A DNA stretch of 64,000 bases. Source: Candidatus Hydrogenedentota bacterium (lineage in GTDB: Bacteria; Hydrogenedentota; Hydrogenedentia; Hydrogenedentales; JAEUWI01). The position numbers were made by a program, and so were the translations under genes. Below are positions 1-64,000 of this stretch, in pieces. How positions within the stretch are numbered: the stretch's first letter is position 1; every line of letters begins with the position of its first letter. The stretch covers positions 1 to 64,000 of the forward strand of contig JACPGE010000036.1 of NCBI GenBank assembly GCA_016182605.1, in the 5' to 3' direction. Below the pieces are notes generated by a model that searched no databases, was not told where the DNA came from, and was given only the letters and a program-made list of their open reading frames with translations.

Positions 1-119
1 TCATGGGAAGTCTCCTTGGGTTTCGTGGCCGACCCGTCGGTCCACGCCATTCGATTTGCGAATATTGCCCGGAGGCTTCCCACTTTTTCATCTCCGCTTG
101 AAAAAACCACGCCTATGCA

Positions 120-260
120 TGCTAACAGTCCCCGTGGAACTAGAAAGAAAAGTGATGAGGCACCACCCAAGGGGACTGTACCTCCCGGCCTGCATATCAT
201 TCAGACTGCAACACCGTCCTGCACCGGGAGGGACTGTACCCGGGAATCAACACGCATCAC
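120..260. repeat. Intergenic GGGACTGTACC repeat copies
   Basis: The 414 bases before the first gene hold no convincing coding sequence. Two copies of a GGGACTGTACC core, near 172-182 and 229-239, and a related CAGTCCCCG motif near 127 match, in reverse orientation, the core of the 127-bp tandem repeat near 42.1-42.3 kb. An open frame from position 16 runs into the reductase gene, but it has no ribosome-binding site and is treated as noncoding. Confidence 0.45.
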
Positions 261-414
261 GCCCACCTTCATTCAAGTACCTCGTCACCATGGCCATTTC
301 CGGACTGGGGTTGCGTCCTGGTTTGTAGTACGATACCCCCGCCCTGTAAGCCACCGCCAGCGCCAGCGACTACACGTGCGACAGTCACCGCAGGTTGATG
401 ACAAAGGAAACCCC

Positions 415-1515
415 ATGACCACCGACACCCAGACCAGCCAACTTCTTTCCCCCTTTCCGATGCGCGATCTCGTGTTGCCAAACCGCGTCGTTATGGCGCC
501 GCTCACCCGCGCACGCGCGGGGCACACCCGCGTTCCGAACGCGCTCATGGCGGAATACTACGCCCAGCGCGCCACCGCGGGCCTCATCATCACCGAAGCC
601 ACCACCATCTCGGAACAGGCGAATGGCTGGGTGGACTCGCCCGGCATCTACACCGCCGAACACCGCGATGGATGGAAGCCGGTGGTCCAGGCCATACACG
701 CCAAGGGCGGCAGGGTCTTCCTGCAACTCTGGCACATGGGCCGCGCCTCGCACAGCAGCTTTCACAACGGCGCGCTCCCCGTCGCGCCGTCCGCCATCGC
801 TATCAATGCCGACTACATCCATACGCCCAACGGCAAGGAAAAACATGAGGCGCCCCGCGCGCTCGAATCCGATGAAATCCCCGGTGTGGTCGAACACTAC
901 CGCCGCGCCGCCGCGCTCGCGCACGAAGCCGGATTCGACGGCGTGGAGATTCACGCGGCAAACGGTTACCTCATCGATCAGTTCCTGCAATCGCGCACGA
1001 ATCACCGCTCCGACGCTTACGGCGGCAGCCTTGAAAACCGCTACCGCTTCCTCAAGGAAGTGGCCGAGGCGGTAACCTCCGTGTTTCCGGCGTCGCGCGT
1101 GGGGGTGCGCCTCTCGCCCAATGGCGTATACAACGACATGGGTTCGCCCGATTTCCGCGAGACCTTCACCTACGCCGCCCAGCAACTCAACAGCTTCGGT
1201 CTGGCCTATCTCCACATCGTGGACGGCCTGGACCGCGGCTTTCACCAGCTTGGCGAAGCCATGGTGCTCGAGGAGTTTCGCGCAGTTTTCGAAGGCCCAC
1301 TCATGGGCAACTGCGGCTACACCCAGGAAAGCGCGGAGGCGGCCATCGCCGAGGGCCGCGCCGATCTCATCGCCTTCGGCCGGCCCATCATCACCAATCC
1401 CGACCTCGTGGCGCGCTTCGCGAAGAGCTGGCCCCTGAATCCCTCCGGCGATTTCAGGGCGTGGGGCGGCAACGGCGCCAAGGGCTACACCGACTGGCCG
1501 TTTTACGGTGCTTGA
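415..1515 (+). CDS. Old Yellow Enzyme family alkene reductase (NemA-like)
   Basis: This 366-residue protein is an FMN-dependent NAD(P)H oxidoreductase of the Old Yellow Enzyme family, which reduces activated C=C bonds or nitro groups in the cytosol. The N-terminal strand (PMRDLVLPNRVVMAPLTR) is typical, and the HAANGY motif at residues 180-185 supplies the His/Asn pair that binds phenolic ligands and substrate carbonyls, with Tyr185 as the likely proton donor. RTNHRSDAYGGS (residues 194-205) and a C-terminal GNCGY/FGRPIITNPDLV phosphate-binding segment complete the barrel. The ATG is chosen because AAAGGA lies about 9 nt upstream and the family start aligns here; the longer open frame is noncoding. 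The gene stands alone and converges on a sulfatase gene. The natural substrate cannot be read from the sequence. Confidence 0.93.
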   Translation: MTTDTQTSQLLSPFPMRDLVLPNRVVMAPLTRARAGHTRVPNALMAEYYAQRATAGLIITEATTISEQANGWVDSPGIYTAEHRDGWKPVVQAIHAKGGRVFLQLWHMGRASHSSFHNGALPVAPSAIAINADYIHTPNGKEKHEAPRALESDEIPGVVEHYRRAAALAHEAGFDGVEIHAANGYLIDQFLQSRTNHRSDAYGGSLENRYRFLKEVAEAVTSVFPASRVGVRLSPNGVYNDMGSPDFRETFTYAAQQLNSFGLAYLHIVDGLDRGFHQLGEAMVLEEFRAVFEGPLMGNCGYTQESAEAAIAEGRADLIAFGRPIITNPDLVARFAKSWPLNPSGDFRAWGGNGAKGYTDWPFYGA

Positions 1516-1783
1516 TCGGCGGGCGTTGTGTGCAGGGGCCGATGAGACTGTCAAGGGTACCGCGAGGTCCGAGACAAGCTTGGCGTCTGTGTAAGGTTCC
1601 TCAAATCCGTAGCTCCAGAGGAGCGGAAGCAAGTAGCCTGGGAGCGTGAGCCCCAGGATTTGGCTCCCGTCCTCCCTTGAATCCGCAACGCGGATGACAC
1701 AATCTGTCGCAGCATCTCACGGTAACAGCGCTTTGCTATCGGTCCCACCATCCGCGGACGAGCGACCATTCTTTCGTGAGATT

Positions 1784-3241
1784 TCAGTTTGCCACGGCAA
1801 TCGGCGCGGGATCGTTCCACGCATCGGTACTGCCCTGTGCGCCGCGCACCGCATCGCGCCAGACGGCCCACTGCTTGCGGAAGGCCGCTACTCGCGGCTG
1901 CGATGCTTCCGCGTTGATGAGGTTCTTCGTCTCGTGCGGGTCCGCGGCCAGGCGATAGAACTCCTCATGCTTCATTGCGCCGTCCGCACCCGGATAGGCG
2001 ATATACTTCCACGCGGGCGTCCACACGCCCTCCGTCGCGGGAATGTAGACCCCGCCCCCCTCCGCACTCGCGAAATGGTGTTCGTAATAGAACTCCGTGC
2101 GCCACGCGGGCGTTGCTCCCTCCACGAGAGGGCGCAGACTCCGCCCCTGCATCTGCGGCGCGGGCTTCAGTCCCGCATAATCCAGCACGGTAGGCGCCAG
2201 GTCGATGTTCAAGGCAATATCGCTGCGCACCTGCCCGCGTTGTGCCTTGGGCAGACGCGGATCGACGATGATCAGCGGCACGCGAATGGACTCCTCGTGC
2301 ATGAGCCACTTTCCTGCGAGTCCCCGCTCGCCGAGGTAGAAGCCATTGTCCGAACTAAACACGATGACCGTGTTCTCCCGCAGGCCCCGCGCCTCCAGCG
2401 CCGCAATCACGCGCGCAACGGCCAGGTCTACCCCCGCAATCAGCCGGTAATAGCCTTTCGTCATGGTCTGGTACATTTCCGGGGTCGCAAAGCGCCTTTT
2501 CCAGCGCACCCGTCCCTCGCTGTTCTGAATGAAGGCCGGCAGCGCCTGAAAAAAAGCATCGGTAGCCGTCTCGGCATAGGGGAGCTCCACGTTCGCATAG
2601 AGGGACTCCAACGCAGGATCGTACAAGAACTGGCGCGGATCTTCGTCCTGGGTGTGGGGCGCCTTGAAACTGATGGAGAGACAGAAGGGCTGCTCCGCGG
2701 GCGCTTCGGCAATAAAGGCTTCGGCCTGTTCCGCCATGAGATTCGTCACATGCACCTGTTCGCCATTGCGCTCATGGAAGTACACCCCCTGTCCGGGAAA
2801 TCCATTCCAGACATCGAAGGCCTGCTCGGGCATTTCGTTGCCCACGCCCCACTTGCCAATGAAGCCCGTGTAGTAGCCCGCCCCGCGCAGCCGCACGGGA
2901 TAGGTCTCGGCGAACTGGGCCGGGATGAAGGACTGATCGAAGCGGTCGATGCCGTGCGTGCCCTTGTAGAGCCCGGAGAGTATGCTCGCGCGGCTTACCA
3001 TGCAGATCGCCGTGGTCACGAAGGCGTTCTGGAAGCGCGTGCCCTCCGCAGCGAGCCCGTCGATGTTGGGCGTCTGTATGATTGCGTTGCCCGCACAGCC
3101 CAACGTGTCCGCGCGCTGATCGTCCGTCAGCAGAAACACGATGTTAGGCCGTGCCGGCTGTGCCTGCGCGGCCGGCGCGAGTATCGCGGCCGTACCCAGC
3201 GCGAGGGCGGCGCCGATTCGTTGAAGAGTAACGTGTGGCAT
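1784..3241 (-). CDS. Secreted sulfatase with variant C-M-V-S-R motif
   Basis: This 485-residue arylsulfatase-superfamily (S1-type) enzyme would hydrolyse sulfate esters, probably of polysaccharides, outside the cytoplasm. It has a Sec-type signal peptide (MPHVTLQRIGAALALG... ending AQAQ). The metal-binding start IVFLLTDDQRADTLG lies at residues 34-48, and the activation motif around Cys80 reads ICMVSRASILSG. The usual Pro or Ala two residues after the Cys is Val here; Cys and Arg are kept, so conversion to formylglycine is still plausible. VFSSDNGFYLGERGLAGKW supplies the second metal site. The start is set at the Met before the signal peptide; an upstream in-frame ATG would add 31 residues with no signal character. 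The activating enzyme is not in the window. Confidence 0.92.
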   Translation of the reverse strand: MPHVTLQRIGAALALGTAAILAPAAQAQPARPNIVFLLTDDQRADTLGCAGNAIIQTPNIDGLAAEGTRFQNAFVTTAICMVSRASILSGLYKGTHGIDRFDQSFIPAQFAETYPVRLRGAGYYTGFIGKWGVGNEMPEQAFDVWNGFPGQGVYFHERNGEQVHVTNLMAEQAEAFIAEAPAEQPFCLSISFKAPHTQDEDPRQFLYDPALESLYANVELPYAETATDAFFQALPAFIQNSEGRVRWKRRFATPEMYQTMTKGYYRLIAGVDLAVARVIAALEARGLRENTVIVFSSDNGFYLGERGLAGKWLMHEESIRVPLIIVDPRLPKAQRGQVRSDIALNIDLAPTVLDYAGLKPAPQMQGRSLRPLVEGATPAWRTEFYYEHHFASAEGGGVYIPATEGVWTPAWKYIAYPGADGAMKHEEFYRLAADPHETKNLINAEASQPRVAAFRKQWAVWRDAVRGAQGSTDAWNDPAPIAVAN

Positions 3242-3342
3242 GCAGAATCGCCTCAAAGGTTGACAACACAAGAATCCACTGTGATACGGGAAGCCCAACA
3301 CCGATTGCAACCCCACAGCGATTGGCCACCCCATCGAGTATA

Positions 3343-3369
3343 GGTCCTATCGGTCCTATTGGCCCTATG
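3343..3369. repeat. 9-bp tandem repeat array (three units)
   Basis: Three consecutive 9-mers read GGTCCTATC, GGTCCTATT and GGCCCTATG between two divergent genes. Arrays with the same 9-bp period and related units occur at 14354, 21171 and 43947. Translated, they give Gly-Pro-Ile runs, which explains spurious open frames here. Confidence 0.7.
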
Positions 3370-3417
3370 CGCCATGTATCCCCCCTGCCTCGGGCAACGA
3401 ACACTCCCCCGCCGCCA

Positions 3418-3447
3418 TTGCCCGCCCGCGTCCACTTCCTCTATCAT
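3418..3447 (+). promoter_or_regulatory. Candidate sigma70-type promoter for the DUF255 gene
   Basis: TTGCCC is followed after 18 bases by TATCAT, 55 bases before the chosen start codon. The hexamers are imperfect and the call rests only on pattern and position. Confidence 0.35.
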
Positions 3448-3502
3448 GCTTTGACCCGGAATACCGGTGGTGCTCCGTCTGTTACCCCAACAGGAATTTC
3501 CC

Positions 3503-5749
3503 ATGTGCGCACGCAGCCCCTCTATTCTGTTTTGGCGGACTTTCGTCGCGCACGTCCTGCTTTTTGCAACGTTTCCGGAGGGTCTGGCCGTGGCCGAATC
3601 GCAACGACTTCCTTTGCCCGATGCCCAGGCCATCGCCCAGTTGCCTCCCGACGGCGGCCCCGAGTTCAACCGGCTCGTCTTTTCCGGCAGTCCCTACCTC
3701 TTGCAGCATGCGCGCAATCCCGTCGACTGGTTCCCCTGGGGCGACGAGGCCTTCGAGAAGGCCCGGGCCGAAAACAAACTCGTCTTTCTCTCCATCGGCT
3801 ATTCGGCCTGCCATTGGTGCCACGTGATGGAGCACGAGTCCTTCGAAGACGATGAAGTCGCCCATCACATGAATGCCCACTTCGTCTCCGTGAAGGTGGA
3901 TCGCGAGGAACGGCCCGACATCGACGAAGTCTACATGACCGTGACGCAAATGATGACCGGGCGCGGCGGCTGGCCCATGACGGTCATTCTCACGCCGGAT
4001 CGCAAGCCCCTTTTCGCCGGCACCTATTTTCCCAAGAACGGGCGGCCCGGCATCCCCGGCATGATGCAGCTCTTGCCGCAGATCGCACAGGTCTGGCGGG
4101 ATGACCCGAAAAAGGTACTGGAGAGCGCGGAAAAGATCACCGGCTATCTCCAGGAGAACCTTGTGGCTGCCGCCGAAGAAGTCGATGCCGCCGCGCTGAT
4201 GCAGCAGGCCTTCGATCAACACCGCACCACCTTCGATGCGGAGCGGGGCGGCTTTGGCGGAGCGCCCAAGTTTCCCACACCGCACCGGCTCACGTTCCTG
4301 CTGCGCCACGGGTACCGCACGGGATCGGCAGAGGCCCTCGCCATGGTCGAGAAGTCCCTCGATGAAATGCGCATGGGCGGCATGTACGACCAGATCGGAT
4401 TCGGCTTTCACCGCTACTCGGTCGACGCGGAATGGCTCGTGCCTCACTTCGAGAAAATGCTTTACGATCAGGCCCTGCTCGCCTTCGCCTACCTCGAGGC
4501 CTATCAGGCCACCGGCAAGGAAAAACACGCGCAGACCGTCCGCGAGATTATGACCTATGTCTTGCGCGGCATGACCGCTCCCGAGGGCGCGTTCTATTCC
4601 GCGGAAGATGCGGACAGCGAAGGGGAAGAGGGCAAGTTCTACTTGTGGACCACCGATCAGGTGCGATCGGCGCTCGGCGCGGAGCGGGGACAGCGTTTCA
4701 TCTCATGCTTCAACTTGGAGGAGCGCGGCAACTGGGACGAAGGCCACGCGCAACGCACCAACATTCCGCATTTGCGCATGCCCCTGGAGGAACTGGCCGC
4801 TGCGATGAACCAGGACGCGGCAACCCTGCGCGCGGCACTCGATGCGGACAGGCAACAGCTCTTTGACACGCGCGAAACCCGCATTCACCCGGGCAAAGAC
4901 GACAAGATGCTCACCGACTGGAACGGCCTCATGATCGCCGCGATGGCGGCCGCGGGGCGCGTGCTGGCCGCGCCGGAATACACCGCTGCCGCGGAACGCG
5001 CCACGGCGTTTGTCATGAGCGCGTTGCGCACGCCCGAGGGGCGGCTGCTGCATCGCTACCGCGCCGGACAGGCGGGGTTGCCGGCGCACCTCGAAGACTA
5101 CGCGTTCATGATTTGGGCGCACCTCGAACTCTATGAAAGCACCTTCAAGACCCGCTACCTGGAACAGGCGATTGCCTTGAACGAGGTGCTGCTCAAGCAC
5201 TATGCCGATACCACTGGAGGCGCTTTCTTCCAAACCGCGGATGATGGGGAAGCGCTGCTGGTGCGGCCCAAGTCGGTCTACGACGGCGCCATTCCCTCTG
5301 GCAATTCCGTCACCGCCGCCAATCTCTACCGGCTTGGACGCATTCTGGGCAAGCCCGAATGGGAGGAAGCCGGCTATAGCGTGGCGAAAGCCTTCGGGGG
5401 AACGCTCAAGCAGGGCGCGTCCAATTTTACGATGATGCTCAACGCGCTGGCCTTTGGCCTGGGACCCTCGTTTGAAGTGGTGATCTCAGGCACGCGCGAT
5501 GCGGAAGATGCGCAGGCCATGCTCCGCGCCGTAAACGGCGCTTACCTGCCCAACCGGATCTTGCTCTTCCGCGATGCGGGGGACCGGCCGGATATCGCGA
5601 AACTGGCGGCCTATGCGCTCGCGCAGCCGCCGCTGGAGGGAAAAGCAACCGCCTACGTGTGCCAGAACTACGCGTGCAGTTTTCCGGTCACGGAGATTCC
5701 GGCCATGCTCGCCCTGTTCGAAGCGGGGCGGCGTCCGGAATCGCAATAA
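3503..5749 (+). CDS. Secreted DUF255/YyaL-type thioredoxin-domain protein
   Basis: A 748-residue member of the DUF255 (YyaL, spermatogenesis-associated protein 20) family. A thioredoxin-like N-terminal domain ([13 protein letters not shown]..., then [17 protein letters not shown]) is followed by an (alpha/alpha)6-barrel like that of glycosidases and N-acylglucosamine epimerases. The CHWC pair is the redox motif typical of the family, and GGWPMTV follows as expected. The C-terminus ends with a cysteine-containing [12 protein letters not shown] segment, also usual here. Unlike the mostly cytosolic homologues it starts with a hydrophobic leader ([18 protein letters not shown]), suggesting export. 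The ATG has AGGA about 9 nt upstream. It is divergent from a sulfatase gene. The substrate of this family is unknown, so no reaction is assigned. Confidence 0.9.
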
Positions 5750-5809
5750 GCGGGCCTTCCGGCCATCGGGCGCCGGTGCGGCAACTTGGACTGTGGCGGA
5801 GGACGCGTC

Positions 5810-6010
5810 TCAGGAACTGACGACTGCGGTCTCTTCGGCGTGGCTGCCGGCGGCTTCCTGAGCGAGTTGTTCGCACAACAATACCCATTCGGCATCGGAC
5901 ATATCGTCGTATTCGCCGGAGGTCACTGCCGCGACACAAAGCTCCTGCTCGCGCCGTAACGCGATGGCGCCACTGCGGCTGACCGTGGAATCGGAATGTT
6001 TACTGGACAT
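5810..6010 (-). CDS. Small hypothetical acidic protein
   Basis: A 66-residue ORF rich in Glu, Asp, Ser and Ala, with no transmembrane segment or signal peptide. A GAGGAG ribosome-binding site lies 7 nt before the chosen ATG (MSSKHSDS...), which supports real translation. The central part (SGEYDDMSDAEWVLLCEQLAQEAAG) is predicted helical. No family is recognised. It converges on the DUF255 gene and lies downstream of the RRM protein on the same strand, separated by a stem-loop, so it is probably transcribed on its own. The alternative Met 11 codons upstream lacks a ribosome-binding site. Confidence 0.55.
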   Translation of the reverse strand: MSSKHSDSTVSRSGAIALRREQELCVAAVTSGEYDDMSDAEWVLLCEQLAQEAAGSHAEETAVVSS

Positions 6011-6170
6011 TTCATACTCCTCATGGTGTGAGAAACATGACAAGGGTGTGTTCTTGGAACGGCGCTGGCGCGCTGGAGGTTGACATCCCCGCCACGTTGC
6101 TCCGCCAAGTGGGCTTCAGCGTTCACTGACCCGCGCAATCCGCGCCGGGTTTCATGAACCGCCCATTTTG

Positions 6171-6203
6171 AAAAGCAGGCGGTCAGGAAGTTTCCTGACC
6201 GCC
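6171..6203 (-). terminator. Intrinsic terminator of the RRM gene
   Basis: GGCGGTCAGGAA and TTCCTGACCGCC (6178-6189 and 6192-6203) form a 12-bp perfect inverted repeat. It lies 25 bases past the stop codon of the minus-strand RRM gene and is followed on that strand by TGCTTTTC. The T-run is short. Confidence 0.6.
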
Positions 6204-6228
6204 CGGCCTGTTAACGAAAATCTAGAGA

Positions 6229-6525
6229 CTAGTAACGGGAGGAGGAGCGGCCACCGCCACCGCCGCCGCTGCGCGGACGCTCTTCCCGGGCGCGGGCTTC
6301 GTTCACCGTAATGGAGCGGCCCTGAAGGTCCTTGCCATTCATCCGGTTGATCGCTTCGCGGGCTTCGTTGTCGTTGGCCATTTCCACGAAGCCGAATCCG
6401 CGCGAGCGGCCCGTTTCGCGGTCTTCAATGACGCGCGCGTCATTGACCTGACCAAAGGCTTCAAAGGCGGTCCGAAGTTCATCGTGACCGGTGCCGAACG
6501 CGAGATTTCCTACATACAAATTCAT
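6229..6525 (-). CDS. RRM-domain RNA-binding protein
   Basis: This 98-residue protein is a single RNA-recognition motif with a short Arg/Gly/Ser tail. RNP2 is LYVGNL (residues 3-8) and RNP1 is RGFGFVEM, the aromatic-rich strands that stack on RNA bases. The tail (ERPRSGGGGGGRSSSRY) is the usual glycine-rich end of bacterial and cyanobacterial Rbp proteins, which are often cold- or stress-induced and act in RNA metabolism. The start is the ATG with AAGGA 8 nt upstream; the longer open frame adds a hydrophobic stretch that does not belong to the family. The gene is monocistronic, with a stem-loop after its stop and about 280 bases without a gene upstream. Target RNAs are unknown. Confidence 0.93.
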   Translation of the reverse strand: MNLYVGNLAFGTGHDELRTAFEAFGQVNDARVIEDRETGRSRGFGFVEMANDNEAREAINRMNGKDLQGRSITVNEARAREERPRSGGGGGGRSSSRY

Positions 6526-6810
6526 CTGAGTATCCTTTTCTGGATCGGTTACTTGGAGGGTGGTCAGTAGCAGAGCTAGGTAGCCAATCCAGAACGGAGC
6601 ATGAAGCCGGGTAACGGAAATCACACGGGGCGGGATCAGGTACGAATCAAGGCTGGAGAGTCACGAACTCCAAAACAGCGTGCAACCATTGCACAGCCAT
6701 AGAATACCCTATTCCTGCGGAGAATTCAATCTATATTTTCTGGGCCACCGGGGCGCTGTGAATTCCGGCCAATTTGCAACTTCTTTATTTTCAATATGAT
6801 GGGTTTGGGC

Positions 6811-7095
6811 TCATGTTCCCGGCAGCGCGGCCAGCGCGCGCTGTTGACCCGCAATAAAGGCCTCCGCGCGCTCCTCTTCCCGTGCGGGATCCACGTAACT
6901 CCGCAGAAGCGCAAACAGTTCCTGCTCCACTTTTGCGCCTTTTCCCGAGCAATTGTTCAATTCCTCCGGGTCTTCCGCCAGATTGAAAAGCTGGCTTGCC
7001 GCCCCATGGTGCCACAGCAGCTTCCAGTCCTCCTTGCGGACCATGAACGGCGATCCGCGCGTGCCATGGCCGTGATACTCACTAATATGGGCCGG
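6811..7095 (-). pseudogene. C-terminal remnant of a sulfatase gene
   Basis: The translated minus strand (SEYHGHGTRGSPFMVRKEDW through LFNLAEDPEELNNCSGKGAK to the stop) matches the last about 90 residues of the sulfatase encoded at 12840-14282. Positions 6920-7029 are identical over 110 bases to 12949-13058, while the flanks have diverged. Near 7082 one A is missing relative to the intact gene (CACTAATATGGG against CACTAAATATGGG), which shifts the frame, and homology stops a few bases beyond. No catalytic domain or start codon remains, so this is a fragment left by duplication, recombination or deletion. The longer open frame to 7350 reads into unrelated sequence. Confidence 0.85.
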
Positions 7096-7737
7096 CCGGG
7101 CGCCATTCCGGCTACGGCCCTGCGGTCTGCCCCAGCAAGGCACGATGCAGTCTGCTTTCTGCCAAGGGCCTTTTTGCGCGAGTTCCCATTGAAAAGCGCC
7201 ATCCCGCCTAAAATGCAATCGATTGGCCCACAACTGCCCACCCAAAATGCTTGTACTTTGCGCACTTTTGGTATATTCTTGCAAATGTGAGGTTTGGCAT
7301 TCCATCGATATCATGCTTGCGCACCTCCCGAAGAACGGCGCTCGCTGCAAGCATACGCTGAACCCGGCGTAGGTGCAGGCCCGGGAGACTCGTAGCGTAT
7401 CCGATTGATAGGAAACGGTTTAATGCAACCTGCCGCAGGCGCCGCACCCCCATACGGAGGCGGGCAGTCGCAATGGGTAAAAGTGACGGATCGAACCTGT
7501 TGAAGTTTAATATAGTGTACGTGTGCACTGCGATTTCGCGCGCAATCGTGGAGCTCAGAGGCTATCATGATGTGTTGCCGTAGCGCTCTCCGTACCCCTT
7601 CTCCCGTCCTTTCAATTTGAGGCTCCGATCGATCCCGTTGACTCGGGTAGCGTACCCGGCTCCAGAGCCGGGTGGCGTACGCAGGTGGGCCAGGTTCCTG
7701 CAAAATGTGCGGTCAGATGAATCTGAAGGGTGCATGC
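7096..7737. other. Intergenic region before the kinase pair
   Basis: No gene is supported in these about 640 bases. A hairpin (ACCCGGCT, loop CCAG, AGCCGGGT, 7654-7673) lies about 65 bases upstream of the first kinase start. A TGGTATATT sequence near 7270 could be an extended -10 element on the plus strand, but it is far from the start codon. The sequence directly after the sulfatase remnant shows no further homology to that gene. Confidence 0.4.
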
Positions 7738-10446
7738 ATGAGTAATCGACTCAGCCGCCAACTGGTAATCCTCGTTTTCGGGAGCTGTATGCTGACCGGT
7801 TTGGTGTCGGGCCTGTGGATCAGCCGATCGGTCGAACGTAACGAGACCGCGAAGCTGAAAAAAACGCTTGGGCTGACGGCCAATCGATACGAGGCCAGCA
7901 CGGAACGCGAGTTCGCGCGCAAACTGGACACCGGTCTGGCAATCACGAAACTATTGCAAGAGGCGCTTCTGGATCCCGGGGCGCCAAGGCTGCCTCTGGA
8001 TCTTGCAAAGGGGGAGGATGGCGCGCTGCGGGTGGCTGTCGGCGAGTTTGGGGCGCACCTCGCCAAGCGCAGCGAGATCACCGTGGAGGCCGAACGCGAT
8101 ATCGAAGTTCTGTTCTACACCGGGCCCAAATTGGCCCAGATAGCGGCAGTAGATTTTCACAACTTCTATTTCGAGTCGGCCGCCGGCGATCTTCTCTTTG
8201 AAACCCCCAAAGCCTGGCCGCTGGAAGCGCGGGCGGATGAAGATTACAGGCAGTACCATGCACTGGTGGCTCCAGAGCAAAATCCACAGCGGAAAGCGGC
8301 GTGGAAACCCGTCTACTACGACGGCATTCAGAAGCTCTGGATGACGAGTCTGCGTGTGCCAATCTACGACGGCGATCGATTTGCCGGCGCGGCGGGCTTC
8401 GACTACATTCTGGAGACCATCTTCCAGACCATCCGGGACATGGATTCAGCCGAAGGCTGGTGCAAAGCCTTTCTGTTTGATTCAGCCGGCAATATTATCG
8501 TTCACGAAGACTACATGGAACAGATCCAGAAGGCGTGGCTCACCCCGTCAAACGAAGTCTTGCTCAAGAACGCGGGTATAGCCGATAAGGGCATCGCCGA
8601 TTTTATCCAAAGTATCCTGAATCAGGGCCAGCGCTCGATGAACGAACAGGTGTTTCTGGATCGGTATGACATGAACTATGCCAGCGTTCGCACCATCGAA
8701 CCGTTGGATTGGAAAATCGTCGTCTACTCGCCGCGCAGCACCATTACCGGCCCGCTGCGCGCCACACAGTTCTCCGTCATCGCCACGGCCACGATCCTGG
8801 CCATGCTGTTGGCGATAGGCCTGAATATCGGATTCCGCAAAATGGTGCTCAGCCGCCTGGCGGCCCTCGCCGATTCCGCAACGCGCCTGGGGGCGGGCGG
8901 CTGGGATGCTCCGCTGCCCGCCATACGCGATGACGAAATTGGTTCGCTCACGGCATCCTTTGGGACCATGGCTGGCGAACTGCATGCGCTCGTAACGGGC
9001 TTGGAAGAGCGCGTGAGCGAACGCACGGCCGAACTCCAGCTTGCCCGCGATGCCGCCGATGCAGCCAACCGGGCCAAGAGCACCTTTCTGGCCAATATGA
9101 GCCATGAAATCCGCACCCCCATGAACGCCGTGCTCGGCTTCGCGCAACTGCTCAATCGGGATCCTTCCCTCTCCGCTTCCGCACGCGAAAAAGTGGCCAC
9201 TATCCTGAAAAGCGGCGACCACCTGCTCTCCATCATCAACGAAATTCTGGAAATGTCCCGCATTGAGGCGGGCCGGGTGGAAATGCGCCTTGCAGCGGTG
9301 GACCTCTACGAACTGCTGGCGGACCTGGCATTCATGTTCCGTATGCGTGCCGAAGAGAAAGGGCTCACACTTGCGCTGGACCGGGACGCGCGCCTTCCGC
9401 GCTATGTGGTCACCGATCTGGGCAAGCTGCGCCAGGTGGTGGCCAATTTGTTGAGCAACGCCGTCAAGTACACCCAGCGGGGTTCCATCGCCGTGCGCGC
9501 CTTCGCCGGCACGCCCGATCGAATCATTGTCGAAGTTCGCGACACCGGTATTGGCATCAGCCCGGCAGAACAGGAATTGCTTTTCCATCCATTCGAGCGG
9601 ACGCGCAGCGGGGAGCAGGCCGCCGGTGGCGCCGGGCTGGGGCTCGCCATCAGCCGCGACTACGCCCATATGTTGGGGGGAGACATCACCCTGGAAAGCC
9701 GTGCCGCTGAGGGTAGCTGTTTCCGATTCGAATTCGAGGCCCCCACTGCGGAAGACCCTCCCGCCAGGGTGGAACCGGTGTGGCGCGTCACCGGACTCGC
9801 GCCGGGTCAGCAAGACATCCGCATCCTGGTGGTAGACGATGAGCCCACGAACAGGGAACTCTTGCGGAAGCTTTTGGCTCCTCTGGGCTTTCTTCTGGAG
9901 GAGGCAGCGGATGGCCACGAGGCTCTGGAAAAGGTCAAAGCCAACCTGCCGCACATTGTCCTGATGGATCTGATTATGCCCCGTATGAACGGCATTGAAG
10001 CAACCCGGATCTTGCGAGAGTCGTTCCGGAAGGAACAGTTGGTTATCCTTGGCGCCAGCGCCAGCGCCTTCGAGGGAGAACGGCAGATCTTCTTCGACGT
10101 GGGCGGCAACGGCTTTATCGCCAAACCATTCCGCGAACAGGAACTATTCGATCTGCTGGCGAGCCACGGCGGAGTCTCCTTTGAGACGGAGGCCATGCCG
10201 TCAAGTGGGCCGGACCTCTTCATGGAAGCGAAATTGGCCTTGGAGAGCATGCCCGGCGCCTGGCGGGAGGCCTTTGCGCAGGCGTTGGCACAAGGGAGCA
10301 TCACCCGTATACGCCGGCTGGGTGAAGAAGCCAATACGATTAGTCCTGTGCTTTCCGCCTATCTGCTCGCGCAGGCTGGAATGTATGATCTCCATGGGCT
10401 GAACAAATTGTGCAACGCGACGGAAAAGGGGTGGGCACGTGGATAA
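7738..10446 (+). CDS. Hybrid sensor histidine kinase with periplasmic sensor
   Basis: A 902-residue membrane kinase. A first membrane helix (residues about 10-30) and a second near 345-365 bracket a roughly 300-residue periplasmic region resembling a Cache-type sensor. HAMP, HisKA and HATPase domains follow, then a receiver. The phosphorylated His is His456 in MSHEIRTPMNAV; ATP-lid signatures include LLSNAVKYT, DTGIGI and GAGLGLAIS; the receiver aspartate is Asp744 (MDLIMPRMNG). The C-terminal about 90 residues resemble a phosphotransfer region but no clear His motif is seen. The ATG follows GAAGGG by 7 nt. The gene overlaps the next kinase by 8 bases, so the two are probably co-translated. 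No DNA-binding output domain is present. The ligand is unknown. Confidence 0.93.
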   Translation: MSNRLSRQLVILVFGSCMLTGLVSGLWISRSVERNETAKLKKTLGLTANRYEASTEREFARKLDTGLAITKLLQEALLDPGAPRLPLDLAKGEDGALRVAVGEFGAHLAKRSEITVEAERDIEVLFYTGPKLAQIAAVDFHNFYFESAAGDLLFETPKAWPLEARADEDYRQYHALVAPEQNPQRKAAWKPVYYDGIQKLWMTSLRVPIYDGDRFAGAAGFDYILETIFQTIRDMDSAEGWCKAFLFDSAGNIIVHEDYMEQIQKAWLTPSNEVLLKNAGIADKGIADFIQSILNQGQRSMNEQVFLDRYDMNYASVRTIEPLDWKIVVYSPRSTITGPLRATQFSVIATATILAMLLAIGLNIGFRKMVLSRLAALADSATRLGAGGWDAPLPAIRDDEIGSLTASFGTMAGELHALVTGLEERVSERTAELQLARDAADAANRAKSTFLANMSHEIRTPMNAVLGFAQLLNRDPSLSASAREKVATILKSGDHLLSIINEILEMSRIEAGRVEMRLAAVDLYELLADLAFMFRMRAEEKGLTLALDRDARLPRYVVTDLGKLRQVVANLLSNAVKYTQRGSIAVRAFAGTPDRIIVEVRDTGIGISPAEQELLFHPFERTRSGEQAAGGAGLGLAISRDYAHMLGGDITLESRAAEGSCFRFEFEAPTAEDPPARVEPVWRVTGLAPGQQDIRILVVDDEPTNRELLRKLLAPLGFLLEEAADGHEALEKVKANLPHIVLMDLIMPRMNGIEATRILRESFRKEQLVILGASASAFEGERQIFFDVGGNGFIAKPFREQELFDLLASHGGVSFETEAMPSSGPDLFMEAKLALESMPGAWREAFAQALAQGSITRIRRLGEEANTISPVLSAYLLAQAGMYDLHGLNKLCNATEKGWARG

Positions 10447-12826
10447 CAGACCCGTGATTCTTATCGTCGATGACACACCAGAGAACTTGCGGGTTCTGGG
10501 CAACATGCTCGAAAGCGAGTATGAAGTGCGGATTGCCACCAACGGGATCCAAGCCCTGGATTCCGTCAGAATTTCTGCCCCCGATCTGATACTTCTCGAC
10601 GTCATGATGCCTGAAATGGATGGCTTCACGGTGTGCCGGCAGCTAAAGTCACATCCCGATTGGGCCATGCTGCCCGTAATTGTCGTCAGTGCGCTCGACG
10701 CGCCCGAACAAAAGCTCCGGGCTTTTCGCGAAGGCGCGGTGGACTACATCACCAAGCCCTTCCAGGCCGATGAGGTCGTTGCCCGGGTCCGCACCCACCT
10801 CCAGCTAAGCCGCTTCGAGGATTTGAAACGCGAAGTCGATGAGCGCAAACGTGCCGAAATGGCGCTCCTGGAGAGCGAGGAACGCACCAGACAGATCATC
10901 GAAACGGCCCTGGACGCCGTTGTGACCATGGACGCCACCGGACATATCACAGGCTGGAACCCGCAGGCCGAAGTCATTTTTGGGTGGAGCGCCGCTGAGA
11001 TCATCGGACGCGCCCTCGCCGGCACCATCATTCCGCAGTCACAGCGGCTCCAACACGAGCAGGGATTCCGGCGATACCTCCAAACAGGCGTCAGCCGGAT
11101 GCTCGATCGCCGGCTGGAACTCACCGCGCTGCGGCGCAACCTCGAAGAGTTCCCGGTGGAATTGACCGTGGCCGCGGTCCAGGTCCGCGGCGAGCAGCAA
11201 TTCAGCGCCTTCATCCGCGATATCACAGAGCGCCAGCGTGTGGAGAAGGAGCTTCGCGAGAGTGAAGCACGGGAACGGCGGCTCAATGAACGCTTCTCCC
11301 TCGCCGTGGATTCCGCCGGCATCGGGGTTTGGGACTACGATATTGTCAACGGCGTTCTCGTGTGGGACGAGCAGATGTTCCACCTGTATCCGGTTGACCC
11401 AGAGAAATTTTCCGGCACCTACGACGCATGGGAACGGGGAATTCACCCCGACGATATCACGCGGGCCAATATGGAGGTGCAACAAGCCATTCGGGGCGAA
11501 CAGCCTTTTGATACGGAATTCCGGGTGCTTTGGCCTTCCGGAGAGGTGCGTCACATTAAGGCGAACGCGCGGGTCGTGCGGGACGCAGAGGGCAATCCCG
11601 TCCGCTTGATCGGGGTCAACTACGATATTTCAGGGCGCAAGCGGGCGGAAGCACAGCGGGAGGAGCTGCAATTGCAGTTGCGCCAATCTCACAAGATGGA
11701 GGCGATCGGCACCCTGGCCGGCGGCATTGCCCACGATTTCAATAACATCCTGGGCGCAATCATCGGGCACGCGGAACTGCTTCGGCAAAGCGTCGACCTG
11801 GACGAAGCAATCGAGACGTCCTCGCTGGACGCGATCCTGCATGCCGCCGGCCGTGCCACTGATCTCGTGCGCCAGATTCTGACCTTCAGCCGCCGCAGCG
11901 ACGTCATAAAGAAACCCGTGCGGCTGGATCTGGTCGTGGCAGAGGCGATGAAACTCTTGCGGGGCGCACTGCCTGCTATCATCGAGATTAAGCAAGATCT
12001 TGCTCCCTGTCCGGGGCTCGTTCTCGCCGATGCCGTGCATATGCATCAGATCGTCATGAACCTGTGCACCAACGCGGCCCATGCCATGGGCGACCGGGGT
12101 GGACTACTGACGGTCGGTATTGGCGCCGTGGAATTGAAAGGGGGGGAAGCGTGGGCGCCGCTAAACTTGCAGCCGGACCGCTACTTGACGCTGACGGTAT
12201 CGGACACCGGCTGCGGCATTGCGGCAGAACACCTTGATCACATTTTCGAACCCTTCTTCACCTCCAAGGCCCAGGGTGAAGGAACAGGCTTGGGCTTGGC
12301 CGTGGTCCACGGGATTGTTCAGGAACACGGGGGGGGAATTGTGGTTGAAAGTGAAGCGGGCCGGGGAACCACGATCCGCATCCTGTTACCCCAGTTGCGA
12401 GATGTGGAAAGCGCCGGCAGCATCATCAAGCCGCCGTCCAAGTATCCCGAAGGTCACGAACGGATTCTGTTGGTGGACGATGAGGAGCCGATCCTGAACG
12501 TCATGAGCAAGATGCTGACCAAATTGGGGTATGACGTGGTTGCACGCGACCGGGCAGCCAAAGCGCTGGATCTGGTGGTGGGAGACCAGGAACATTTCGA
12601 TCTCATCATAACCGATCTGATGATGCCGGTCATGACCGGGAAGGACTTGCGCCGCCAGATCGACGAGGCAGGCATATCGATGCGCATGATCCTGAGCACC
12701 GGTTACAGTGAAAGTCTCACGCTGGAGAAAGCGAAGGAATTGGGCTTTGGAGATCTGCTTCGAAAGCCGCTGGGCATCGAAGAACTGGCTACGCGTGTGC
12801 GGCGTGTACTGGATGGCGAAGTCTGA
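10439..12826 (+). CDS. Soluble REC-PAS-PAS-kinase-REC hybrid histidine kinase
   Basis: A 795-residue cytosolic kinase translated from a GTG codon preceded by AAAGGGG. Domains in order: receiver (Asp54 in LLDVMMPEMDG), PAS (about 150-280, ending in an FIRDITERQR linker), PAS/PAC (about 290-400), HisKA with His432 in GGIAHDFNNILG, HATPase (NLCTNAAHAM, DTGCGI, GTGLGLAVV) and a C-terminal receiver (Asp726 in IITDLMMPVMTG). This order is typical of kinases that receive phosphate from an upstream partner and pass it on through their own receiver. The 8-base overlap with the membrane kinase suggests a two-protein phosphorelay, with the N-terminal receiver as the likely acceptor. The response protein is not encoded nearby. 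It converges on the sulfatase gene 13 bases away. Confidence 0.93.
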   Translation: MDNRPVILIVDDTPENLRVLGNMLESEYEVRIATNGIQALDSVRISAPDLILLDVMMPEMDGFTVCRQLKSHPDWAMLPVIVVSALDAPEQKLRAFREGAVDYITKPFQADEVVARVRTHLQLSRFEDLKREVDERKRAEMALLESEERTRQIIETALDAVVTMDATGHITGWNPQAEVIFGWSAAEIIGRALAGTIIPQSQRLQHEQGFRRYLQTGVSRMLDRRLELTALRRNLEEFPVELTVAAVQVRGEQQFSAFIRDITERQRVEKELRESEARERRLNERFSLAVDSAGIGVWDYDIVNGVLVWDEQMFHLYPVDPEKFSGTYDAWERGIHPDDITRANMEVQQAIRGEQPFDTEFRVLWPSGEVRHIKANARVVRDAEGNPVRLIGVNYDISGRKRAEAQREELQLQLRQSHKMEAIGTLAGGIAHDFNNILGAIIGHAELLRQSVDLDEAIETSSLDAILHAAGRATDLVRQILTFSRRSDVIKKPVRLDLVVAEAMKLLRGALPAIIEIKQDLAPCPGLVLADAVHMHQIVMNLCTNAAHAMGDRGGLLTVGIGAVELKGGEAWAPLNLQPDRYLTLTVSDTGCGIAAEHLDHIFEPFFTSKAQGEGTGLGLAVVHGIVQEHGGGIVVESEAGRGTTIRILLPQLRDVESAGSIIKPPSKYPEGHERILLVDDEEPILNVMSKMLTKLGYDVVARDRAAKALDLVVGDQEHFDLIITDLMMPVMTGKDLRRQIDEAGISMRMILSTGYSESLTLEKAKELGFGDLLRKPLGIEELATRVRRVLDGEV

Positions 12827-12839
12827 TTCGGGTTTGCCG

Positions 12840-14282
12840 TCACGTTCCCTGTAACGCGGCCAGCATCTTTTCTTGTTCCTCGATAAAGGCCTCCGCGCGC
12901 GCATGCTCGGCTTCCGGGTCCACGAAGCTGCGCAAGAGCGTCTGCAAGTCCTGCTCCACTTTTGCGCCTTTTCCCGAGCAATTGTTCAATTCCTCCGGGT
13001 CTTCCGCCAGATTGAAAAGCTGGCTTGCCGCCCCATGGTGCCACAGCAGCTTCCAGTCGCCCTCGCGGACCATGAACGACGATCCCCGGGTGCCATGCCC
13101 GTGATACTCACTAAATATGGGCCGGTCCGCAGGCAGCTTGGCCACTTCCTGCAGGGGCTGGCCGCTCCACCCGGCAGGACGGCTTTTCCCCGTCGCGGCG
13201 AAGAGGGTGGCCTGCACATCGAGCAGGCCGGCGGGCGCCGCCACGCGTTTTCCCGCCTGGAATCCCGGACCACACGCATAGATGGGCACGCGCACGGAAT
13301 CCTCGTAGAGGCTGCATTTCCACCACATGCCGAACTTCCCCAGCATTTCGCCATGATCGGAACAGTAGATGAAAACGGTGTTCTCCGAGAGGCCGGCCTG
13401 ATCCAGCGTATCGAGAAAGCGCCCCACGGCGTGGTCGATATAGGTGACGCAGCCCAGGTAGCCCCGGCGCAGGCCCCGGATCTGTTCCTCGTTGAAGGTA
13501 TGGGTCTCGAAGTGGTTCTGGAGATCTTGCGCGTAGGGGTGCTTCGCGGACGCGGCCTCGAAGCCGTGGGCGGGGAGATCGGCGCCCTGCGGATAGCGTT
13601 CCCAGATGGCCTGGGTATTGTAGTGCGGAAAATGGGGGGCGTTCACATTGGCCACGAGGGTGAAGGGCTTTCCCAGGGTCTGGGGGCGGGTGCGCAGCCA
13701 CTCCAGCGCCGCATCCACCACTGCGGTATCGCCCGCCCAGGCATGCTCCCGGACGCCCCAGGCGTGGGCGCGCTGCTGCCCATCGCCCACGCGAATCGCC
13801 AGGGGATTGCGCGACACGTTCAGGTCGCCGGGGCGGGGACGATCATGCGCCTCGATACACTCGGAAAAACCGGCCTCCGCCACCGGGCGGTAGAAGTCCG
13901 ATTTGCCCAGGTGCACGGTGTGGACGCCCTGCCCGGCCAGCACCGCGCCATAACCGGGATAGTCGTACGACACCACATTGCAATTGTTGTAGACCTGGAT
14001 CTCGTGCGTGCGCCGGCCCGTGAGAAAGGCGCTCCGGCTCGGGTGGCACAACGGGGAGGGGCAATAGCCGTTCTCAAAGAGCGTGCCCCGCGCCGCGAGG
14101 CGTTCCAGGTTTGGCGTTTGGAGAAAGGGATGGCCCTGCACCGAAGTGAATTTCGGATTGTGCTCGTCGGACATGAGGACGACCACATTGTACGCGGGCG
14201 TTTCCTCCGCCGAAGCGGTGAATGGAGCCGCCATCGCCGCCGCCGTGGCAGTCTGGAGAAATTCTCGTCGATTGAGTTGCAT
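12840..14282 (-). CDS. Tat-exported sulfatase (C-H-P-S-R type)
   Basis: A 480-residue sulfatase with a twin-arginine leader (NRREFLQTATAAAMAAP). The metal-binding start VVVLMSDEHNPKF is followed by the activation motif CHPSRSAFLTG with Cys79, which would become formylglycine. YCSDHGEMLGKFGMWWK carries further active-site residues. It would remove sulfate groups from an unknown substrate in the periplasm or outside. Two ATG codons five codons apart could start it; neither has a strong ribosome-binding site, and the second, directly before QLNRREF, is preferred because it gives a normal Tat leader. It is followed by the converging kinase operon, and another sulfatase gene lies upstream on the same strand. 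A degraded copy of its 3' end lies at 6811-7095. Confidence 0.93.
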   Translation of the reverse strand: MQLNRREFLQTATAAAMAAPFTASAEETPAYNVVVLMSDEHNPKFTSVQGHPFLQTPNLERLAARGTLFENGYCPSPLCHPSRSAFLTGRRTHEIQVYNNCNVVSYDYPGYGAVLAGQGVHTVHLGKSDFYRPVAEAGFSECIEAHDRPRPGDLNVSRNPLAIRVGDGQQRAHAWGVREHAWAGDTAVVDAALEWLRTRPQTLGKPFTLVANVNAPHFPHYNTQAIWERYPQGADLPAHGFEAASAKHPYAQDLQNHFETHTFNEEQIRGLRRGYLGCVTYIDHAVGRFLDTLDQAGLSENTVFIYCSDHGEMLGKFGMWWKCSLYEDSVRVPIYACGPGFQAGKRVAAPAGLLDVQATLFAATGKSRPAGWSGQPLQEVAKLPADRPIFSEYHGHGTRGSSFMVREGDWKLLWHHGAASQLFNLAEDPEELNNCSGKGAKVEQDLQTLLRSFVDPEAEHARAEAFIEEQEKMLAALQGT

Positions 14283-14353
14283 GATGGGTATTTCCATGGA
14301 TTGAATCGCTCTGGGATCGCTGAACTGCTCGCGGCCCCTATAGAATCGATCGG

Positions 14354-14389
14354 ACGGATCAGCCGGATCCGGCCGATCCGGCCGATTAA
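14354..14389. repeat. 9-bp tandem repeat array between sulfatase genes
   Basis: Units ACGGATCAG, CCGGATCCG, GCCGATCCG and GCCGATTAA follow one another with a strict 9-bp period in the 120-base gap between two sulfatase genes. The units are partly self-complementary (CGGATCCG), so RNA across the array can fold. Confidence 0.65.
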
Positions 14390-14405
14390 ATTTCTTAGTC
14401 TTCCC

Positions 14406-15773
14406 TCACAGCACCAATTCATAGGGGTCCTCCGCCTTCTTCAGCCACCCGCGCGTGGCCTCTGCCAGTTGCTGCCGCAGCGCCTGGTGTTCGGGCTTTT
14501 CGCTCAGGTCGTTCATCTGGTAGGGGTCGGCGATATTGTCGTAGAGCCGGTGATAGCCCCCGGGGCCGTGGGCGAAGGTATGCGTCTTCGTGCGCACGCC
14601 TCGGAAAATGGGCGCGGGGTGCTTGTCGCCGCTGGAGGCGTTGGTCTTTTGAATGTGCATGAGGAACTGGTGCTCGGGATCGGGGCCGTGCCCTTCGTAG
14701 ACCCACGGCGAGAAATCCTGTCCCTGGCACGCCCCGGGCACGGAGAGGCCCGCGAGGCCGCAGAGGGTGGGGAACATGTCGATGGTACCGATGAGCGCGC
14801 TGGTGCTGCTGCCGGGCGGGATGACGCCGGGCTGCCACACGAGGAGGGGCACGTGGATGCTCTCCTCGTAGCATTGGCGCTTGCCGCCCAGCCCCTGCGA
14901 GCCGTGCATGGAGCCGTGGTCGGAGCCGTAGACGAGCACCGTGTTTTTCACGAGGTCCAGTTCCTCCAGCAAGGCCATCACGCGGCCCACCTCGCCGTCG
15001 ATGGCGCTGATGTGGCCGTGGTAGCCCTCGTAGTGGGGGTAACCGTTGTTTTTCATGACCGTCTGTTCGGCGGCAGCGTCCAGGCGCACATTGGGCCGGT
15101 AGGGGATGGAATCCTTCGGGTAGAGCGCGAGTTTTTCCTTCGGCGGGTCGGTGAACTTCGAGTGGGGCGGGTTCAGCGAGAGGGTGAGGAAGAAGCGCTC
15201 GTCTTTATGCGCGCGAATGAAGTCGAGCCCCTGATCGGTCATGAGCGTGGCGTTGTAGCCCTTGGGCTGCACCGGCGCGCCGTCCGCCGGATGGTATTTG
15301 CTCGTGTCCCAGTGCACGTTGGTGCCGGTCCAGATGAGGCTGTGTTCGAAGCCGAAGGGCTCGGCGCGCTCCCCGCCGAGGTGCCACTTGCCGATGTAGC
15401 CGGTCCGGTATCCCGCTTCCTGGAAGCGGTGCGCCACGGTCTGGGTGCCGTGGGGCAGTTCGATGCCGTTGTCGATGACGCCGTTCTGATACGGCCAGCG
15501 CCCGGAGAGGAGCATGCCGCGGTAGGGCGAGCAGACGGGGTAATTGCTGATGCACTGCTGGAAGCTGAAACCCTCGCGGGCCATGCGCGCCAGGTGTGGC
15601 GTGTGCACTTGCGGGAGTTCCGTGAAGGACATGGACTGGTAGCGGTGCTCATCGGAGAAAAGGTAGATGACATTCGGGCGCTCCACACGCGCGGGCGCCG
15701 CTTGGGCGGTGGCACTAGCGAGGTAAAGGCCCACAGCGGCGCTGGTGGTGCTGAGGAATTCTCTTCGGTCCAT
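14406..15773 (-). CDS. Tat-exported sulfatase (C-S-P-Y-R type)
   Basis: A 455-residue sulfatase beginning with a Tat leader (MDRREFLSTTSAAVGLYLAS). VIYLFSDEHRYQSM forms the first metal site, and YPVCSPYRGMLLSG contains the canonical activation motif with Cys81. YGSDHGSMHGSQGLGGKRQ matches the conserved Asp/His and Lys block. It belongs to the same S1 superfamily as its neighbour but differs in sequence, so it probably acts on another sulfate linkage. A GGAGG ribosome-binding site 7 nt before the ATG decides the start; a longer open frame adds 28 residues without leader character. Part of its leader-coding DNA is repeated just upstream at the start of the chimeric ORF. Confidence 0.94.
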   Translation of the reverse strand: MDRREFLSTTSAAVGLYLASATAQAAPARVERPNVIYLFSDEHRYQSMSFTELPQVHTPHLARMAREGFSFQQCISNYPVCSPYRGMLLSGRWPYQNGVIDNGIELPHGTQTVAHRFQEAGYRTGYIGKWHLGGERAEPFGFEHSLIWTGTNVHWDTSKYHPADGAPVQPKGYNATLMTDQGLDFIRAHKDERFFLTLSLNPPHSKFTDPPKEKLALYPKDSIPYRPNVRLDAAAEQTVMKNNGYPHYEGYHGHISAIDGEVGRVMALLEELDLVKNTVLVYGSDHGSMHGSQGLGGKRQCYEESIHVPLLVWQPGVIPPGSSTSALIGTIDMFPTLCGLAGLSVPGACQGQDFSPWVYEGHGPDPEHQFLMHIQKTNASSGDKHPAPIFRGVRTKTHTFAHGPGGYHRLYDNIADPYQMNDLSEKPEHQALRQQLAEATRGWLKKAEDPYELVL

Positions 15774-15853
15774 GGGTTGCCTCCAAATTGGTAGTAGCGG
15801 AACAAGGCCGGTAGGGCGCGCCTCCTCTGTTCCACGCCCAATTCGCTCGATCT

Positions 15854-16204
15854 TCATTTCAGCACCTCCCAGTGCCCGCGCTTGGTGGCGCCAACGCGGC
15901 GGATGGCTCCGCGGGCCTTCAACTGGCTGACCAGCCGTTCAATCGTGCGCGTGGTCTTGTCAAGACTTTGGGCAATTTCGGGAAGTGTGATTGCAGGATT
16001 CTTTTTCATCAACCGAAGAATTTCTCCCGACATTTCTCCCGACATTTCTCCCGACATTTTCACCGGCGTTTTCACCGGCGCGGGGACCGCAAACTGGACC
16101 CACAGGCCGCTCGACTCTTCGCGCAGGAGGGGAGCCGCCAGGCCCCGGCTGAGGTAAAGCCCCTCAGCGGCGCTGATGGTGCTGAGGAATTCTCTTCGGT
16201 CCAT
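15854..16204 (-). CDS. Chimeric ORF: sulfatase Tat leader fused to winged helix
   Basis: This 116-residue ORF opens with MDRREFLSTISAAEGLYLS, nearly identical to the leader of the adjacent sulfatase. A 12-bp tandem repeat encoding SGEM units follows, then a winged-helix domain (ITLPEIAQSLDKTTRTIERL, then RRVGATKRGHWEVLK) of the type found at the C-terminus of AlbA/Fic-type regulators. The DNA around the start (about 16146-16210) repeats 15715-15780 at high identity, so the leader was copied onto a transcription-factor fragment, or the body of a sulfatase was replaced. A DNA-binding domain behind an export signal makes little sense, so it may be a pseudogene; alternatively translation starts later, at one of the MSGE methionines, giving a small cytosolic regulator. 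It lies 80 bases upstream of the sulfatase. Confidence 0.55.
   Translation of the reverse strand: MDRREFLSTISAAEGLYLSRGLAAPLLREESSGLWVQFAVPAPVKTPVKMSGEMSGEMSGEILRLMKKNPAITLPEIAQSLDKTTRTIERLVSQLKARGAIRRVGATKRGHWEVLK
16020..16082. repeat. 12-bp tandem repeats inside the chimeric ORF
   Basis: TTTCTCCCGACA-type 12-mers repeat three times (about 16020-16057), followed by two copies of TTTTCACCGGCG. Being a multiple of three, the unit keeps the reading frame (Met-Ser-Gly-Glu repeats). Confidence 0.75.
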
Positions 16205-16338
16205 GGTATGTCTCCTGTGAAACTGTTATTAGAGCCCGTAGTGACGGTAGAGTCAACCTGTGCGTTTTCCACTGCCGTCTTGTACAATACGGACTTCACC
16301 CGTGCAGCCCGGTCCTCATACACCTTTCCGAGGTTTCC

Positions 16339-17505
16339 ATGAAATCCTATAAAAAGCATCTAGAGCAGGCCTTGGACGAGATCCGGGAAGCGGGCCGGTG
16401 GCGGCAGTTGAATCCGGCGCCGCAGGTGGGGGGCACCTACCAGCACGGCGACGCCTGCTGGCTGAATTTTTCCAGCAACGATTACCTGGATCTGGCGCGG
16501 CATCCGTCGGTGCGCGAAGGCGCGATGGAAGCCGTGGAGAAGTATGGCGGCGGCGCCACGGGATCGCGCCTGATGGCGGGGGATCTCGATCTGCACCACG
16601 CGCTGGAACAGCGGCTCGCGCGCCTCACCGGGCACGAGCAGGCCCTCGTGTTTCCCAGCGGCTACCAGACCAACATTGCGGTCATGTCTTCCCTCACGAT
16701 TCCCGGCGATGCGATCTTCTCCGACGCGTTGAACCACGCGAGCATCATTGACGGCATCCGCCTGTCGCGGGCGTCCGCGCAGATCTACCGCCACCGCGAC
16801 ATGGAACACCTGGAATCGCTGCTGGAGAAGTGCCGGCACGCGCCAAAGCGGATTATCGTTTCTGACGCGGTTTTTTCCATGGACGGCACGGTCGCGCCCG
16901 TGGAGACACTCGCTGAACTCGCCCACGCCTACGATGCCATGCTCGTGGTGGACGAAGCCCATGCGCTGGGCATCTGGGGACAGGGCGGCGGGCTCTGCCG
17001 CGAGTTGGGGGTGCAGCCGGATGTGATTATTGGCACCCTGGGCAAGTCGCTTGGCAGCGCGGGTGGTTTCGCGGCGTCGTCCAGTCTGATTCGGGATTGT
17101 CTGGTGAACCGGGGGCGGAGCTTCATTTACACGACCGGGCTTCTGCCAGCCGCGGTGGGTGCGGCGATGGGCGCGCTCGATGCGATCGCGGAGGATCCCG
17201 CGCTGGGCGTGCGCTTGCTGGAGCGCTCGGAACTCTTCCGGGCCGTGCTGCGCGAGACCGGCATCGAGCCCGGCGGCGAGGGTACGCAGATTTTCCCGAT
17301 TTTGGTGGGCGACGACGAGACGGCAGTCTCGATTGCGCGCGCCCTGCAAGACGACGGCATGATCGTCACCGGCATCCGGCCGCCCACCGTGCCCGCGGGC
17401 ACGTCCCGGCTGCGTCTGTCGGTGACGCTGGCCCATGAGGAGGCCAGCTTCCGGCGCGTGGCCCTGGCGCTGGCAGGCCTGCTGCCGGTCATGAAAGAAG
17501 GCTGA
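16339..17505 (+). CDS. bioF: 8-amino-7-oxononanoate synthase
   Basis: A 388-residue PLP enzyme of the alpha-oxoamine synthase family. It condenses a pimeloyl thioester with L-alanine to 8-amino-7-oxononanoate, the first ring-building step of biotin synthesis. Seen in the sequence are LNFSSNDYLDLARHP near the start, YGGGATGSRLMAGD, VVDEAHALGIWG with the PLP-contacting Asp, and TLGKSLGSAGGF with the Schiff-base Lys236. Length is normal for BioF. It opens a tight bioF-bioD-bioA unit, with one base between this stop and the bioD start. Its 5' region is divergent from the chimeric ORF. No biotin operator was recognised. bioC and bioH, which would make the pimeloyl substrate, are not in the window. 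Confidence 0.96.
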   Translation: MKSYKKHLEQALDEIREAGRWRQLNPAPQVGGTYQHGDACWLNFSSNDYLDLARHPSVREGAMEAVEKYGGGATGSRLMAGDLDLHHALEQRLARLTGHEQALVFPSGYQTNIAVMSSLTIPGDAIFSDALNHASIIDGIRLSRASAQIYRHRDMEHLESLLEKCRHAPKRIIVSDAVFSMDGTVAPVETLAELAHAYDAMLVVDEAHALGIWGQGGGLCRELGVQPDVIIGTLGKSLGSAGGFAASSSLIRDCLVNRGRSFIYTTGLLPAAVGAAMGALDAIAEDPALGVRLLERSELFRAVLRETGIEPGGEGTQIFPILVGDDETAVSIARALQDDGMIVTGIRPPTVPAGTSRLRLSVTLAHEEASFRRVALALAGLLPVMKEG

Positions 17506-17506
17506 G

Positions 17507-18247
17507 ATGAGCGACAGGGTGTTTATCGCGGGCACGGGCACGGACGTGGGCAAGACGGTGGTGACGGCGGGCATCCTGCGTTACCTGCGCCAGCGGGAAG
17601 TGGACGCAGTGGTGATGAAGCCCGTGCAGACGGGCGCGGATACGGCGCAGCAGCCGTGGCGCGCGCCGGATCTGGAGGCGCACTGGCGCGCGGCGGCCTT
17701 CGACCCCCAGGACGAGCCGTATTCACGCTTTTGCCCCTATCTGTATGCGCCTGCGTGTTCGCCGCATCTCGCGGCGCGCCTGGCCGGGGACGCGATCGAT
17801 CCGAAAGTGATACACCAGAACGCGCGCGCCTTGCTGGAAACGCACGAGTACCTGATTGTCGAAGGGGCAGGCGGCATTTATGTGCCGTTGACCGATCGGT
17901 ATACGAATCTCGATCTCATGAAGGAGATGGCATGCCCCATCATCCTGGTGGCGCACGTGGCCCTGGGCACGATCAACTACACCCTGCTTTCCCTCGAATC
18001 AATGAACCACGCGGGGCTGAAAGTGGCGGGCATCATACTGAGCACGCCCGAGCCCTTGTCCGAATCCGCGCGCTTTATCGCGGAGGACAACCCCGCGGCC
18101 ATCGAGGCGTTCACGGAAGTGCCCATCTTCGGCATCGTGCCCTGGCTGGAAGATATCACGCACGCGGAAGCGCCCGGCTGGGATGCCTTCGAGGAGGCCA
18201 TCGATTGGGAATTGCTGCTGACACAACTGGGACTCTGGCATGACTGA
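17507..18247 (+). CDS. bioD: Dethiobiotin synthetase
   Basis: A 246-residue P-loop enzyme that closes the ureido ring of dethiobiotin from 7,8-diaminopelargonate, CO2 and ATP. The N-terminus carries the BioD Walker A FIAGTGTDVGKTVVTAG; MKPVQTGAD holds the conserved Lys and Gly of the substrate site; VEGAGGIYVPL is the Mg/ATP motif. An AAGAAGG ribosome-binding site lies in the end of bioF, and its last codons overlap bioA by 8 bases, so the three are translationally coupled. It is slightly longer than E. coli BioD (about 225 residues), with an insert around residues 40-60. Confidence 0.96.
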   Translation: MSDRVFIAGTGTDVGKTVVTAGILRYLRQREVDAVVMKPVQTGADTAQQPWRAPDLEAHWRAAAFDPQDEPYSRFCPYLYAPACSPHLAARLAGDAIDPKVIHQNARALLETHEYLIVEGAGGIYVPLTDRYTNLDLMKEMACPIILVAHVALGTINYTLLSLESMNHAGLKVAGIILSTPEPLSESARFIAEDNPAAIEAFTEVPIFGIVPWLEDITHAEAPGWDAFEEAIDWELLLTQLGLWHD

Positions 18248-19565
18248 AGACCTGCGCGCGCGCGACTTGAAACATCTCTGGCATCCTTACACCCACACCG
18301 AGACCTTTGAAGCGGAGCCGTATCTGTGCATCGAGCGGGGTGAAGGCGCGTATCTTTACACCACCGGGGGCAAGGCGCTGCTGGATGGCATCGCGTCGTG
18401 GTGGTGTGTGGCCTTTGGGCACGGCAACCCGCGCCTCTTAAAGGCGCTGCACACCCAGGCCGGCCTCTTGCAACAGAGCATTCTGGGCAACATGGCCCAT
18501 CCCTCCGCGGTCTTGCTTGCGGAGCGGCTCGGGCGCATGTGCCCGGGGGATCTGAATTACGCCTACTTTGCGTCGGACGGATCGAGCGTGACCGAGGCCG
18601 CGATGAAGATGGCGGTCCAGTATTGGGCGCACCAGAGACGCCCGGAGAAGACGCGTTTCCTCAGTCTGGAGGAGGGCTATCATGGCGACACCTTCGGTGC
18701 GATGGGGGCGGGATATATCTCGTGGTTTCATGCGCCGTACGGCAGTCTGGTGAAACCGTCGCTCGTGGCGCCAACGCCCTTCACGCCGTGCAACAGCGGC
18801 GAACCGGAGGAAATGGCGCAGGCCCTGCGCGCGGCGGAGGGGCTTGAAACCCTGCTGAAGCAGCACCATCAGGAGATTGCGGCCTTCATCATGGAACCGC
18901 TGTGTCAGGGTGCGGCAGGCATGCGCATTTACGCGCCGGTGTATTTGCAGCGCGCGCGCGAACTTTGCAGCCAATACGAAGTATTGCTGATTGCGGACGA
19001 GATCGCCGTTGGCCTGGGCCGCACGGGAGCGCTGCTTGCGTGCGATATTGGGGATGTGGCTCCGGACATCGTGTGTCTGGGGAAGGCGCTCACCGGTGGC
19101 TACCTGCCCATGGCGGTGGCGGTTGCGGATCAGAAAATCTACGATTCCTTCCGCACGAACGGCGGCGAACGGCGCGTCTTTTTCGACGGCCACACCTATT
19201 GCGGCAACCCCATCACCTCCGCGCTGGCGCTGGAGGCGCTGAACCTTATCGAAGAGGCGCAGGATTCGGAAGCGCTCGGTGCGCGCATCGCGCAATTGCA
19301 TGCGGGCATTCAGGCCCTCGGCGCGATGCCCGGCGTGGCCTATTGGAAGACCCTCGGCATGATCGGCATGTTTGCCATCGCGGAAGATGCCGGCGGCGTG
19401 GCCGCGGCGCGCGCGATCTCGTTGCACGCCCGGGAACTGGGCCTTTTTGTCCGGCCTCTCGGCGAGGTGTTGTATCTGTGGCCGCCCTTAAACGTGACGG
19501 AAGACGAGCTTGCCGCCATGCTGAGGCTGTTGGGTCAGGCACTGGCGTCCGTCTGCCGCACCTGA
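18240..19565 (+). CDS. bioA: Adenosylmethionine-8-amino-7-oxononanoate aminotransferase
   Basis: A 441-residue class III PLP aminotransferase that makes 7,8-diaminopelargonate from 8-amino-7-oxononanoate, normally with S-adenosylmethionine as amino donor. Typical segments are LKHLWHPYTHTE at the start, DGIASWWCVAFGHGNP, the DGSSVTEAAMKMA phosphate-binding region, IADEIAVGLGRTG and VCLGKALTGGYLPMAVAVA with PLP Lys282. The WW pair of the substrate pocket supports BioA over other class III enzymes. It starts inside bioD with an 8-base overlap, the third gene of the unit. No clear terminator follows. Confidence 0.96.
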   Translation: MTEDLRARDLKHLWHPYTHTETFEAEPYLCIERGEGAYLYTTGGKALLDGIASWWCVAFGHGNPRLLKALHTQAGLLQQSILGNMAHPSAVLLAERLGRMCPGDLNYAYFASDGSSVTEAAMKMAVQYWAHQRRPEKTRFLSLEEGYHGDTFGAMGAGYISWFHAPYGSLVKPSLVAPTPFTPCNSGEPEEMAQALRAAEGLETLLKQHHQEIAAFIMEPLCQGAAGMRIYAPVYLQRARELCSQYEVLLIADEIAVGLGRTGALLACDIGDVAPDIVCLGKALTGGYLPMAVAVADQKIYDSFRTNGGERRVFFDGHTYCGNPITSALALEALNLIEEAQDSEALGARIAQLHAGIQALGAMPGVAYWKTLGMIGMFAIAEDAGGVAAARAISLHARELGLFVRPLGEVLYLWPPLNVTEDELAAMLRLLGQALASVCRT

Positions 19566-19715
19566 CTTGCGCCGCGGATTGTGACGCAATTATTGGGGAA
19601 TTTTGCGGCATTTCCCGTCTGCTATACTGTCCGTGGCCCAAGAGCAGTGCGCCGGGAAGCGAAATGCCATGAGCATCATCGCGAATTCCGGCAAGACCGG
19701 CCCGAGGTGAACACT

Positions 19716-20036
19716 ATGGACGCGATGTGGTTTGGTTTTGCTCCATTTCTTGTGGTTTCCATGGTGCTGTTTTTTTGGGGCCTGGGAACGCGCAAGCATT
19801 GTCCCGATTGCGCGAAGCCGCTCCCGCCCTTCATCTCTCCGTTCACGAAGACCCGGCGCCAATGGCTTGAGGGTGGCTGGGTATGTTCGCACTGCGGATG
19901 CGAAACGGATCACGCCGGCAACAAGGTGCAGCCTGGTGTAACGCCATCGCGGCGGACGCTCTATGTGCTTGCCGGAGTATTGCTGCTCTCGGCCGTTCCG
20001 GCGATCGTGCTGTTTGCGGTCTTGCTGCGCCACTGA
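19716..20036 (+). CDS. Small membrane protein with zinc-ribbon cysteines
   Basis: A 106-residue protein with an N-terminal membrane helix (FGFAPFLVVSMVLFFWGLG), a central cytosolic or periplasmic part with two cysteine pairs (CPDC and, about 33 residues later, CSHCGC) that would bind one zinc, and a C-terminal helix (LYVLAGVLLLSAVPAIVLFAVLL). The arrangement resembles small membrane-anchored zinc ribbons of unknown role. GAGG lies 8 nt before the ATG; a GTG three codons earlier is an alternative start. It lies 150 bases after bioA on the same strand and could be read through from it, but nothing ties it to biotin. No family is recognised. Confidence 0.6.
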   Translation: MDAMWFGFAPFLVVSMVLFFWGLGTRKHCPDCAKPLPPFISPFTKTRRQWLEGGWVCSHCGCETDHAGNKVQPGVTPSRRTLYVLAGVLLLSAVPAIVLFAVLLRH

Positions 20037-20549
20037 GTCCTCGCGCCAAAATAATTTGGTGATTGTGGCGGGCCAAACGCTGTGCCTTCCAACGTATTCA
20101 TACCCCGGTATGCTGTATGCTGTACGCTGGTAGCCGCCCAATTCAAGCCCACCCAATATTGACACCGAATGGATATTGGACGTTCCTGTTCGAGCCCCAC
20201 ACGGATCTTGGACATTCCTGTCCGAGTCTTCCCCGAGGTCGCGATCAAAGGCTCTGCGGAGCCACAAGGCCTTCGGCACGCCCGCGATAATCCAACGTCC
20301 CCCCCGCTTGTTTTGTTTTCATTTCCCCCGTCCTCGCGCAGACCCGCTCGGACAGGAATGTCCAAGATCCTTTGGCCTTCGATCAAAATTACCGTGCCAA
20401 GTTTGTTCGTGGATATAGCGCGTATATCGAATCCATCCGAACACGTCTTGCTAGATTTATTTTGTCGCAAGCCTTTAGGGGTTTCGGGGAGGCGTGAGGC
20501 AATGCGGACTGACCGATGGACGGTATGGACCAGAATGGACTTGCGCCCG
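20037..20549. other. Repeat-bearing intergenic region
   Basis: No gene is supported in these about 510 bases. They contain a 24-bp perfect inverted repeat pair and a third degenerate copy, described separately. The open frame from 20169 is an artefact of these repeats and of antisense coding. Confidence 0.5.
20171..20370. repeat. 24-bp inverted repeats with a third degenerate copy
   Basis: Positions 20203-20226 are the exact reverse complement of 20347-20370 (24 of 24 bases, core GGACATTCCTGTCC). A direct copy with three mismatches lies at 20171-20194. The pair brackets 120 bases of noncoding DNA. The shape suits a small non-autonomous mobile element or a regulatory repeat; no transposase is present and no target duplication was recognised. 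Confidence 0.75.
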
Positions 20550-21083
20550 CTATGCCGCGCGGGTTTGTCTGGACGGCGCTTCGAGAGACTGCGGCACGGG
20601 CACACCTGCGGGGTGACTCCCGTTGGCGGGGCGGCCTTGCTCTTGGTCCATCCCATTCGATGGTTCCGTGGTCTCCGGCGCCTGGGGAAGGGGCGCCGCC
20701 TCCGCTACAGACGCGGCGTGTTCTGCATCGGCATTCATGCGATCTGCAGCATCCGCCGTACGCGCGTTGTCCTCCGCCGGGCGTCCCGTTTCCAGGCGCT
20801 CCAGCGATTCCAGATAGCGCGTGCGCAGCACATTGAGATACCCGATGAGTTCCGCCGGGGGTGTGGCCGCGGGGTCCATCGCCTGTTGCAGGATCACGCT
20901 TTCCAATTGCCGAATGAAAAGGTCCTGACGGACGAATTCGATAAGGCCCAGGTCAAGGAGCGGCGTGTTGGGGGTGCCCTGCTTGACGAGGTGACGGCGC
21001 AGTTTCCGGAAGAGCGCCAGGGCGAATTGGATTTCGGCTTCGGAGAGCCAGGAGAGAGTGGTGAAGTGATCCCGGAGTTTCAT
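20550..21083 (-). CDS. Hypothetical protein with helical N-terminus and disordered tail
   Basis: A 177-residue protein. Residues 1-100 are predicted helical (MKLRDHFTTLSWLSEAEIQF, later LRTRYLESLERLETG); the last about 75 residues are rich in Ala, Pro, Glu and Thr and probably disordered. AAAGGA lies 8 nt before the chosen ATG; a longer frame adds 17 residues without a ribosome-binding site. No signal peptide, membrane segment or known motif is seen. Proteins of this shape with an 'LRDHFT' start could be small cytosolic adaptors, but no function can be assigned. It is divergent from the repeat-interrupted ORF at 21123. Confidence 0.6.
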   Translation of the reverse strand: MKLRDHFTTLSWLSEAEIQFALALFRKLRRHLVKQGTPNTPLLDLGLIEFVRQDLFIRQLESVILQQAMDPAATPPAELIGYLNVLRTRYLESLERLETGRPAEDNARTADAADRMNADAEHAASVAEAAPLPQAPETTEPSNGMDQEQGRPANGSHPAGVPVPQSLEAPSRQTRAA

Positions 21084-21122
21084 GGGGCTATCCTTTCGGT
21101 TTGGGGAGAGTTTCTGTAGGTT

Positions 21123-21445
21123 ATGGCGGAACATTGCACTGGGGGCGGCGGGCAGGGCGAAGAACCGGGTCCGATCCGGCGGATCCTACCGATCCGGAGC
21201 AGCAGATACATCTGACAGAGCCGGAATCCGTCTCCGGGATTGTGCAGCATGGTACCGTGATCACCGGCGCGCCGGAGCTTGAGTACGGGGATGCGATTGA
21301 TACGTACCCGGATCCAACATCCGAACAGGTTATCGTGGACGTGCGGTACGTTCATCATGAGCCAGTTGGCATTACCGATCTGTTGCTGGCTAGTGCGCTG
21401 ATTTTCGTGCTTGCCTACCGGGAGCGCTGGAGCGGGGCGTCGTGA
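21123..21445 (+). pseudogene. Possible small ORF broken by a 9-bp repeat array
   Basis: An ATG at 21123 opens a frame (MAEHCTGGGGQGEEPG) that enters a 9-bp repeat array (21171-21197) and stops soon after. The other plus frame, open from 21101, continues past the array as DPTDPEQQIHLTEPESV and ends with a plausible hydrophobic segment (ITDLLLASALIFVLAYRERW). Read together they suggest one small protein whose frame was shifted by growth or loss within the array. The ribosome-binding site is weak and no homologue is recognised, so this may be chance. Confidence 0.3.
21171..21197. repeat. 9-bp tandem repeat array (three units)
   Basis: CCGATCCGG, CGGATCCTA and CCGATCCGG follow one another. Units 1 and 3 are identical and the centre is nearly complementary to both, so the RNA could fold. 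It is related to the arrays at 3343, 14354 and 43947. Confidence 0.65.
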
Positions 21446-21607
21446 TGGCGGCGGCGGGGCGGGTTCCGGAAGGGAGTGTGCGGCAGGGAACTTGCCACGA
21501 CACCCTGGATATCCGCATCGCCTGCGGTTCAAGCACACCCGGCGTGCCGGGCACTGGAAAGCGCCGCGTATGCGCCCCGCACTTGGCCTGCATTGTTGGA
21601 AACGGTT

Positions 21608-21616
21608 TGGTATACT
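21608..21616 (+). promoter_or_regulatory. Candidate extended -10 promoter element
   Basis: TGGTATACT matches an extended -10 element (TGNTATAAT) about 37 bases before the start of the small antitoxin-like gene. No convincing -35 element is seen. Confidence 0.3.
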
Positions 21617-21652
21617 TCAGGCGGAGCGATCACCAATCTGGAGCTTGTGTTT

Positions 21653-21901
21653 ATGACCTATAAAGGCCACATAGAGAACGGAAGAGTGGTCTTCGACGAT
21701 CCCGCGGCACTTGCCGAAGGCACGCGGGTATCGATTGAAGTAGTCTCTGCTGGTGCCGAATTGGAGATCAAAGAGACCTCGTCGTTGGCGAGCCGCCTGG
21801 CATTGATTATTGGAAAGGCGGAAGGGCTCGCGCCGGATTGTTCAGAGTACCACGACCGTGCCGGTCGCTCGCTAGATCGTCGGACAGCCCGGACTCTTTA
21901 A
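21653..21901 (+). CDS. Small DUF104-like/antitoxin-like protein
   Basis: An 82-residue protein. The N-terminus MTYKGHIENGRVVFDDPAAL, followed by AEGTRVSIEVV, matches a widespread family of short beta-rich proteins (DUF104/AF2212-like, often annotated as putative antitoxins). In that family the sequence ends soon after a Leu-Pro-X-Asp-X-X-X-X-His-Asp-Tyr segment; here the corresponding part is LAPDCSEYHDRAGRSLDRRT, so the last about 15 residues differ and may reflect a frame change near the end. No PIN or other toxin gene follows, so it is an orphan. It lies about 130 bases before bioB on the same strand. Confidence 0.6.
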   Translation: MTYKGHIENGRVVFDDPAALAEGTRVSIEVVSAGAELEIKETSSLASRLALIIGKAEGLAPDCSEYHDRAGRSLDRRTARTL

Positions 21902-21981
21902 AAAGCGCAAAGCCCCGGACACCGTTCCGCCACGTGGCCCCGCACGGGCGGCCACTTTTCCATCTTGATGCGTGTTTCGGC

Positions 21982-21987
21982 TATAAT
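21982..21987 (+). promoter_or_regulatory. -10 element upstream of bioB
   Basis: A perfect TATAAT lies 41 bases before the bioB start codon. No good -35 hexamer at 16-18 bases upstream is seen; TTGATG is only 11 bases away. Its presence suggests that bioB is transcribed separately from bioFDA. Confidence 0.35.
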
Positions 21988-22028
21988 TCGGCCCATTCCC
22001 GCAGCTTACTCATCCCAAAGGACTATCC

Positions 22029-22997
22029 ATGATGACCGATACTTCCCCGCGCCATGACTGGACTGCCGGCGAACTCCGTGAAATCTATGAATTGCCCATC
22101 ACGGAACTGGTGTTCCGGGCGCAGTCGGCGCACCGCGAATTTCATGATCCTGCCAAGGTGCAGAAATGCACCCTGTTGAGCATCAAGACCGGGGCGTGCC
22201 CCGAGGATTGCGCGTATTGTCCCCAGAGCGCCCATTACCAGACGAGTGTGGAAAAAGAGGCCCTTCTGGAAGTGGCCGACGTGCTGGGCGCCGCGCAGGA
22301 CGCGAAGGCCAGCGGTTCGTCGCGTTTCTGCATGGGTGCGGCGTGGCGTCAGGTGCGGGACGGGGATCAGTTTGAGCGGGTGCTGGAGATGGTGCGCGGG
22401 GTGCGGGCCCTGGGGCTGGAGGCCTGTTGCACGCTGGGCATGGTGACCGAGGTGCAGGCGCAGCGGCTGGCGGAGGCGGGGCTGACGGCCTACAACCACA
22501 ATCTGGACACGAGCCCGGAGTATTACGGCGAGATCATCACAACGCGCACCTACGAGGAGCGGCTTACGACCCTGGCGAACGTGCGGAAGGCGGGCGTAAC
22601 GGTGTGTTCCGGCGGCATCATCGGCATGGGCGAAAGTATCCAGGATCGCGCGGCCATGCTGGCGGTACTCGCGACGCAGAACCCGCATCCGGAGAGCGTG
22701 CCGGTGAACGCGCTGGTGCCGGTGGAGGGCACGCCCCTAGCCGGACAACCTCCCATTGACCCGCTGGAACTGGTGCGGATGATTGCCACGGCGCGCATCG
22801 CCATGCCGAAGAGCCGGGTGCGCCTGAGCGCGGGTCGGATGAGTCTGAGCGACGAGGCGCAGGCGCTGTGCTTTCTGGCGGGCGCGAATTCCATATTTGC
22901 GGGGGACAAGTTGCTGACCACGCCGAATCCGGGCGAGGATCGGGATCAGGCGTTGTTCGAGAAGCTGGGTCTGGAGGCAGAGCCGGTGGGGGTGTAG
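22029..22997 (+). CDS. bioB: Biotin synthase
   Basis: A 322-residue radical SAM enzyme that inserts sulfur into dethiobiotin to form biotin. The CPEDCAYC motif gives the [4Fe-4S] ligands Cys57, Cys61 and Cys64; [12 protein letters not shown] and [11 protein letters not shown] are BioB signatures, and [12 protein letters not shown] carries the Arg that binds the sacrificial [2Fe-2S] cluster. Length is normal. Two adjacent ATG codons could start it; AAAGGA lies about 8 nt upstream of the pair. It sits 2.5 kb from bioFDA on the same strand, with unrelated small ORFs between, so the biotin genes form two transcription units. The minus-strand gene after it converges. Confidence 0.97.
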
Positions 22998-23031
22998 GCG
23001 GCGGAGCGGAAAGGGGTGCTTTCGCCGCGGC

Positions 23032-23316
23032 CTATTCTTCCAAATAGAGCACGGCCTGTTTGCCTTCCCAGTTGCGGTAGGCGCCCTGGGGCACGCGGAC
23101 GACGATTTCGGTCCAGGTTTCCGCGCCGACCGTGACATCGAGCACGTGGGATTCGCCGGGGTGGCGCGCCGCGCTCTGGTGCACGGCGACGATGGTGCCG
23201 GTGACACCCGCATGGCGTGCTGCGGGCGGCTGGGCCGGCGGGCCATAGCCATCGAGCCGGTCAATCGGCTGTTTGCCGCCCACAGGGGTGACGCGTTCCA
23301 AGTAATCATCGGTCAT
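23032..23316 (-). CDS. Hypothetical small protein
   Basis: A 94-residue protein with an N-terminal Pro/Gly-rich part and a C-terminal predicted beta fold (VTGTIVAVHQ, VLDVTVGAETWTEIVVRVP, ending KQAVLYLEE). It has no signal peptide or membrane helix. GGGAGA lies 8 nt before the chosen ATG (MTDDYLERVTPVG); an upstream ATG in frame has no such site. The beta pattern recalls a small OB- or SH3-like domain, but this is only an impression and no family is recognised. It is 35 bases downstream of the DJ-1/PfpI gene on the same strand, so the two are probably co-transcribed. Confidence 0.6.
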   Translation of the reverse strand: MTDDYLERVTPVGGKQPIDRLDGYGPPAQPPAARHAGVTGTIVAVHQSAARHPGESHVLDVTVGAETWTEIVVRVPQGAYRNWEGKQAVLYLEE

Positions 23317-23351
23317 CGCTGTGTCTCCCGTGGGTCGTTGGCCGGGCCGCA

Positions 23352-23906
23352 TCAGGTGCGCACGAGGCCCTTTTCCACCTGGTCCCTGGTAGCCTTATCC
23401 TTCAAGCATTCGATGAGTTCCAGGGCAAAGTCCATGGCGGTGCCGGGTCCGCGCGAGGTGACGATCTTGCCATCGCGCTCGACGGCCGCCCCGGTGGCGT
23501 TCACGCCGGGGAATTGGCCGCCATCGAGGAAGCCGGGATAGGCGGTGACTTTTTTGCCCTGCAGGAGGCCGGCTTCCGCCAATACCTTGGGTGCGGCGCA
23601 GATGGCGCAGGTAAACTTGCCGCCGGCCGCCATTTGCTTCAGGAAGGCGACCAGCCGCGGGTCGTTGCCCAGATGATCGGCCCCGGGCATGCCGCCGGGC
23701 AGGACCACCATGTCAAAAGCAGGTCCTTTCAGGGCGGCCTCCAGGGTGCAATCGGGAAGGATGCAGGTGCCCCGGCTCGCCTTGACGGGGCGATCGTCCA
23801 ATCCGGCGGTCACGACCTCGATCTGGGCGCGCCGCAGCAGATCGATGATGGTGATGGCTTCGAGTTCTTCACATCCTTGCGCCAGTGGCACCAGTACCCG
23901 GGTCAT
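23352..23906 (-). CDS. DJ-1/PfpI family protein (YajL-like)
   Basis: A 184-residue protein of the DJ-1/YajL class of the PfpI superfamily. It starts MTRVLVPLAQGCEELEAITI, where the conserved Glu of the nucleophile elbow is expected, and has VVLPGGMPGADHL and FTCAICAAPKVLAEAG, whose second Cys is the reactive nucleophile. TSRGPGTAMDFALELIE is the C-terminal DJ-1 signature. The family includes proteins reported as glyoxalase/deglycase-like or as redox chaperones; the exact activity is debated. The start is the only ATG fitting the fold. A small hypothetical gene follows in the likely same transcript; upstream, the fused hydrolase gene diverges. Confidence 0.92.
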   Translation of the reverse strand: MTRVLVPLAQGCEELEAITIIDLLRRAQIEVVTAGLDDRPVKASRGTCILPDCTLEAALKGPAFDMVVLPGGMPGADHLGNDPRLVAFLKQMAAGGKFTCAICAAPKVLAEAGLLQGKKVTAYPGFLDGGQFPGVNATGAAVERDGKIVTSRGPGTAMDFALELIECLKDKATRDQVEKGLVRT

Positions 23907-24087
23907 GGCCGTGTTTCTCCTTCAGCGTTCCAGTCCACGTTTCCATTCGAGTCTAACGCAGGCAGGCCGTGGTGTCAAAGGCAGGTGGCGCAGGCGGGTG
24001 TTTCCTGTATCTGCTCTTCCGCAACGTGCTAAACTCCCGAATCCATTCATCCTTCTCTGGAAGTTACCGTACACAGATTGTTTTGGA

Positions 24088-26451
24088 ATGCGCAGTTTCT
24101 CACTATTTCACGGCAAATTCCGCCAGACGCTGCTGGCCGCGCTGGGCGTTGTGCTCCTTTTACAGGGGCGCGCAGTTAGCCTGGAAGCGGGATCGGCCAA
24201 GGTCGAAATCACGCCCCAGCCCGGCGTGCCGTTGAACGGCTTCGGCGATCGCATGGGGCGCAGTGCCACGGCGATGCACGATACGCTCTGGGCGCGCGCG
24301 CTGTATCTGAGCGATGGGGAGACGGCGCTCTTTCTGGTGAACACGGACTTGTGCCTGATCAACGCGGCGCTGCGCACCCGCGTGCTGGAACTGGCTCCCG
24401 ATGTCGTTCCGCCGGAGCACATCATTCTCACGGCGACGCACACGCATAACGGTCCTGGCGGCATGGAGGAGCGGGTGCCCTTTCGCCTGGTTTCGGGCCG
24501 TTTCGTGCCCGAGTTGCTGGAGGAGACGGCGTCCAAGATCGCGGCGGCGATGCTTCAGGCGTATGAGGCGCGCCAGCGCGCGACGGTGGGCTACGGCACG
24601 GCCAAGCAGAACGCGCTGACCAAGAACCGCGCGGTGAATGGCGGTCCGATCGACGAGCAGATCGGCGTGATTCGGGTGGATGATGCGGACGGGTTGTCCA
24701 TTGCCATCCTTGCCAATTTGGCGGCCCATCCCACGTCGGCGCCGGAATCCCACCACTACGCATTTTCCGCGGACTTTCCCGGGTTTTACTATGCGGCACT
24801 GGAAACCCTGACCAACCCGAAGTGCGTGGCGATGTTTTTGAATGGCGCGGAGGGCAATCAGACGATTGCCGCGCCGGAGGGCAAGGAGGGCTGGGCGCGG
24901 ACGCAGTCGGTGGGCGAGTTGCTTGCGGGCCGGGTGAAGGAGGCGGCGAACAAGATTGTGGGCAGGGAAGTGAAGCTGCGTGTGGCCTATGCGGCGCCGG
25001 AACTGCCGTTGAGCATTGCGGAACCGCTGATGCCCCGCACCACGGTGTTGCAGGTGCTGGAGATCGACGATTTGGCGATTTCATTCTTTCCCGGCGAGCC
25101 GTGTGTGGAACTGGGCTTGCGGCTGCGGCAACAGGCGCTGGCGGCCGGTTACGGCGCCCATTTTTCCGTGGGCCTGGCGAACGACTACCTCGGTTATTTC
25201 GTGCCCCGCGAGCAGTATGGCGCCTTCCGCTATGAGAACGCCGCGAGTTTCTATGGTCCGGGCATCGAGGATTGGTTCTACGAACATTTCGCGAGTTTGC
25301 AGAGCCAGTCCGGGCCGGTGGGCAGCGATGAATCCGGCGCGCTGGCGCCGCAGAAAGAAGCGGGCGGCTTCACCGTCATGGAGCTTGGAGAAGATCCATT
25401 TGGACGGGGACTCGCCCGGGGCAAACAGCACGCCCAGGATATTCGCACACGCTATGAGCGCCATGTGCTGACGCCCCTCAGGGAGATGGCTTGGGGACCG
25501 CATGCCGGCGCGTGGCAGTTCTGGCCGCCCTTCATGGATCGCAGTTCGATTTCCCTGCCGGCCCTGGCTATCAGTACCCGTGCGCGCCTCGCAGGACTGC
25601 CCGTGGAGCTGATTCGGGAGGTGGAGGGGCTGTCGCAGGGGGCCGGGCTGCCCTTCGATGCGGTGTGGTTATTGAACAATGCCGACGAGATTCGGGTGCA
25701 ATCCGGCACGGACGCGCTTTTCAACACGCCGCTATGCACGATGTTTGCGGTTCGGGGCGCGAAGGCGGGGGCGGACGGCATTGTGCTGGGCCGGAATCTC
25801 GATTGGTCCGACGATGAAGTGCCCGTGATTACGCGCTACCGGGCGGCATCCGGCAAGGGCATTATTCAGGTGGGCTTCACCTGGAACAGCGGAATTCTTA
25901 CGGGTATGAACAGCGACGGGGTTGCGGTGAGTCTTGCGCGTGTGGCTGCGGAAGGCGTGCCGGACTGGAAGGACCCGCCGGCCTCGCTGGTGGTGCGCAC
26001 CGTGCTGGAAAATGCCGCCACGCTGGCGGAGGCGGTGTCGCAACTGACGCAAGCATCGGCTCCGGTGGGCTACCGTGTGCTGGTGGCCGGCCCCACGGAG
26101 ACGGGCTTTGACGCGGCGCTTGTTGCGTGGAGCAGCAATGGTCCTGTCTTGCGCGCCGGAGAAGAAGAACTGTTGCTTGCGGAATTGCCGGAAGACAGCA
26201 CAATCACGCCGGAGGCGCGTCAGCGGTATCTGGAGGTGCGTCGCACGCTGACGGAAGAGCGTATTGTGGGGATTGCGGAGGTGGAGCAGGTGCTCACGAC
26301 GGGCAGCGCGGCCACCTCCGGCCAGGAAGAAATCTACAATACCCAGACCCAGCACTCGGTGGTTTTCTTGCCGGCGAAAAAGCAACTGCGTGTCCGTGCC
26401 CCTGAATCGTCCGGCGGCTTTGTGGAATTGGATGTGGAGTTGAAAGACTGA
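24088..26451 (+). CDS. Ceramidase-like domain fused to C45 Ntn-hydrolase domain
   Basis: A 787-residue exported protein with two hydrolase-like halves. After a signal peptide (residues 1-30) a neutral/alkaline ceramidase-like domain runs to about 420: GSAKVEITPQPGVPLNGFGD, the zinc-site motif ATHTHNGPGG, LAAHPTS and FFPGEPCVELG. The segment aligned with the ceramidase catalytic Ser reads NGAEGNQTI and lacks an obvious Ser. From about 450 a peptidase C45/acyl-CoA:6-aminopenicillanic acid acyltransferase-type Ntn domain follows, with candidate nucleophile Cys550 (TPLCTMFAV), GRNLDWSDDE and GMNSDGVAVSLAR. Both families cleave or form amide bonds, so the protein may process N-acyl compounds in the periplasm; whether it is cleaved autocatalytically is unknown. 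The start has only a weak ribosome-binding site. Two bases separate it from the next gene. Confidence 0.85.
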   Translation: MRSFSLFHGKFRQTLLAALGVVLLLQGRAVSLEAGSAKVEITPQPGVPLNGFGDRMGRSATAMHDTLWARALYLSDGETALFLVNTDLCLINAALRTRVLELAPDVVPPEHIILTATHTHNGPGGMEERVPFRLVSGRFVPELLEETASKIAAAMLQAYEARQRATVGYGTAKQNALTKNRAVNGGPIDEQIGVIRVDDADGLSIAILANLAAHPTSAPESHHYAFSADFPGFYYAALETLTNPKCVAMFLNGAEGNQTIAAPEGKEGWARTQSVGELLAGRVKEAANKIVGREVKLRVAYAAPELPLSIAEPLMPRTTVLQVLEIDDLAISFFPGEPCVELGLRLRQQALAAGYGAHFSVGLANDYLGYFVPREQYGAFRYENAASFYGPGIEDWFYEHFASLQSQSGPVGSDESGALAPQKEAGGFTVMELGEDPFGRGLARGKQHAQDIRTRYERHVLTPLREMAWGPHAGAWQFWPPFMDRSSISLPALAISTRARLAGLPVELIREVEGLSQGAGLPFDAVWLLNNADEIRVQSGTDALFNTPLCTMFAVRGAKAGADGIVLGRNLDWSDDEVPVITRYRAASGKGIIQVGFTWNSGILTGMNSDGVAVSLARVAAEGVPDWKDPPASLVVRTVLENAATLAEAVSQLTQASAPVGYRVLVAGPTETGFDAALVAWSSNGPVLRAGEEELLLAELPEDSTITPEARQRYLEVRRTLTEERIVGIAEVEQVLTTGSAATSGQEEIYNTQTQHSVVFLPAKKQLRVRAPESSGGFVELDVELKD

Positions 26452-26453
26452 AG

Positions 26454-28037
26454 ATGTCGGACACCGTGCGCGATTATTCGAAACGCAAGACCGCGAACCG
26501 GCTCTATACCCAGGAAGGGTCCCGGCGCGGCCGGCCGCATTTTATCCGCTGGACGTTTTTCGCGTTGTTGGGGATGCTGCTGACGTGGTCGTGGTGGGTG
26601 TCGCGCGACACGCGATCCGAGGGGGAGTTTATACCCGCGGGCCAAACCTATGAATTGGTGCTCAACGATCTGCTGCACCAGCGCCATATCATCGCCGGCT
26701 CCCATTTGTGGAGCCTGTTTGCCGCCTCGCCCGAGGCCGGGGCGGTGCCCACGCTGTTGCGGAACGATTTTGGCATGCCTCCGTGGGTATTGCGCAATCT
26801 CGTGTCCGGGCCGTGCCATATCTCCGGCGCCGATCTGATCCATTTCAGCGATCTGCTTGTGGTCACGCGGATGAGCCGCATCGGCTGCCTGCTGGAGCGC
26901 TTTCACACCTTTGCCGATTTCGTTCAGGATGAGGAGGCGGGCGGACTGAAGCTGCGCTACCTGCCGGAAGCAAAACTGTTTTACGCGGTCCGCGGCCGCA
27001 TCCTGGTGGTGACTCCGTCGCGCGATCGGCTGATTGAGTCGTTGACCCTGGCCGAAGGCGCGGCGCTGGGCGACGGCGTGTATGAGACCGCCGTGAATGC
27101 CATCACCCAGCCGCAACTGCAATTGGTGAGCTCCGCAGACGATCCGATCGCGCCCTACGTGACTGGGGCGTCCATCACGTTCAGTTTCGTGGAGAATGGC
27201 TTGCAGGTGCATGCCACGTGGCAGCCCGGCAACCGGATGGCCCCCCTGGTGCAGTCCCTTTTTGGCAGCGGGGCCCATCGCGAACTCAAGATTCCCGATT
27301 CAGGCAATGTGCGGCTTGCGGCGGATCTCGGGGCTTCGCCGTCAGTGCTCTGGAGCCTCGCGTGTGAAGAGTTTGGTTTTGAGCCGCGCAACGACGCACG
27401 GGACGCGCTCCTCGCGCCGCTCCTGGCGGATCCTGCTTTGCAGGCCATGCTGATGGCCTGGTGGGAGACCGACGGGCAGCCGTTTTGGCTCAGTTGGGAA
27501 GGCATGGATCCAAACGCGATGATTCCCATGCCGCTGCTGCTTGGCGGGGTGACGATGCCCGTTGCGCCCGTGGCGGCCTTGCTGGCTGCGGCGCCCTTCG
27601 CTCCGGCGGACGGGTCACTGCTGCCCACGGCGCTCTTCGCGGAGCCGGATCGCAGTTTCGTTTATCTGCCGCTCATCGGGGGGCCGGCGCTGGAGCCCGC
27701 ATTTGCTCCAGTGCGCAATGAAGTGGCCTTCAGTTTGAGCAGCCCGGTCTTGCGCGGCTATGTAGCTGCATCCCGGGAACCCGCGGCCAGCCGGCGCACG
27801 GTGAAGGCGAATCTGTATGTAGAGGCCTATCCCGCCGCATGCACGGCATCCCTGCGCGAGCCGGGCATGGCGCTGGCGGCGTTCGGAGGGCTGCGCGGCT
27901 TTACGGCGGCGTCTTTCGACGCATGGCTCCAGTCTTGGGAGGCGCACGCGAGCCAGATTCCCTTCGCGGCGCTGGCGTTGAACATGACCGCCGACGGCGC
28001 GGTCACGCTTGGGCTTGACCTGCGGTTCAGCGAGTAG
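26454..28037 (+). CDS. Membrane-anchored hypothetical protein downstream of hydrolase fusion
   Basis: A 527-residue protein with a basic N-terminus (SKRKTANRLYTQEGSRRGRP), one membrane helix (IRWTFFALLGMLLTWSWWV, about residues 30-48) and a long extracytoplasmic part. No catalytic motif is recognised. The ectodomain alternates hydrophobic strands and helices and includes segments such as LFYAVRGRILVVTPSRDRLI and ALFAEPDRSFVYLPLIG, a pattern reminiscent of DUF3352-type periplasmic proteins, though the match is not firm. It starts two bases after the ceramidase/C45 gene and is surely co-transcribed, so it may be a membrane partner of that enzyme. Confidence 0.75.
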   Translation: MSDTVRDYSKRKTANRLYTQEGSRRGRPHFIRWTFFALLGMLLTWSWWVSRDTRSEGEFIPAGQTYELVLNDLLHQRHIIAGSHLWSLFAASPEAGAVPTLLRNDFGMPPWVLRNLVSGPCHISGADLIHFSDLLVVTRMSRIGCLLERFHTFADFVQDEEAGGLKLRYLPEAKLFYAVRGRILVVTPSRDRLIESLTLAEGAALGDGVYETAVNAITQPQLQLVSSADDPIAPYVTGASITFSFVENGLQVHATWQPGNRMAPLVQSLFGSGAHRELKIPDSGNVRLAADLGASPSVLWSLACEEFGFEPRNDARDALLAPLLADPALQAMLMAWWETDGQPFWLSWEGMDPNAMIPMPLLLGGVTMPVAPVAALLAAAPFAPADGSLLPTALFAEPDRSFVYLPLIGGPALEPAFAPVRNEVAFSLSSPVLRGYVAASREPAASRRTVKANLYVEAYPAACTASLREPGMALAAFGGLRGFTAASFDAWLQSWEAHASQIPFAALALNMTADGAVTLGLDLRFSE

Positions 28038-28082
28038 CACCGCCACGGCGCCATTCTTGTCGAGAATTGCTCGGGCCTACCA

Positions 28083-29444
28083 TTATGGCGTGTTGGAATC
28101 CGGTTTGCGCTGTTCTGGCAGGGGACCCACAGGCAAGATACCAGATCGTGCAAACATCAGGGATGGCTTGGAACGCGCTGTAGGCACGACGGTGGTGGCT
28201 CCCAACTGAGGGAGTTCTGTGAATTCCACTCTGTCCCCGGCATTTCCAAAGGGAATGACCCGGAGGGCCGTGGTCTTTCCATGCCGGCATCCGAAAGCCA
28301 GCACATCGGCGATCATTCCGGCAAGTGTCTCTATTCCGGTATCGAGGGGGATCGCCACCATGTCAATGCCGACGGAGCAAACAGCGGACATTGCGTAGAG
28401 TCGGTTCAGCACGTCGGTTGAGGTTTCGAGTTCCTTCTGGAACCAGGGGTCTTCCGCGACCGACAAGAAGGTTCCGGAAAGCCCGCCAACGTACAGGCTC
28501 GCTGCAAATCCTCCCCGCTTGATGGCCTGGTTAATCATGGCCACGACGGCGAGGGAACCTGGCGTGGAGAAGTGTTCTACGCCCAGAAGCTGGAACAAGC
28601 GCAGGACACTTGCATCGGGCTGTTGCGGTATGGGCGCGACGGAGACATCGATTACCCCGGGGGAAAGATTCAATTCGCTGGCCAGGAAATCAAGCATTGT
28701 GGCGGTGCATCGTGCAAGCTGAAAGACAGTCTTCTCCATTTCCGCGGCGCACGATTCCATGGACGCGGCGGGTGAAATTCGCTCCAGGCAGGCGATAAGC
28801 GGCCTTAAAGTCCCCATACCGACACTGAGGGCGATGCCGCCGGAATCCGGGCAGCCGGAACCAAGAGGCATATAGGGAATATGGGGGGAGTTGTTACAGC
28901 AAACGGCCAGTCTGCCGCAGGCGTGCATGCTGCAAGAATTTCCCGCAGCGGCGGTCTCGCGGATAAGATTGGCGGCCTGGTGTGCGAGTTTCAGGTTCAC
29001 GCCCGTATTGCTGGAGGCGACGTTCAGGAATCCACATACGCGACTGGTTTCGAGAAGGCAGTCCTTCATGGCGTCCACGAAGAGGTCGAATTGTTCCGGG
29101 GTGGACTTGCCGGCCGTTACCGAGAATCCACCGGCGAATTCCAGCGCGTAGGTCTGGGTCATGGCGTCCAAACGCCGAGCCAAATCGATGAAATCGCCTT
29201 TTTGCCACTGGGCGCCAAGATCGCCAATGGGAGGAATGGCAAGACGGATAGCGCGTGCCGAGAAGCGGAGATCGCCATCAAAACGGGCCACAGATTCTCT
29301 GATGCCGTTTAGAATGGGTTCCAGACGCCGTTCGATGGAATCCGCAAGTTTGGCGGGAGATTCCAACGCCAGGGTGCGGGCATTGAAACAGATGGTAACC
29401 GCCCGCAAGTCCAGAACGGACGGGATTTCTTGACGTGACGTCAT
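28083..29444 (-). CDS. DUF711 (UPF0210) family protein
   Basis: A 453-residue protein matching the DUF711/UPF0210 family: RAVTICFNARTLAL at the start, GSGCPDSGGIALSVGMG in the middle, GVIDVSVAPIPQQPDASV, and the C-terminal signature GGLSGTFLSVAEDPW followed by VCSVGIDMVAIP. The family has an unknown function; structures of other members resemble the barrel of glycyl-radical enzymes. Members such as Streptococcus UPF0210 are normally encoded next to a small ACT-domain UPF0237 protein. Here the upstream gene, 9 bases away on the same strand, instead encodes a TIR-like protein with regulatory-like repeats. It carries many cysteines (CSMHACGRLAVCCNN). The ribosome-binding site is weak, so it may be coupled to the upstream gene. 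Confidence 0.85.
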   Translation of the reverse strand: MTSRQEIPSVLDLRAVTICFNARTLALESPAKLADSIERRLEPILNGIRESVARFDGDLRFSARAIRLAIPPIGDLGAQWQKGDFIDLARRLDAMTQTYALEFAGGFSVTAGKSTPEQFDLFVDAMKDCLLETSRVCGFLNVASSNTGVNLKLAHQAANLIRETAAAGNSCSMHACGRLAVCCNNSPHIPYMPLGSGCPDSGGIALSVGMGTLRPLIACLERISPAASMESCAAEMEKTVFQLARCTATMLDFLASELNLSPGVIDVSVAPIPQQPDASVLRLFQLLGVEHFSTPGSLAVVAMINQAIKRGGFAASLYVGGLSGTFLSVAEDPWFQKELETSTDVLNRLYAMSAVCSVGIDMVAIPLDTGIETLAGMIADVLAFGCRHGKTTALRVIPFGNAGDRVEFTELPQLGATTVVPTARSKPSLMFARSGILPVGPLPEQRKPDSNTP

Positions 29445-29453
29445 GGGGCGCTT

Positions 29454-30554
29454 TCAGTTCACTTTGCCTGGATCGGTGATTAGGAGCGTGGTGGTGTTTC
29501 GCTTCAGGCGCTTTTGCCGTGAGAGTTCCTTCAGCGATTCCAGCGTAAACTTGTTCAGGTCGTCGGTGGACTTGCCATCGACAATACAGAACAGGTCGTC
29601 TGCGCCCATGAGTATACCCGCGTGACTTACGCGGTTTCTACTGGTGCTGGGCCTTCCCATTGCGGTTTCCACGATGTATTTGAAGGTGTATTCAACCTGT
29701 GCGACGTGGCATGAAAAGAGAATGAGACCACTCTTGGCGTACTTTGCGGGATCCAGCCGGTCTGGATTGCTCCAATAAGAGTTGGCCCAGACGAAGCGGG
29801 AGTCAATGTCTTTGACGGTTTCGTGAAAACGGCTGCGAATCGATTTAATGAATTCCGCCGCGTGCGAATTGGTGGGGGCGTTGAAGAGGAGGAAGGCATC
29901 TGGCGATCCCCAGACCACCCCGGCCCGCTCGTATACGGCTTTGTAGTCATTCCACGCGCTCTCTTCGGCGCTGCGCAGATCGAGAACGACCTGATCCTGC
30001 ATATTGGGATCGGCTTGCATGAAGACGAGCCAGCGGCTCTTGCCGTCGGATTTCTTCATTCTGCCATGCGGCTCGAGTTGGGCAAACTCCCCAGTGACGA
30101 CTTTAATCTTGGAGCGGATAGCGTTCACCATCATCTCGATTTCCGCGGCCCGCTCGCCTGGATTGGCGAGTCTGGAGTGAAAAGTGATGACATTGGTAGT
30201 GCCCAGGTTGGACGGCGGAGGGGAGGTGTCGTCCTTGAATATGATCAGCCGGCTGCGGCCATGGCGGCCCCAGGCTGCGCCCGCTTCCAGGATGACATTG
30301 GCGCGCGTGTACCAGTTGACTTCCGCGCCCGGTGCCTGGACATCCGGTGTGAAGAGGACGACAAAGAAATCATTCTTGTCCAGTTGCTGTTCGAAGCGCT
30401 CCGCGAAGTATTCCGCCGGGGGGAAGACCCCTTCATCGGACCAGGCGGTGGCGTCGAATTCCTGATGGGCCCGCAGACCGCGCGCCAGCTCATCGGCCCA
30501 GTTCTTGGCTTCGCTGGAAGAGCTGATGAAGATTCGAATCCGATTCTTGCTCAT
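29454..30554 (-). CDS. TIR-like effector domain with duplicated RAM/ACT-like sensor
   Basis: A 366-residue protein. Residues 1-130 match the predicted nucleotide-binding TIR-like family (PF10137, seen in CAP12 and Pycsar effectors): RIFISSSSEAKNWADELARG, VFPPAEYFAERFEQQL, DFFVVLFTPD and RANVILEAGAAWGRHGRSR. Glu90 in NVILEAG aligns with the catalytic Glu of NAD-cleaving members. Residues 174-263 and 275-361 are an internal duplication, clearest as AGVVWGSPDAFLLF against AGILMGADDLFCIV, and resemble the ligand-binding (RAM) domain of Lrp/AsnC regulators. Inference: the repeats sense a ligand and switch an NADase. It is followed after 9 bases by DUF711. The start has GGA about 9 nt upstream, inside a palindrome. 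Codon usage looks less GC-rich than in the neighbours, and repeats border the locus, which suggests transfer. Confidence 0.8.
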   Translation of the reverse strand: MSKNRIRIFISSSSEAKNWADELARGLRAHQEFDATAWSDEGVFPPAEYFAERFEQQLDKNDFFVVLFTPDVQAPGAEVNWYTRANVILEAGAAWGRHGRSRLIIFKDDTSPPPSNLGTTNVITFHSRLANPGERAAEIEMMVNAIRSKIKVVTGEFAQLEPHGRMKKSDGKSRWLVFMQADPNMQDQVVLDLRSAEESAWNDYKAVYERAGVVWGSPDAFLLFNAPTNSHAAEFIKSIRSRFHETVKDIDSRFVWANSYWSNPDRLDPAKYAKSGLILFSCHVAQVEYTFKYIVETAMGRPSTSRNRVSHAGILMGADDLFCIVDGKSTDDLNKFTLESLKELSRQKRLKRNTTTLLITDPGKVN

Positions 30555-30555
30555 G

Positions 30556-30574
30556 TTAGAAATTCCAATTCTAA
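30556..30574. promoter_or_regulatory. Palindrome overlapping the ribosome-binding site of the TIR-like gene
   Basis: TTAGAA, a 7-base centre and TTCTAA form an inverted repeat that ends one base upstream of the TIR-like start codon and covers its ribosome-binding site. It could be an operator or an RNA hairpin that limits translation; the small size means chance is possible. Confidence 0.3.
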
Positions 30575-30966
30575 AGCGCGGTTGGAATCTTATAGAAAGT
30601 AATAATGCAGTACTGGAGCTTCGGCACAATATCGTGAAGCGGTGCCGGGAGTCAAGAGATCTACCGGGCCCGCGCCCGGCGCTACTTGCGAAGCCGGGCC
30701 GGTGGCATAACCTGATTGTACGCGCTGCCATTCCGGAAATGCGCTGCTATGCCCATCGCACCACGAGCTTACTGGCGTCCACATCGATTTTGTCTGTCCC
30801 TGGCAAGCCTCGCATCCGAAGGGAGTAAATTGCAGTTTCGTAGGGGATACTTTCTTCGAGCTACGAGCGCCAAATCGTGCTTTTATTGATGTCCGAGCTG
30901 CCAGGATGGTAGGATTTCGGGGATTTTTGGTCTAACTATCCGCTCATCGAATGCTTGCACGATACC

Positions 30967-31073
30967 AACCCGCATATTTCACCACTTTGCGACCTCCGGA
31001 TCGCATTCGGATTGGCAACGTGGTGAAATATGCTCAGCGTAACGTCGATGCTGGCGTTCATCGGGCAGGCTAA
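30967..31073. repeat. Dispersed hairpin repeat, truncated copy
   Basis: This segment is the near reverse complement of the centre of the element at 56698-57080. It contains the 13-bp perfect inverted repeat CATATTTCACCAC (30973-30985) and GTGGTGAAATATG (31020-31032) and ends in CGGGCAGGCTAA. The outer TAAATCACGGGCT module is missing. It lies between the TIR-like and Na/Pi symporter genes; the rest of the 558-base gap (30555-31112) shows no gene. Confidence 0.8.
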
Positions 31074-31112
31074 CAATTCCGCGAAGTTGTACTGTGCAAG
31101 GAGAGATTTCGC

Positions 31113-33596
31113 TTGTTTAGCCGTTCTACCATCCGTTTGATCGGGGTCATGGCCCTGACGTGCTGCATTTTGTCCGGGTTGAACGGTTGCGATTCCGCAA
31201 AGACCAGGCTTCCGGATCGGGTGATCCTGGACATTCATGCATCGGGAAACGGGCAGTCAGGCAAGCAGGGGGAGATCCTGCCACTGCCATTGCGGGTAAC
31301 GGTGGAGGGCCCCGTTGAGCCGGGGTTGTTCGGGGGGAAAGGGGATCGCCGCGCAGTAGCGGGCGTGGGTGTCCGTTTCGAGATACTCGACCCTGCAAGC
31401 CGGGCCACGCTCACACCCGGAGAAGGGACGGCGGCGGAGGTCTCGACGGACCGAGCCGGTTCGGCTTCGGTCTCAGTGGCTTTGGGTGCTTATACGGGCG
31501 ATGTGGAGATACTGGCGAGCCTGGTGGAGTATCCCGACATTGAGCCGGTGCGCTTCCGGGTGGTATCCGGGGTGGATATTCTGGGATCGAATCTGGAGGG
31601 GGCCGTCTCCGCCACGCTTCATGACGTAGGCGTGCGCATCCTGAATCCGGATGGCACGCCGGCGGAAAACCTGGATGTGTATTTCCGCACGGAGTCGGGG
31701 AAGAGTTCCGGCGCGGATGTGTCCAGTCTTCATGTGCTTACGGACAGCAAGGGCGAGGCGACGACGGACTGGAAGCTGGGCAAGGAGATAGGGATCAACA
31801 CGCTTTCGGCGGAGGTGGAGGATCGGCGGCCGGGTGTGGCGTTGGAGGAGCGGCTTTCCATCCGCAGCATAGAATTTACCGCAATGGCGCTGGACAAGCA
31901 GCAGATGATCATTGTGTTGCTCGGCGGGCTGGCCATTTTCCTGTTTGGCATGAAGATGATGTCTGATGGGTTACAGCGGCTGGCGGACAAGCGGCTACGA
32001 TCCGTATTGCAGTTTCTCACGCAGAACCGGGTGATGGCGGTTTTTGCTGGGGCAATGATAACCGGACTTATCCAGAGTTCGAGTGCGTCGACGGTGATGA
32101 CGGTGGGTTTTGTGAATGCGGGTCTTCTATCGTTGCAGCAGGCGATCGGGGTGATCTTCGGGGCCAATATCGGCACGACGGTGACGGCGCAGATCATCGC
32201 GTTCAAGCTGGAGGAGCTGGCCTATCCGGCGATTTGCATTGGATTGGTCATGATGATGGCGAGCCGGCGGGTGCACATCAAGTATTTGGGCGAGACCCTG
32301 CTCGGATTTGGCCTGCTATTTCTGGGGATGATGGGCATGAGCGACATACTCAAGCCGCTGAGCCACAGCCCGGAGTTCATATCCTGGTTTCAGCTTTTCG
32401 ATTGCACTCCGGCCGAGGGCGGTTTCATGCATCCCGGCCGCGTGTTTATGTGCATCCTTACCGGGACGCTGACGACGGTGGTGGTGCAATCGAGTTCGGC
32501 GACGGTGGGACTGGTGCTGGCGCTGTCGAGCCAGGGCTTGATTGGTTTCTATACCGCGGTGCCGCTCATATTGGGCGACAACATTGGCACAACGATCACG
32601 GCGAATCTTGCGGCGATTGGCGCCAACCGGAATGCGCGCCGTGCCGCGCTGGCGCACACGCTGTTCAATGTTTTTGGCGCCTGTTACATGTATGTTCTGT
32701 TTTTCGTGCCGCTGTGGGATGGGCACCCGGTTTTTCTGGGGCTGGTGGACTGGGCCACGCCGGGCGACGTGTTTGGCGCGCACGAGGAGAACATTCTCCG
32801 TCACGTGGCCAACGCACACTCCCTGTTTAACGTGGTCAATGTGATCATCTGTCTTGGGTTTACGGGGCTGCTCGCGCGGATGTGTTATTTGATCATACCG
32901 TATCAGGATACGGAGCGCGATTCGGTGCTGGTGTATCTGGAGCCCAAACTGCTTTCCACGCCGTCGATCGCTTTGCAGCAGGCGGTGAAGGAGGTGGTTT
33001 ACATGGTCCGCAAGGGCCAGAAGTCGATGAATGAGAGCTGTGATCTGCTTTGCGACGGCAAGGAAGAGTATGAGACGTCGATTCTGGAGCGGGAAGATGT
33101 GATCGATCGCTTGCAGAAGGAGGTGACGGCGTACTTGGTCGATCTGTCGCAGGCCAAGCTGGACGGGTCGCAGTCGGCGCTGATACCGGCGCTTATCCAT
33201 GCGGTGAATGATGCCGAGCGCCTGGGGGATCATGCGGAGGCGCAGGTGGAGTTGTACTTGCTGCTCAAAGAGGGCAAGTTTGTGTTGCCCGAGGAGAGCA
33301 AGCAGGATATCCGGAAGTGCCAGGCCCACCTGAACGAGAAGTTCGAGATTATTTACAAGACGCTCGAAGACGGCAAGATGCCGGGGGGGAGCAAGGCGCG
33401 CAAGCTGGATCGGCAACTGCAAAACATGATGCGCGACTTTACCGAGGCCCATGTGCAGCGCCTGGAGCGGGGCGAGTGCGAGGTGCAAACGGGTGTAATT
33501 TACCTGGACGCGCTGGCGCATCTGGAGCGCGTGGGGGATCACCTGTTGAATATCGCGGAGCGTGCTGATACCGTGTTAGCGGTCACTTCGGCCTGA
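31113..33596 (+). CDS. Na/Pi symporter with lipoprotein-type ectodomain and PhoU tail
   Basis: An 827-residue protein of three parts. Residues 1-30 form a lipoprotein signal (lipobox LNGC, Cys26), and about 230 residues follow with bacterial Ig-like character (VGVRFEILDPASRATLTPG..., GVRILNPDGTPAENLDVYF). A Na/phosphate cotransporter core (PF02690 type) has two QSSS repeats, GLIQSSSASTVMTVGF and VVVQSSSATVGLVLAL, with paired FGANIGTTVTAQI and LGDNIGTTITANL motifs. The last about 200 residues are PhoU-like helices. It should import phosphate or a related anion with Na+. A lipidated ectodomain before the first transport helix is unusual. Translation starts at TTG with AAGGAG 9 nt upstream; an ATG 12 codons later would remove part of the leader. 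Confidence 0.9.
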   Translation: MFSRSTIRLIGVMALTCCILSGLNGCDSAKTRLPDRVILDIHASGNGQSGKQGEILPLPLRVTVEGPVEPGLFGGKGDRRAVAGVGVRFEILDPASRATLTPGEGTAAEVSTDRAGSASVSVALGAYTGDVEILASLVEYPDIEPVRFRVVSGVDILGSNLEGAVSATLHDVGVRILNPDGTPAENLDVYFRTESGKSSGADVSSLHVLTDSKGEATTDWKLGKEIGINTLSAEVEDRRPGVALEERLSIRSIEFTAMALDKQQMIIVLLGGLAIFLFGMKMMSDGLQRLADKRLRSVLQFLTQNRVMAVFAGAMITGLIQSSSASTVMTVGFVNAGLLSLQQAIGVIFGANIGTTVTAQIIAFKLEELAYPAICIGLVMMMASRRVHIKYLGETLLGFGLLFLGMMGMSDILKPLSHSPEFISWFQLFDCTPAEGGFMHPGRVFMCILTGTLTTVVVQSSSATVGLVLALSSQGLIGFYTAVPLILGDNIGTTITANLAAIGANRNARRAALAHTLFNVFGACYMYVLFFVPLWDGHPVFLGLVDWATPGDVFGAHEENILRHVANAHSLFNVVNVIICLGFTGLLARMCYLIIPYQDTERDSVLVYLEPKLLSTPSIALQQAVKEVVYMVRKGQKSMNESCDLLCDGKEEYETSILEREDVIDRLQKEVTAYLVDLSQAKLDGSQSALIPALIHAVNDAERLGDHAEAQVELYLLLKEGKFVLPEESKQDIRKCQAHLNEKFEIIYKTLEDGKMPGGSKARKLDRQLQNMMRDFTEAHVQRLERGECEVQTGVIYLDALAHLERVGDHLLNIAERADTVLAVTSA

Positions 33597-33629
33597 GTTT
33601 CCGTGTTTCCATCCCGCAGGTGAATGCTC

Positions 33630-35036
33630 ATGTCTCGTTTCAAAAAAGTCCTCTTGGGTCTGGCTCTGTTCGCAGTCAGTGTGGTGTTGCTTGTTGCGAT
33701 CCTGATCGGTCCGTGGCCGGCCTATTCCGCGGCGGGCTACGCGGATAGCGGCTACTACAAGAACGCGGTGGCGGCGATTGCGGAGGAAGCCGCCGCTCGA
33801 AACACCTTTACCGATGCGCCGGGGTTGCTGCAGGCGGGCTGGGCCTCGCGGGACATCACGCCGGAGGTGGGGGTGCCGATGGCGGGTTATTCCGCGCGTC
33901 CGAACGGCAAGGTTTCCGAGGGGGTGCGGGATCCACTGCATGTGCGCGCGCTGGCCCTGAGCGACGGCCAGGATACGCTGGTGCTGGTGGGCTCCGACAT
34001 GCTGATCACGCCTCCGAATATTGCGGAGATGGTGCGCGAACGTGTGGCGGCAAAGACGCCGCTGCTGCCCGCGAATGTGCTCTTCAATGCGAGCCACACC
34101 CATTGTGGTCCGGGGGGCTTTGCACCGGGATTCGCCTCCAAAGTGACGGGGGGCGAGTACGACCCGGCGGTACCGGAGTTTCTTGCGATACAGTTCACGG
34201 ACGCGATTGTGGAAGCCTATGGGAATCTGGCGCAGGCGCGGGTTGCCAGCGGGAGCGTGGACGCCCCCCAGTACATACGCAACCGCATGCGCGACAACGC
34301 GCCGGTGGACTCGGAACTGAGTTATCTGGTGGCGGAGCAGCAGGACGGTGCGCGCTGTTACCTGGTGAGTTACTCTGCGCATCCCACGACGTTTGGCTCG
34401 CGCATGATGCGCTTCAGCGCGGAGTATCCCGGCGAATTGATGAAGCATCTGGAGACGGAGACGAAGGCGGACGCGGTGTATCTCGGCGGCGCGGTGGGCA
34501 GCATGGGGCCGCGCGCGCCGGAAGGTCCGGACGAGGATGCGCGGGTGGCGGCGATGGGTCAGGCGCTGGCGAAGCTGGTGCTGGAGAACACCCAGACGCT
34601 TCAGTTTGAAGACAAGCTGGATGTGGCGGCGGTGGGCGTGCCGGTGGGACTGCCTTCGATGCAGATGCGCCCGTTTGAGGGCAATACCTCCTGGCGGCTT
34701 TCGCCGTTTGCGGGCTCGTTGCTGGGGGTGCCGAAGGAGGGGTGGATTCATGGCGGGCGTGTGGGCAAGCTTTTCTTCGTGGGCCTGCCCTGCGATTTTT
34801 CGGGCGAGATCAGTATCGAGTGGAAGGCGTGGGCGGCGGGGCAGGGCCTCGATCTGTGGACCCTGAGTTTCTGTGCGGCCTATTGCGGTTATTTTTCGCC
34901 GGACAAGTACTATCATGAGACGCCATTGAATTATGAGATGGGTTTGATGAACTGGTACGGGCCGGAGAACGAGGCCTATTTCACGGATCTCTTCCACCAC
35001 GTGAAGGAAGCGCTTTTCCCCGCGGTGGCCCCATGA
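33630..35036 (+). CDS. Membrane-anchored neutral ceramidase-like protein
   Basis: A 468-residue protein with an N-terminal membrane helix (VLLGLALFAVSVVLLVAILIG) and a domain of the neutral/alkaline ceramidase family: GWASRDITPEVGVPMAGYSA, NASHTHCGPGG at the zinc site, YSAHPTTFG and a C-terminal LPCDFSGEISIEW. The segment corresponding to the catalytic Ser of true ceramidases reads GGAVGSMGPRAP, so a Ser is nearby but the motif is altered. Many bacterial members of this family have unknown substrates. The second of two ATG codons is chosen because CAGGTG lies about 8 nt upstream. It overlaps the next membrane protein gene by 4 bases, so the two are made together. Confidence 0.85.
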   Translation: MSRFKKVLLGLALFAVSVVLLVAILIGPWPAYSAAGYADSGYYKNAVAAIAEEAAARNTFTDAPGLLQAGWASRDITPEVGVPMAGYSARPNGKVSEGVRDPLHVRALALSDGQDTLVLVGSDMLITPPNIAEMVRERVAAKTPLLPANVLFNASHTHCGPGGFAPGFASKVTGGEYDPAVPEFLAIQFTDAIVEAYGNLAQARVASGSVDAPQYIRNRMRDNAPVDSELSYLVAEQQDGARCYLVSYSAHPTTFGSRMMRFSAEYPGELMKHLETETKADAVYLGGAVGSMGPRAPEGPDEDARVAAMGQALAKLVLENTQTLQFEDKLDVAAVGVPVGLPSMQMRPFEGNTSWRLSPFAGSLLGVPKEGWIHGGRVGKLFFVGLPCDFSGEISIEWKAWAAGQGLDLWTLSFCAAYCGYFSPDKYYHETPLNYEMGLMNWYGPENEAYFTDLFHHVKEALFPAVAP

Positions 35037-36370
35037 GCGAAAGCTTTGATGCCACGGAGCCGGGTATCGCCCCGCGGCATCGGCTGCCGCTGGCCATCGT
35101 TGCGCTGATTGCGGGATTGCTGCTCCTCGCGGGCCTCGCGCTGAACGAGGCGGGCAATGCGGGAACCCAAGCGCTTCGAAGCAGTTGTATCGTGCTGGGC
35201 GACGACACGTTGCACGACGGGATCCCGGTGTGGGCGGCGAAAGTGCCGATGGCGCCCGAGTGGGGCCAGTTTCTTGGGGGGGAAGACCTGGCCCTGCCGG
35301 AAGAGTGGCTGATCGCGATCGATCTGACGGCCTTGCCCGATGCAGACCTGCTGGCTTCCGGGCGGCTGCCGCAGGCGGGAGCGGCAGAGGTGATTGCGGG
35401 TCCGTATACGACCCAAAGCACGCTCGACGTGGGCGGGCGGCAGTTCAGCGTGTCGGGCACGCTCAACCCATCCGCAACGGCCTTTTCCCAATGCTATGTG
35501 CTGCCTGCAACAGGCCCCGAATTGCTCTCGGGTGAAACGTTGCAGGAGGGGCGTCTGCTTATCGAGGGGCGGGACTATCTGCGCGGCCTCGCCGATCTGG
35601 AGCCGGACGCGCTGGAAGCCAGAGATATTGAGATTATTCTGGGGCGGGCGCCTGCGAGCGGGGCCGGGCGCTGGACGGCATTTCTCGGGCTGGTGGGCGT
35701 CGTGGCGGGGGGGGCGCTGATTCAGGTGCGGCTACTTGCGGGCGTAACGCGGCGCGCTCCCCGATTCGTCCGGGAATTTGGTCAGGTGATGCACGATCGC
35801 CGGCGCGCACTTTACCGGTTGCACGTGTTGCTTTACGGGATTTTTTTCGCGTGGATGTTTGCCGGGCTCGGTATGGACAAGGAGAACTTTCTCCTTTCGG
35901 CGATCGTGCAGAATCTATTCGATGGCGGCAGTTACGACTACATCGGAGACGCCTACCAGTCGGGCAATGTGCTTCACGCGGCCTGGGCGACTTTTTACAA
36001 CAACTTTATTGTGCAAACTGCGGCGCTGACCGTCCTCACCTCGCTGGCGCCGCTGATGCTGGGGATTTTCAAGACTGGAATGAGCCTGGCGATGGCCGGA
36101 TTCGTGCTTGCTCCGATTTGGAGTGGCGGCGCGTTCGTGTTTGCGTTTCACAGCATTACGATGAGCCTGGAACTGGAGGCGTACGTTATTGCGTGCTTCG
36201 GTGTGTGGGTGTGGACCGTCCATTGTTACCGCGCGGTACTGTGGATAACGCCGTGGAGAGAGCTGCGCGATGGCGCGATACACCTTGTGGCCGCCACGGG
36301 TTGCGCGGCCGTGATGCTTGCCATTGCGGCGCTTTACGAAGCGGCGACGCTGATTGCGCTGGCGGGATAA
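35033..36370 (+). CDS. MacB/FtsX-like ectodomain and SpoIIM-like membrane protein
   Basis: A 445-residue membrane protein. After a first helix (LAIVALIAGLLLLAGLAL) comes an extracytoplasmic part of about 170 residues whose segment LPQAGAAEVIAGPYTTQSTL, then DVGGRQFSVSGTLNP, resembles the MacB periplasmic core of ABC exporters. Five or more helices follow; FYNNFIVQTAALTVLTSLAP, then MLGIFKTGMSLAMAGFVL, recalls the SpoIIM/stage II sporulation M family. No ATP-binding partner is nearby. It overlaps the ceramidase-like gene by 4 bases (ATGA), which suggests that both work at the same membrane site. Neither resemblance is strong enough to assign a role. Confidence 0.7.
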   Translation: MSESFDATEPGIAPRHRLPLAIVALIAGLLLLAGLALNEAGNAGTQALRSSCIVLGDDTLHDGIPVWAAKVPMAPEWGQFLGGEDLALPEEWLIAIDLTALPDADLLASGRLPQAGAAEVIAGPYTTQSTLDVGGRQFSVSGTLNPSATAFSQCYVLPATGPELLSGETLQEGRLLIEGRDYLRGLADLEPDALEARDIEIILGRAPASGAGRWTAFLGLVGVVAGGALIQVRLLAGVTRRAPRFVREFGQVMHDRRRALYRLHVLLYGIFFAWMFAGLGMDKENFLLSAIVQNLFDGGSYDYIGDAYQSGNVLHAAWATFYNNFIVQTAALTVLTSLAPLMLGIFKTGMSLAMAGFVLAPIWSGGAFVFAFHSITMSLELEAYVIACFGVWVWTVHCYRAVLWITPWRELRDGAIHLVAATGCAAVMLAIAALYEAATLIALAG

Positions 36371-36503
36371 GGGCTGGGGAAATACCAGGTCATCCGGGCG
36401 TTGGGGGCGCCATTCCGAACGGCTCGGACGGAAGTCCGCATTGCAGCGCGGCCTGCAGGGGCTGGTATCGACACGGAACGCCGGAACGAGGGGAATGGGT
36501 TAC

Positions 36504-38174
36504 TTAGCCCGAGAGGGGTGTGGCGCGTTCGATCAGTGTGACGCAGGGGGCGTCCGTGGGCAGGGTGCCATATTCGTTGCCGTGATCTCCGGCGAGACGC
36601 GCGCGGCAGAAGGTCTCTGAAACGGCTTGGGGCGCGTGGTGCAGCAACACACTGGCCTGCAGGGCGAGGGCCATGTGCTCCACGATGCGGCGCGCGGCGC
36701 GCTCCATGTCCGAAGTGCGGGTCAATTCATTCTTGAGCTTGGCCAGGTGGGCATCGTAATCCGGGTGTTTGCCGGAGGCCGCTTCGAGTTCGTCGAGGAA
36801 GGCGGGCAGGGCGTCGGGCTCTTTGGCCATGGCGCGCAGCACATCCAGACACATGACGTTGCCCGAACCCTCCCAGATACTGCTCAGGGGCGCTTCCCGG
36901 TAGAGCCGGGGCATGATGGACTCTTCGACATAGCCTGGACCGCCGTGGCACTCGAGGGCTTCGTAGATCATGTGGGGGGCGCGCTTGGTGACGTAGTACT
37001 TGGTGACCGCGGTGGCGATGCGGGAGAAGGCTTTTTCGCGTGCGTCTGCCGCGGGCGCGTCGTAGGAGCGCGCAATGCGCAGCATGACGGCGGTGGCGGC
37101 TTCGGACTCCAGCGCGAGGTCTGCGAGCACGTTCTGCATGAGGGGCTGATCCTTGAGGAGCTTCCCGAAGGCTTTCCGGTACTGCGCGTGGTGGGTGGCC
37201 TGGGCCACGGCCTGACGCATGATGGAGGCGCTTCCGACGATGCAGTCGAGGCGGGTATGGTTCACCATTTCGATGATGGTGGGCACGCCGCGGCCGTCCT
37301 CCCCCACCATGCGCGCGTAGGTGTTGAAGTACTCGATTTCACTGGAAGCGTTTGAACGGTTGCCGAGCTTGTCCTTGATGCGTTGAATGCGGAACACGTT
37401 CCGGGCGCCATCGGGCAGCCAGCGCGGCACGATGAAGCAGGAGAGTCCGCGATCGGTCTGGGCGAGGGTGAGGAAGGCGTCGCACATGGGGGCGCTGCAA
37501 AACCATTTGTGTCCCGTGAGGCGGTATTCCTGGCCCGGCCCCTCTGCGCCCGCGGCCACCGCAAGCGTGGTGTTTGCGCGCACGTCGGAGCCGCCCTGCT
37601 TCTCGGTCATGGCCATGCCCATGAGGCAGCCGGTCTTGTCCGGGGCGGGGACCATGCGGGGATCGTATTCGAGGGAGGTGACGCGGGGCTCCCACTCTGC
37701 GGCGACTTCCGGCTGGAGCCGGAGTGCGGGCACGACGGCGAAGGTCATGGTGAGGGGGCAGCCGACGCCGGCCTCGACCTGGGTGAGGAGGTAGTGTTTT
37801 GCCACGCGGGCGACGTGGGCTCCGGGCCGGGGATCGCGCCAGGGGCCGGCATGCACCCCGTGGGCCACGCCGATTTTCATGAGTTCGTGGTAGGCAGGGT
37901 GAAATTCGGCCTCATCGATGCGGTGGCCGAAGCGGTCGTGGGTCTTGAGGACGGGCGGGTACTGGTTGGCCTGGAAGCCGAGCCGGATGACGTCTGGCCG
38001 GCCGGTCATTTCGCCGAAGGCCATGAGTTCGGGCTCCGCCCAGGCCGCCCCTTCCCGGACAATTCCCTCGCATAAGGAAGCGTCCGAGGCAAAAGGGTTA
38101 TAATCTTCCAGAGGCCGCGCCTGGTTGACGACGTCGTGGGTTGCCACAATCGTCCGGGGATCTTGAACCGCCAT
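36504..38174 (-). CDS. AidB-type acyl-CoA dehydrogenase
   Basis: A 556-residue flavoprotein of the acyl-CoA dehydrogenase superfamily, closest in pattern to AidB. The N-terminus THDVVNQARPLEDYNPF is the AidB signature; MAMTEKQGGSDVRANTT and TGHKWFCSAP belong to the middle beta domain; the C-terminal helices contain YEALECHGGPGYVEE and SSIWEGSGNVMCLDVLRA. E. coli AidB binds DNA and has been linked to the response to alkylating agents, with weak isovaleryl-CoA dehydrogenase activity; the role here is inferred only by similarity. GGGAGAGG lies about 10 nt before the ATG. It stands alone and diverges from the oxidoreductase gene. Confidence 0.93.
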   Translation of the reverse strand: MAVQDPRTIVATHDVVNQARPLEDYNPFASDASLCEGIVREGAAWAEPELMAFGEMTGRPDVIRLGFQANQYPPVLKTHDRFGHRIDEAEFHPAYHELMKIGVAHGVHAGPWRDPRPGAHVARVAKHYLLTQVEAGVGCPLTMTFAVVPALRLQPEVAAEWEPRVTSLEYDPRMVPAPDKTGCLMGMAMTEKQGGSDVRANTTLAVAAGAEGPGQEYRLTGHKWFCSAPMCDAFLTLAQTDRGLSCFIVPRWLPDGARNVFRIQRIKDKLGNRSNASSEIEYFNTYARMVGEDGRGVPTIIEMVNHTRLDCIVGSASIMRQAVAQATHHAQYRKAFGKLLKDQPLMQNVLADLALESEAATAVMLRIARSYDAPAADAREKAFSRIATAVTKYYVTKRAPHMIYEALECHGGPGYVEESIMPRLYREAPLSSIWEGSGNVMCLDVLRAMAKEPDALPAFLDELEAASGKHPDYDAHLAKLKNELTRTSDMERAARRIVEHMALALQASVLLHHAPQAVSETFCRARLAGDHGNEYGTLPTDAPCVTLIERATPLSG

Positions 38175-38225
38175 GGTGATCTGCCTCTCCCGTGTTCGTT
38201 TCGTGCCCCGTAGTGTGATATTCGG

Positions 38226-38255
38226 TTGACATTACCGCCGGGGGATTTCCATTAT
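38226..38255 (+). promoter_or_regulatory. Candidate promoter of the Gfo/Idh/MocA gene
   Basis: A perfect -35 TTGACA is followed after 18 bases by CATTAT, 54 bases before the oxidoreductase start, in the gap between two divergent genes. Confidence 0.45.
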
Positions 38256-38309
38256 AGCCGACTTGGCTTCTGGTGAAAAGCTCCCTTCGGAATCATGGAG
38301 AGTTCTGGC

Positions 38310-39641
38310 ATGGCCATCAACAAACGCCCCGTCGACCTGAGCCGGCGGCGCTTCCTGCAATCCAGCACGGCCGCGGCGGCGTCTATCGCGTTTCCCTACG
38401 TGATTCCCGGCTCCGCTCTGGGGCTGGACGGCACGACGGCGCCGAGCAACCGGATTACGATGGGATTTATCGGCCTGGGCAAGCAGGCGAAGGGCCATTT
38501 GAGCACATTCCGGAACGACGATCGGATCCAGGTGCTGGGTATTTGCGACGTGGAGCGCATCCGGCGCGAGCGGCACGCGCTGGAGACGAACGAGCACTAT
38601 GCCCTGAAGTTGAACCAGCCCGGCTACACGTGTGTGGACCACTACAACGATTTCCGGGAGCTGTGCGCGCGGGACGATATCGACACGATGGTGATCACGA
38701 CGCCGGATCACTGGCATGCGATTCCGGCGATCGAGGCGGCGAAGAACGGCAAGGACATCTATCTCGAAAAGCCGATGTCGCGCACGATCGAAGAAGGCCA
38801 GGCGATTGTGAAGGCGGTGCGCCGCTATGGCCGCATCCTTCAGGTGGGGAGCATGCAGCGATCGGACACGGCGTTTCACCACGCGTGCGAGCTGGTGCGC
38901 AACGGCCGCATCGGCAAGGTGCACACGGTGAACGTGAACGTGGGCGGCCCGCCGAACGAATGTTATCTGCCGGAGCAGCCGGTTCCGGAGGGGCTCGATT
39001 GGGATTTCTGGCTGGGTCCCTGCCCCTACCGCCCCTACCACCACGACCTGGCTCCGCCGGAAGCCTGGGAGGGCTGGCCGGAGTGGCGCTATTACCGCGA
39101 CTATGCGGGCGGCGGCATGTGCGACTTTGGCGCGCACCACTATGATATCGCGCAGTGGGGTCTCGGCATGGATCACACGGGACCGGTGGACGTGATTCCG
39201 CCGAACGGGGCCGACGTGGATCGCCTGACCTATATCTACGCGAACGGCATCAAGATGTACCGGGGCGGCGCGGGCGGCAGCGGGCGCGGGGCGGCGGTGG
39301 AGTGGATTGGGACGGACGGGATCGTGCGGGTGAACCGCAGCCAGTATCTGGAAACGGAGCCGGTTGCCATTAAGGAGGAGATCATCGGCCCGAACGAAAC
39401 GCGGCTCTACTGGAGCCCGAACCACGCGGAGAACTGGATCGAGGCGGTGATCACGCGAAAGGAGCCGATTTGTCCGCCGGAGGTGGGCCACCACACCGCG
39501 AACATCTGCAACATAGGCAATATTGCGTATTGGTTGAACCGGCCCTTGAAGTGGGATCCCGACACCGAAACTTTTGTGAACGACCCGGAAGCCAACCGCC
39601 TGATTGGGCGGCCCATGCGCGGTTCGTGGAAACTGGCCTGA
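38310..39641 (+). CDS. Tat-exported Gfo/Idh/MocA family oxidoreductase
   Basis: A 443-residue NAD(P)-dependent oxidoreductase with a twin-arginine leader (LSRRRFLQSSTAAAASIAF). The Rossmann start TMGFIGLGKQAKGHL, VITTPDHWHAIPAIEA and the catalytic EKPMSRTIEEG (Lys of the EKP motif) define the Gfo/Idh/MocA family; the C-terminal part has GGGMCDFGAHHYDIAQWGLG with probable active-site His residues. Exported members are abundant in planctomycetes and relatives and act on sugars or inositol-like compounds, with the bound cofactor carried through Tat; the substrate here is unknown. GGAGAG 8 nt upstream favours the second ATG of the frame. The next gene follows after 18 bases, so co-transcription is likely. 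Confidence 0.93.
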   Translation: MAINKRPVDLSRRRFLQSSTAAAASIAFPYVIPGSALGLDGTTAPSNRITMGFIGLGKQAKGHLSTFRNDDRIQVLGICDVERIRRERHALETNEHYALKLNQPGYTCVDHYNDFRELCARDDIDTMVITTPDHWHAIPAIEAAKNGKDIYLEKPMSRTIEEGQAIVKAVRRYGRILQVGSMQRSDTAFHHACELVRNGRIGKVHTVNVNVGGPPNECYLPEQPVPEGLDWDFWLGPCPYRPYHHDLAPPEAWEGWPEWRYYRDYAGGGMCDFGAHHYDIAQWGLGMDHTGPVDVIPPNGADVDRLTYIYANGIKMYRGGAGGSGRGAAVEWIGTDGIVRVNRSQYLETEPVAIKEEIIGPNETRLYWSPNHAENWIEAVITRKEPICPPEVGHHTANICNIGNIAYWLNRPLKWDPDTETFVNDPEANRLIGRPMRGSWKLA

Positions 39642-39659
39642 GCCGCGGAGAGCGTCCCC

Positions 39660-42026
39660 ATGTATTCGATTCGACGAAACCTTTTAGGTCTGTGCGCGGC
39701 ACTTGCGCTGATGCTTTCCGGGCTTGCATATGCGCAGGAAGCCCCCGCGCCCATTCAGAATCTTGACGACGCCTTCAACCGCATCCTGACCTATGAACTG
39801 GGCCAAGACGGCGCGGCGATGGAATACATCATCGCCGAGGTGCGCCGCGTGCAGCAGTTGCCCGGCGACCGCGAGGCGCTGGCAAACCGGCTGGCGGCGC
39901 TGCTGCATACGGAGGCGACCTTTCAGTGCAAGCTCTTTGCGTGCCGCTGGCTCTTTGTGATTGGCACGGAAGGCCAGGTGGACACGCTGGCGCCGCTGCT
40001 GATCGATGCCACCTACAGCGACATGGCGCGCTACGCGCTGCAGGCGATTCCTGGAGACAAGGTGGACCAGGCGCTATTGGGCGCGTTGCAGGCGGCGGAC
40101 ATTTCGCTGAAGGCGGGGCTCGCCAATGCGCTGGGCGAACGGCGCAGCGCGGTGGCCGAAGCGGTGCTTGCCGAGGCGGTGAAGGCTGCCTTGGCGCAGG
40201 CAACGTTGGCCGGTCCGGAGAAGGCCTATGCGCTGGCCGCAACGACGGCTCTGGGCGCCATCGGCACGCCCACCGCACTCGAGGTATTGACGCCGGTGCT
40301 TACGGCGGCGGATCGCGAACTGCGCAACCGTGCCGTGGAGCGCTGGCTGGCGAGCGCCGATCGGGCCTATGCCAACGGGGAAACCGATGTGGCGCGGGCG
40401 CGCTATGAGGCGATCTTCAATGAGACGCAGCCGGAGTATGTACAGCGCGCGGCGCTGGAAGGGCTCGTGATGACCGATGCCGACGGTGGCACGGCCCGCA
40501 TTGTGGGCTTGATCACCGGGGAGAACCCCGCGTGGCAGCACCAGGCCCTGGCCTATGTGCGCCGGCTCGGTGGCGAGGGCGCGACCGCGGCCTACGCGGC
40601 CACTTTTGACGCCCTGCCTCCGGAACGTCAGGAGCCGCTCTTGCTCGCGCTTGCGGGCCGGGGAGACGCCGCGGCGCTGGAGCTTATGGTGCGGGCCACG
40701 CAGAGCCCGGTGGAAGCCGTGCAGCGCGCGGCCGTGGCGGGCATGGGCAGCCTGGGGAACTCGGGCACTATCGATGCGCTGACGGCATTCGCCCTCGCGG
40801 AGGGCAGTCCGTTGCAGGAAACGGCGAAGGATGGATTATCAAAGTTGCGTGGCGAGGACGTGGATGCGGCGCTGATCGGCCGGCTGGAGGCGTCGACGGC
40901 GCCTGCCACGGACCGGCTCCTGATAGGCGTGCTTACGGAGCGCGGCGCGAAGTCTGCCGTGCCGGCGCTGTTGGCGGTGGCGGGGGCGCGTCCCGAGGTG
41001 GCCGGGGATGCCTTTGGCGCACTGGGAACGCTGGCCGGGGCACAGGACGTGGAAGCATTGCTCGATCGATTGATTGCGGCCACGGATCCTGCGGTGCGTA
41101 CGCGGGGCGAACAGGCGGTTACGAGTGTGTGCAGCCGCGCGCCCGGGGGAGCCGCTTCGTGCGCCGCCACCGTGCAGACACGCTATGCGGCACAGGCGCC
41201 CGAAGCGCAGGCCGCGCGCGTGTCGCTGCTGAACCTGTTGAGCGACCTGGGCGATGACGCGACGCTGCCCACGGTGGCGCAAGCCACCGCGGATGCCGAT
41301 CCTGTGGTGCAGGAAGGGGCCGCCAGGGCGCTTGCTGCGTGGAAGAGCATCACACCGATTCCAGACCTCTTTGCGCTGGCCCAATCGGCCAATGCAGCCG
41401 TGGCGGGCATCGCGTTTGAAGGGTATGTGCGGTTGCTTCGCGTGGCGTCGCCGCGCACGCCCGCCGAGACGCTGGCGCTCTACGATCAGGTCCTGCCGTT
41501 GGCGATAGACAAGACACAACGCCTGGCGCTGCTGGCCGGGCTTTCGGAAGTGGCGGATCTGACGGCGATAGAACGCGTGGATGCGATTGCGGCTGCGGGC
41601 GATGCGATCGACGAGGCGGCGCTGGCGCGGGAGGCGGTGCGCAGCAAGTTCTATGTGGCGAAGGCGAGCAGCAACGAAGCGGATGCCGCGAAGGCCTTCG
41701 ACCGCGACATCGACACGCGCTGGAGCACGGCGGAGACGCAGCGTCCCGGACAATGGTTTGAGATCGACATTGCGCGGGAGGCGAGCATCAAGGGTCTGGT
41801 GCTCGACAGCTCCCGTTCCGCGAGCGATTATCCGCGCCAGTTTGAAGTGTTTGTAAGCGCGGATGGCGCGGCGTGGGGCGCCGCGGTGGCCACGGGCGTG
41901 GCGGAAACGCCGGTGCTGGAGTTGAGCTTCCCCCCCACTCCCGGCCGCTTTGTCCGCATCGTGCAACAGGGCACAGCGGAGAGCAATTTGTGGTCGATCC
42001 ACGAATTGCGTGTGATTGCGGACTGA
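39660..42026 (+). CDS. Secreted HEAT-repeat protein with C-terminal discoidin domain
   Basis: A 788-residue exported protein. A signal peptide (NLLGLCAALALMLSGLAYAQ) is followed by about 600 residues of HEAT-like helical repeats rich in Ala and Leu (for example PGDKVDQALLGALQAADISL and AVQRAAVAGMGSLGNSGTI). The last about 130 residues form an F5/8 type C (discoidin) carbohydrate-binding domain (SSNEADAAKAFDRDIDTRWS, GQWFEIDIAREASIKGLVL, GRFVRIVQQG, SIHELRVI). HEAT arrays serve as binding scaffolds, and the discoidin module probably holds a glycan. It follows the oxidoreductase gene closely, which suggests a shared carbohydrate pathway. No catalytic domain is seen. Confidence 0.88.
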   Translation: MYSIRRNLLGLCAALALMLSGLAYAQEAPAPIQNLDDAFNRILTYELGQDGAAMEYIIAEVRRVQQLPGDREALANRLAALLHTEATFQCKLFACRWLFVIGTEGQVDTLAPLLIDATYSDMARYALQAIPGDKVDQALLGALQAADISLKAGLANALGERRSAVAEAVLAEAVKAALAQATLAGPEKAYALAATTALGAIGTPTALEVLTPVLTAADRELRNRAVERWLASADRAYANGETDVARARYEAIFNETQPEYVQRAALEGLVMTDADGGTARIVGLITGENPAWQHQALAYVRRLGGEGATAAYAATFDALPPERQEPLLLALAGRGDAAALELMVRATQSPVEAVQRAAVAGMGSLGNSGTIDALTAFALAEGSPLQETAKDGLSKLRGEDVDAALIGRLEASTAPATDRLLIGVLTERGAKSAVPALLAVAGARPEVAGDAFGALGTLAGAQDVEALLDRLIAATDPAVRTRGEQAVTSVCSRAPGGAASCAATVQTRYAAQAPEAQAARVSLLNLLSDLGDDATLPTVAQATADADPVVQEGAARALAAWKSITPIPDLFALAQSANAAVAGIAFEGYVRLLRVASPRTPAETLALYDQVLPLAIDKTQRLALLAGLSEVADLTAIERVDAIAAAGDAIDEAALAREAVRSKFYVAKASSNEADAAKAFDRDIDTRWSTAETQRPGQWFEIDIAREASIKGLVLDSSRSASDYPRQFEVFVSADGAAWGAAVATGVAETPVLELSFPPTPGRFVRIVQQGTAESNLWSIHELRVIAD

Positions 42027-42092
42027 GTAGAGGTGCTTTGAAGGGGCAGTTCTCACGCGGAGGGCGCGTTTTTTGATGGTGAGGTGGGGCTG

Positions 42093-42340
42093 GCGGGATG
42101 TGCGTGATTGACGCTCGGGTACAGTCCCCGCCGGTGGGAGCGCTTTCCGCTGGGTGGGACGATTGCCATCCGGCGGGTACGGTCCCCTTGGGAGATGCGC
42201 GCGGAGGTGTGGTGGGGAGGCGGGATGTGCGTGATTGGCGCTCGGGTACAGTCCCCGCCGGTGAGGGCGCTCTTCGCTGGCGGGAGGTTTGCTATCCGGC
42301 GGGTACGGTCCCCTGGGAGATGCGCGCGGAGGTGCGGGGA
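42093..42340. repeat. Two tandem 127-bp repeats with GGGTACAGTCCCC cores
   Basis: Two units start at 42093 and 42220 with GCGGGATGTGCGTGATTG and share CGGGTACAGTCCCCGCCGGT, ATCCGGCGGGTACGGTCCCC and GGGAGATGCGCGCGGAGGTG in order; small differences lie between these blocks. Related cores occur at 120-260. The rest of the 524-base gap (42027-42550) shows no gene. Confidence 0.8.
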
Positions 42341-42550
42341 AGAGTCCCGAATGAGTGGGCGCCGTGGGTTTGCCGGGGTGCAACGAGCCTTGGGGGTCTG
42401 GTAACATTGCGGCTGAATCCCCCGCATTGCTGGCCGCGATGCGTGTAACCTTGGGTTTCATGGGCAGACGCGGCCTGCTTTCCACCGATAACATATTCCC
42501 ATTTCCCGGAAGATCCCTGGGCATAGGGCAGCATCTGAAGGAGTTGAATC

Positions 42551-43921
42551 ATGGCGCAATTGGGCACCCCGGAACATCCGCTTCGCGTGGCGATCGTTGG
42601 CAGCGGCCCGAGCGGTTTTTATGCGGCCGATCCCCTGTTGAAATCGGAGATCGCGTGCGCCATCGACATGTACGATCGGCTGCCCACGCCCTTTGGACTG
42701 GTGCGCGGCGGGGTGGCTCCGGATCATCCGAAAATCCGGACGGTCACGAAGGTCTACGAAAAGATTGCCGAGAAGGAGGGCTTCCGCTTTCTGGGCAACG
42801 TGATGATCGGCCGCGACCTGAGCGTGGCGGAACTCCGCCAGCACTATGACATGATTCTTTTCAGTTGCGGCGCGGAAACGGACCGACGCCTGGGAGTTCC
42901 GGGAGAAGACCTGCCCGGGAGCCATACCGCGACTTCGTTTGTGGGCTGGTACAACGGCCATCCGGACTACCGCAATCTGGACTTCGATCTTTCCGCGGAC
43001 ACGGCGGTGATCATTGGCGTGGGCAATGTGGCGATGGACGTGGCGCGCATCCTGGCGAAGACGCCGGATGAATTGAAGGAAACGGACATTGCCCAGCATG
43101 CACTGGACGCATTGGCGGCGAGCCGGGTGAAGACGATTTACGTGGTGGGCCGGCGCGGCGCGGCCCAGGCCGCGTTTACGACGCCCGAAATCAAGGAGAT
43201 GGGCGAGTTGCACGATTGTGTTCCCGCGATCGCGCCCGAGGAGCTGGAACTCGATGCGGTGAGCCAGCAGGAGGAAACGGAAGAGCGCAACGTGGCGCGC
43301 AACATGGAGATTATGCGTGGCTATGTGGGCCGCGATGGCGGGGAGAAGTCCCGGCGCATGCATTTCCGCTTTCTGCTGAGTCCGAAGGAACTTCGCGGCA
43401 GCGGGCGCGTGGAAAGCATCGTGCTGGAAAAGAACCGGCTTGAGGGCGATGCGCCCTTTCAGTTGAAGGCGCGCAGCACGGGCGCATGCGAGGAAATCCC
43501 CTGCGGCTTGGTCTTCCGGTCGATTGGATACAAGGGCATCGAGATTCCCGGTGTGCCCTTCGACGCGCAGCGCGGCGTGTTTCCGAACGTGGCGGGCCGC
43601 ATCACCGAAAATGGCACCGTGGTGCCGGGCCTCTATGCGGCGGGCTGGATCAAGCGCGGCCCGAGCGGCATCATCGGCACGAACAAGCCCGACAGTCTGG
43701 AGACGGCCAAGAATATGCTGGAGGATGCGGCCATGATCGCGCCGTGTGCGGAGCGCGATCCGCTGGCCATCGATCGGCTTCTGGCGGGGCGGGGCGTGCG
43801 CGTGGTGGATCTCGCGGGCTGGAACAAGATCGATGCGGCGGAGATTGCGCGCGGCCAGGCGGTGGGCAAGCCGCGGGAGCGCTTCACCTCGATTGCGGAG
43901 ATGCTTGCGGTGTTGGGGTGA
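42551..43921 (+). CDS. Adrenodoxin/ferredoxin-NADP+ reductase-type flavoprotein (FprA-like)
   Basis: A 456-residue FAD protein of the adrenodoxin reductase family, which moves electrons between NADPH and a ferredoxin. The FAD site VAIVGSGPSGFYAADPLL opens the protein; MYDRLPTPFGLVRGGVAPDHPKIR is the family signature, split here as MYDRLPTPFGLVRGGVAPDH; VIIGVGNVAMDVARIL is the NADP-binding motif, and GLYAAGWIKRGPSGIIGTN holds the C-terminal FAD contacts. AAGGAG lies 7 nt before the ATG. No ferredoxin gene is adjacent; a strong terminator follows the stop codon, so the gene is transcribed alone. Confidence 0.95.
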   Translation: MAQLGTPEHPLRVAIVGSGPSGFYAADPLLKSEIACAIDMYDRLPTPFGLVRGGVAPDHPKIRTVTKVYEKIAEKEGFRFLGNVMIGRDLSVAELRQHYDMILFSCGAETDRRLGVPGEDLPGSHTATSFVGWYNGHPDYRNLDFDLSADTAVIIGVGNVAMDVARILAKTPDELKETDIAQHALDALAASRVKTIYVVGRRGAAQAAFTTPEIKEMGELHDCVPAIAPEELELDAVSQQEETEERNVARNMEIMRGYVGRDGGEKSRRMHFRFLLSPKELRGSGRVESIVLEKNRLEGDAPFQLKARSTGACEEIPCGLVFRSIGYKGIEIPGVPFDAQRGVFPNVAGRITENGTVVPGLYAAGWIKRGPSGIIGTNKPDSLETAKNMLEDAAMIAPCAERDPLAIDRLLAGRGVRVVDLAGWNKIDAAEIARGQAVGKPRERFTSIAEMLAVLG

Positions 43922-43946
43922 GGTGCGAAGGGCGAGTTTTTTTCAT

Positions 43947-43988
43947 AGGACCTATAGGTCGTATAAGACCTATAGGTCCTGTATTTTT
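43947..43988 (+). terminator. Intrinsic terminator built from a 9-bp repeat array
   Basis: AGGACCTATAGGTC and GACCTATAGGTCCT (43947-43960, 43967-43980) form a perfect 14-bp stem with the 6-base loop GTATAA, followed by GTATTTTT. It ends transcription of the flavoprotein gene. The same bases are four 9-mers (AGGACCTAT, AGGTCGTAT, AAGACCTAT, AGGTCCTGT), so the terminator belongs to the 9-bp repeat family. Confidence 0.8.
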
Positions 43989-43989
43989 G

Positions 43990-44904
43990 CTACTCGCTGC
44001 TCAGGCTGAGGCCACGGATCTGCACTTCGACCTTGTTGATGCCGGGCATTTCGTAGCCCATGTTCATGCCGCTGAGGTGATAGTGGCTGAGGTCTTTTGA
44101 ATCGGCGAGGAGGCCTTCGGCCCAGGCGATCTCGAGCCCGCGCATTGCGATGGGCAGCAGGTCCACGTCGATGGCGATCCACTCCCCGGTGTGCAGGCTC
44201 TTGGCGCTGTAGGCGCTGAATGGGGGCGTGTAAATCATCTTGCCGGTGCCCTTGTCCATGTGGTGGCTCTCCCCCACGCTGGGCGCGCGGTCGTCGTAGA
44301 GGGGCACGCCGAGCCAGAGGTAGTCACCGTGCCGCGTGGAGGCGGGATTGAGGTTTTGCACGGTGAAGTAGATGAGGAACTGCGCGGCGTGGAGGCCGGG
44401 GTTGTAGCCGTCGCTTTCGAAGCGCTCTGCGTGAGTCAGGCGGCATTGAACGCGGAAACGGAGGGCAGGAACTTCCGCGAGGGCGGGGCTGCCGGGCAGG
44501 GATTGTTCCACGAGCAGATGGGGCCAGGGTTCGTCTTGCTTTCGGTACTGTCCGTGGAATTCCTGCCGGGAATCCATGCCCATGACCAGATCGGCGCCGG
44601 GACTTTCCGGGCCGCCGGCGATGAGGTATTTCGAAGCATCGGCGAAGCGGAATGCGCCCGAGGGGAGCGTTTCGGGAGGGACGCCTGCGAGGCTGTGTTT
44701 GCTGCTCCATTGGGCGATGCCCCAAACGGGTGCGCCGGTGACGCCGGGCCAGGTGAGGGGGCCGCGATCGACGTGTTTGCCCGGGGCGGGATCGAAGACG
44801 TTGAAGCCCTGTTGGAACGCGGGATCGGGGATGAGTTCGCGGGCCTGTGCAGCGGCGGCGGCGAGGAAGAGCAGGCAGGCGAGAAGCGTGCGTGGGAGTG
44901 ACAC
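43990..44904 (-). CDS. Secreted hypothetical protein
   Basis: A 304-residue exported protein read from a GTG codon with GGAGC 8 nt upstream; the leader LPRTLLACLLFLAAAAAQA is a clear signal peptide. The remainder looks like a beta-rich domain (LIYFTVQNLNPAS, DYLWLGVPLYDDRA, then HTGEWIAIDVDLLPIAM, ending GINKVEVQIRGLSL), perhaps a jelly-roll binding module, but no family or catalytic residues are recognised. The longer open frame to 45261 covers the DUF420 gene in another frame and is not real. It is the last gene downstream of the cytochrome oxidase assembly cluster on the same strand, about 100 bases after DUF420, where a hairpin repeat lies. Confidence 0.75.
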   Translation of the reverse strand: MSLPRTLLACLLFLAAAAAQARELIPDPAFQQGFNVFDPAPGKHVDRGPLTWPGVTGAPVWGIAQWSSKHSLAGVPPETLPSGAFRFADASKYLIAGGPESPGADLVMGMDSRQEFHGQYRKQDEPWPHLLVEQSLPGSPALAEVPALRFRVQCRLTHAERFESDGYNPGLHAAQFLIYFTVQNLNPASTRHGDYLWLGVPLYDDRAPSVGESHHMDKGTGKMIYTPPFSAYSAKSLHTGEWIAIDVDLLPIAMRGLEIAWAEGLLADSKDLSHYHLSGMNMGYEMPGINKVEVQIRGLSLSSE

Positions 44905-44943
44905 GGGGTGTGCTCCGAGGTTTGCGTGGGGGGGTTGTATGCA

Positions 44944-44996
44944 TTCCCACGGGGGACCGTGGGAACGAGAGCGCAAGTTGGGACCGTGGGAACGAG
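44944..44996. repeat. Hairpin and 17-bp direct repeats with GGGACCGTGGGAACGAG
   Basis: TTCCCACGG, loop GGGA, CCGTGGGAA (44944-44965) make a perfect 9-bp stem. GGGACCGTGGGAACGAG occurs at 44953-44969 and again at 44980-44996, 27 bases apart, between the DUF420 gene and the secreted protein gene. Confidence 0.7.
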
Positions 44997-45002
44997 GGGC
45001 GA

Positions 45003-45419
45003 TCACATCCGGTAGAGCATGAGGTAGATGATGACGCCGGTGACGGAGACGTACATCCATACGGGCCAGACCCAGCGGACGAGACGGCGGTGCTTTTGGA
45101 AGTGTCCTCGGAAGGCGTGCCACACGGCCATGAGGATGAAAGGCACCATGAGCGCGGCGAGGGGAACGTGGGTGACGAGGATGAGGAAGTAGACGGCGCG
45201 GATGAGGCCCGTGCCCTCGAAGGGTTTGGAGCCGATGTGGTAGTGGTAGACGAGATAGCACGAGAGGAAGGCCGCGGAGCAGACGAGCGCGCTGACCATC
45301 AGATAGCGGTGAATCTTCTCGTCCTTGTAGCGCTTGATCATGATCCAGCCCGCGAGAAGCAGCAGGGCGGCGGCGCCGTTCAGGGTCGCATTGACTTCGG
45401 GCAGATCGTTGACGGTCAT
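45003..45419 (-). CDS. DUF420 membrane protein (CtaM/YozB-like)
   Basis: A 138-residue membrane protein of the DUF420 family with four or five helices (LNGAAALLLLAGWIMI, LMVSALVCSAAFLSCYLVYH, VYFLILVTHVPLAALMVPFI, VWMYVSVTGVIIYLML). Conserved His residues in YHYHIG and THVPLA are typical and could bind haem or copper. In Gram-positive bacteria the homologue CtaM/YozB is needed for active haem-copper oxidase. It overlaps the end of the SCO1 gene by 4 bases, within the ctaA-ctaB-SCO1 cluster, which supports the same job here. Confidence 0.88.
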   Translation of the reverse strand: MTVNDLPEVNATLNGAAALLLLAGWIMIKRYKDEKIHRYLMVSALVCSAAFLSCYLVYHYHIGSKPFEGTGLIRAVYFLILVTHVPLAALMVPFILMAVWHAFRGHFQKHRRLVRWVWPVWMYVSVTGVIIYLMLYRM

Positions 45420-46030
45420 TCCACGGGCTCCTCTAAAAGGGTGCGGATCGCGTTCTGCAATAGCACCATGTCTTCGTCCAGCAAACCATTGTAGTATCCG
45501 CGGATATTTCCGTGGCGATCGGTCAGGGTGAGGCGCGTGCTGTGGATCATGGGGTCATCGACGGAGCCAATCTTGTAGGCGTCCACGGCGGCCCTGCGAA
45601 TGGCGTCCATCGATCCGGTGAGGAAGTGCCAGCGCGCGAAATCGGCCTTATGCTCCAGCCCATAGGCCTTCAGGCGTTCGGGCGAGTCGGTTTCCGGGTC
45701 CACGGTGATGGAGACCAGCGCCACATCGGGCGCGTCGCGGAAGGTCTCTTGCAGGATGCCCATTTGCTTTGTGAGCACGGGACACGGGCCGGCGCAGGAG
45801 GTGAAGAAGAAGGCGGTGACCCAGATCTTTTCCTTGAGCGTGGCGGTGTCGAAGGGCGTGCCTTCGGCGCTGGTGAGGGTGAATTCCGGCAGGGCTCCCA
45901 GCACGGGGAGAGCGGAAGCGGGCGCTTCGGCGGGCCTGGAGGCGAGCACGAAGCCGAGAAAAAAGAGGGCGGCCAGCAACAGGGAGGAACCGCACACCAG
46001 CACCAGCGCGGGCAGTTTCCGGGCACTCAT
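45416..46030 (-). CDS. SCO1/SenC family copper chaperone
   Basis: A 204-residue membrane-anchored thioredoxin-fold protein. One N-terminal helix (LVLVCGSSLLLAALFFLGFV) anchors a domain facing the periplasm. The copper motif is CAGPCP (CxxxC, in TSCAGPCPVLTKQ), and the third ligand His lies in MIHSTRLTLTDRHG. SCO1 proteins load copper into the CuA site of cytochrome c oxidase subunit II. The start is fixed at MSARKL, where it overlaps the ctaB stop by 4 bases. Upstream in-frame codons are antisense to nothing useful and lack a signal. Confidence 0.93.
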   Translation of the reverse strand: MSARKLPALVLVCGSSLLLAALFFLGFVLASRPAEAPASALPVLGALPEFTLTSAEGTPFDTATLKEKIWVTAFFFTSCAGPCPVLTKQMGILQETFRDAPDVALVSITVDPETDSPERLKAYGLEHKADFARWHFLTGSMDAIRRAAVDAYKIGSVDDPMIHSTRLTLTDRHGNIRGYYNGLLDEDMVLLQNAIRTLLEEPVE

Positions 46031-46905
46031 GAGAGGAAGACCCTTTCGAAGAAGTGATCGACCAGGATCAGCAGGAGTATGCAGGGCAGGTAGAATACGG
46101 AGACGCGCAAGACCTTGCGTGCGTCTTCGGTGGTGCCGCTCAGGCGCCAACGGACGCAGGCGGAGAGAAACCAGAAACCGCAGAGCAGGGCGCCGGTGAA
46201 ATAGAGCCAGCCGCTCATCTGAACGAAGGTTGGCCAGAGCGAGACGGGAATGAGGATGATGGCGGCAGCCAGGCTTTGCCGGAAGGTGTTTTTCCCATCG
46301 GGCTGCACGACGGGCAGCATCTTGAAGCCGCCACGGGCGTAGTCTTCGCGGAACATCCAGGCGATGGCGTAGAAGTGCGGGTGCTGCCAGAGGAAGAGAA
46401 TGAAGAAGAGGACCCAGGCTCCGATGTTCAGTTCGCCCTTGGCGGCGGCCCAGCCGATCATGGGCGGGATGGCTCCGGGGATGGCGCCGATGGGGGTGTT
46501 CCACCAGGAGACGCGCTTGACGGGGGTGTAGATGCAGGCATAGAGCAGGACGGTGGCGAGTGCGAGGGCGGCGGCGAGGCCATTGGCGAAGTACCAGAGG
46601 AGCCCCGAACCCGCGGCCGAGAGCAGGATGCCGAGGAGGAGGGCATAGGCCGGGGAGATCTGTCCCGAGGGGAGGGGGCGGCCCTGGGTGCGCGCCATTT
46701 TGGCGTCTACTTCGCGCTCAAGGTAGTGGTTGAGCGCGCCCGCGCCTCCGGAGGCGCATCCGGTGCCGAGCATGGTCCAGAAGAAGAGGCCGTAGGGCTG
46801 CAGGCCGCCGCCGAGGGTGAAGCCGAGACAGGTGGTAACGAGCACCATGGTGAGGATGCGCGGCTTGGTGAGTTCTACATAGGCTGAGAGTAGTGTTCTG
46901 GCCAT
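46027..46905 (-). CDS. ctaB: Protohaem IX farnesyltransferase (haem O synthase)
   Basis: A 292-residue UbiA-type prenyltransferase with about eight helices that adds a farnesyl group to protohaem, giving haem O. The Asp-rich prenyl diphosphate motif is NHYLEREVDAKMARTQGRPL; a second conserved block is YTPVKRVSWWNTPIGAIPGA, then WQHPHFYAIAWMFREDYARG. It begins MARTLLSAYVELTKPRI, which fixes the start. It lies 10 bases after ctaA and overlaps the SCO1 gene, in the order ctaA-ctaB-SCO1-DUF420, as in many oxidase assembly operons. Oxidase subunit genes are not in the window. Confidence 0.96.
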   Translation of the reverse strand: MARTLLSAYVELTKPRILTMVLVTTCLGFTLGGGLQPYGLFFWTMLGTGCASGGAGALNHYLEREVDAKMARTQGRPLPSGQISPAYALLLGILLSAAGSGLLWYFANGLAAALALATVLLYACIYTPVKRVSWWNTPIGAIPGAIPPMIGWAAAKGELNIGAWVLFFILFLWQHPHFYAIAWMFREDYARGGFKMLPVVQPDGKNTFRQSLAAAIILIPVSLWPTFVQMSGWLYFTGALLCGFWFLSACVRWRLSGTTEDARKVLRVSVFYLPCILLLILVDHFFERVFLS

Positions 46906-46915
46906 GATGTGCCTG

Positions 46916-47989
46916 TCAGGAGGCGACAGCTTCGGCGGAGAACTTGACTGCTTCAACTTCCGAAACTGTTTTGTTGATGGGCCAAGCCCGCAACGCCAGC
47001 ACCGTGGCGAGGGCCAGAACAGCCGCTCCCACGGCGACATGGATACTGGTGATGAGGGGCAGTTTTGCGGTCCAGATGGTGACGGCTCCGAGCGTGATTT
47101 GCACGGCGGTGAGCAGCATGAGGTAAACGAGCGTGCGCTTGCAGACGGCGTCGAGCGGCCATTTGGTGAGGCCGAGATAGCCGAGGGCAAAGACGATCCC
47201 GCCCACCAGGCAGGCTCCGAAGCGATGGAAGAGGTGGATCCGGATCTGCGTTGCGGTGACGTCGGGCAGGGGCACGCCCATGGCGTCGGTATTGTCGAAG
47301 CGCCAGGTGTTTACGGCCTCCAGTGTTGCCGGGGTGACCACGGGGAGGAGCTGTCCGGCGGTGGTGGGGAAATCGTAGACGGCGAGTCCGGATTCGGTGT
47401 GGCGCATGAGTGCGCCGAGGAAGAGCTGGAGGAAGATGGCGGCGATCAGTGCAATGGACCATGCCTTGAGCGGGGTCTGCCCTTCGGAGGTCTTATCGCG
47501 CAATTGGTCGAAGCGGGATTTGAATTCGCGGGAGTAGATATAGGCTAGCACGACGGTGAGGAGCAGGAAGATCTGCGCCAGGATGGCGTGGGAACTGGAA
47601 ACGAGGACGGGGAGTTTGTAGATGACGGTGAGTCCGCCGAGCAGGGCCTGAAAGAGTACGGCGAGCACGGCAGCGGCGCCGAGCAGCACGATCCGGCCGC
47701 GGTTTTCGCGGTAGCCGATCCAGACGGCGAGCACCACGGTGAGCGCGGCGACGATGCCGGCAAAGAGGCGGTGGAAATGTTCGTGGAAGATGCCGCCGAC
47801 CCACTTGGAGTAGCCGTAGGTGATGGGGTTTTCGCCGTAGGTGAGGGGCCAATCCGGGACGGAGAGGCCGGCCTCGTGGCTCTTGACCTGGCCGCCAAGA
47901 AAGATCAGGACCAAGGTGAGCAGGCAGAGCAGCTTGGCAAAACGGCGGAGCCAGACATGCTCCGGGAGCGCTGCACGGTTGGTGTTCAT
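46916..47989 (-). CDS. ctaA: Haem A synthase (COX15/CtaA family)
   Basis: A 357-residue membrane protein with about eight helices that oxidises a methyl group of haem O to the formyl group of haem A. QVKSHEAGLSVPDWPLTYGE, then GIFHEHFHRLFAG, carries the first conserved His set; GALMRHTESGLAVYDFP and RIHLFHRFGACLVGG carry those of the second half, and TSIHVAVGAAVLAL the last His. The extracytoplasmic Cys pair of Bacillus CtaA is absent, so it is of the COX15-like class. GAGGAG lies 9 nt before the ATG (MNTNRAALPEHVW). First gene of the assembly cluster. Confidence 0.94.
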   Translation of the reverse strand: MNTNRAALPEHVWLRRFAKLLCLLTLVLIFLGGQVKSHEAGLSVPDWPLTYGENPITYGYSKWVGGIFHEHFHRLFAGIVAALTVVLAVWIGYRENRGRIVLLGAAAVLAVLFQALLGGLTVIYKLPVLVSSSHAILAQIFLLLTVVLAYIYSREFKSRFDQLRDKTSEGQTPLKAWSIALIAAIFLQLFLGALMRHTESGLAVYDFPTTAGQLLPVVTPATLEAVNTWRFDNTDAMGVPLPDVTATQIRIHLFHRFGACLVGGIVFALGYLGLTKWPLDAVCKRTLVYLMLLTAVQITLGAVTIWTAKLPLITSIHVAVGAAVLALATVLALRAWPINKTVSEVEAVKFSAEAVAS

Positions 47990-48191
47990 CTGAAGAAACT
48001 CCTCTCGCCTCGGGTGGGCCTCTCCCGGTACTCGGGCCCGCTCAGGCCAGTGGGTGTATTCCGGTGCGGCCAATGGAGTGCGCGCGAGCGGGCGGCGCGA
48101 AGGGACAACGCAGGGTGGCCCAAGACCCCGGAATCAGACGTATCCGGGCGATATTCTAGCGCCCGAAGGGGCCGGAATGCAATGCGAACCC

Positions 48192-49727
48192 TTATTTTTT
48201 GGTGTTCTGGATGGTCTGAACGAGATATTCCACGACATCGGCCATGCCCTGTTCTCCCAGGGTGGCGGTCCAGCCCTCGGGCATGAGGGTTTTCTCGGTA
48301 CATTCGACCAGATCGATGTTTTCGCGGGGGATGCGGGTATCCTGGCCGCCGGGAATGCGCACGACGATGGCGTCGTCCTCTTCGGCCACGATGACGCCCG
48401 CGAACTGCTCGAAGTCCGAGGTTTCCACCTTGTAACTGTACAAGAAGGTGAGGGCATCCGTGTTGGGGTAGAGGAGTTTTTTCACGATGGTGAAAGCGCC
48501 CGACTGCGCTTTTACGTCAAGGTCGGGGCCGACCTGGAATCCCCCCCCGTCGAAGCGGTGGCAGAGCGCGCAGTTTTCCTGATAGAGCTTTTTGCCGTTC
48601 TCGATGGCGGGCGCCAATTGGGAGAGGGTCTGGAAGGAAGTGTTGATACTTGCGGCAATTTCGGGATCGCGCGGGGGAAGCACGCGATCCATGCGGGAAC
48701 GGATGAGTATGTCCGCGTGCTGCTGCATCTCTTGCAGCCCCCAGGGGCGGAGGGTTTCGGCGTCGATCCTGCCGGCTTCGATGGCGTCCAGCATGGCGAG
48801 GAGGTACTGCTGGCGGCGGATGTCGTCGAACATGAACTGCTGGCGGATCGCCGGGCCCATGCTGGGCCAGCGTTCGAAGATGAGGGCCACCATTCGGGGA
48901 TCGCCCATTTTGGAGAGCGCGCGCAGGGCCACGGACTGAATGCGCAGAGGCTCCTTTTGTGAGACGAGGCCCGCGAGGCGCTGTCCGGATTGTTCGAAGC
49001 TGTCCAGGGAAAGCAGTCCGATAGCGTGAACGCGATCGTCGACGGAAGCGCTGTTGCTGCTGGCGCTTGTCCGCGCTTCCTCGATGAGTTGTGCGAGGAG
49101 GCCTTCGGGCAGGCTGCGGGAATCGGCGAGACGCCGGATGAACTCCCACCGGCCGGCGTCCACGGCCCCGGCGAGAAAGCCCGTGGCGAGGAGCTTGCGC
49201 TGTTCGGAGGCGTGATCGGGCAAGGCCGCAAAGGCTCCTTTGATGTAGGAGAGGTTGGCGCCTTCGGAAGCGCCGCAATACTGCGACAGGGTCTTGAGCA
49301 AGATGGCGTGTTCGGGCGGGCCGTAGAGGTCCTGGTGCTGGAGCAGTTCGTGCAGGAGGGGTTTGGCCACCTCTTTGGCTGCGGCGAGGATGGCGGCCTG
49401 GAATTCGGGCTGGGCTCCATCCCTGCGGCAGGCGCGGGCGAGGGGCGCGGGGCGCCGGTCAAGCCATACGAAGCCCAATTGGCGCACGGCTTCGAGTCGC
49501 ACGGCCGGATCGGTATCATCGACGAGGGTGATGACCTGTTCCATGCAGGTGGCATCTTTCAGGAGATGGGGGCCGGCGGATTGCAGGCCCTGGAGGCGGT
49601 CGGCGGCATTTTCGGAGAGGAGCAGGGCATGCAACGCGGCGTTGTCGTGGGTAGCGGGGTCCTGGGCGCCCGCGAAGGCGGCGAAGGCGATGGCGGTGAA
49701 TAAGCCGGGGTAGAACGCGCGGTGCAT
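48192..49727 (-). CDS. Secreted HEAT-repeat protein with C-terminal cytochrome c
   Basis: A 511-residue exported protein. A signal peptide (FYPGLFTAIAFAAFAGAQ) precedes about 340 residues of HEAT-like helices, and residues about 375-505 form a cytochrome c module of the type common in planctomycetes: GKKLYQENCALCHRFDGGG with the CxxCH haem site, then VGPDLD. The end (VVEYLVQTIQNTKK) is the last helix. In that group such modules follow sugar-binding or scaffold domains and are thought to pass electrons in the periplasm. AGGAAAGG upstream fixes the start. It lies 200 bases upstream of ctaA and downstream of a cupredoxin gene on the same strand, so a respiratory role is likely. Confidence 0.88.
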   Translation of the reverse strand: MHRAFYPGLFTAIAFAAFAGAQDPATHDNAALHALLLSENAADRLQGLQSAGPHLLKDATCMEQVITLVDDTDPAVRLEAVRQLGFVWLDRRPAPLARACRRDGAQPEFQAAILAAAKEVAKPLLHELLQHQDLYGPPEHAILLKTLSQYCGASEGANLSYIKGAFAALPDHASEQRKLLATGFLAGAVDAGRWEFIRRLADSRSLPEGLLAQLIEEARTSASSNSASVDDRVHAIGLLSLDSFEQSGQRLAGLVSQKEPLRIQSVALRALSKMGDPRMVALIFERWPSMGPAIRQQFMFDDIRRQQYLLAMLDAIEAGRIDAETLRPWGLQEMQQHADILIRSRMDRVLPPRDPEIAASINTSFQTLSQLAPAIENGKKLYQENCALCHRFDGGGFQVGPDLDVKAQSGAFTIVKKLLYPNTDALTFLYSYKVETSDFEQFAGVIVAEEDDAIVVRIPGGQDTRIPRENIDLVECTEKTLMPEGWTATLGEQGMADVVEYLVQTIQNTKK

Positions 49728-49839
49728 GATCGATGGGCCTTTCCTCTTGTGGCCGTTCGGGCCGTGCGTACAATTCAACGCTGCCTCGCGCGGTTGCGGG
49801 AGACAGCGTTGCCTGGAAACGTGCGGATATCGGACGGCG

Positions 49840-50553
49840 TCAATTTCGCTTGAAGGTGAAATTCTGTTCGACGCTGCCATCGGCTGCAACGGTGACCTTG
49901 GCCTTCTGTTCACCCAGGCGCTCGTGCCAGGCGGCGATTTCATATTCACCCGCGTCCAGGCCGTCGATCTTGAAGATGCCGTCCTTCTGAGTGATGGTAT
50001 AGAAGGGGTGGTCCATGACGGCGCAATAGGCGCGCATCCAGGGGTGCACGTCGCATCGCATGGGGAACATCATTTCCGGGATGGTGAAGACGACGTCCAT
50101 TTCGGTGACATTCTTCGGCATGCCCTTGTTGAAGGGAGGATTTTTCTCCGGCATGCCGTTCACGTTGTGCAGGGTGCCGTCGGGATTGAGGATTTTGACG
50201 GTTTGCCCGGTGCGCACGGCGAACACGTGCGGATCGTAGCGGCAGCCTTTCTGTGTCACGGGGAAAGCTTCTGCAGGCATGGGGTAGTCTTTCGCGGCCA
50301 GGCCGCCGGTGACGTGCACGAAGACATTGGCCATGGTCTGGCCCTCGCCGAGCACGAGGACTTCATTGAGCAGGGGCTCGTCTTTGTGCATGGCGGCGCA
50401 GACGGGATCGGCGCCTTCCGTGTTGACCGGCTTCATGGGGGGAGCTTCGCCTTCAAAGACGATTTTGCCGGTAATGGCGCCCGCGTGGGCCAAGCCGGAG
50501 AGCATCGTGACGGATGCGAGGGCGGCGGCGAGCAGAAGATTCTTGTGCGTCAT
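49840..50553 (-). CDS. Periplasmic cupredoxin-like protein
   Basis: A 237-residue exported protein. After a signal peptide (NLLLAAALASVTMLSGLAHA) comes a plastocyanin-like beta domain with a probable type-1 copper site: His in DGTLHNVNG and Cys, His and Met in RCDVHPWMRAY. The C-terminus (GIFKIDGLDAGEYEIAAWHE) resembles a carboxypeptidase-regulatory-like or transthyretin-like beta extension. It may carry electrons or copper to the oxidase whose assembly genes lie downstream on the same strand. GGAGTGA lies about 6 nt before the ATG. Its partner is unknown. Confidence 0.85.
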   Translation of the reverse strand: MTHKNLLLAAALASVTMLSGLAHAGAITGKIVFEGEAPPMKPVNTEGADPVCAAMHKDEPLLNEVLVLGEGQTMANVFVHVTGGLAAKDYPMPAEAFPVTQKGCRYDPHVFAVRTGQTVKILNPDGTLHNVNGMPEKNPPFNKGMPKNVTEMDVVFTIPEMMFPMRCDVHPWMRAYCAVMDHPFYTITQKDGIFKIDGLDAGEYEIAAWHERLGEQKAKVTVAADGSVEQNFTFKRN

Positions 50554-50749
50554 GGGGTCACTCCGAAGGTTGGTTTACCTATAGGGATGCGGTTGAAAAC
50601 ACCCCGGTTTACAAGGCAAAGTACTCTAACAAAAATACGCACCTTGTTCAAACGCGTTCCAAACATGGCGGTGGGACGATAGCCAGCGACACGCACTTCA
50701 CGAAGTGCGAAATTTGCAGGGCACACCGCTTCCACAGGAAACCAGACGC

Positions 50750-52261
50750 ATGCCTTCCCCACGCTATTCATTCCACCTGCTCCTCCTTCTCGCGTGCATG
50801 ATCTCCGTTGCGGCCCAGGGCGCCGCGGGGCCGCGCACGGTGCTGATCGTGCTGGACGGTCTCCGGCCGGACTATGTGACGGAAGACGGGATGCCTAACG
50901 TTTTCCGCATCCGTCAGGAGGGGTTGAACTTTACGAATCACCATTCGACCTACCCCACGGTGACGCGGGTAAACGCGACGACCATCAGCACGGGGTGTTA
51001 TCCGGGCAAACACGGCGTGATGGACAACACGATCTATGTGAAGGCGCACGACGCGGAGAAAACCTTCAGCACGTCTTCGCGGGAGCATCTTGAGGCGATC
51101 GACGCGAGCCTGGGGGGCACACTGGTGCTCACCCCCACGCTGGCGGAGATTTTGGAGGCCGCGGGGCAGAAATTGCTGGTGGTGAGTTCGGGATCGGCGG
51201 GATCGGCCTTTCTGCTCAATCACAAGGCGAAGGGGCACGGCATCATCAACGGGTCGTACACGCTGCCCGCCACCCACCAGACGGAGATTGATGCTCTGCT
51301 CGGTGCGGCGCCGGAGGAGTCCTATCCGAACGCGGCGTTGAACGCCTATGTCGTCGACGCCTATCTCCAGTATGCGCTTCCGAAACTTGACCCGGATGTG
51401 ACACTGTTCTGGCTGTCGGACCCGGATCACACGGCGCACCGCTTTGGCATGGGCGCGCCCAAGACGGTGGAGGCGTTGAAGGCGGTGGATGGCGAGGTGG
51501 GCCGCATTGTGGAGGGGTTGCGCGCGCGCGGTTTGATCGAAACGACGAATCTGATCCTCACTTCGGACCATGGATTTTCCACGCACACGGGGAAATACAA
51601 TCCCCTCGCGGAGATGCGCCAGTTTGTGGAGAGCCAGGGCGTGCCTGCTGATTCGCTGGTATCCGCGGGGTTCGGGATCTACTTGCGGGAGCAGGCGGAG
51701 ACGATCACGCCCAAGCTGGTGGAACGCATGCAGGGCAACAAGTGGATCGGCCCGATATTCACGCGTGCGGCAGCGCCGGGATCCGCGGAGGGCTGGGCGC
51801 CGGGAACGCTCTCGATGGAACTCATCCACTACCAGAACGATCGCGCGCCGGATATCCTGTTTTCACCGCAGTGGAACGATGGCGTCAACAGCCATGGATT
51901 TGCGGGGGAGACCTTGACGATCGGGGTTGCGGGTCACGGGGGCGCGAGTACGTGGGACGTGCACAACACGCTGATCGCGTCTGGGCCGGCGTTCAAGAAG
52001 GCGGCGATCAGCGAGACCCCGACGCACAATGTGGACTTGGCCGCGACGATATTGGCGCTGCAGGGTCTGCCTGCGCCGGCGCACATGGATGGGCGCGTGC
52101 TTCAGGAAGGGTTTTTAGCGGGAGGTGAGGCGGCGGCGATTGAAAGGAAGACGGTGGAGGTGAAGCGGGCGATGGAAGGGGGCGGGGCGTACCGTGCGGT
52201 GCTGCATCAGTCGGTTGTGGGGGGATCGGCGTACTTCGACGCTGCGGAAGGGGCGCGCTGA
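50750..52261 (+). CDS. Secreted phosphodiesterase/nucleotide pyrophosphatase
   Basis: A 503-residue exported enzyme of the type I phosphodiesterase/nucleotide pyrophosphatase family in the alkaline phosphatase superfamily. A signal peptide (SFHLLLLLACMISVAAQGAA) precedes VLIVLDGLRPDY, the first metal Asp; the nucleophile Thr lies in HHSTYPTVTRVNATTISTG; SDPDHTAHRFG and TSDHGFSTHTG give the remaining metal ligands, and VAGHGGASTWDVHNTLIASG the last His. It would cleave phosphodiester or pyrophosphate bonds in the periplasm; the substrate is unknown. AGGAAA 9 nt upstream sets the start; the longer frame adds 15 residues. Confidence 0.93.
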   Translation: MPSPRYSFHLLLLLACMISVAAQGAAGPRTVLIVLDGLRPDYVTEDGMPNVFRIRQEGLNFTNHHSTYPTVTRVNATTISTGCYPGKHGVMDNTIYVKAHDAEKTFSTSSREHLEAIDASLGGTLVLTPTLAEILEAAGQKLLVVSSGSAGSAFLLNHKAKGHGIINGSYTLPATHQTEIDALLGAAPEESYPNAALNAYVVDAYLQYALPKLDPDVTLFWLSDPDHTAHRFGMGAPKTVEALKAVDGEVGRIVEGLRARGLIETTNLILTSDHGFSTHTGKYNPLAEMRQFVESQGVPADSLVSAGFGIYLREQAETITPKLVERMQGNKWIGPIFTRAAAPGSAEGWAPGTLSMELIHYQNDRAPDILFSPQWNDGVNSHGFAGETLTIGVAGHGGASTWDVHNTLIASGPAFKKAAISETPTHNVDLAATILALQGLPAPAHMDGRVLQEGFLAGGEAAAIERKTVEVKRAMEGGGAYRAVLHQSVVGGSAYFDAAEGAR

Positions 52262-52276
52262 GGGGAGAGTTGGAAG

Positions 52277-52330
52277 GTGGTGAAATATGTTCGTCGCGAG
52301 GCCGGTGCTGGCGTTCCCTGGGCAGGCTAA
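52277..52330. repeat. Dispersed hairpin repeat, short copy
   Basis: GTGGTGAAATATG followed by GGTGCTGGCGTTC and GGGCAGGCTAA matches the right side of the copy at 30967-31073 and the reverse complement of 56807-56853. Only one arm is present. Confidence 0.7.
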
Positions 52331-52480
52331 AATGGATGAGATGGGCCCTTGGGGGACGAAGGGTCTATTGCCCGACATGAGACCCGGCCGGGAGAGAATA
52401 TATTCAAGTCCGGGGGTGTTTGTACAATCGCGTGCCGGGAGGCGGAAGGTCTTGCGGCAGAACAACCATAAGGAATGGAT

Positions 52481-53059
52481 ATGAAGACGATTTGGAAGAC
52501 GGGTATGGCCCTGGCTTTGGTGGCAGCGATGCTGGGAATGCTTCCCGCGCAGGGGGAGGCGGCGGCGGACGCCTGGGGCGATCCGAAGACGATGGTGGGC
52601 AAGCCCGCGCCGGAAATTGTGCTGCCGCTGGCGGGGGGCGGCGAATTCAAGTTGTCCGAGTTGAAGGGCAAGAAGAATGTGGTGCTGGATTTCTGGGGCA
52701 CGTGGTGCCCGTGGTGCCGGAAGTCGACGGAGCAATTTCTGAAGCTTCGCGACGAGTATGCCGGGAAGGATGTGGAGTTTTATCTGGTGGCCGTGCTGGA
52801 CAATGAAAAGGCGGTGATCGACTACTTCACGAAAGAGAAGATTACGGCGAAGGCCTTACTCGATACCAACCGGAAAGCGGCGGACCCGTATTGGGTGGAT
52901 CCGGTGCCGCATGCGGTGGTGATCGACAAGGAGGGGATTGTGCGCAGCGTGGCGATCGGCGAGGACAAGACGGCGCCTTCCATCAGGGAAACGCTGGAAA
53001 AACTCTACGCGAAGAGCGCGCCGGAAGCATCGTCCAGCGAAGCGAAACCCGCCGAATAG
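52481..53059 (+). CDS. TlpA-like periplasmic thioredoxin (CPWC)
   Basis: A 192-residue exported thioredoxin-fold protein of the TlpA/ResA type. The leader is TIWKTGMALALVAAMLGMLP; the domain runs from KPAPEIVLPLAGGGEFKLSE through NVVLDFWGTWCPWCRKS, with active-site CPWC, to VPHAVVIDKEGIVRSV, where the cis-Pro lies. Such proteins reduce disulfides outside the cytoplasm, often for cytochrome c or copper-centre maturation. Of two close ATG codons the second has AAGGA 7 nt upstream. It is 30 bases before a second TlpA-like gene and near the cytochrome oxidase assembly cluster. Confidence 0.92.
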   Translation: MKTIWKTGMALALVAAMLGMLPAQGEAAADAWGDPKTMVGKPAPEIVLPLAGGGEFKLSELKGKKNVVLDFWGTWCPWCRKSTEQFLKLRDEYAGKDVEFYLVAVLDNEKAVIDYFTKEKITAKALLDTNRKAADPYWVDPVPHAVVIDKEGIVRSVAIGEDKTAPSIRETLEKLYAKSAPEASSSEAKPAE

Positions 53060-53089
53060 GGTTCGCTCCTCAAAGGAGGTGGTGACACA

Positions 53090-53647
53090 TTGAAAGCATT
53101 CTGGAAGGAATATGGCTCGCAGTTGCCGATCGCGGCTGCGGGCTTGCTGTTGGTATGGGCGGTAATGACGGGGTGGTTCCGGCCTCCCCACGCGCTGGAG
53201 GGCAAGGCGGCGCCGGCGTTTACGCTGGACTCTCTCCAGGGCCAGGCGGTGCATCTTGACGATGAGTTGAAAAAGCAGGTTGTGGTGCTCGATTTCTGGG
53301 CCATCTGGTGCCCCCCATGCCGGGCGGCCCTTCCGCAACTGGCCCAGCTTCACCGTGAATACGCCGGACGCAGTGTGGCATTCTACGCCGTGAATCTCGG
53401 GGACGATCCAGGCGCGGTTCAGGAGTTCCTGAAGACGGAGGGCATCGATCTGCCCGTGCTCATCGATCCCCTGGGCGGCAGTGGCGGCCTGTATGCGGTA
53501 GAGTACTTGCCGCAGACCGTGATCATTGGCCCGGACGGCTTGGTGGACAGCGTTTTCAGTGGATATTCCGGGGGCTATGCCGCGGAGTTGCGTGCGGCGA
53601 TCGATCGGCTCCTGGCCGGGGCGTGCCTGAGCGGCGAAACGGCTTGA
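53090..53647 (+). CDS. Membrane-anchored TlpA-like thioredoxin (CPPC)
   Basis: A 185-residue thioredoxin-fold protein held by one N-terminal helix (QLPIAAAGLLLVWAVMTGWF). The domain has KAAPAFTLDSLQGQAVHLDD, VVVLDFWAIWCPPCRAALPQ with CPPC, and LPQTVIIGPDGLVDSV with the cis-Pro. It resembles ResA/TlpA proteins acting in cytochrome c or copper maturation. Translation starts at TTG, supported by a near-perfect AAAGGAGGTG ribosome-binding site 8 nt upstream. Together with the upstream TlpA-like gene it probably forms an operon of two paralogues with different redox motifs. Confidence 0.92.
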   Translation: MKAFWKEYGSQLPIAAAGLLLVWAVMTGWFRPPHALEGKAAPAFTLDSLQGQAVHLDDELKKQVVVLDFWAIWCPPCRAALPQLAQLHREYAGRSVAFYAVNLGDDPGAVQEFLKTEGIDLPVLIDPLGGSGGLYAVEYLPQTVIIGPDGLVDSVFSGYSGGYAAELRAAIDRLLAGACLSGETA

Positions 53648-53820
53648 AGCGCAACGCGCGGGGGCCATCCGCATCTGGCGGCGGGCCGCGTGTGCCGCGT
53701 GGAGCGGGGGCGGCCGTAAGATGCGGGTCATTGGAAACCATCGGCCGGACTGGGGGATAATCAGGCGAGTGTACAGTGTGCCGCGTTTTCCCCGCGCAAT
53801 CGTTCTGGAGGTTGAGACTC

Positions 53821-56700
53821 ATGCGTTGCTTTGAGCCGATCGCAGTATTGCTGGTCTGCACGCTCGCTGCGTGCAGTTCGCAAACCACGGATGCGCCCGG
53901 GACCGGCCCGGCTGCGGAGGGCCGTGCCGTATCCGCTGCCGATTCGAATGTCCCGGAGAGACCCTATCAGGTCTATCGCGGCGCAACGATGCCGCGCATG
54001 GGCATATTCGATGCGTTCAAGCTGCCGGAAGAACTGCCGGGAATGGGCGTGGCGCCCCTGCCCTCGCTGGAGTGGAATGTGACGCGTCTTGCGGCGATGG
54101 GCAGCCTGCACCAGGCCAGCAAGGCGGGGGCTTTGTATGTCGTCGAGGATTTCCTGGATCGCCATGCAGCGGTGGACGTGCCCGATGAATCGGGGATGTT
54201 TCCCCTGCTCTATGCGGCGGAAGGGGGCCACGCGCACGTGCTGGACAGTCTGCTTCGCGCGGGGGCCAGCAAAGAGGCGCGCGACCGGCTGGGCAATTCC
54301 GCGGTGCATCTTGCAGCGCGGGCGGCGCAACTCTACACGTTGACTTTTTTGCAGCAGCGCGGCTTCGATCTGAACGCCCGGAATGGACGGAATTACACGG
54401 CGCTGCATGAGCTGGCGGCGTCGGGCGATGTAGAGACTTCACGGCGGCTTCTGGCATTGAAAGCGGACTACACCCTGCTTTCCGAGCCTGGCCAATTGAG
54501 CATCCCGATGATCATTGCGGAGCGCGCAGGGCAATTTGAGACGGCGCAGCTCTACCGGGAATTCGGCCTGGAATTGGGCCTGGATCAAGCTATTGCCTTC
54601 GGCGACTACGCCTATGCGGAAGCTATCCATAGAAAGTATCCTGAATCCATCAATCAAGCGACCTTGAGCGGTTCGACGCCCATGACCGTAGCCGTTAGCT
54701 CGGGCAATATAGAGGGGATGGCGTGGCTCCTTGAGCGTGGCGCAAAACTGGTCTTGGATGAAATGGGCGATGGCGACGATTACCTGGCGATTGCGGCCCG
54801 CCATGGCCAGAAGGAGGCGATAAAGCTGTTGCTTGCGCACGGCGCGGACTTGAACCGGCCGGGTCTGGCGCTGAACGGGGAGAACTTGCTGCCGAATATT
54901 GTTCGCGCGGGCGCCGTGGATATGGTTTCTTTCTTGATAGAACTTGGCGCAAACGTGAACCTTGCGAATCCCAAGGACGGCTGCACGGCGCTGCATGCCG
55001 CCATGGACACGGCAGATACCGCCATGGCCGGGCTGCTTCTGGCCAAGGGCGCGCGCGCCGACGCGAGGAACAGTGCGGGGGATACGCCGTTGCACCGTGC
55101 GGTGCGCAACAACCGTATTGAGCATGTTCGCGCGCTGCTGGAGCATCATGTGGACATCAACGCGCTCGCGAATCCCCCGGCAACCGCGCTGCATCTGGCA
55201 GTCAGCGAAGAACGCGCAGACATTGCCGCCCTGCTCATCGAACGGGGCGCCGATCTCAGCAAGCCGAATGAGGCCGGGGATACCGCACTGCATCTGGCCG
55301 CCACATCCGGGCAGGATACGGTCATTGCCGCTCTGTTGGGAAAAGGCGCTCCTATCGATGCCCTGAACCGGGAGCAGGCGACACCGCTGCACGGGGCGTC
55401 GGCGACGGGCCAACTGAGCGCGGCCCAGCGGCTGATCGAATCCGGCGCCGCAATCGACGCGGGAGACCGGCAGCAGCAATCGCCGCTGTACCTGGCCATT
55501 CTGAACGGCCATCTTGCGCTTGCACAAATGTTGCATGGGGCGGGCGCCGCCCTGGATCAGAAGGACCGGCAAGGTCAGGGGTGCCTCTTCGCGGCCGTTC
55601 GGCAGGGTGACGTGACGTTGCTTCAATGGTTGCTGGACCTTGAGCTGAGCCCCGTGGAAAGCAACCGGGCCGGGCAATCTCCGCTGCATCTGGCGGTTGA
55701 ATTCGCCAGCCTGGAAAGTGTCAGTCTGCTTTTGGACCGTGGGGCCGATCCCAACGCGGCGGACGGGCAGTCCCGTTCGCCGCTGCACATTGCCGCCCGG
55801 CGTGGCAACAAACCGATATTGAATCGGCTGCTGATAGCCGGGGCCAATCCCGGCGTATTGGATCATCAGGGGCGCTCGCTGCTGCACGAGGTGGCGGAAG
55901 GATCGGGGCCGTCTATGTTGCCGCTGCTGCTTGCCAAAGGCTTGGACATCAACGCCGCGGATGCCAATGGCAATACGCCGTTGCATACCGCGGCCATGCG
56001 TGGCAACTACCCGTGCCTGCAGGCGCTTGTGACCCAAGGGGCCGTGCTCACGCTGAAAAACAAGCGCGGCGAAACAGCGCTGGCCACCGGAGAAGCGTTT
56101 CAAAAGAATGTCAAAATCCGGGATGACGCAAACGCCAGCGGCCTCGCGCGCCGCAATGGCTTGTTGCGTTGCTGCATGACCTTGCGCGCGGCCGTCTACG
56201 AGTCCCTCTGTTCGGCGGTGCGTGGCGGCGATGCCGCCGGGATTGCCGCGATTCTCGACGCTTATCCCGATTTCACGGGGCGTCTGTACGCCAATTTGGC
56301 TCCGGTGCACCATGCGGCCCGGTCTGGAGCGACCGTGTCACTGGCGGCACTGCGCGATCGCGGCGCGAATCTAGACATGCCCTCCGGTCCGCCACGCCAT
56401 GAGACGCCGTTGCACTTGGCGGCAGTGAATGGGCAATTGGATACCGTGGCGTGGCTGATCGAGGCGGGTGCGGACAAAGACGCAACCGATGCGCAGGGTC
56501 AAACCGCGGCGGCCGCAGCCGAAGGCAGCGCGAAACCCTGGATGGCCGCCTTTGTGAAGGGGGAGAGTACGCTCGGGGAGGCACGGGCGCAAATGGCGGC
56601 GAATGAGGCAGAAAACGCGCAGAAAAAGCCGGGACTCTTCAATCTCAAAGGGGGGCGCAAGCTTTCCGGCGCCTTCCGAATCAAGGTGCCCAAGCCTTAG
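53821..56700 (+). CDS. Large ankyrin-repeat lipoprotein
   Basis: A 959-residue exported lipoprotein. The leader ends in the lipobox LAAC (IAVLLVCTLAACSS), about 70 low-complexity residues follow, and then more than twenty ankyrin repeats, each about 33 residues with the usual TPLHxAA and LLxxGA pattern (for example DTPLHRAVRNNRIEHVRALL, GDTALHLAATSGQDTVIAAL, RSPLHIAARRGNKPILNRLL). The last 60 residues are basic and charged (KKPGLFNLKGGRKLSG). Ankyrin arrays bind proteins; the partner is unknown. GGAGG lies 9 nt before the ATG. The stop codon TAG is the first three bases of the inverted-repeat element that follows, so the native end may have been changed by its insertion. Confidence 0.93.
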   Translation: MRCFEPIAVLLVCTLAACSSQTTDAPGTGPAAEGRAVSAADSNVPERPYQVYRGATMPRMGIFDAFKLPEELPGMGVAPLPSLEWNVTRLAAMGSLHQASKAGALYVVEDFLDRHAAVDVPDESGMFPLLYAAEGGHAHVLDSLLRAGASKEARDRLGNSAVHLAARAAQLYTLTFLQQRGFDLNARNGRNYTALHELAASGDVETSRRLLALKADYTLLSEPGQLSIPMIIAERAGQFETAQLYREFGLELGLDQAIAFGDYAYAEAIHRKYPESINQATLSGSTPMTVAVSSGNIEGMAWLLERGAKLVLDEMGDGDDYLAIAARHGQKEAIKLLLAHGADLNRPGLALNGENLLPNIVRAGAVDMVSFLIELGANVNLANPKDGCTALHAAMDTADTAMAGLLLAKGARADARNSAGDTPLHRAVRNNRIEHVRALLEHHVDINALANPPATALHLAVSEERADIAALLIERGADLSKPNEAGDTALHLAATSGQDTVIAALLGKGAPIDALNREQATPLHGASATGQLSAAQRLIESGAAIDAGDRQQQSPLYLAILNGHLALAQMLHGAGAALDQKDRQGQGCLFAAVRQGDVTLLQWLLDLELSPVESNRAGQSPLHLAVEFASLESVSLLLDRGADPNAADGQSRSPLHIAARRGNKPILNRLLIAGANPGVLDHQGRSLLHEVAEGSGPSMLPLLLAKGLDINAADANGNTPLHTAAMRGNYPCLQALVTQGAVLTLKNKRGETALATGEAFQKNVKIRDDANASGLARRNGLLRCCMTLRAAVYESLCSAVRGGDAAGIAAILDAYPDFTGRLYANLAPVHHAARSGATVSLAALRDRGANLDMPSGPPRHETPLHLAAVNGQLDTVAWLIEAGADKDATDAQGQTAAAAAEGSAKPWMAAFVKGESTLGEARAQMAANEAENAQKKPGLFNLKGGRKLSGAFRIKVPKP

Positions 56701-57080
56701 CCCGGATAAATCACGGGCTTCATGCGTTCGTTCCATAACTCCATCCCACACCCGTCGTTGCGGCAGCATGCACAGCGGTACCGCCAGACAGCCCGTGATT
56801 TAGCCTGCTTGGTGAACGCCAGCACCATCGCCACGCTGAGCATATTTCACCACGTTGCCAATCCGAATGCGATCCGGAAGTCGCAAAGTGGTGAAATATG
56901 CGGGTTAGCAGTCTGCCGGACTTAGCCCGAATTGGGCTGAAAAGGCCGCCGTTTGGAAGTGTTCACCGGGCGGGCTAAATCACGGGCTGTCTGTTATTTC
57001 CGGATCCAAGGTTTGGGCAACAACAAGTGTGAGTGAGAGTTATGGCTCTGTCGGCTGGAGCCCGTGATTTATCCGGGCTA
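56698..57080. mobile_element. 383-bp inverted-repeat (MITE-like) element
   Basis: TAGCCCGGATAAATCACGGGCT (22 bases; 56698-56719) is the perfect reverse complement of 57059-57080. Inside, each half is a hairpin module: TAAATCACGGGCT pairs with AGCCCGTGATTTA at 56790-56802 on the left, and 56976-56988 pairs with 57059-57071 on the right. Between them is CATATTTCACCAC/GTGGTGAAATATG (56841-56853, 56888-56900). No transposase is encoded. The element fills the gap between two converging genes, and its ends supply TAG stops to both. Partial copies lie at 30967, 52277 and 61060. Confidence 0.85.
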
Positions 57081-58148
57081 CGCGCGCCGCTTCCGCGGCT
57101 TTGGCTTGAGCGCCGTACCGGAAGCAGGCTTGCCGGCCTGCAAGGCCCGGGAAATGGCGCGCGCCGGTCTACTTCGCGATTCCGATCGGGTTCCCGTCAA
57201 TGCCGTTACCGTTGACTTGCTCTTGAGCACAGGCTTGGCCTTGGATTCTGTTTGGGGTCTGGCCTTGGGCTTCGCCTTGGGTCCAGCTTTGGGCTTTGCC
57301 TTGAGTTTCGCCTTGGGTCCAGCTTTGGATTTGGTTTTAGCTTGGGAAGCTATTCCGCGCTTCGTATTCTTCCGGTCGCGCCCGGCGGGTTTGGCCGTGC
57401 CGGCCCGCGCCTTTCTCCGGGGCTTTGCCAGCGCGACCGCGCTGGGCCCGGTCTCAAATTCGATGCCGAATATGCCGCTCAGGGCGTCGCTGGAGAGAAC
57501 GTTGTCCGCGATGGCGCGCGCGGCCAGGGGCACCGCCATGTCGACAGCGACCAATTCCTGCGCATCCACATTGCGCAAGACAAAGAGCAATTCGGGTTGT
57601 GTGTCGAGCTTGTTGCCCACGCCGTAAAGGACCGCGGCCACGTGCTTGCACATCGTGGCCCAGTCCGGGCAATTGCACTGGAGCGCGATCTCTTCCGGTT
57701 GGGGAAACAATCCATGCTCCCGGTCGGTCACGACAGTCATGACTTCATTGGAGAGTTTTCCCTGAAGCAACTCCAGCATGGAGCCGATTTGGCCGGCGCA
57801 ATTTTTCTTGATGCGTTTCCAGGCCGCCGGCTTCAATTCCTTGATCTGAATGGAAAGCGTGTAGAGCGAGGAGCCCATGACCAGGGCTTCGATGCGTCCG
57901 GGCTGGATAGCCAAGTGGCAGACGGATCCATTGCGGACGTAGGCGCGTCCTCGGGGCAAGCGGTTCTCAAAGTCGGAGAACGACTCAAGGTGTTCGCACC
58001 AGCCCTTGCCCCAGAAACTGCGGGCGATCGTTTTTCCATCGAGTTCGACTGGCTGGGGCTTCTCGCCCTGTTTGAAGAGCAGCTTCAATTGTTTTTCGGC
58101 ACGGGCACGCCGCTGTGCCACCGGGACATAAGGCCTCCAAAATGACAT
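57078..58148 (-). CDS. SWIM zinc-finger protein with Lys/Ala/Pro-rich tail
   Basis: A 356-residue protein. The N-terminus (SFWRPYVPVAQRRARAEKQL) and a SWIM finger (CNCPDWATMCKHVAAVLYG, pattern CxCxnCxH) match proteins normally encoded beside SNF2-type helicases. Residues about 240-356 are a low-complexity basic tail of repeated KAKPKA/KAGPKA units ending in KPRKRRA, likely disordered and nucleic-acid binding. An AAGGAGG ribosome-binding site touches the first ATG and lies 6 nt before the second, so the second is chosen. It follows the SNF2 gene after 11 bases. Its stop codon TAG is formed by the end of the inverted-repeat element, so the tail may have been longer before. Confidence 0.9.
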   Translation of the reverse strand: MSFWRPYVPVAQRRARAEKQLKLLFKQGEKPQPVELDGKTIARSFWGKGWCEHLESFSDFENRLPRGRAYVRNGSVCHLAIQPGRIEALVMGSSLYTLSIQIKELKPAAWKRIKKNCAGQIGSMLELLQGKLSNEVMTVVTDREHGLFPQPEEIALQCNCPDWATMCKHVAAVLYGVGNKLDTQPELLFVLRNVDAQELVAVDMAVPLAARAIADNVLSSDALSGIFGIEFETGPSAVALAKPRRKARAGTAKPAGRDRKNTKRGIASQAKTKSKAGPKAKLKAKPKAGPKAKPKARPQTESKAKPVLKSKSTVTALTGTRSESRSRPARAISRALQAGKPASGTALKPKPRKRRA

Positions 58149-58159
58149 TGCCATCCTCC

Positions 58160-60835
58160 TTAGATTGCCGCGCGGGTCACGTCGAGGCGGACCAGGTTCA
58201 GCAGTTCATTGTCGGGCAGTTCGGTCAGGTTGAGTTCCCCGCCGCCCGGCAGAATTTCGTGGGCCAATTGCCGTTTTTCTTCGATCAGGGCATCAATATG
58301 CTCTTCCACCGTGCCGCTGGTGATGAATTTGTGAACCAGCACATTTTTTTTCTGGCCGATGCGAAACGCGCGGTCGGTGGCCTGGTTTTCGACGGCGGGG
58401 TTCCACCAGCGGTCAAAGTGAATGACTTGGGAGGCGGCGGTAAGGTTTAAGCCGGTGCCGCCCGCCTTGAGCGAGAGAATAAAGAATGGGGGGCCATCTT
58501 CCTGTTGGAACTGATCCACGATGGTCTTGCGTTTGGCCACGCTGGTGCCCCCGTGCAGCACCAGCCCGTCTCTTTGGAAAACCGGGGCCAGATGGGCCGC
58601 GAGCGGCGCGATAATCTCGCGAAATTGCGTGAATATGAGGACCTTTTCCTGGCGCTCCGCGAGTTCTTCGCAAATCTCCGCGAGGCGGAGAAACTTTCCG
58701 CTGTCTTGGGGATTAAAGTCGTTGTCGCCGCTGAACTGGCTCGGATGGTTGCAGATCTGCTTCAGGCGCATGAGGGATTGCAGCACGAGGCCGCGCCGTG
58801 CGATGCCTTGGGCGGAATCCAGGGCGGCTTTCAGATTGTCGATCGTTTTTTGGTAAAGCTTTACCTGCGTTTTTCCAAGCTGGCAATAGCCCGGTATTTC
58901 CGTCTTCTCCGGCAAATCGGCGATGATCGCTTTGTCCGTCTTCAGGCGGCGCAGGATGTAGGGGCCCACCAGTTGGCGCAATGGGGCAAACTGGTCGCGT
59001 TCCCGCCCTTGCAGGCTCTTGATGAAGGATTTGAAGACGGTGGCGGAACCCAAGAGGCCGGGATTGATGAAATCGAAGAGGGACCACAAATCGCCCATGC
59101 GGTTCTCGACCGGTGTGCCGGTCAGGGCAATGCGCACCTGGGCCTGGAGTCTCTTCACCGCCTTGCTCTGCCGCGTGGCGGGATTCTTGATCGCTTGGGC
59201 TTCATCAAGAATCACCATCCGCCAGTCGAATTGTTCCAGCCAGCCCTGGCGGTCCACCATGGAATATGTCGTAACAACGAGGTCGGCGTTGGCCAGGCGG
59301 CGCGCGGGCGCCTTGGCGATCTTTGCAAGTTCGTCCGGCGGCATCTCGGCCGAATGGAGAAAGACCAGATTGAGGGAGGGTGCGAAGCGCGTGGCTTCGC
59401 TTCTCCAATTGCCGAGGAGTGAAGCCGGCACAATGAGTAAGGAGGGGGCGCGCCGCTTCACACCGGCGCCGCGTTGGCACAATAACAGGGCCAGCACCTG
59501 AATGGTCTTGCCCAGTCCCATGTCGTCGGCCAGACAAGCGCCCAGACCGAGTTCCGACAGAAACCGCAGCCAAGCCAGTCCATCGCGTTGATAGGGGCGC
59601 AGCGTGGCCCGCAGGGCGCCGCCCGGATTGGCCTCATCGAGCCGGCCGGGATCGCGGAGCGCGGAGAGCACTTCTCTCATCTGGCTGCCTGCCGCGATGT
59701 GTACCCAGGAGCGTTCTTGATCGGCCGATGCTTCATGCTTCAGGTCCAGCGGGGCTCCTGCAAGCAAGCGCATACCTTCGACAAAGGAAATCTCCCCGTT
59801 GATGGCCTGATGCTGGAGGGTTTCCCAGTGTTCCACGGCCTCCCGCAGTTTTTCCCGGTCCACTTCCACCCACTGGCCTTTGAGCTGCACCAGACCATCC
59901 TCACCGGCGAGCAGCTCTTTCAGGTCTTGCTTCGAAAGGGTTTCGTCCCCCAGCGCCAGGCGGATGTCAAAGTCCAGCATGGCGCCCACCCCGAGGGTCG
60001 ATTTCTTCTGCTCGCCGATGGTCACTTGGACTTGGGGGCGGGAACGTTTCTGCCACCAGTTGGGCAGGCGAACCGCAAGACCGCTTTCCTCCAGATCCGG
60101 GACGCTGCGGAGGAATTGGTAAGCGCGTTCGGCGGACCAAGCCATGGGCTGGTAGATTTCGCCGGAATCGACGAGGGATTTTACCCAGCCGCATCGGCCT
60201 GTGGCCTGCAAAACGGGCAAGAGCAACTTGATGAGCGCAGGCCGGTTCTTTGTGCCCGTGTATTCTTCGAGGGCCTTGCGCAATGGCAAATGCTTCAGTT
60301 CCCCGCCCGCCCTGAAGCCTGCCGTATAGGTTGCCATGAAGGCAAAGGGCCGCGCCGCATCGCTTTTGTTTTCCGCGAGATGGAAGCAGACCCGGCCCAC
60401 CTGGCGCCACTTCGGCGCGCGATCCGCCAGAAAAGATTCCAGTCCCCCCGCCCGGGTAACGGCGTCATGGACCCAGCAGTCCAGTGCCGTCCAAATCGAT
60501 TGTAGCAAGAGCGGGGAGAGATACTCCCCGCCTTTCATGGGAGGCGCAGCGAAGACCCGGCTCGCGAAGTCCGCGTGCGAGGGCGTCTCAACGGTAAACG
60601 CCGCCGCTTCCGCCGGTATGTGGCACAACCCGGTCAGATAATGCTCGGCGAGTTCCCGCCAGTATTTTGAGGTGGGCGAGGCATCCGCTCGGGACTTCTC
60701 CGCAGCCAGCGTGAAGAGCCCCTCGCACCAATTCGATTCAAAAACACCCTGCAAGGCTGGCGCCGGAGTGGATTCTGTCCCCTCTTCGGATCGATCCCAA
60801 CGCAGGCTTCCACCCGGTGTCAAACGTATTTCCAT
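58160..60835 (-). CDS. SNF2-family DEAD/DEAH-box helicase
   Basis: An 891-residue SWI2/SNF2 ATPase. The N-terminal about 400 residues are a bacterial SNF2-associated region; then the motor: ADDMGLGKTIQVLAL (Walker A), MVILDEAQAIKN (motif II), ALTGTPVENRMGDLW (motif III), VLIFTQFREI (motif IV), LKAGGTGLNLTAAS (V) and ATDRAFRIGQKKNV (VI). Such proteins translocate on DNA or remodel bound proteins, and they often pair with a SWIM-finger protein, as here. The start is uncertain: the internal Met (MEIRLTPGGSLRWD) is chosen; an ATG at 60940 would add 35 residues. Neither has a good ribosome-binding site. No nuclease or methylase is adjacent. Confidence 0.93.
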   Translation of the reverse strand: MEIRLTPGGSLRWDRSEEGTESTPAPALQGVFESNWCEGLFTLAAEKSRADASPTSKYWRELAEHYLTGLCHIPAEAAAFTVETPSHADFASRVFAAPPMKGGEYLSPLLLQSIWTALDCWVHDAVTRAGGLESFLADRAPKWRQVGRVCFHLAENKSDAARPFAFMATYTAGFRAGGELKHLPLRKALEEYTGTKNRPALIKLLLPVLQATGRCGWVKSLVDSGEIYQPMAWSAERAYQFLRSVPDLEESGLAVRLPNWWQKRSRPQVQVTIGEQKKSTLGVGAMLDFDIRLALGDETLSKQDLKELLAGEDGLVQLKGQWVEVDREKLREAVEHWETLQHQAINGEISFVEGMRLLAGAPLDLKHEASADQERSWVHIAAGSQMREVLSALRDPGRLDEANPGGALRATLRPYQRDGLAWLRFLSELGLGACLADDMGLGKTIQVLALLLCQRGAGVKRRAPSLLIVPASLLGNWRSEATRFAPSLNLVFLHSAEMPPDELAKIAKAPARRLANADLVVTTYSMVDRQGWLEQFDWRMVILDEAQAIKNPATRQSKAVKRLQAQVRIALTGTPVENRMGDLWSLFDFINPGLLGSATVFKSFIKSLQGRERDQFAPLRQLVGPYILRRLKTDKAIIADLPEKTEIPGYCQLGKTQVKLYQKTIDNLKAALDSAQGIARRGLVLQSLMRLKQICNHPSQFSGDNDFNPQDSGKFLRLAEICEELAERQEKVLIFTQFREIIAPLAAHLAPVFQRDGLVLHGGTSVAKRKTIVDQFQQEDGPPFFILSLKAGGTGLNLTAASQVIHFDRWWNPAVENQATDRAFRIGQKKNVLVHKFITSGTVEEHIDALIEEKRQLAHEILPGGGELNLTELPDNELLNLVRLDVTRAAI

Positions 60836-61059
60836 CGTGTACCCATGCCACGTGATTGCTGCGGACTGAGCGCCCCCGGATTGGAAAGATCCGGTTCGGG
60901 CGTCACTGACGCAGAAGTCTACCCCAAGTGCGTCCTTCATTTAAAAGATTTTGGGGCCCGGATGCTGCCCCAAAGGCGCGTGCTATCCTGGCGCGGCGGG
61001 GGGATAAGCAAAGATGTGGGGGAGCAAAGCCGAGTGCAACTCAGCGATTTCTCTGGCGC

Positions 61060-61196
61060 GTGGCGATGGTGCTGGCGTTCACCGGGCAGGCTAAATCACG
61101 GGCTGTCTGGCGATGCCGCCGTACATGCCGTGGCCATTGTGGGTGCAAGAAGGGCTTAGGGAACAAAGGCATGGAGCCCGTGACTTATCGGCCTAA
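61060..61196. repeat. Dispersed hairpin module, one arm
   Basis: GGCGATGGTGCTGGCGTTCA and TAAATCACGGGCT (61092-61104), with a mate AGCCCGTGACTTA (61175-61187, one mismatch), match the left arm of the 56698-57080 element in reverse orientation. The element end reads ATCGGCCTAA instead of ATCCGGGCTA. The 525-base gap 60836-61361 holds no gene besides this repeat. Confidence 0.75.
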
Positions 61197-61361
61197 TTGC
61201 AACTTTTCCAACGGGATAGGTATCATACCCCCGAGATCCAGAGCAGCCCGGGGGAAACCGGGAAAACGATGGACAGGGCAGTGAAAATTGCCGTAGCGCC
61301 GCAGTGGCGGGCCGCTTCCCCCAATGTGATGTCTCTTCTTCCCAGAACTGATGGAGCAACG

Positions 61362-62225
61362 ATGAAGATCCTCGGCAACTTGGCAATATACCTGATGTTC
61401 GCCGTGGCGCTGTGCCCGGCGGTGGCGCTGGCCCAGGAAAGCGGTGCGGCCGCCGTGGTGGAAGCCCCGGCCGCCCAGCCGGCGCCGGTAGAAGCGGACG
61501 CGGACGCCGTGGCGGCACCCGTGGACGCGAATGGGACGGCGCCGGAAGCGGCAGCAGCGACGGCGGCACCGGAAGCCGCGGATCCCGCCGTGCAGAATCG
61601 GCTCACGCTGGCGCGCCTCATTGAATTGGGCGGGGTGGTGCTGTGGGTCATTATGGGCTTTGGGTTTGTGGCGGTTGTGTTGACGCTTTATCTTTTGCTG
61701 ACGCTGACGCCGCGGCGCGAGGTGCCGAAGAGCCTGCTCAAGCGCACGCGGGCGCAAATCCGCGCGGGGGACCTGCGCGGCGCGTTTCAGATGTGCCAGG
61801 AGCGGGACGAGTTTATCGCGAATGTGCTGGCGGCGGGGTTGAAGCTGGCGGGGCACGACCGCTTTGTGATCCAGGAGGCGATGGAGAGTGAGGGAGAGCG
61901 CGGGGCGACGGCGCTGTGGCAGCGGATTTCGTATCTGAACAACATTGCTGCGCTTTCGCCGTTGCTGGGCCTTCTGGGCACGGTATGGGGGATGATCCTG
62001 GCGTTTAATGCGATCGCGTATGACAGCGCCCAGGCCAAGAGCATTTCCATGGCGGCGAGCGTTTCCACGGCGATGATCACGACGGCGGCCGGTCTGATAG
62101 TGGCGATACCGGCGCTGTCGATGTACTTCTATTTCCGGGGCCGGGTGATCAAGATCGTGTCGGAAGTGGAGGCGCAGGCGAGCGAGTTTGTGGAACTCAT
62201 CGCGCGGCACAAGGAAGAAGAATAG
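61362..62225 (+). CDS. ExbB/TolQ/MotA-family proton channel protein
   Basis: A 287-residue inner membrane protein of the MotA/TolQ/ExbB family. It begins with a leader-like helix (LGNLAIYLMFAVALCPAVALA), followed by an Ala/Pro-rich periplasmic linker of about 60 residues, then the three family helices: IELGGVVLWVIMGFGFVAVV, AALSPLLGLLGTVWGMILAF and ISMAASVSTAMITTAAGLIV. The latter two hold the conserved proline/glycine and Thr positions of the proton path. With ExbD it converts proton flow into work on an outer membrane or periplasmic partner. TGGAGC lies before the ATG; the longer frame is not plausible. ExbD and a TPR protein follow. Confidence 0.92.
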   Translation: MKILGNLAIYLMFAVALCPAVALAQESGAAAVVEAPAAQPAPVEADADAVAAPVDANGTAPEAAAATAAPEAADPAVQNRLTLARLIELGGVVLWVIMGFGFVAVVLTLYLLLTLTPRREVPKSLLKRTRAQIRAGDLRGAFQMCQERDEFIANVLAAGLKLAGHDRFVIQEAMESEGERGATALWQRISYLNNIAALSPLLGLLGTVWGMILAFNAIAYDSAQAKSISMAASVSTAMITTAAGLIVAIPALSMYFYFRGRVIKIVSEVEAQASEFVELIARHKEEE

Positions 62226-62238
62226 GAACGGCGGCCCC

Positions 62239-62676
62239 ATGCGAATCAGCCGGAAATTTCAGGAAGACGGCGAGGTCATCATGCTGGCCCCGCTCATCGA
62301 TATTGTGTTCATCACGCTGCTTTTTTTCATGGTGACTTCGGTCTATGGGTCGCTGGAGAGCGAGGTGGACATCACGCTGCCCACGGCCGACTCCGCGTTG
62401 CAGTCGGATCGGTTGCAGGGTGAGATCTTCATCAACCTGCGCAGCGACGGCAGCATCGTGGTGAATGACCGCGACATGGATTTGCCGGAATTGCAGGGGG
62501 TGCTGAACGACATTGCGGAGTATTTCCCGGGCGGCTCGGTGATTGTCCGCGGCGACACGAACGCGCAGCTTGGCCGGGCCCTGGCCATACTCGACTGTTG
62601 CCGGAAGGCCGATATTCAGAACGTTTCCTTCGCGGCCCTGGCCCCGGAGAATCCGGAAACGCCAGTGGCGAACTGA
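62239..62676 (+). CDS. ExbD/TolR-family protein
   Basis: A 145-residue protein with one N-terminal helix (MLAPLIDIVFITLLFFMVTS) that holds the conserved proton-carrying Asp in PLIDIVF, and a periplasmic domain with the ExbD/TolR fold (LPTADSALQSDRLQGEIFIN, GGSVIVRGDTNAQLGRALAI). It would form the proton channel with the ExbB-like protein whose gene ends 13 bases upstream. AGGAA lies upstream of the ATG, and a TPR protein gene starts 6 bases after its stop, so these three genes form an operon. Confidence 0.94.
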   Translation: MRISRKFQEDGEVIMLAPLIDIVFITLLFFMVTSVYGSLESEVDITLPTADSALQSDRLQGEIFINLRSDGSIVVNDRDMDLPELQGVLNDIAEYFPGGSVIVRGDTNAQLGRALAILDCCRKADIQNVSFAALAPENPETPVAN

Positions 62677-62682
62677 GAACCC

Positions 62683-64000
62683 ATGCGGATGCAGAACGGA
62701 ATATATCGTTTGACGATCCTGAAGGCACCCTTGCTGGCGCTCGCGCTGTGCGTGCTTGCCGCGCCCGGCATGTATGCGCAGGAACCGGCCCCCGAGCTTG
62801 AATCGCCCGCGCCTGAAGGCAGCGCGGCGGATCAGTCCGCCCCGGATCAGGTGCAGTTCGATTTTGCCAATGGGCTCTTTCACCGCGGCTATCACAAGGA
62901 AGCGGTGGCGGAGTACCGGAAGTACACCGAGACCTATGGCCAGGGCAAAGACCTCCTGCTGGCGTGGCACCGGATGGGCGAGGCGGCGTATGCGGCCCGG
63001 GATCATGAGACCGCGATCGGCGCGATGGAGAAGGTTCTTTCGCTCAATCCTCCTGCCGGCCTGGTCTTGAACGCAAAGCTCACGCTGGGCGAATCGCTCT
63101 TCTTCATGGACCGCTTCGAGGAGTCGCTCACGCATCTGAGCGCCATCATCGCGCAGGAAGCGCCGCCGGAGATATTGGAGCGCGCCCGCTATTACATGGG
63201 CCGGGCGCACTACGCGCTGGGCGCCATGGGGCCTGCGCGGGAGGTGTTGCGCCAGGCGGCGGAGGCCCATCCCGACGGCCCGTTGCACGCCTTTGTGCTC
63301 TTTCAACTGGCCTTTGTGCTGGTGCGCAATGGCGAAGACGAGCAGGCGGCGATTACGTTTTCCGAGGTGGCGGATTCGCAGGCGGACTCGGCGCTGCGGC
63401 AAGAGAGCCGCTACCGCGCGGCGGAGATCTACGACAAGATTGGCTGGTTCAGCACGGCGGTGGGCGCGTACCAGAAATTGAAGGAGGAGTTTCCGGACTC
63501 CGGCTATGCGCGCCGCGCCGACTATGGGCATGCCTGGGCGCTGTATCACGCGGGGAGTTTCGCGGAGGCGCAGGTGATGGTGGAGCGGTATCTGGCGGCC
63601 TTCCCCGATGCGACGGAGGAACTGCCCGGGCTCCACTATTTGCGCGCGAACTGTTTCCAGCAGCAGGGCAAGCTGGACGAGGCCCTTGCGGAGTACATTG
63701 CGATTCGGGAGCGCTTTCCCGAACACAGTTTTGCCGATCGTGCCCGTTACAAGGAGGCCTGGATCTATTTTCTGAAGAACGATATTGCCACGGCGCGCAA
63801 GGACATCACGGCGTACCTCCAGGAACATCCCGAATCGCCGTTCACGGGCGAGGCCGCGTTTCTCCTGGGCAGCATTTTTGTGAAGGAAGGCAACTACGAA
63901 GACGCCTTCGAAGAGTTCCGGCTCGTCTTCGAGCGGTTTCCCGACAGTGAGTTTGGTCCTGAAGCGCTGTACCGCGCGGCGGAGTGCCTTGAGCAGCTCG
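62683..64000 (+). CDS. Exported TPR-repeat protein, truncated by the window end
   Basis: At least 439 codons, open at the window edge. The ATG lies 6 bases after exbD. A signal peptide (LTILKAPLLALALCVLAAPG, ending MYAQ) precedes TPR repeats with the usual helix pairs, such as AVAEYRKYTETYGQGKDLLL, AIGAMEKVLSLNPPAGLVLN and AIRERFPEHSFADRARYKEA. Beta-barrel assembly lipoproteins and YbgF/CpoB-like proteins share this pattern, and CpoB-like proteins work with Tol systems; here the ExbB/ExbD pair upstream suggests a related role. No lipobox is seen. The C-terminal part is missing. Confidence 0.9.
   Translation, partial: MRMQNGIYRLTILKAPLLALALCVLAAPGMYAQEPAPELESPAPEGSAADQSAPDQVQFDFANGLFHRGYHKEAVAEYRKYTETYGQGKDLLLAWHRMGEAAYAARDHETAIGAMEKVLSLNPPAGLVLNAKLTLGESLFFMDRFEESLTHLSAIIAQEAPPEILERARYYMGRAHYALGAMGPAREVLRQAAEAHPDGPLHAFVLFQLAFVLVRNGEDEQAAITFSEVADSQADSALRQESRYRAAEIYDKIGWFSTAVGAYQKLKEEFPDSGYARRADYGHAWALYHAGSFAEAQVMVERYLAAFPDATEELPGLHYLRANCFQQQGKLDEALAEYIAIRERFPEHSFADRARYKEAWIYFLKNDIATARKDITAYLQEHPESPFTGEAAFLLGSIFVKEGNYEDAFEEFRLVFERFPDSEFGPEALYRAAECLEQL

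What the first reader, a model, noticed from the sequence alone, without database searches (positions are those of the whole stretch)
56698..57080. MITE-like element whose ends supply stop codons to both flanking genes
The 22-bp perfect terminal inverted repeats start with TAG. Those three bases are the stop codon of the ankyrin lipoprotein gene on the left and, on the other strand, the stop codon of the SWIM-finger gene on the right. Each half is a separate hairpin module around a central hairpin, so the element looks like two inverted copies. Insertion at or near stop codons may be selected because TAG is part of the terminus.
Basis: seen in the sequence. Interest (0 to 1): 0.7.

Follow-up and report, generated by a model that had tools for sequence, protein, structure and literature searches.

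The report
IS1380-type MITEs inserted at stop codons
Two copies of a small, non-coding jumping DNA element sit between two genes; the stop codons at their edges were not supplied by the element but lie in the short target sequence (YTAR) that it picks and duplicates, and that motif happens to spell a stop codon on both strands.

Summary
The stretch is not one element. Copy A (56701-56904, 204 bp) is complete and flanked by a perfect 4-bp target duplication TTAG (56697-56700, 56905-56908). Copy B (57077 back to 56961, minus strand) is truncated, from another subfamily, and fused to a fragment of a second repeat. The "22-bp perfect TIR" is the same end (left) of both copies, facing outwards, plus 3 bp of target DNA. 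TAG is not part of the terminus: among 51 copies with identical flanking 4-mers the target is TTAG, CTAA, CTAG, TTAA, CTAT, ATAG or CTAC, consensus YTAR. Each gene's flank plus the adjoining YTAR copy is ancestral, so both stops predate the insertions. YTAR is palindromic and contains TAR (a stop) on both strands. 13 of 44 insertions hit a stop codon against 9.4% of all YTAR (p=2e-4), but 17.6% of non-coding YTAR (OR 2.3, p=0.02). The helper is probably an IS1380-family (piggyBac-like) transposase: these lie beside the same end sequence in two other genomes, and complete plasmid IS1380s have near-identical ends and CTAG duplications. No IS1380 transposase was found in this genome. New member of a known kind.

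The parts
56697..56700 (+). Left 4-bp target duplication TTAG of copy A; its TAG is the stop codon of the ankyrin-repeat gene
   Evidence: TTAG on both sides of 56701-56904; ORF 53776-56700
56701..56904 (+). Copy A: complete 204-bp IS1380-type MITE, TIR CCCGGATAAATCAC / CCCGCATATTTCAC
56704..56805 (+). Left hairpin module of copy A (arms 56704-56719 and 56790-56805)
   Evidence: (I4), consensus fold
56840..56901 (+). Right hairpin module of copy A (arms 56840-56858 and 56883-56901); resembles the independent 68-bp elements of the same genome
   Evidence: (I3)
56905..56908 (+). Right 4-bp target duplication TTAG of copy A
56908..56969 (+). Fragment of a second repeat with end GCAGTCTGCCGGACTT (83% identical to G000:C47:64689-64753); meets copy B at the 9-bp shared word GTTCACCGG (56961-56969)
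56961..57077 (-). Copy B: truncated MITE of another subfamily (left module only), inverted relative to A
   Evidence: 98% to L142 over 120 bp
57078..57081 (-). CTAC, the surviving target-side 4-mer of copy B; read on the minus strand it is GTAG and holds the stop codon of the SWIM-motif gene; the partner duplication is lost with B's inner end
   Evidence: unpaired end at 57077
53776..56700 (+). Left flanking gene: ankyrin-repeat protein with lipoprotein-like N terminus (GTG start as listed)
57078..58154 (-). Right flanking gene: protein with a CxC...CxH SWIM-like motif and K/A/P-rich tail, next to an SNF2-type helicase gene (58160-60940)
   Evidence: no Pfam match at E<=0.001, motif read by eye

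Best explanation
The stretch is two independent insertions of a high-copy bacterial MITE of IS1380 type. The unit is ~204 bp: CCCGG... and CCCGC... termini, each folded back into its own hairpin, with a 36-bp conserved spacer and variable loops. Inferred step: an IS1380-family transposase, supplied in trans and not found in this assembly, cuts the element out by its CCCG ends and inserts it at the palindromic tetranucleotide YTAR, duplicating those 4 bp. Shown: the target duplication. Because YTAR contains TAR on both strands, an insertion into a YTAR that is a gene's stop leaves a complete stop on the gene side; the element contributes nothing to it. Copy A duplicated the TTAG holding the ankyrin gene's stop. 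Copy B entered at the YTAR-like GTAG holding the other gene's stop and later lost its inner half by a deletion, probably at the 9-bp word GTTCACCGG shared with a neighbouring repeat fragment.
For: Fixed ends and ~204-205 bp length in tens of copies. 176 end-sequence matches in the genome against 0 for the reversed control pattern. 51 copies with identical flanking 4-mers, 45 of them YTAR and all NTAN. An occupied copy and several empty copies of a host repeat: CTAG-MITE-CTAG against a single NTAR in the empty copies. The same ends and YTAR duplications in many other genomes. IS1380 transposase (NF033539, E 7e-118 and 1e-83) directly inside the same end sequence in L068 and L106. Complete plasmid IS1380s with TIR CCCGCATTTCTCACAG and TSD CTAG (L126, L130), and CCCGCATTTYTCACA with CTAG (L127). 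Target/stop-codon statistics.
Against: No IS1380 transposase was found in this genome by PF13701 or by protein search, so the helper is absent, missed in a 97.9%-complete assembly, or different. The transposase link rests on end sequence and target, not on an experiment. Copy B's second duplication is missing, so its target is inferred from one side only. No syntenic empty orthologous site was available.
Confidence: 0.87

Rival explanations
1. One symmetrical MITE (56698-57080) whose TAG-starting ends supply stop codons, with insertion near stops selected for that reason.
For: Perfect 22-bp inverted repeat with TAG at both ends and both stops coinciding.
Against: No other copy spans the whole stretch; copies are ~204 bp. 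The bases at the TAG position vary with the target (TTAG, CTAA, TTAA, CTAT and others), and the empty sites carry one NTAR.
Confidence: 0.03
2. The helper is an IS5/IS427-like or other YTAR/TA-targeting transposase (IS5 group, IS630), not IS1380.
For: YTAR is also the reported target of IS711, an IS5-type element that duplicates TA (PMC2266754). No IS1380 transposase in this genome.
Against: Same end sequence adjoins IS1380 transposases in two genomes and matches complete IS1380 termini with 4-bp CTAG duplications. The duplication here is 4 bp, not TA alone. The DDE_Tnp_1 transposases examined here were ISAs1-type and IS1182-like, with no paired end of this kind around them.
Confidence: 0.1
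3. A REP/BIME-type palindromic repeat moved by a RAYT (Y1) transposase, not a DDE-type MITE.
For: Hairpins at both ends, high copy number, intergenic, tandem arrays.
Against: Exact 4-bp target duplications in 51 copies and matched TIRs; REPs have none, as far as I know.
Confidence: 0.02
4. The transposase or its host has a true preference for stop codons beyond YTAR itself (for example via translation-termination or mRNA 3'-end features).
For: 13/40 non-coding, non-nested insertions at stops against 123/699 background non-coding YTAR (OR 2.3, one-sided p 0.02).
Against: Against convergent intergenic YTAR the excess is not significant (13:5 v 123:93, p 0.23). Loss of insertions in promoters would give the same excess. 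Genes were called by a simple codon-usage script.
Confidence: 0.12

Closest known systems
IS1380 family insertion sequences (NF033539 / PF13701; piggyBac-like)
   Same: Termini CCCGCAT..TCAC and 4-bp CTAG/YTAR duplications in complete plasmid copies; same 16-17 bp end next to IS1380 transposase in L068 and L106
   Different: The window's elements are ~204 bp, encode nothing, and no IS1380 transposase was found in their genome
piggyBac (TTAA) transposons
   Same: 4-bp palindromic TTAA-like target; ends beginning CCC (PMC10813416)
   Different: Eukaryotic; strict TTAA rather than YTAR; IS1380 is used there as the outgroup
Chunjie MITE of Geobacter uraniireducens
   Same: Bacterial MITE of 178-235 bp with tens of full and partial copies, intergenic (PMC10969869)
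   Different: Sequence and target not compared: the original paper was not held
ISPsp10 (IS5/IS427 group) of Pseudomonas
   Same: A stop codon provided by the target site at insertion (PMC4133298)
   Different: There the target stop ends the element's own transposase gene; here it ends the host genes
QMITE2 of Coxiella burnetii
   Same: Hairpin MITE at a gene's 3' end affecting where the gene stops (PMC5896051)
   Different: It extends the gene; 7-11 bp variable duplications

Membership tests
Bacterial MITE | Short (<~500 bp), no transposase gene | tested here: met
   204-205 bp unit, also 68-bp forms
Bacterial MITE | Terminal inverted repeats | tested here: met
   CCCGGATAAATCAC / CCCGCATATTTCAC, invariant in nearly all copies
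Bacterial MITE | Target site duplication | tested here: met
   51 copies with identical 4 bp; related empty sites
Bacterial MITE | Many copies in one genome | tested here: met
   145 alignments, 176 end matches
Bacterial MITE | Related autonomous element in the same genome | tested here: not met
   PF13701 and P0001 searches negative; seen in other genomes only. Not strictly required of a MITE
IS1380 family (as source of the ends) | IS1380 transposase next to identical ends | tested here: met
   L068, L106, in other genomes
IS1380 family (as source of the ends) | Termini and target length as in complete IS1380s | tested here: met
   L126, L127, L130; L128 looser
IS1380 family (as source of the ends) | Transposase acts on the 204-bp element | not testable with these tools
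   Needs an assay
IS630/Tc1-type or IS427-type MITE | 2-bp TA duplication | tested here: not met
   Duplication is 4 bp, with the outer bases of the two copies matching
REP/BIME (RAYT) | No target duplication; RAYT gene | tested here: not met
   Target duplications present; RAYT gene not searched

The most novel reading that the evidence does not exclude
Insertion by this IS1380-type system is biased to stop codons beyond what YTAR density and loss of harmful insertions explain, so that YTAR targeting works as a 'safe-site' rule that parks elements exactly at gene ends while keeping both stops, and lets a transposase-less element reach ~150 copies in a genome without a detectable helper.
Probability: 0.12. 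Interest if true: 0.55.

Novelty: new member of a known kind. Interest (0 to 1): 0.33.

Why it matters
It replaces 'an element that donates stop codons' with a simpler rule: a palindromic target that spells a stop on both strands lets a transposon land on gene ends without changing either protein. It ties a large family of short hairpin repeats, found in several phyla and not found described in the papers searched, to the IS1380/piggyBac-like transposases, and gives a defined end and target (YTAR|CCCGCATATTTCACCA) for annotating them.

Tried and rejected
IS630/TA-target idea from the nested copies: rejected once the outer bases of the target were seen to match. REP/BIME: rejected by target duplications. 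IS701 (PF13546) as helper: absent. The four DDE_Tnp_1 hits in the genome carry no paired end around a transposase; the two classified are ISAs1 and IS1182-like. Plasmid DNA search: no match. End sequence in papers: only unrelated primer-like matches. Rfam: nothing. Terminator function: two weak matches against one expected by chance. Syntenic empty sites in 40 relatives: element absent there, both genes diverged and not adjacent.

Full report
OBSERVATION. The 22-mer TAGCCCGGATAAATCACGGGCT is present exactly and inverted at 56698-56719 and 57059-57080; none is expected by chance at up to 3 mismatches. TAG at 56698-56700 closes the ankyrin-repeat ORF and CTA at 57078-57080 closes the minus-strand ORF. 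The interval folds strongly (z -13).

THE UNIT. A search of the window's own genome (6.76 Mb, 130 contigs, 97.9% complete) with the whole stretch gave 145 alignments. Complete matches cover query 8-220, i.e. ~204 bp, and a second set covers query 272-391 in the other orientation. No other place matches the whole stretch. The left half is therefore a complete element (A), and the right half is a partial copy (B) of another subfamily, 98% identical over 120 bp to copies elsewhere. The bases between A and B match a second repeat whose end is GCAGTCTGCCGGACTT (83% to G000:C47:64689-64753). That repeat and B share GTTCACCGG at the junction, which suggests a deletion at a short repeat (inference). 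The consensus of 49 copies is 204 bp, with two terminal hairpins, near-invariant stems and central spacer, and variable loops. Hairpin forms of 68-69 bp, with both ends CCCGCATATTTCACCA, also occur, two of them with identical target duplications. The 204-bp element thus looks like two short hairpin modules joined, with only the outer ends in use (inference).

TARGET. Copies whose two flanking 4-mers are identical number 51: TTAG 21, CTAA 11, CTAG 10, TTAA 3, CTAT 3, ATAG 2, CTAC 1. The logo is NTAN with Y/R outer bases and only weak preferences outside. One copy (L142) sits in a host repeat with many other copies, most of them without it; aligned empty copies show one NTAR where the filled copy has CTAG-element-CTAG. 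A has TTAG on both sides. B keeps CTAC on the gene side and has lost its other side.

STOP CODONS. Flank plus adjoining target copy is always ancestral sequence, so both stops predate the insertions. With a codon-usage gene caller on 1.26 Mb of this genome (86% coding, 1314 YTAR sites counted), 44 non-nested insertions fall 13 at stop codons, 4 inside genes and 27 in intergenic DNA; background YTAR fall 123, 615 and 573, with 3 at other gene edges. Against all YTAR the stop excess is OR 4.1, p 2e-4, and the shortage inside genes has p 1e-7. Against non-coding YTAR it is OR 2.3, one-sided p 0.02; against convergent intergenic YTAR it is not significant. Most of the association is explained by the target motif and by loss of insertions inside genes. 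A small extra bias is neither shown nor excluded. The stop-site calls rest on my own simple script, not on annotation.

HELPER. Paired ends there are mostly 120-390 bp apart, many with identical YTAR on both sides and without room for a transposase. In L068 (Opitutia) and L106 the same end directly adjoins an IS1380 transposase. Complete IS1380s on Pseudomonas/Stutzerimonas and Bradyrhizobium plasmids have ends CCCGCATTTCTCACAG / CCCGCATTTYTCACA and CTAG duplications. The window's genome has no detectable IS1380 transposase, and the 39 other genomes of the relatives search lack the element apart from one 33-bp match, so the expansion is peculiar to this lineage and its helper may be lost or unassembled.

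LITERATURE. MITEs of this kind are known in general (PMC10969869, PMC2229807). A stop codon provided by a transposition target has been reported for ISPsp10 (PMC4133298). YTAR is a reported target for IS711 (PMC2266754). piggyBac, for which IS1380 serves as outgroup, uses TTAA with CCC-starting ends (PMC10813416). Eight papers held both 'IS1380' and 'miniature inverted'; I opened three of them, and the passages found there describe no IS1380-derived MITE. That is a limited search.

VERDICT. A well-supported, mostly ordinary answer: two insertions of an IS1380-type MITE; the stops belong to the target.

Noticed in passing
L263:17410-17545 (G000:C45:97410-97545) and ~40 other places: A second intergenic repeat family of ~130 bp (core GGAATGCCTACGCTCGGCGAGCGAAGGCCTACTT...TAGCACGCTGCTCGCCGAGCGGCGTG), 44 matches in this genome, no Rfam match.
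   Followed up: partly
56908-56969; L212:1501-1720: Fragments of a third repeat with inverted ends GCAGTCTGCCGGACTT / AAGTCCGGCAGACTGC; in L212 a ~220-bp copy interrupts an IS1380-type MITE.
   Followed up: partly
L145, L173, L182, L184, L209 and others: MITE copies inserted into the YTAR of another copy, giving head-to-tail arrays that share one target 4-mer.
   Followed up: partly
window 30967-31073, 52267-52331, 61058-61189: Three further remnants of the same MITE family in the window.
   Followed up: no
L116 (G000:C4, around 106798-107304): A ~210-bp MITE copy lies at or inside a DDE transposase gene match.
   Followed up: no
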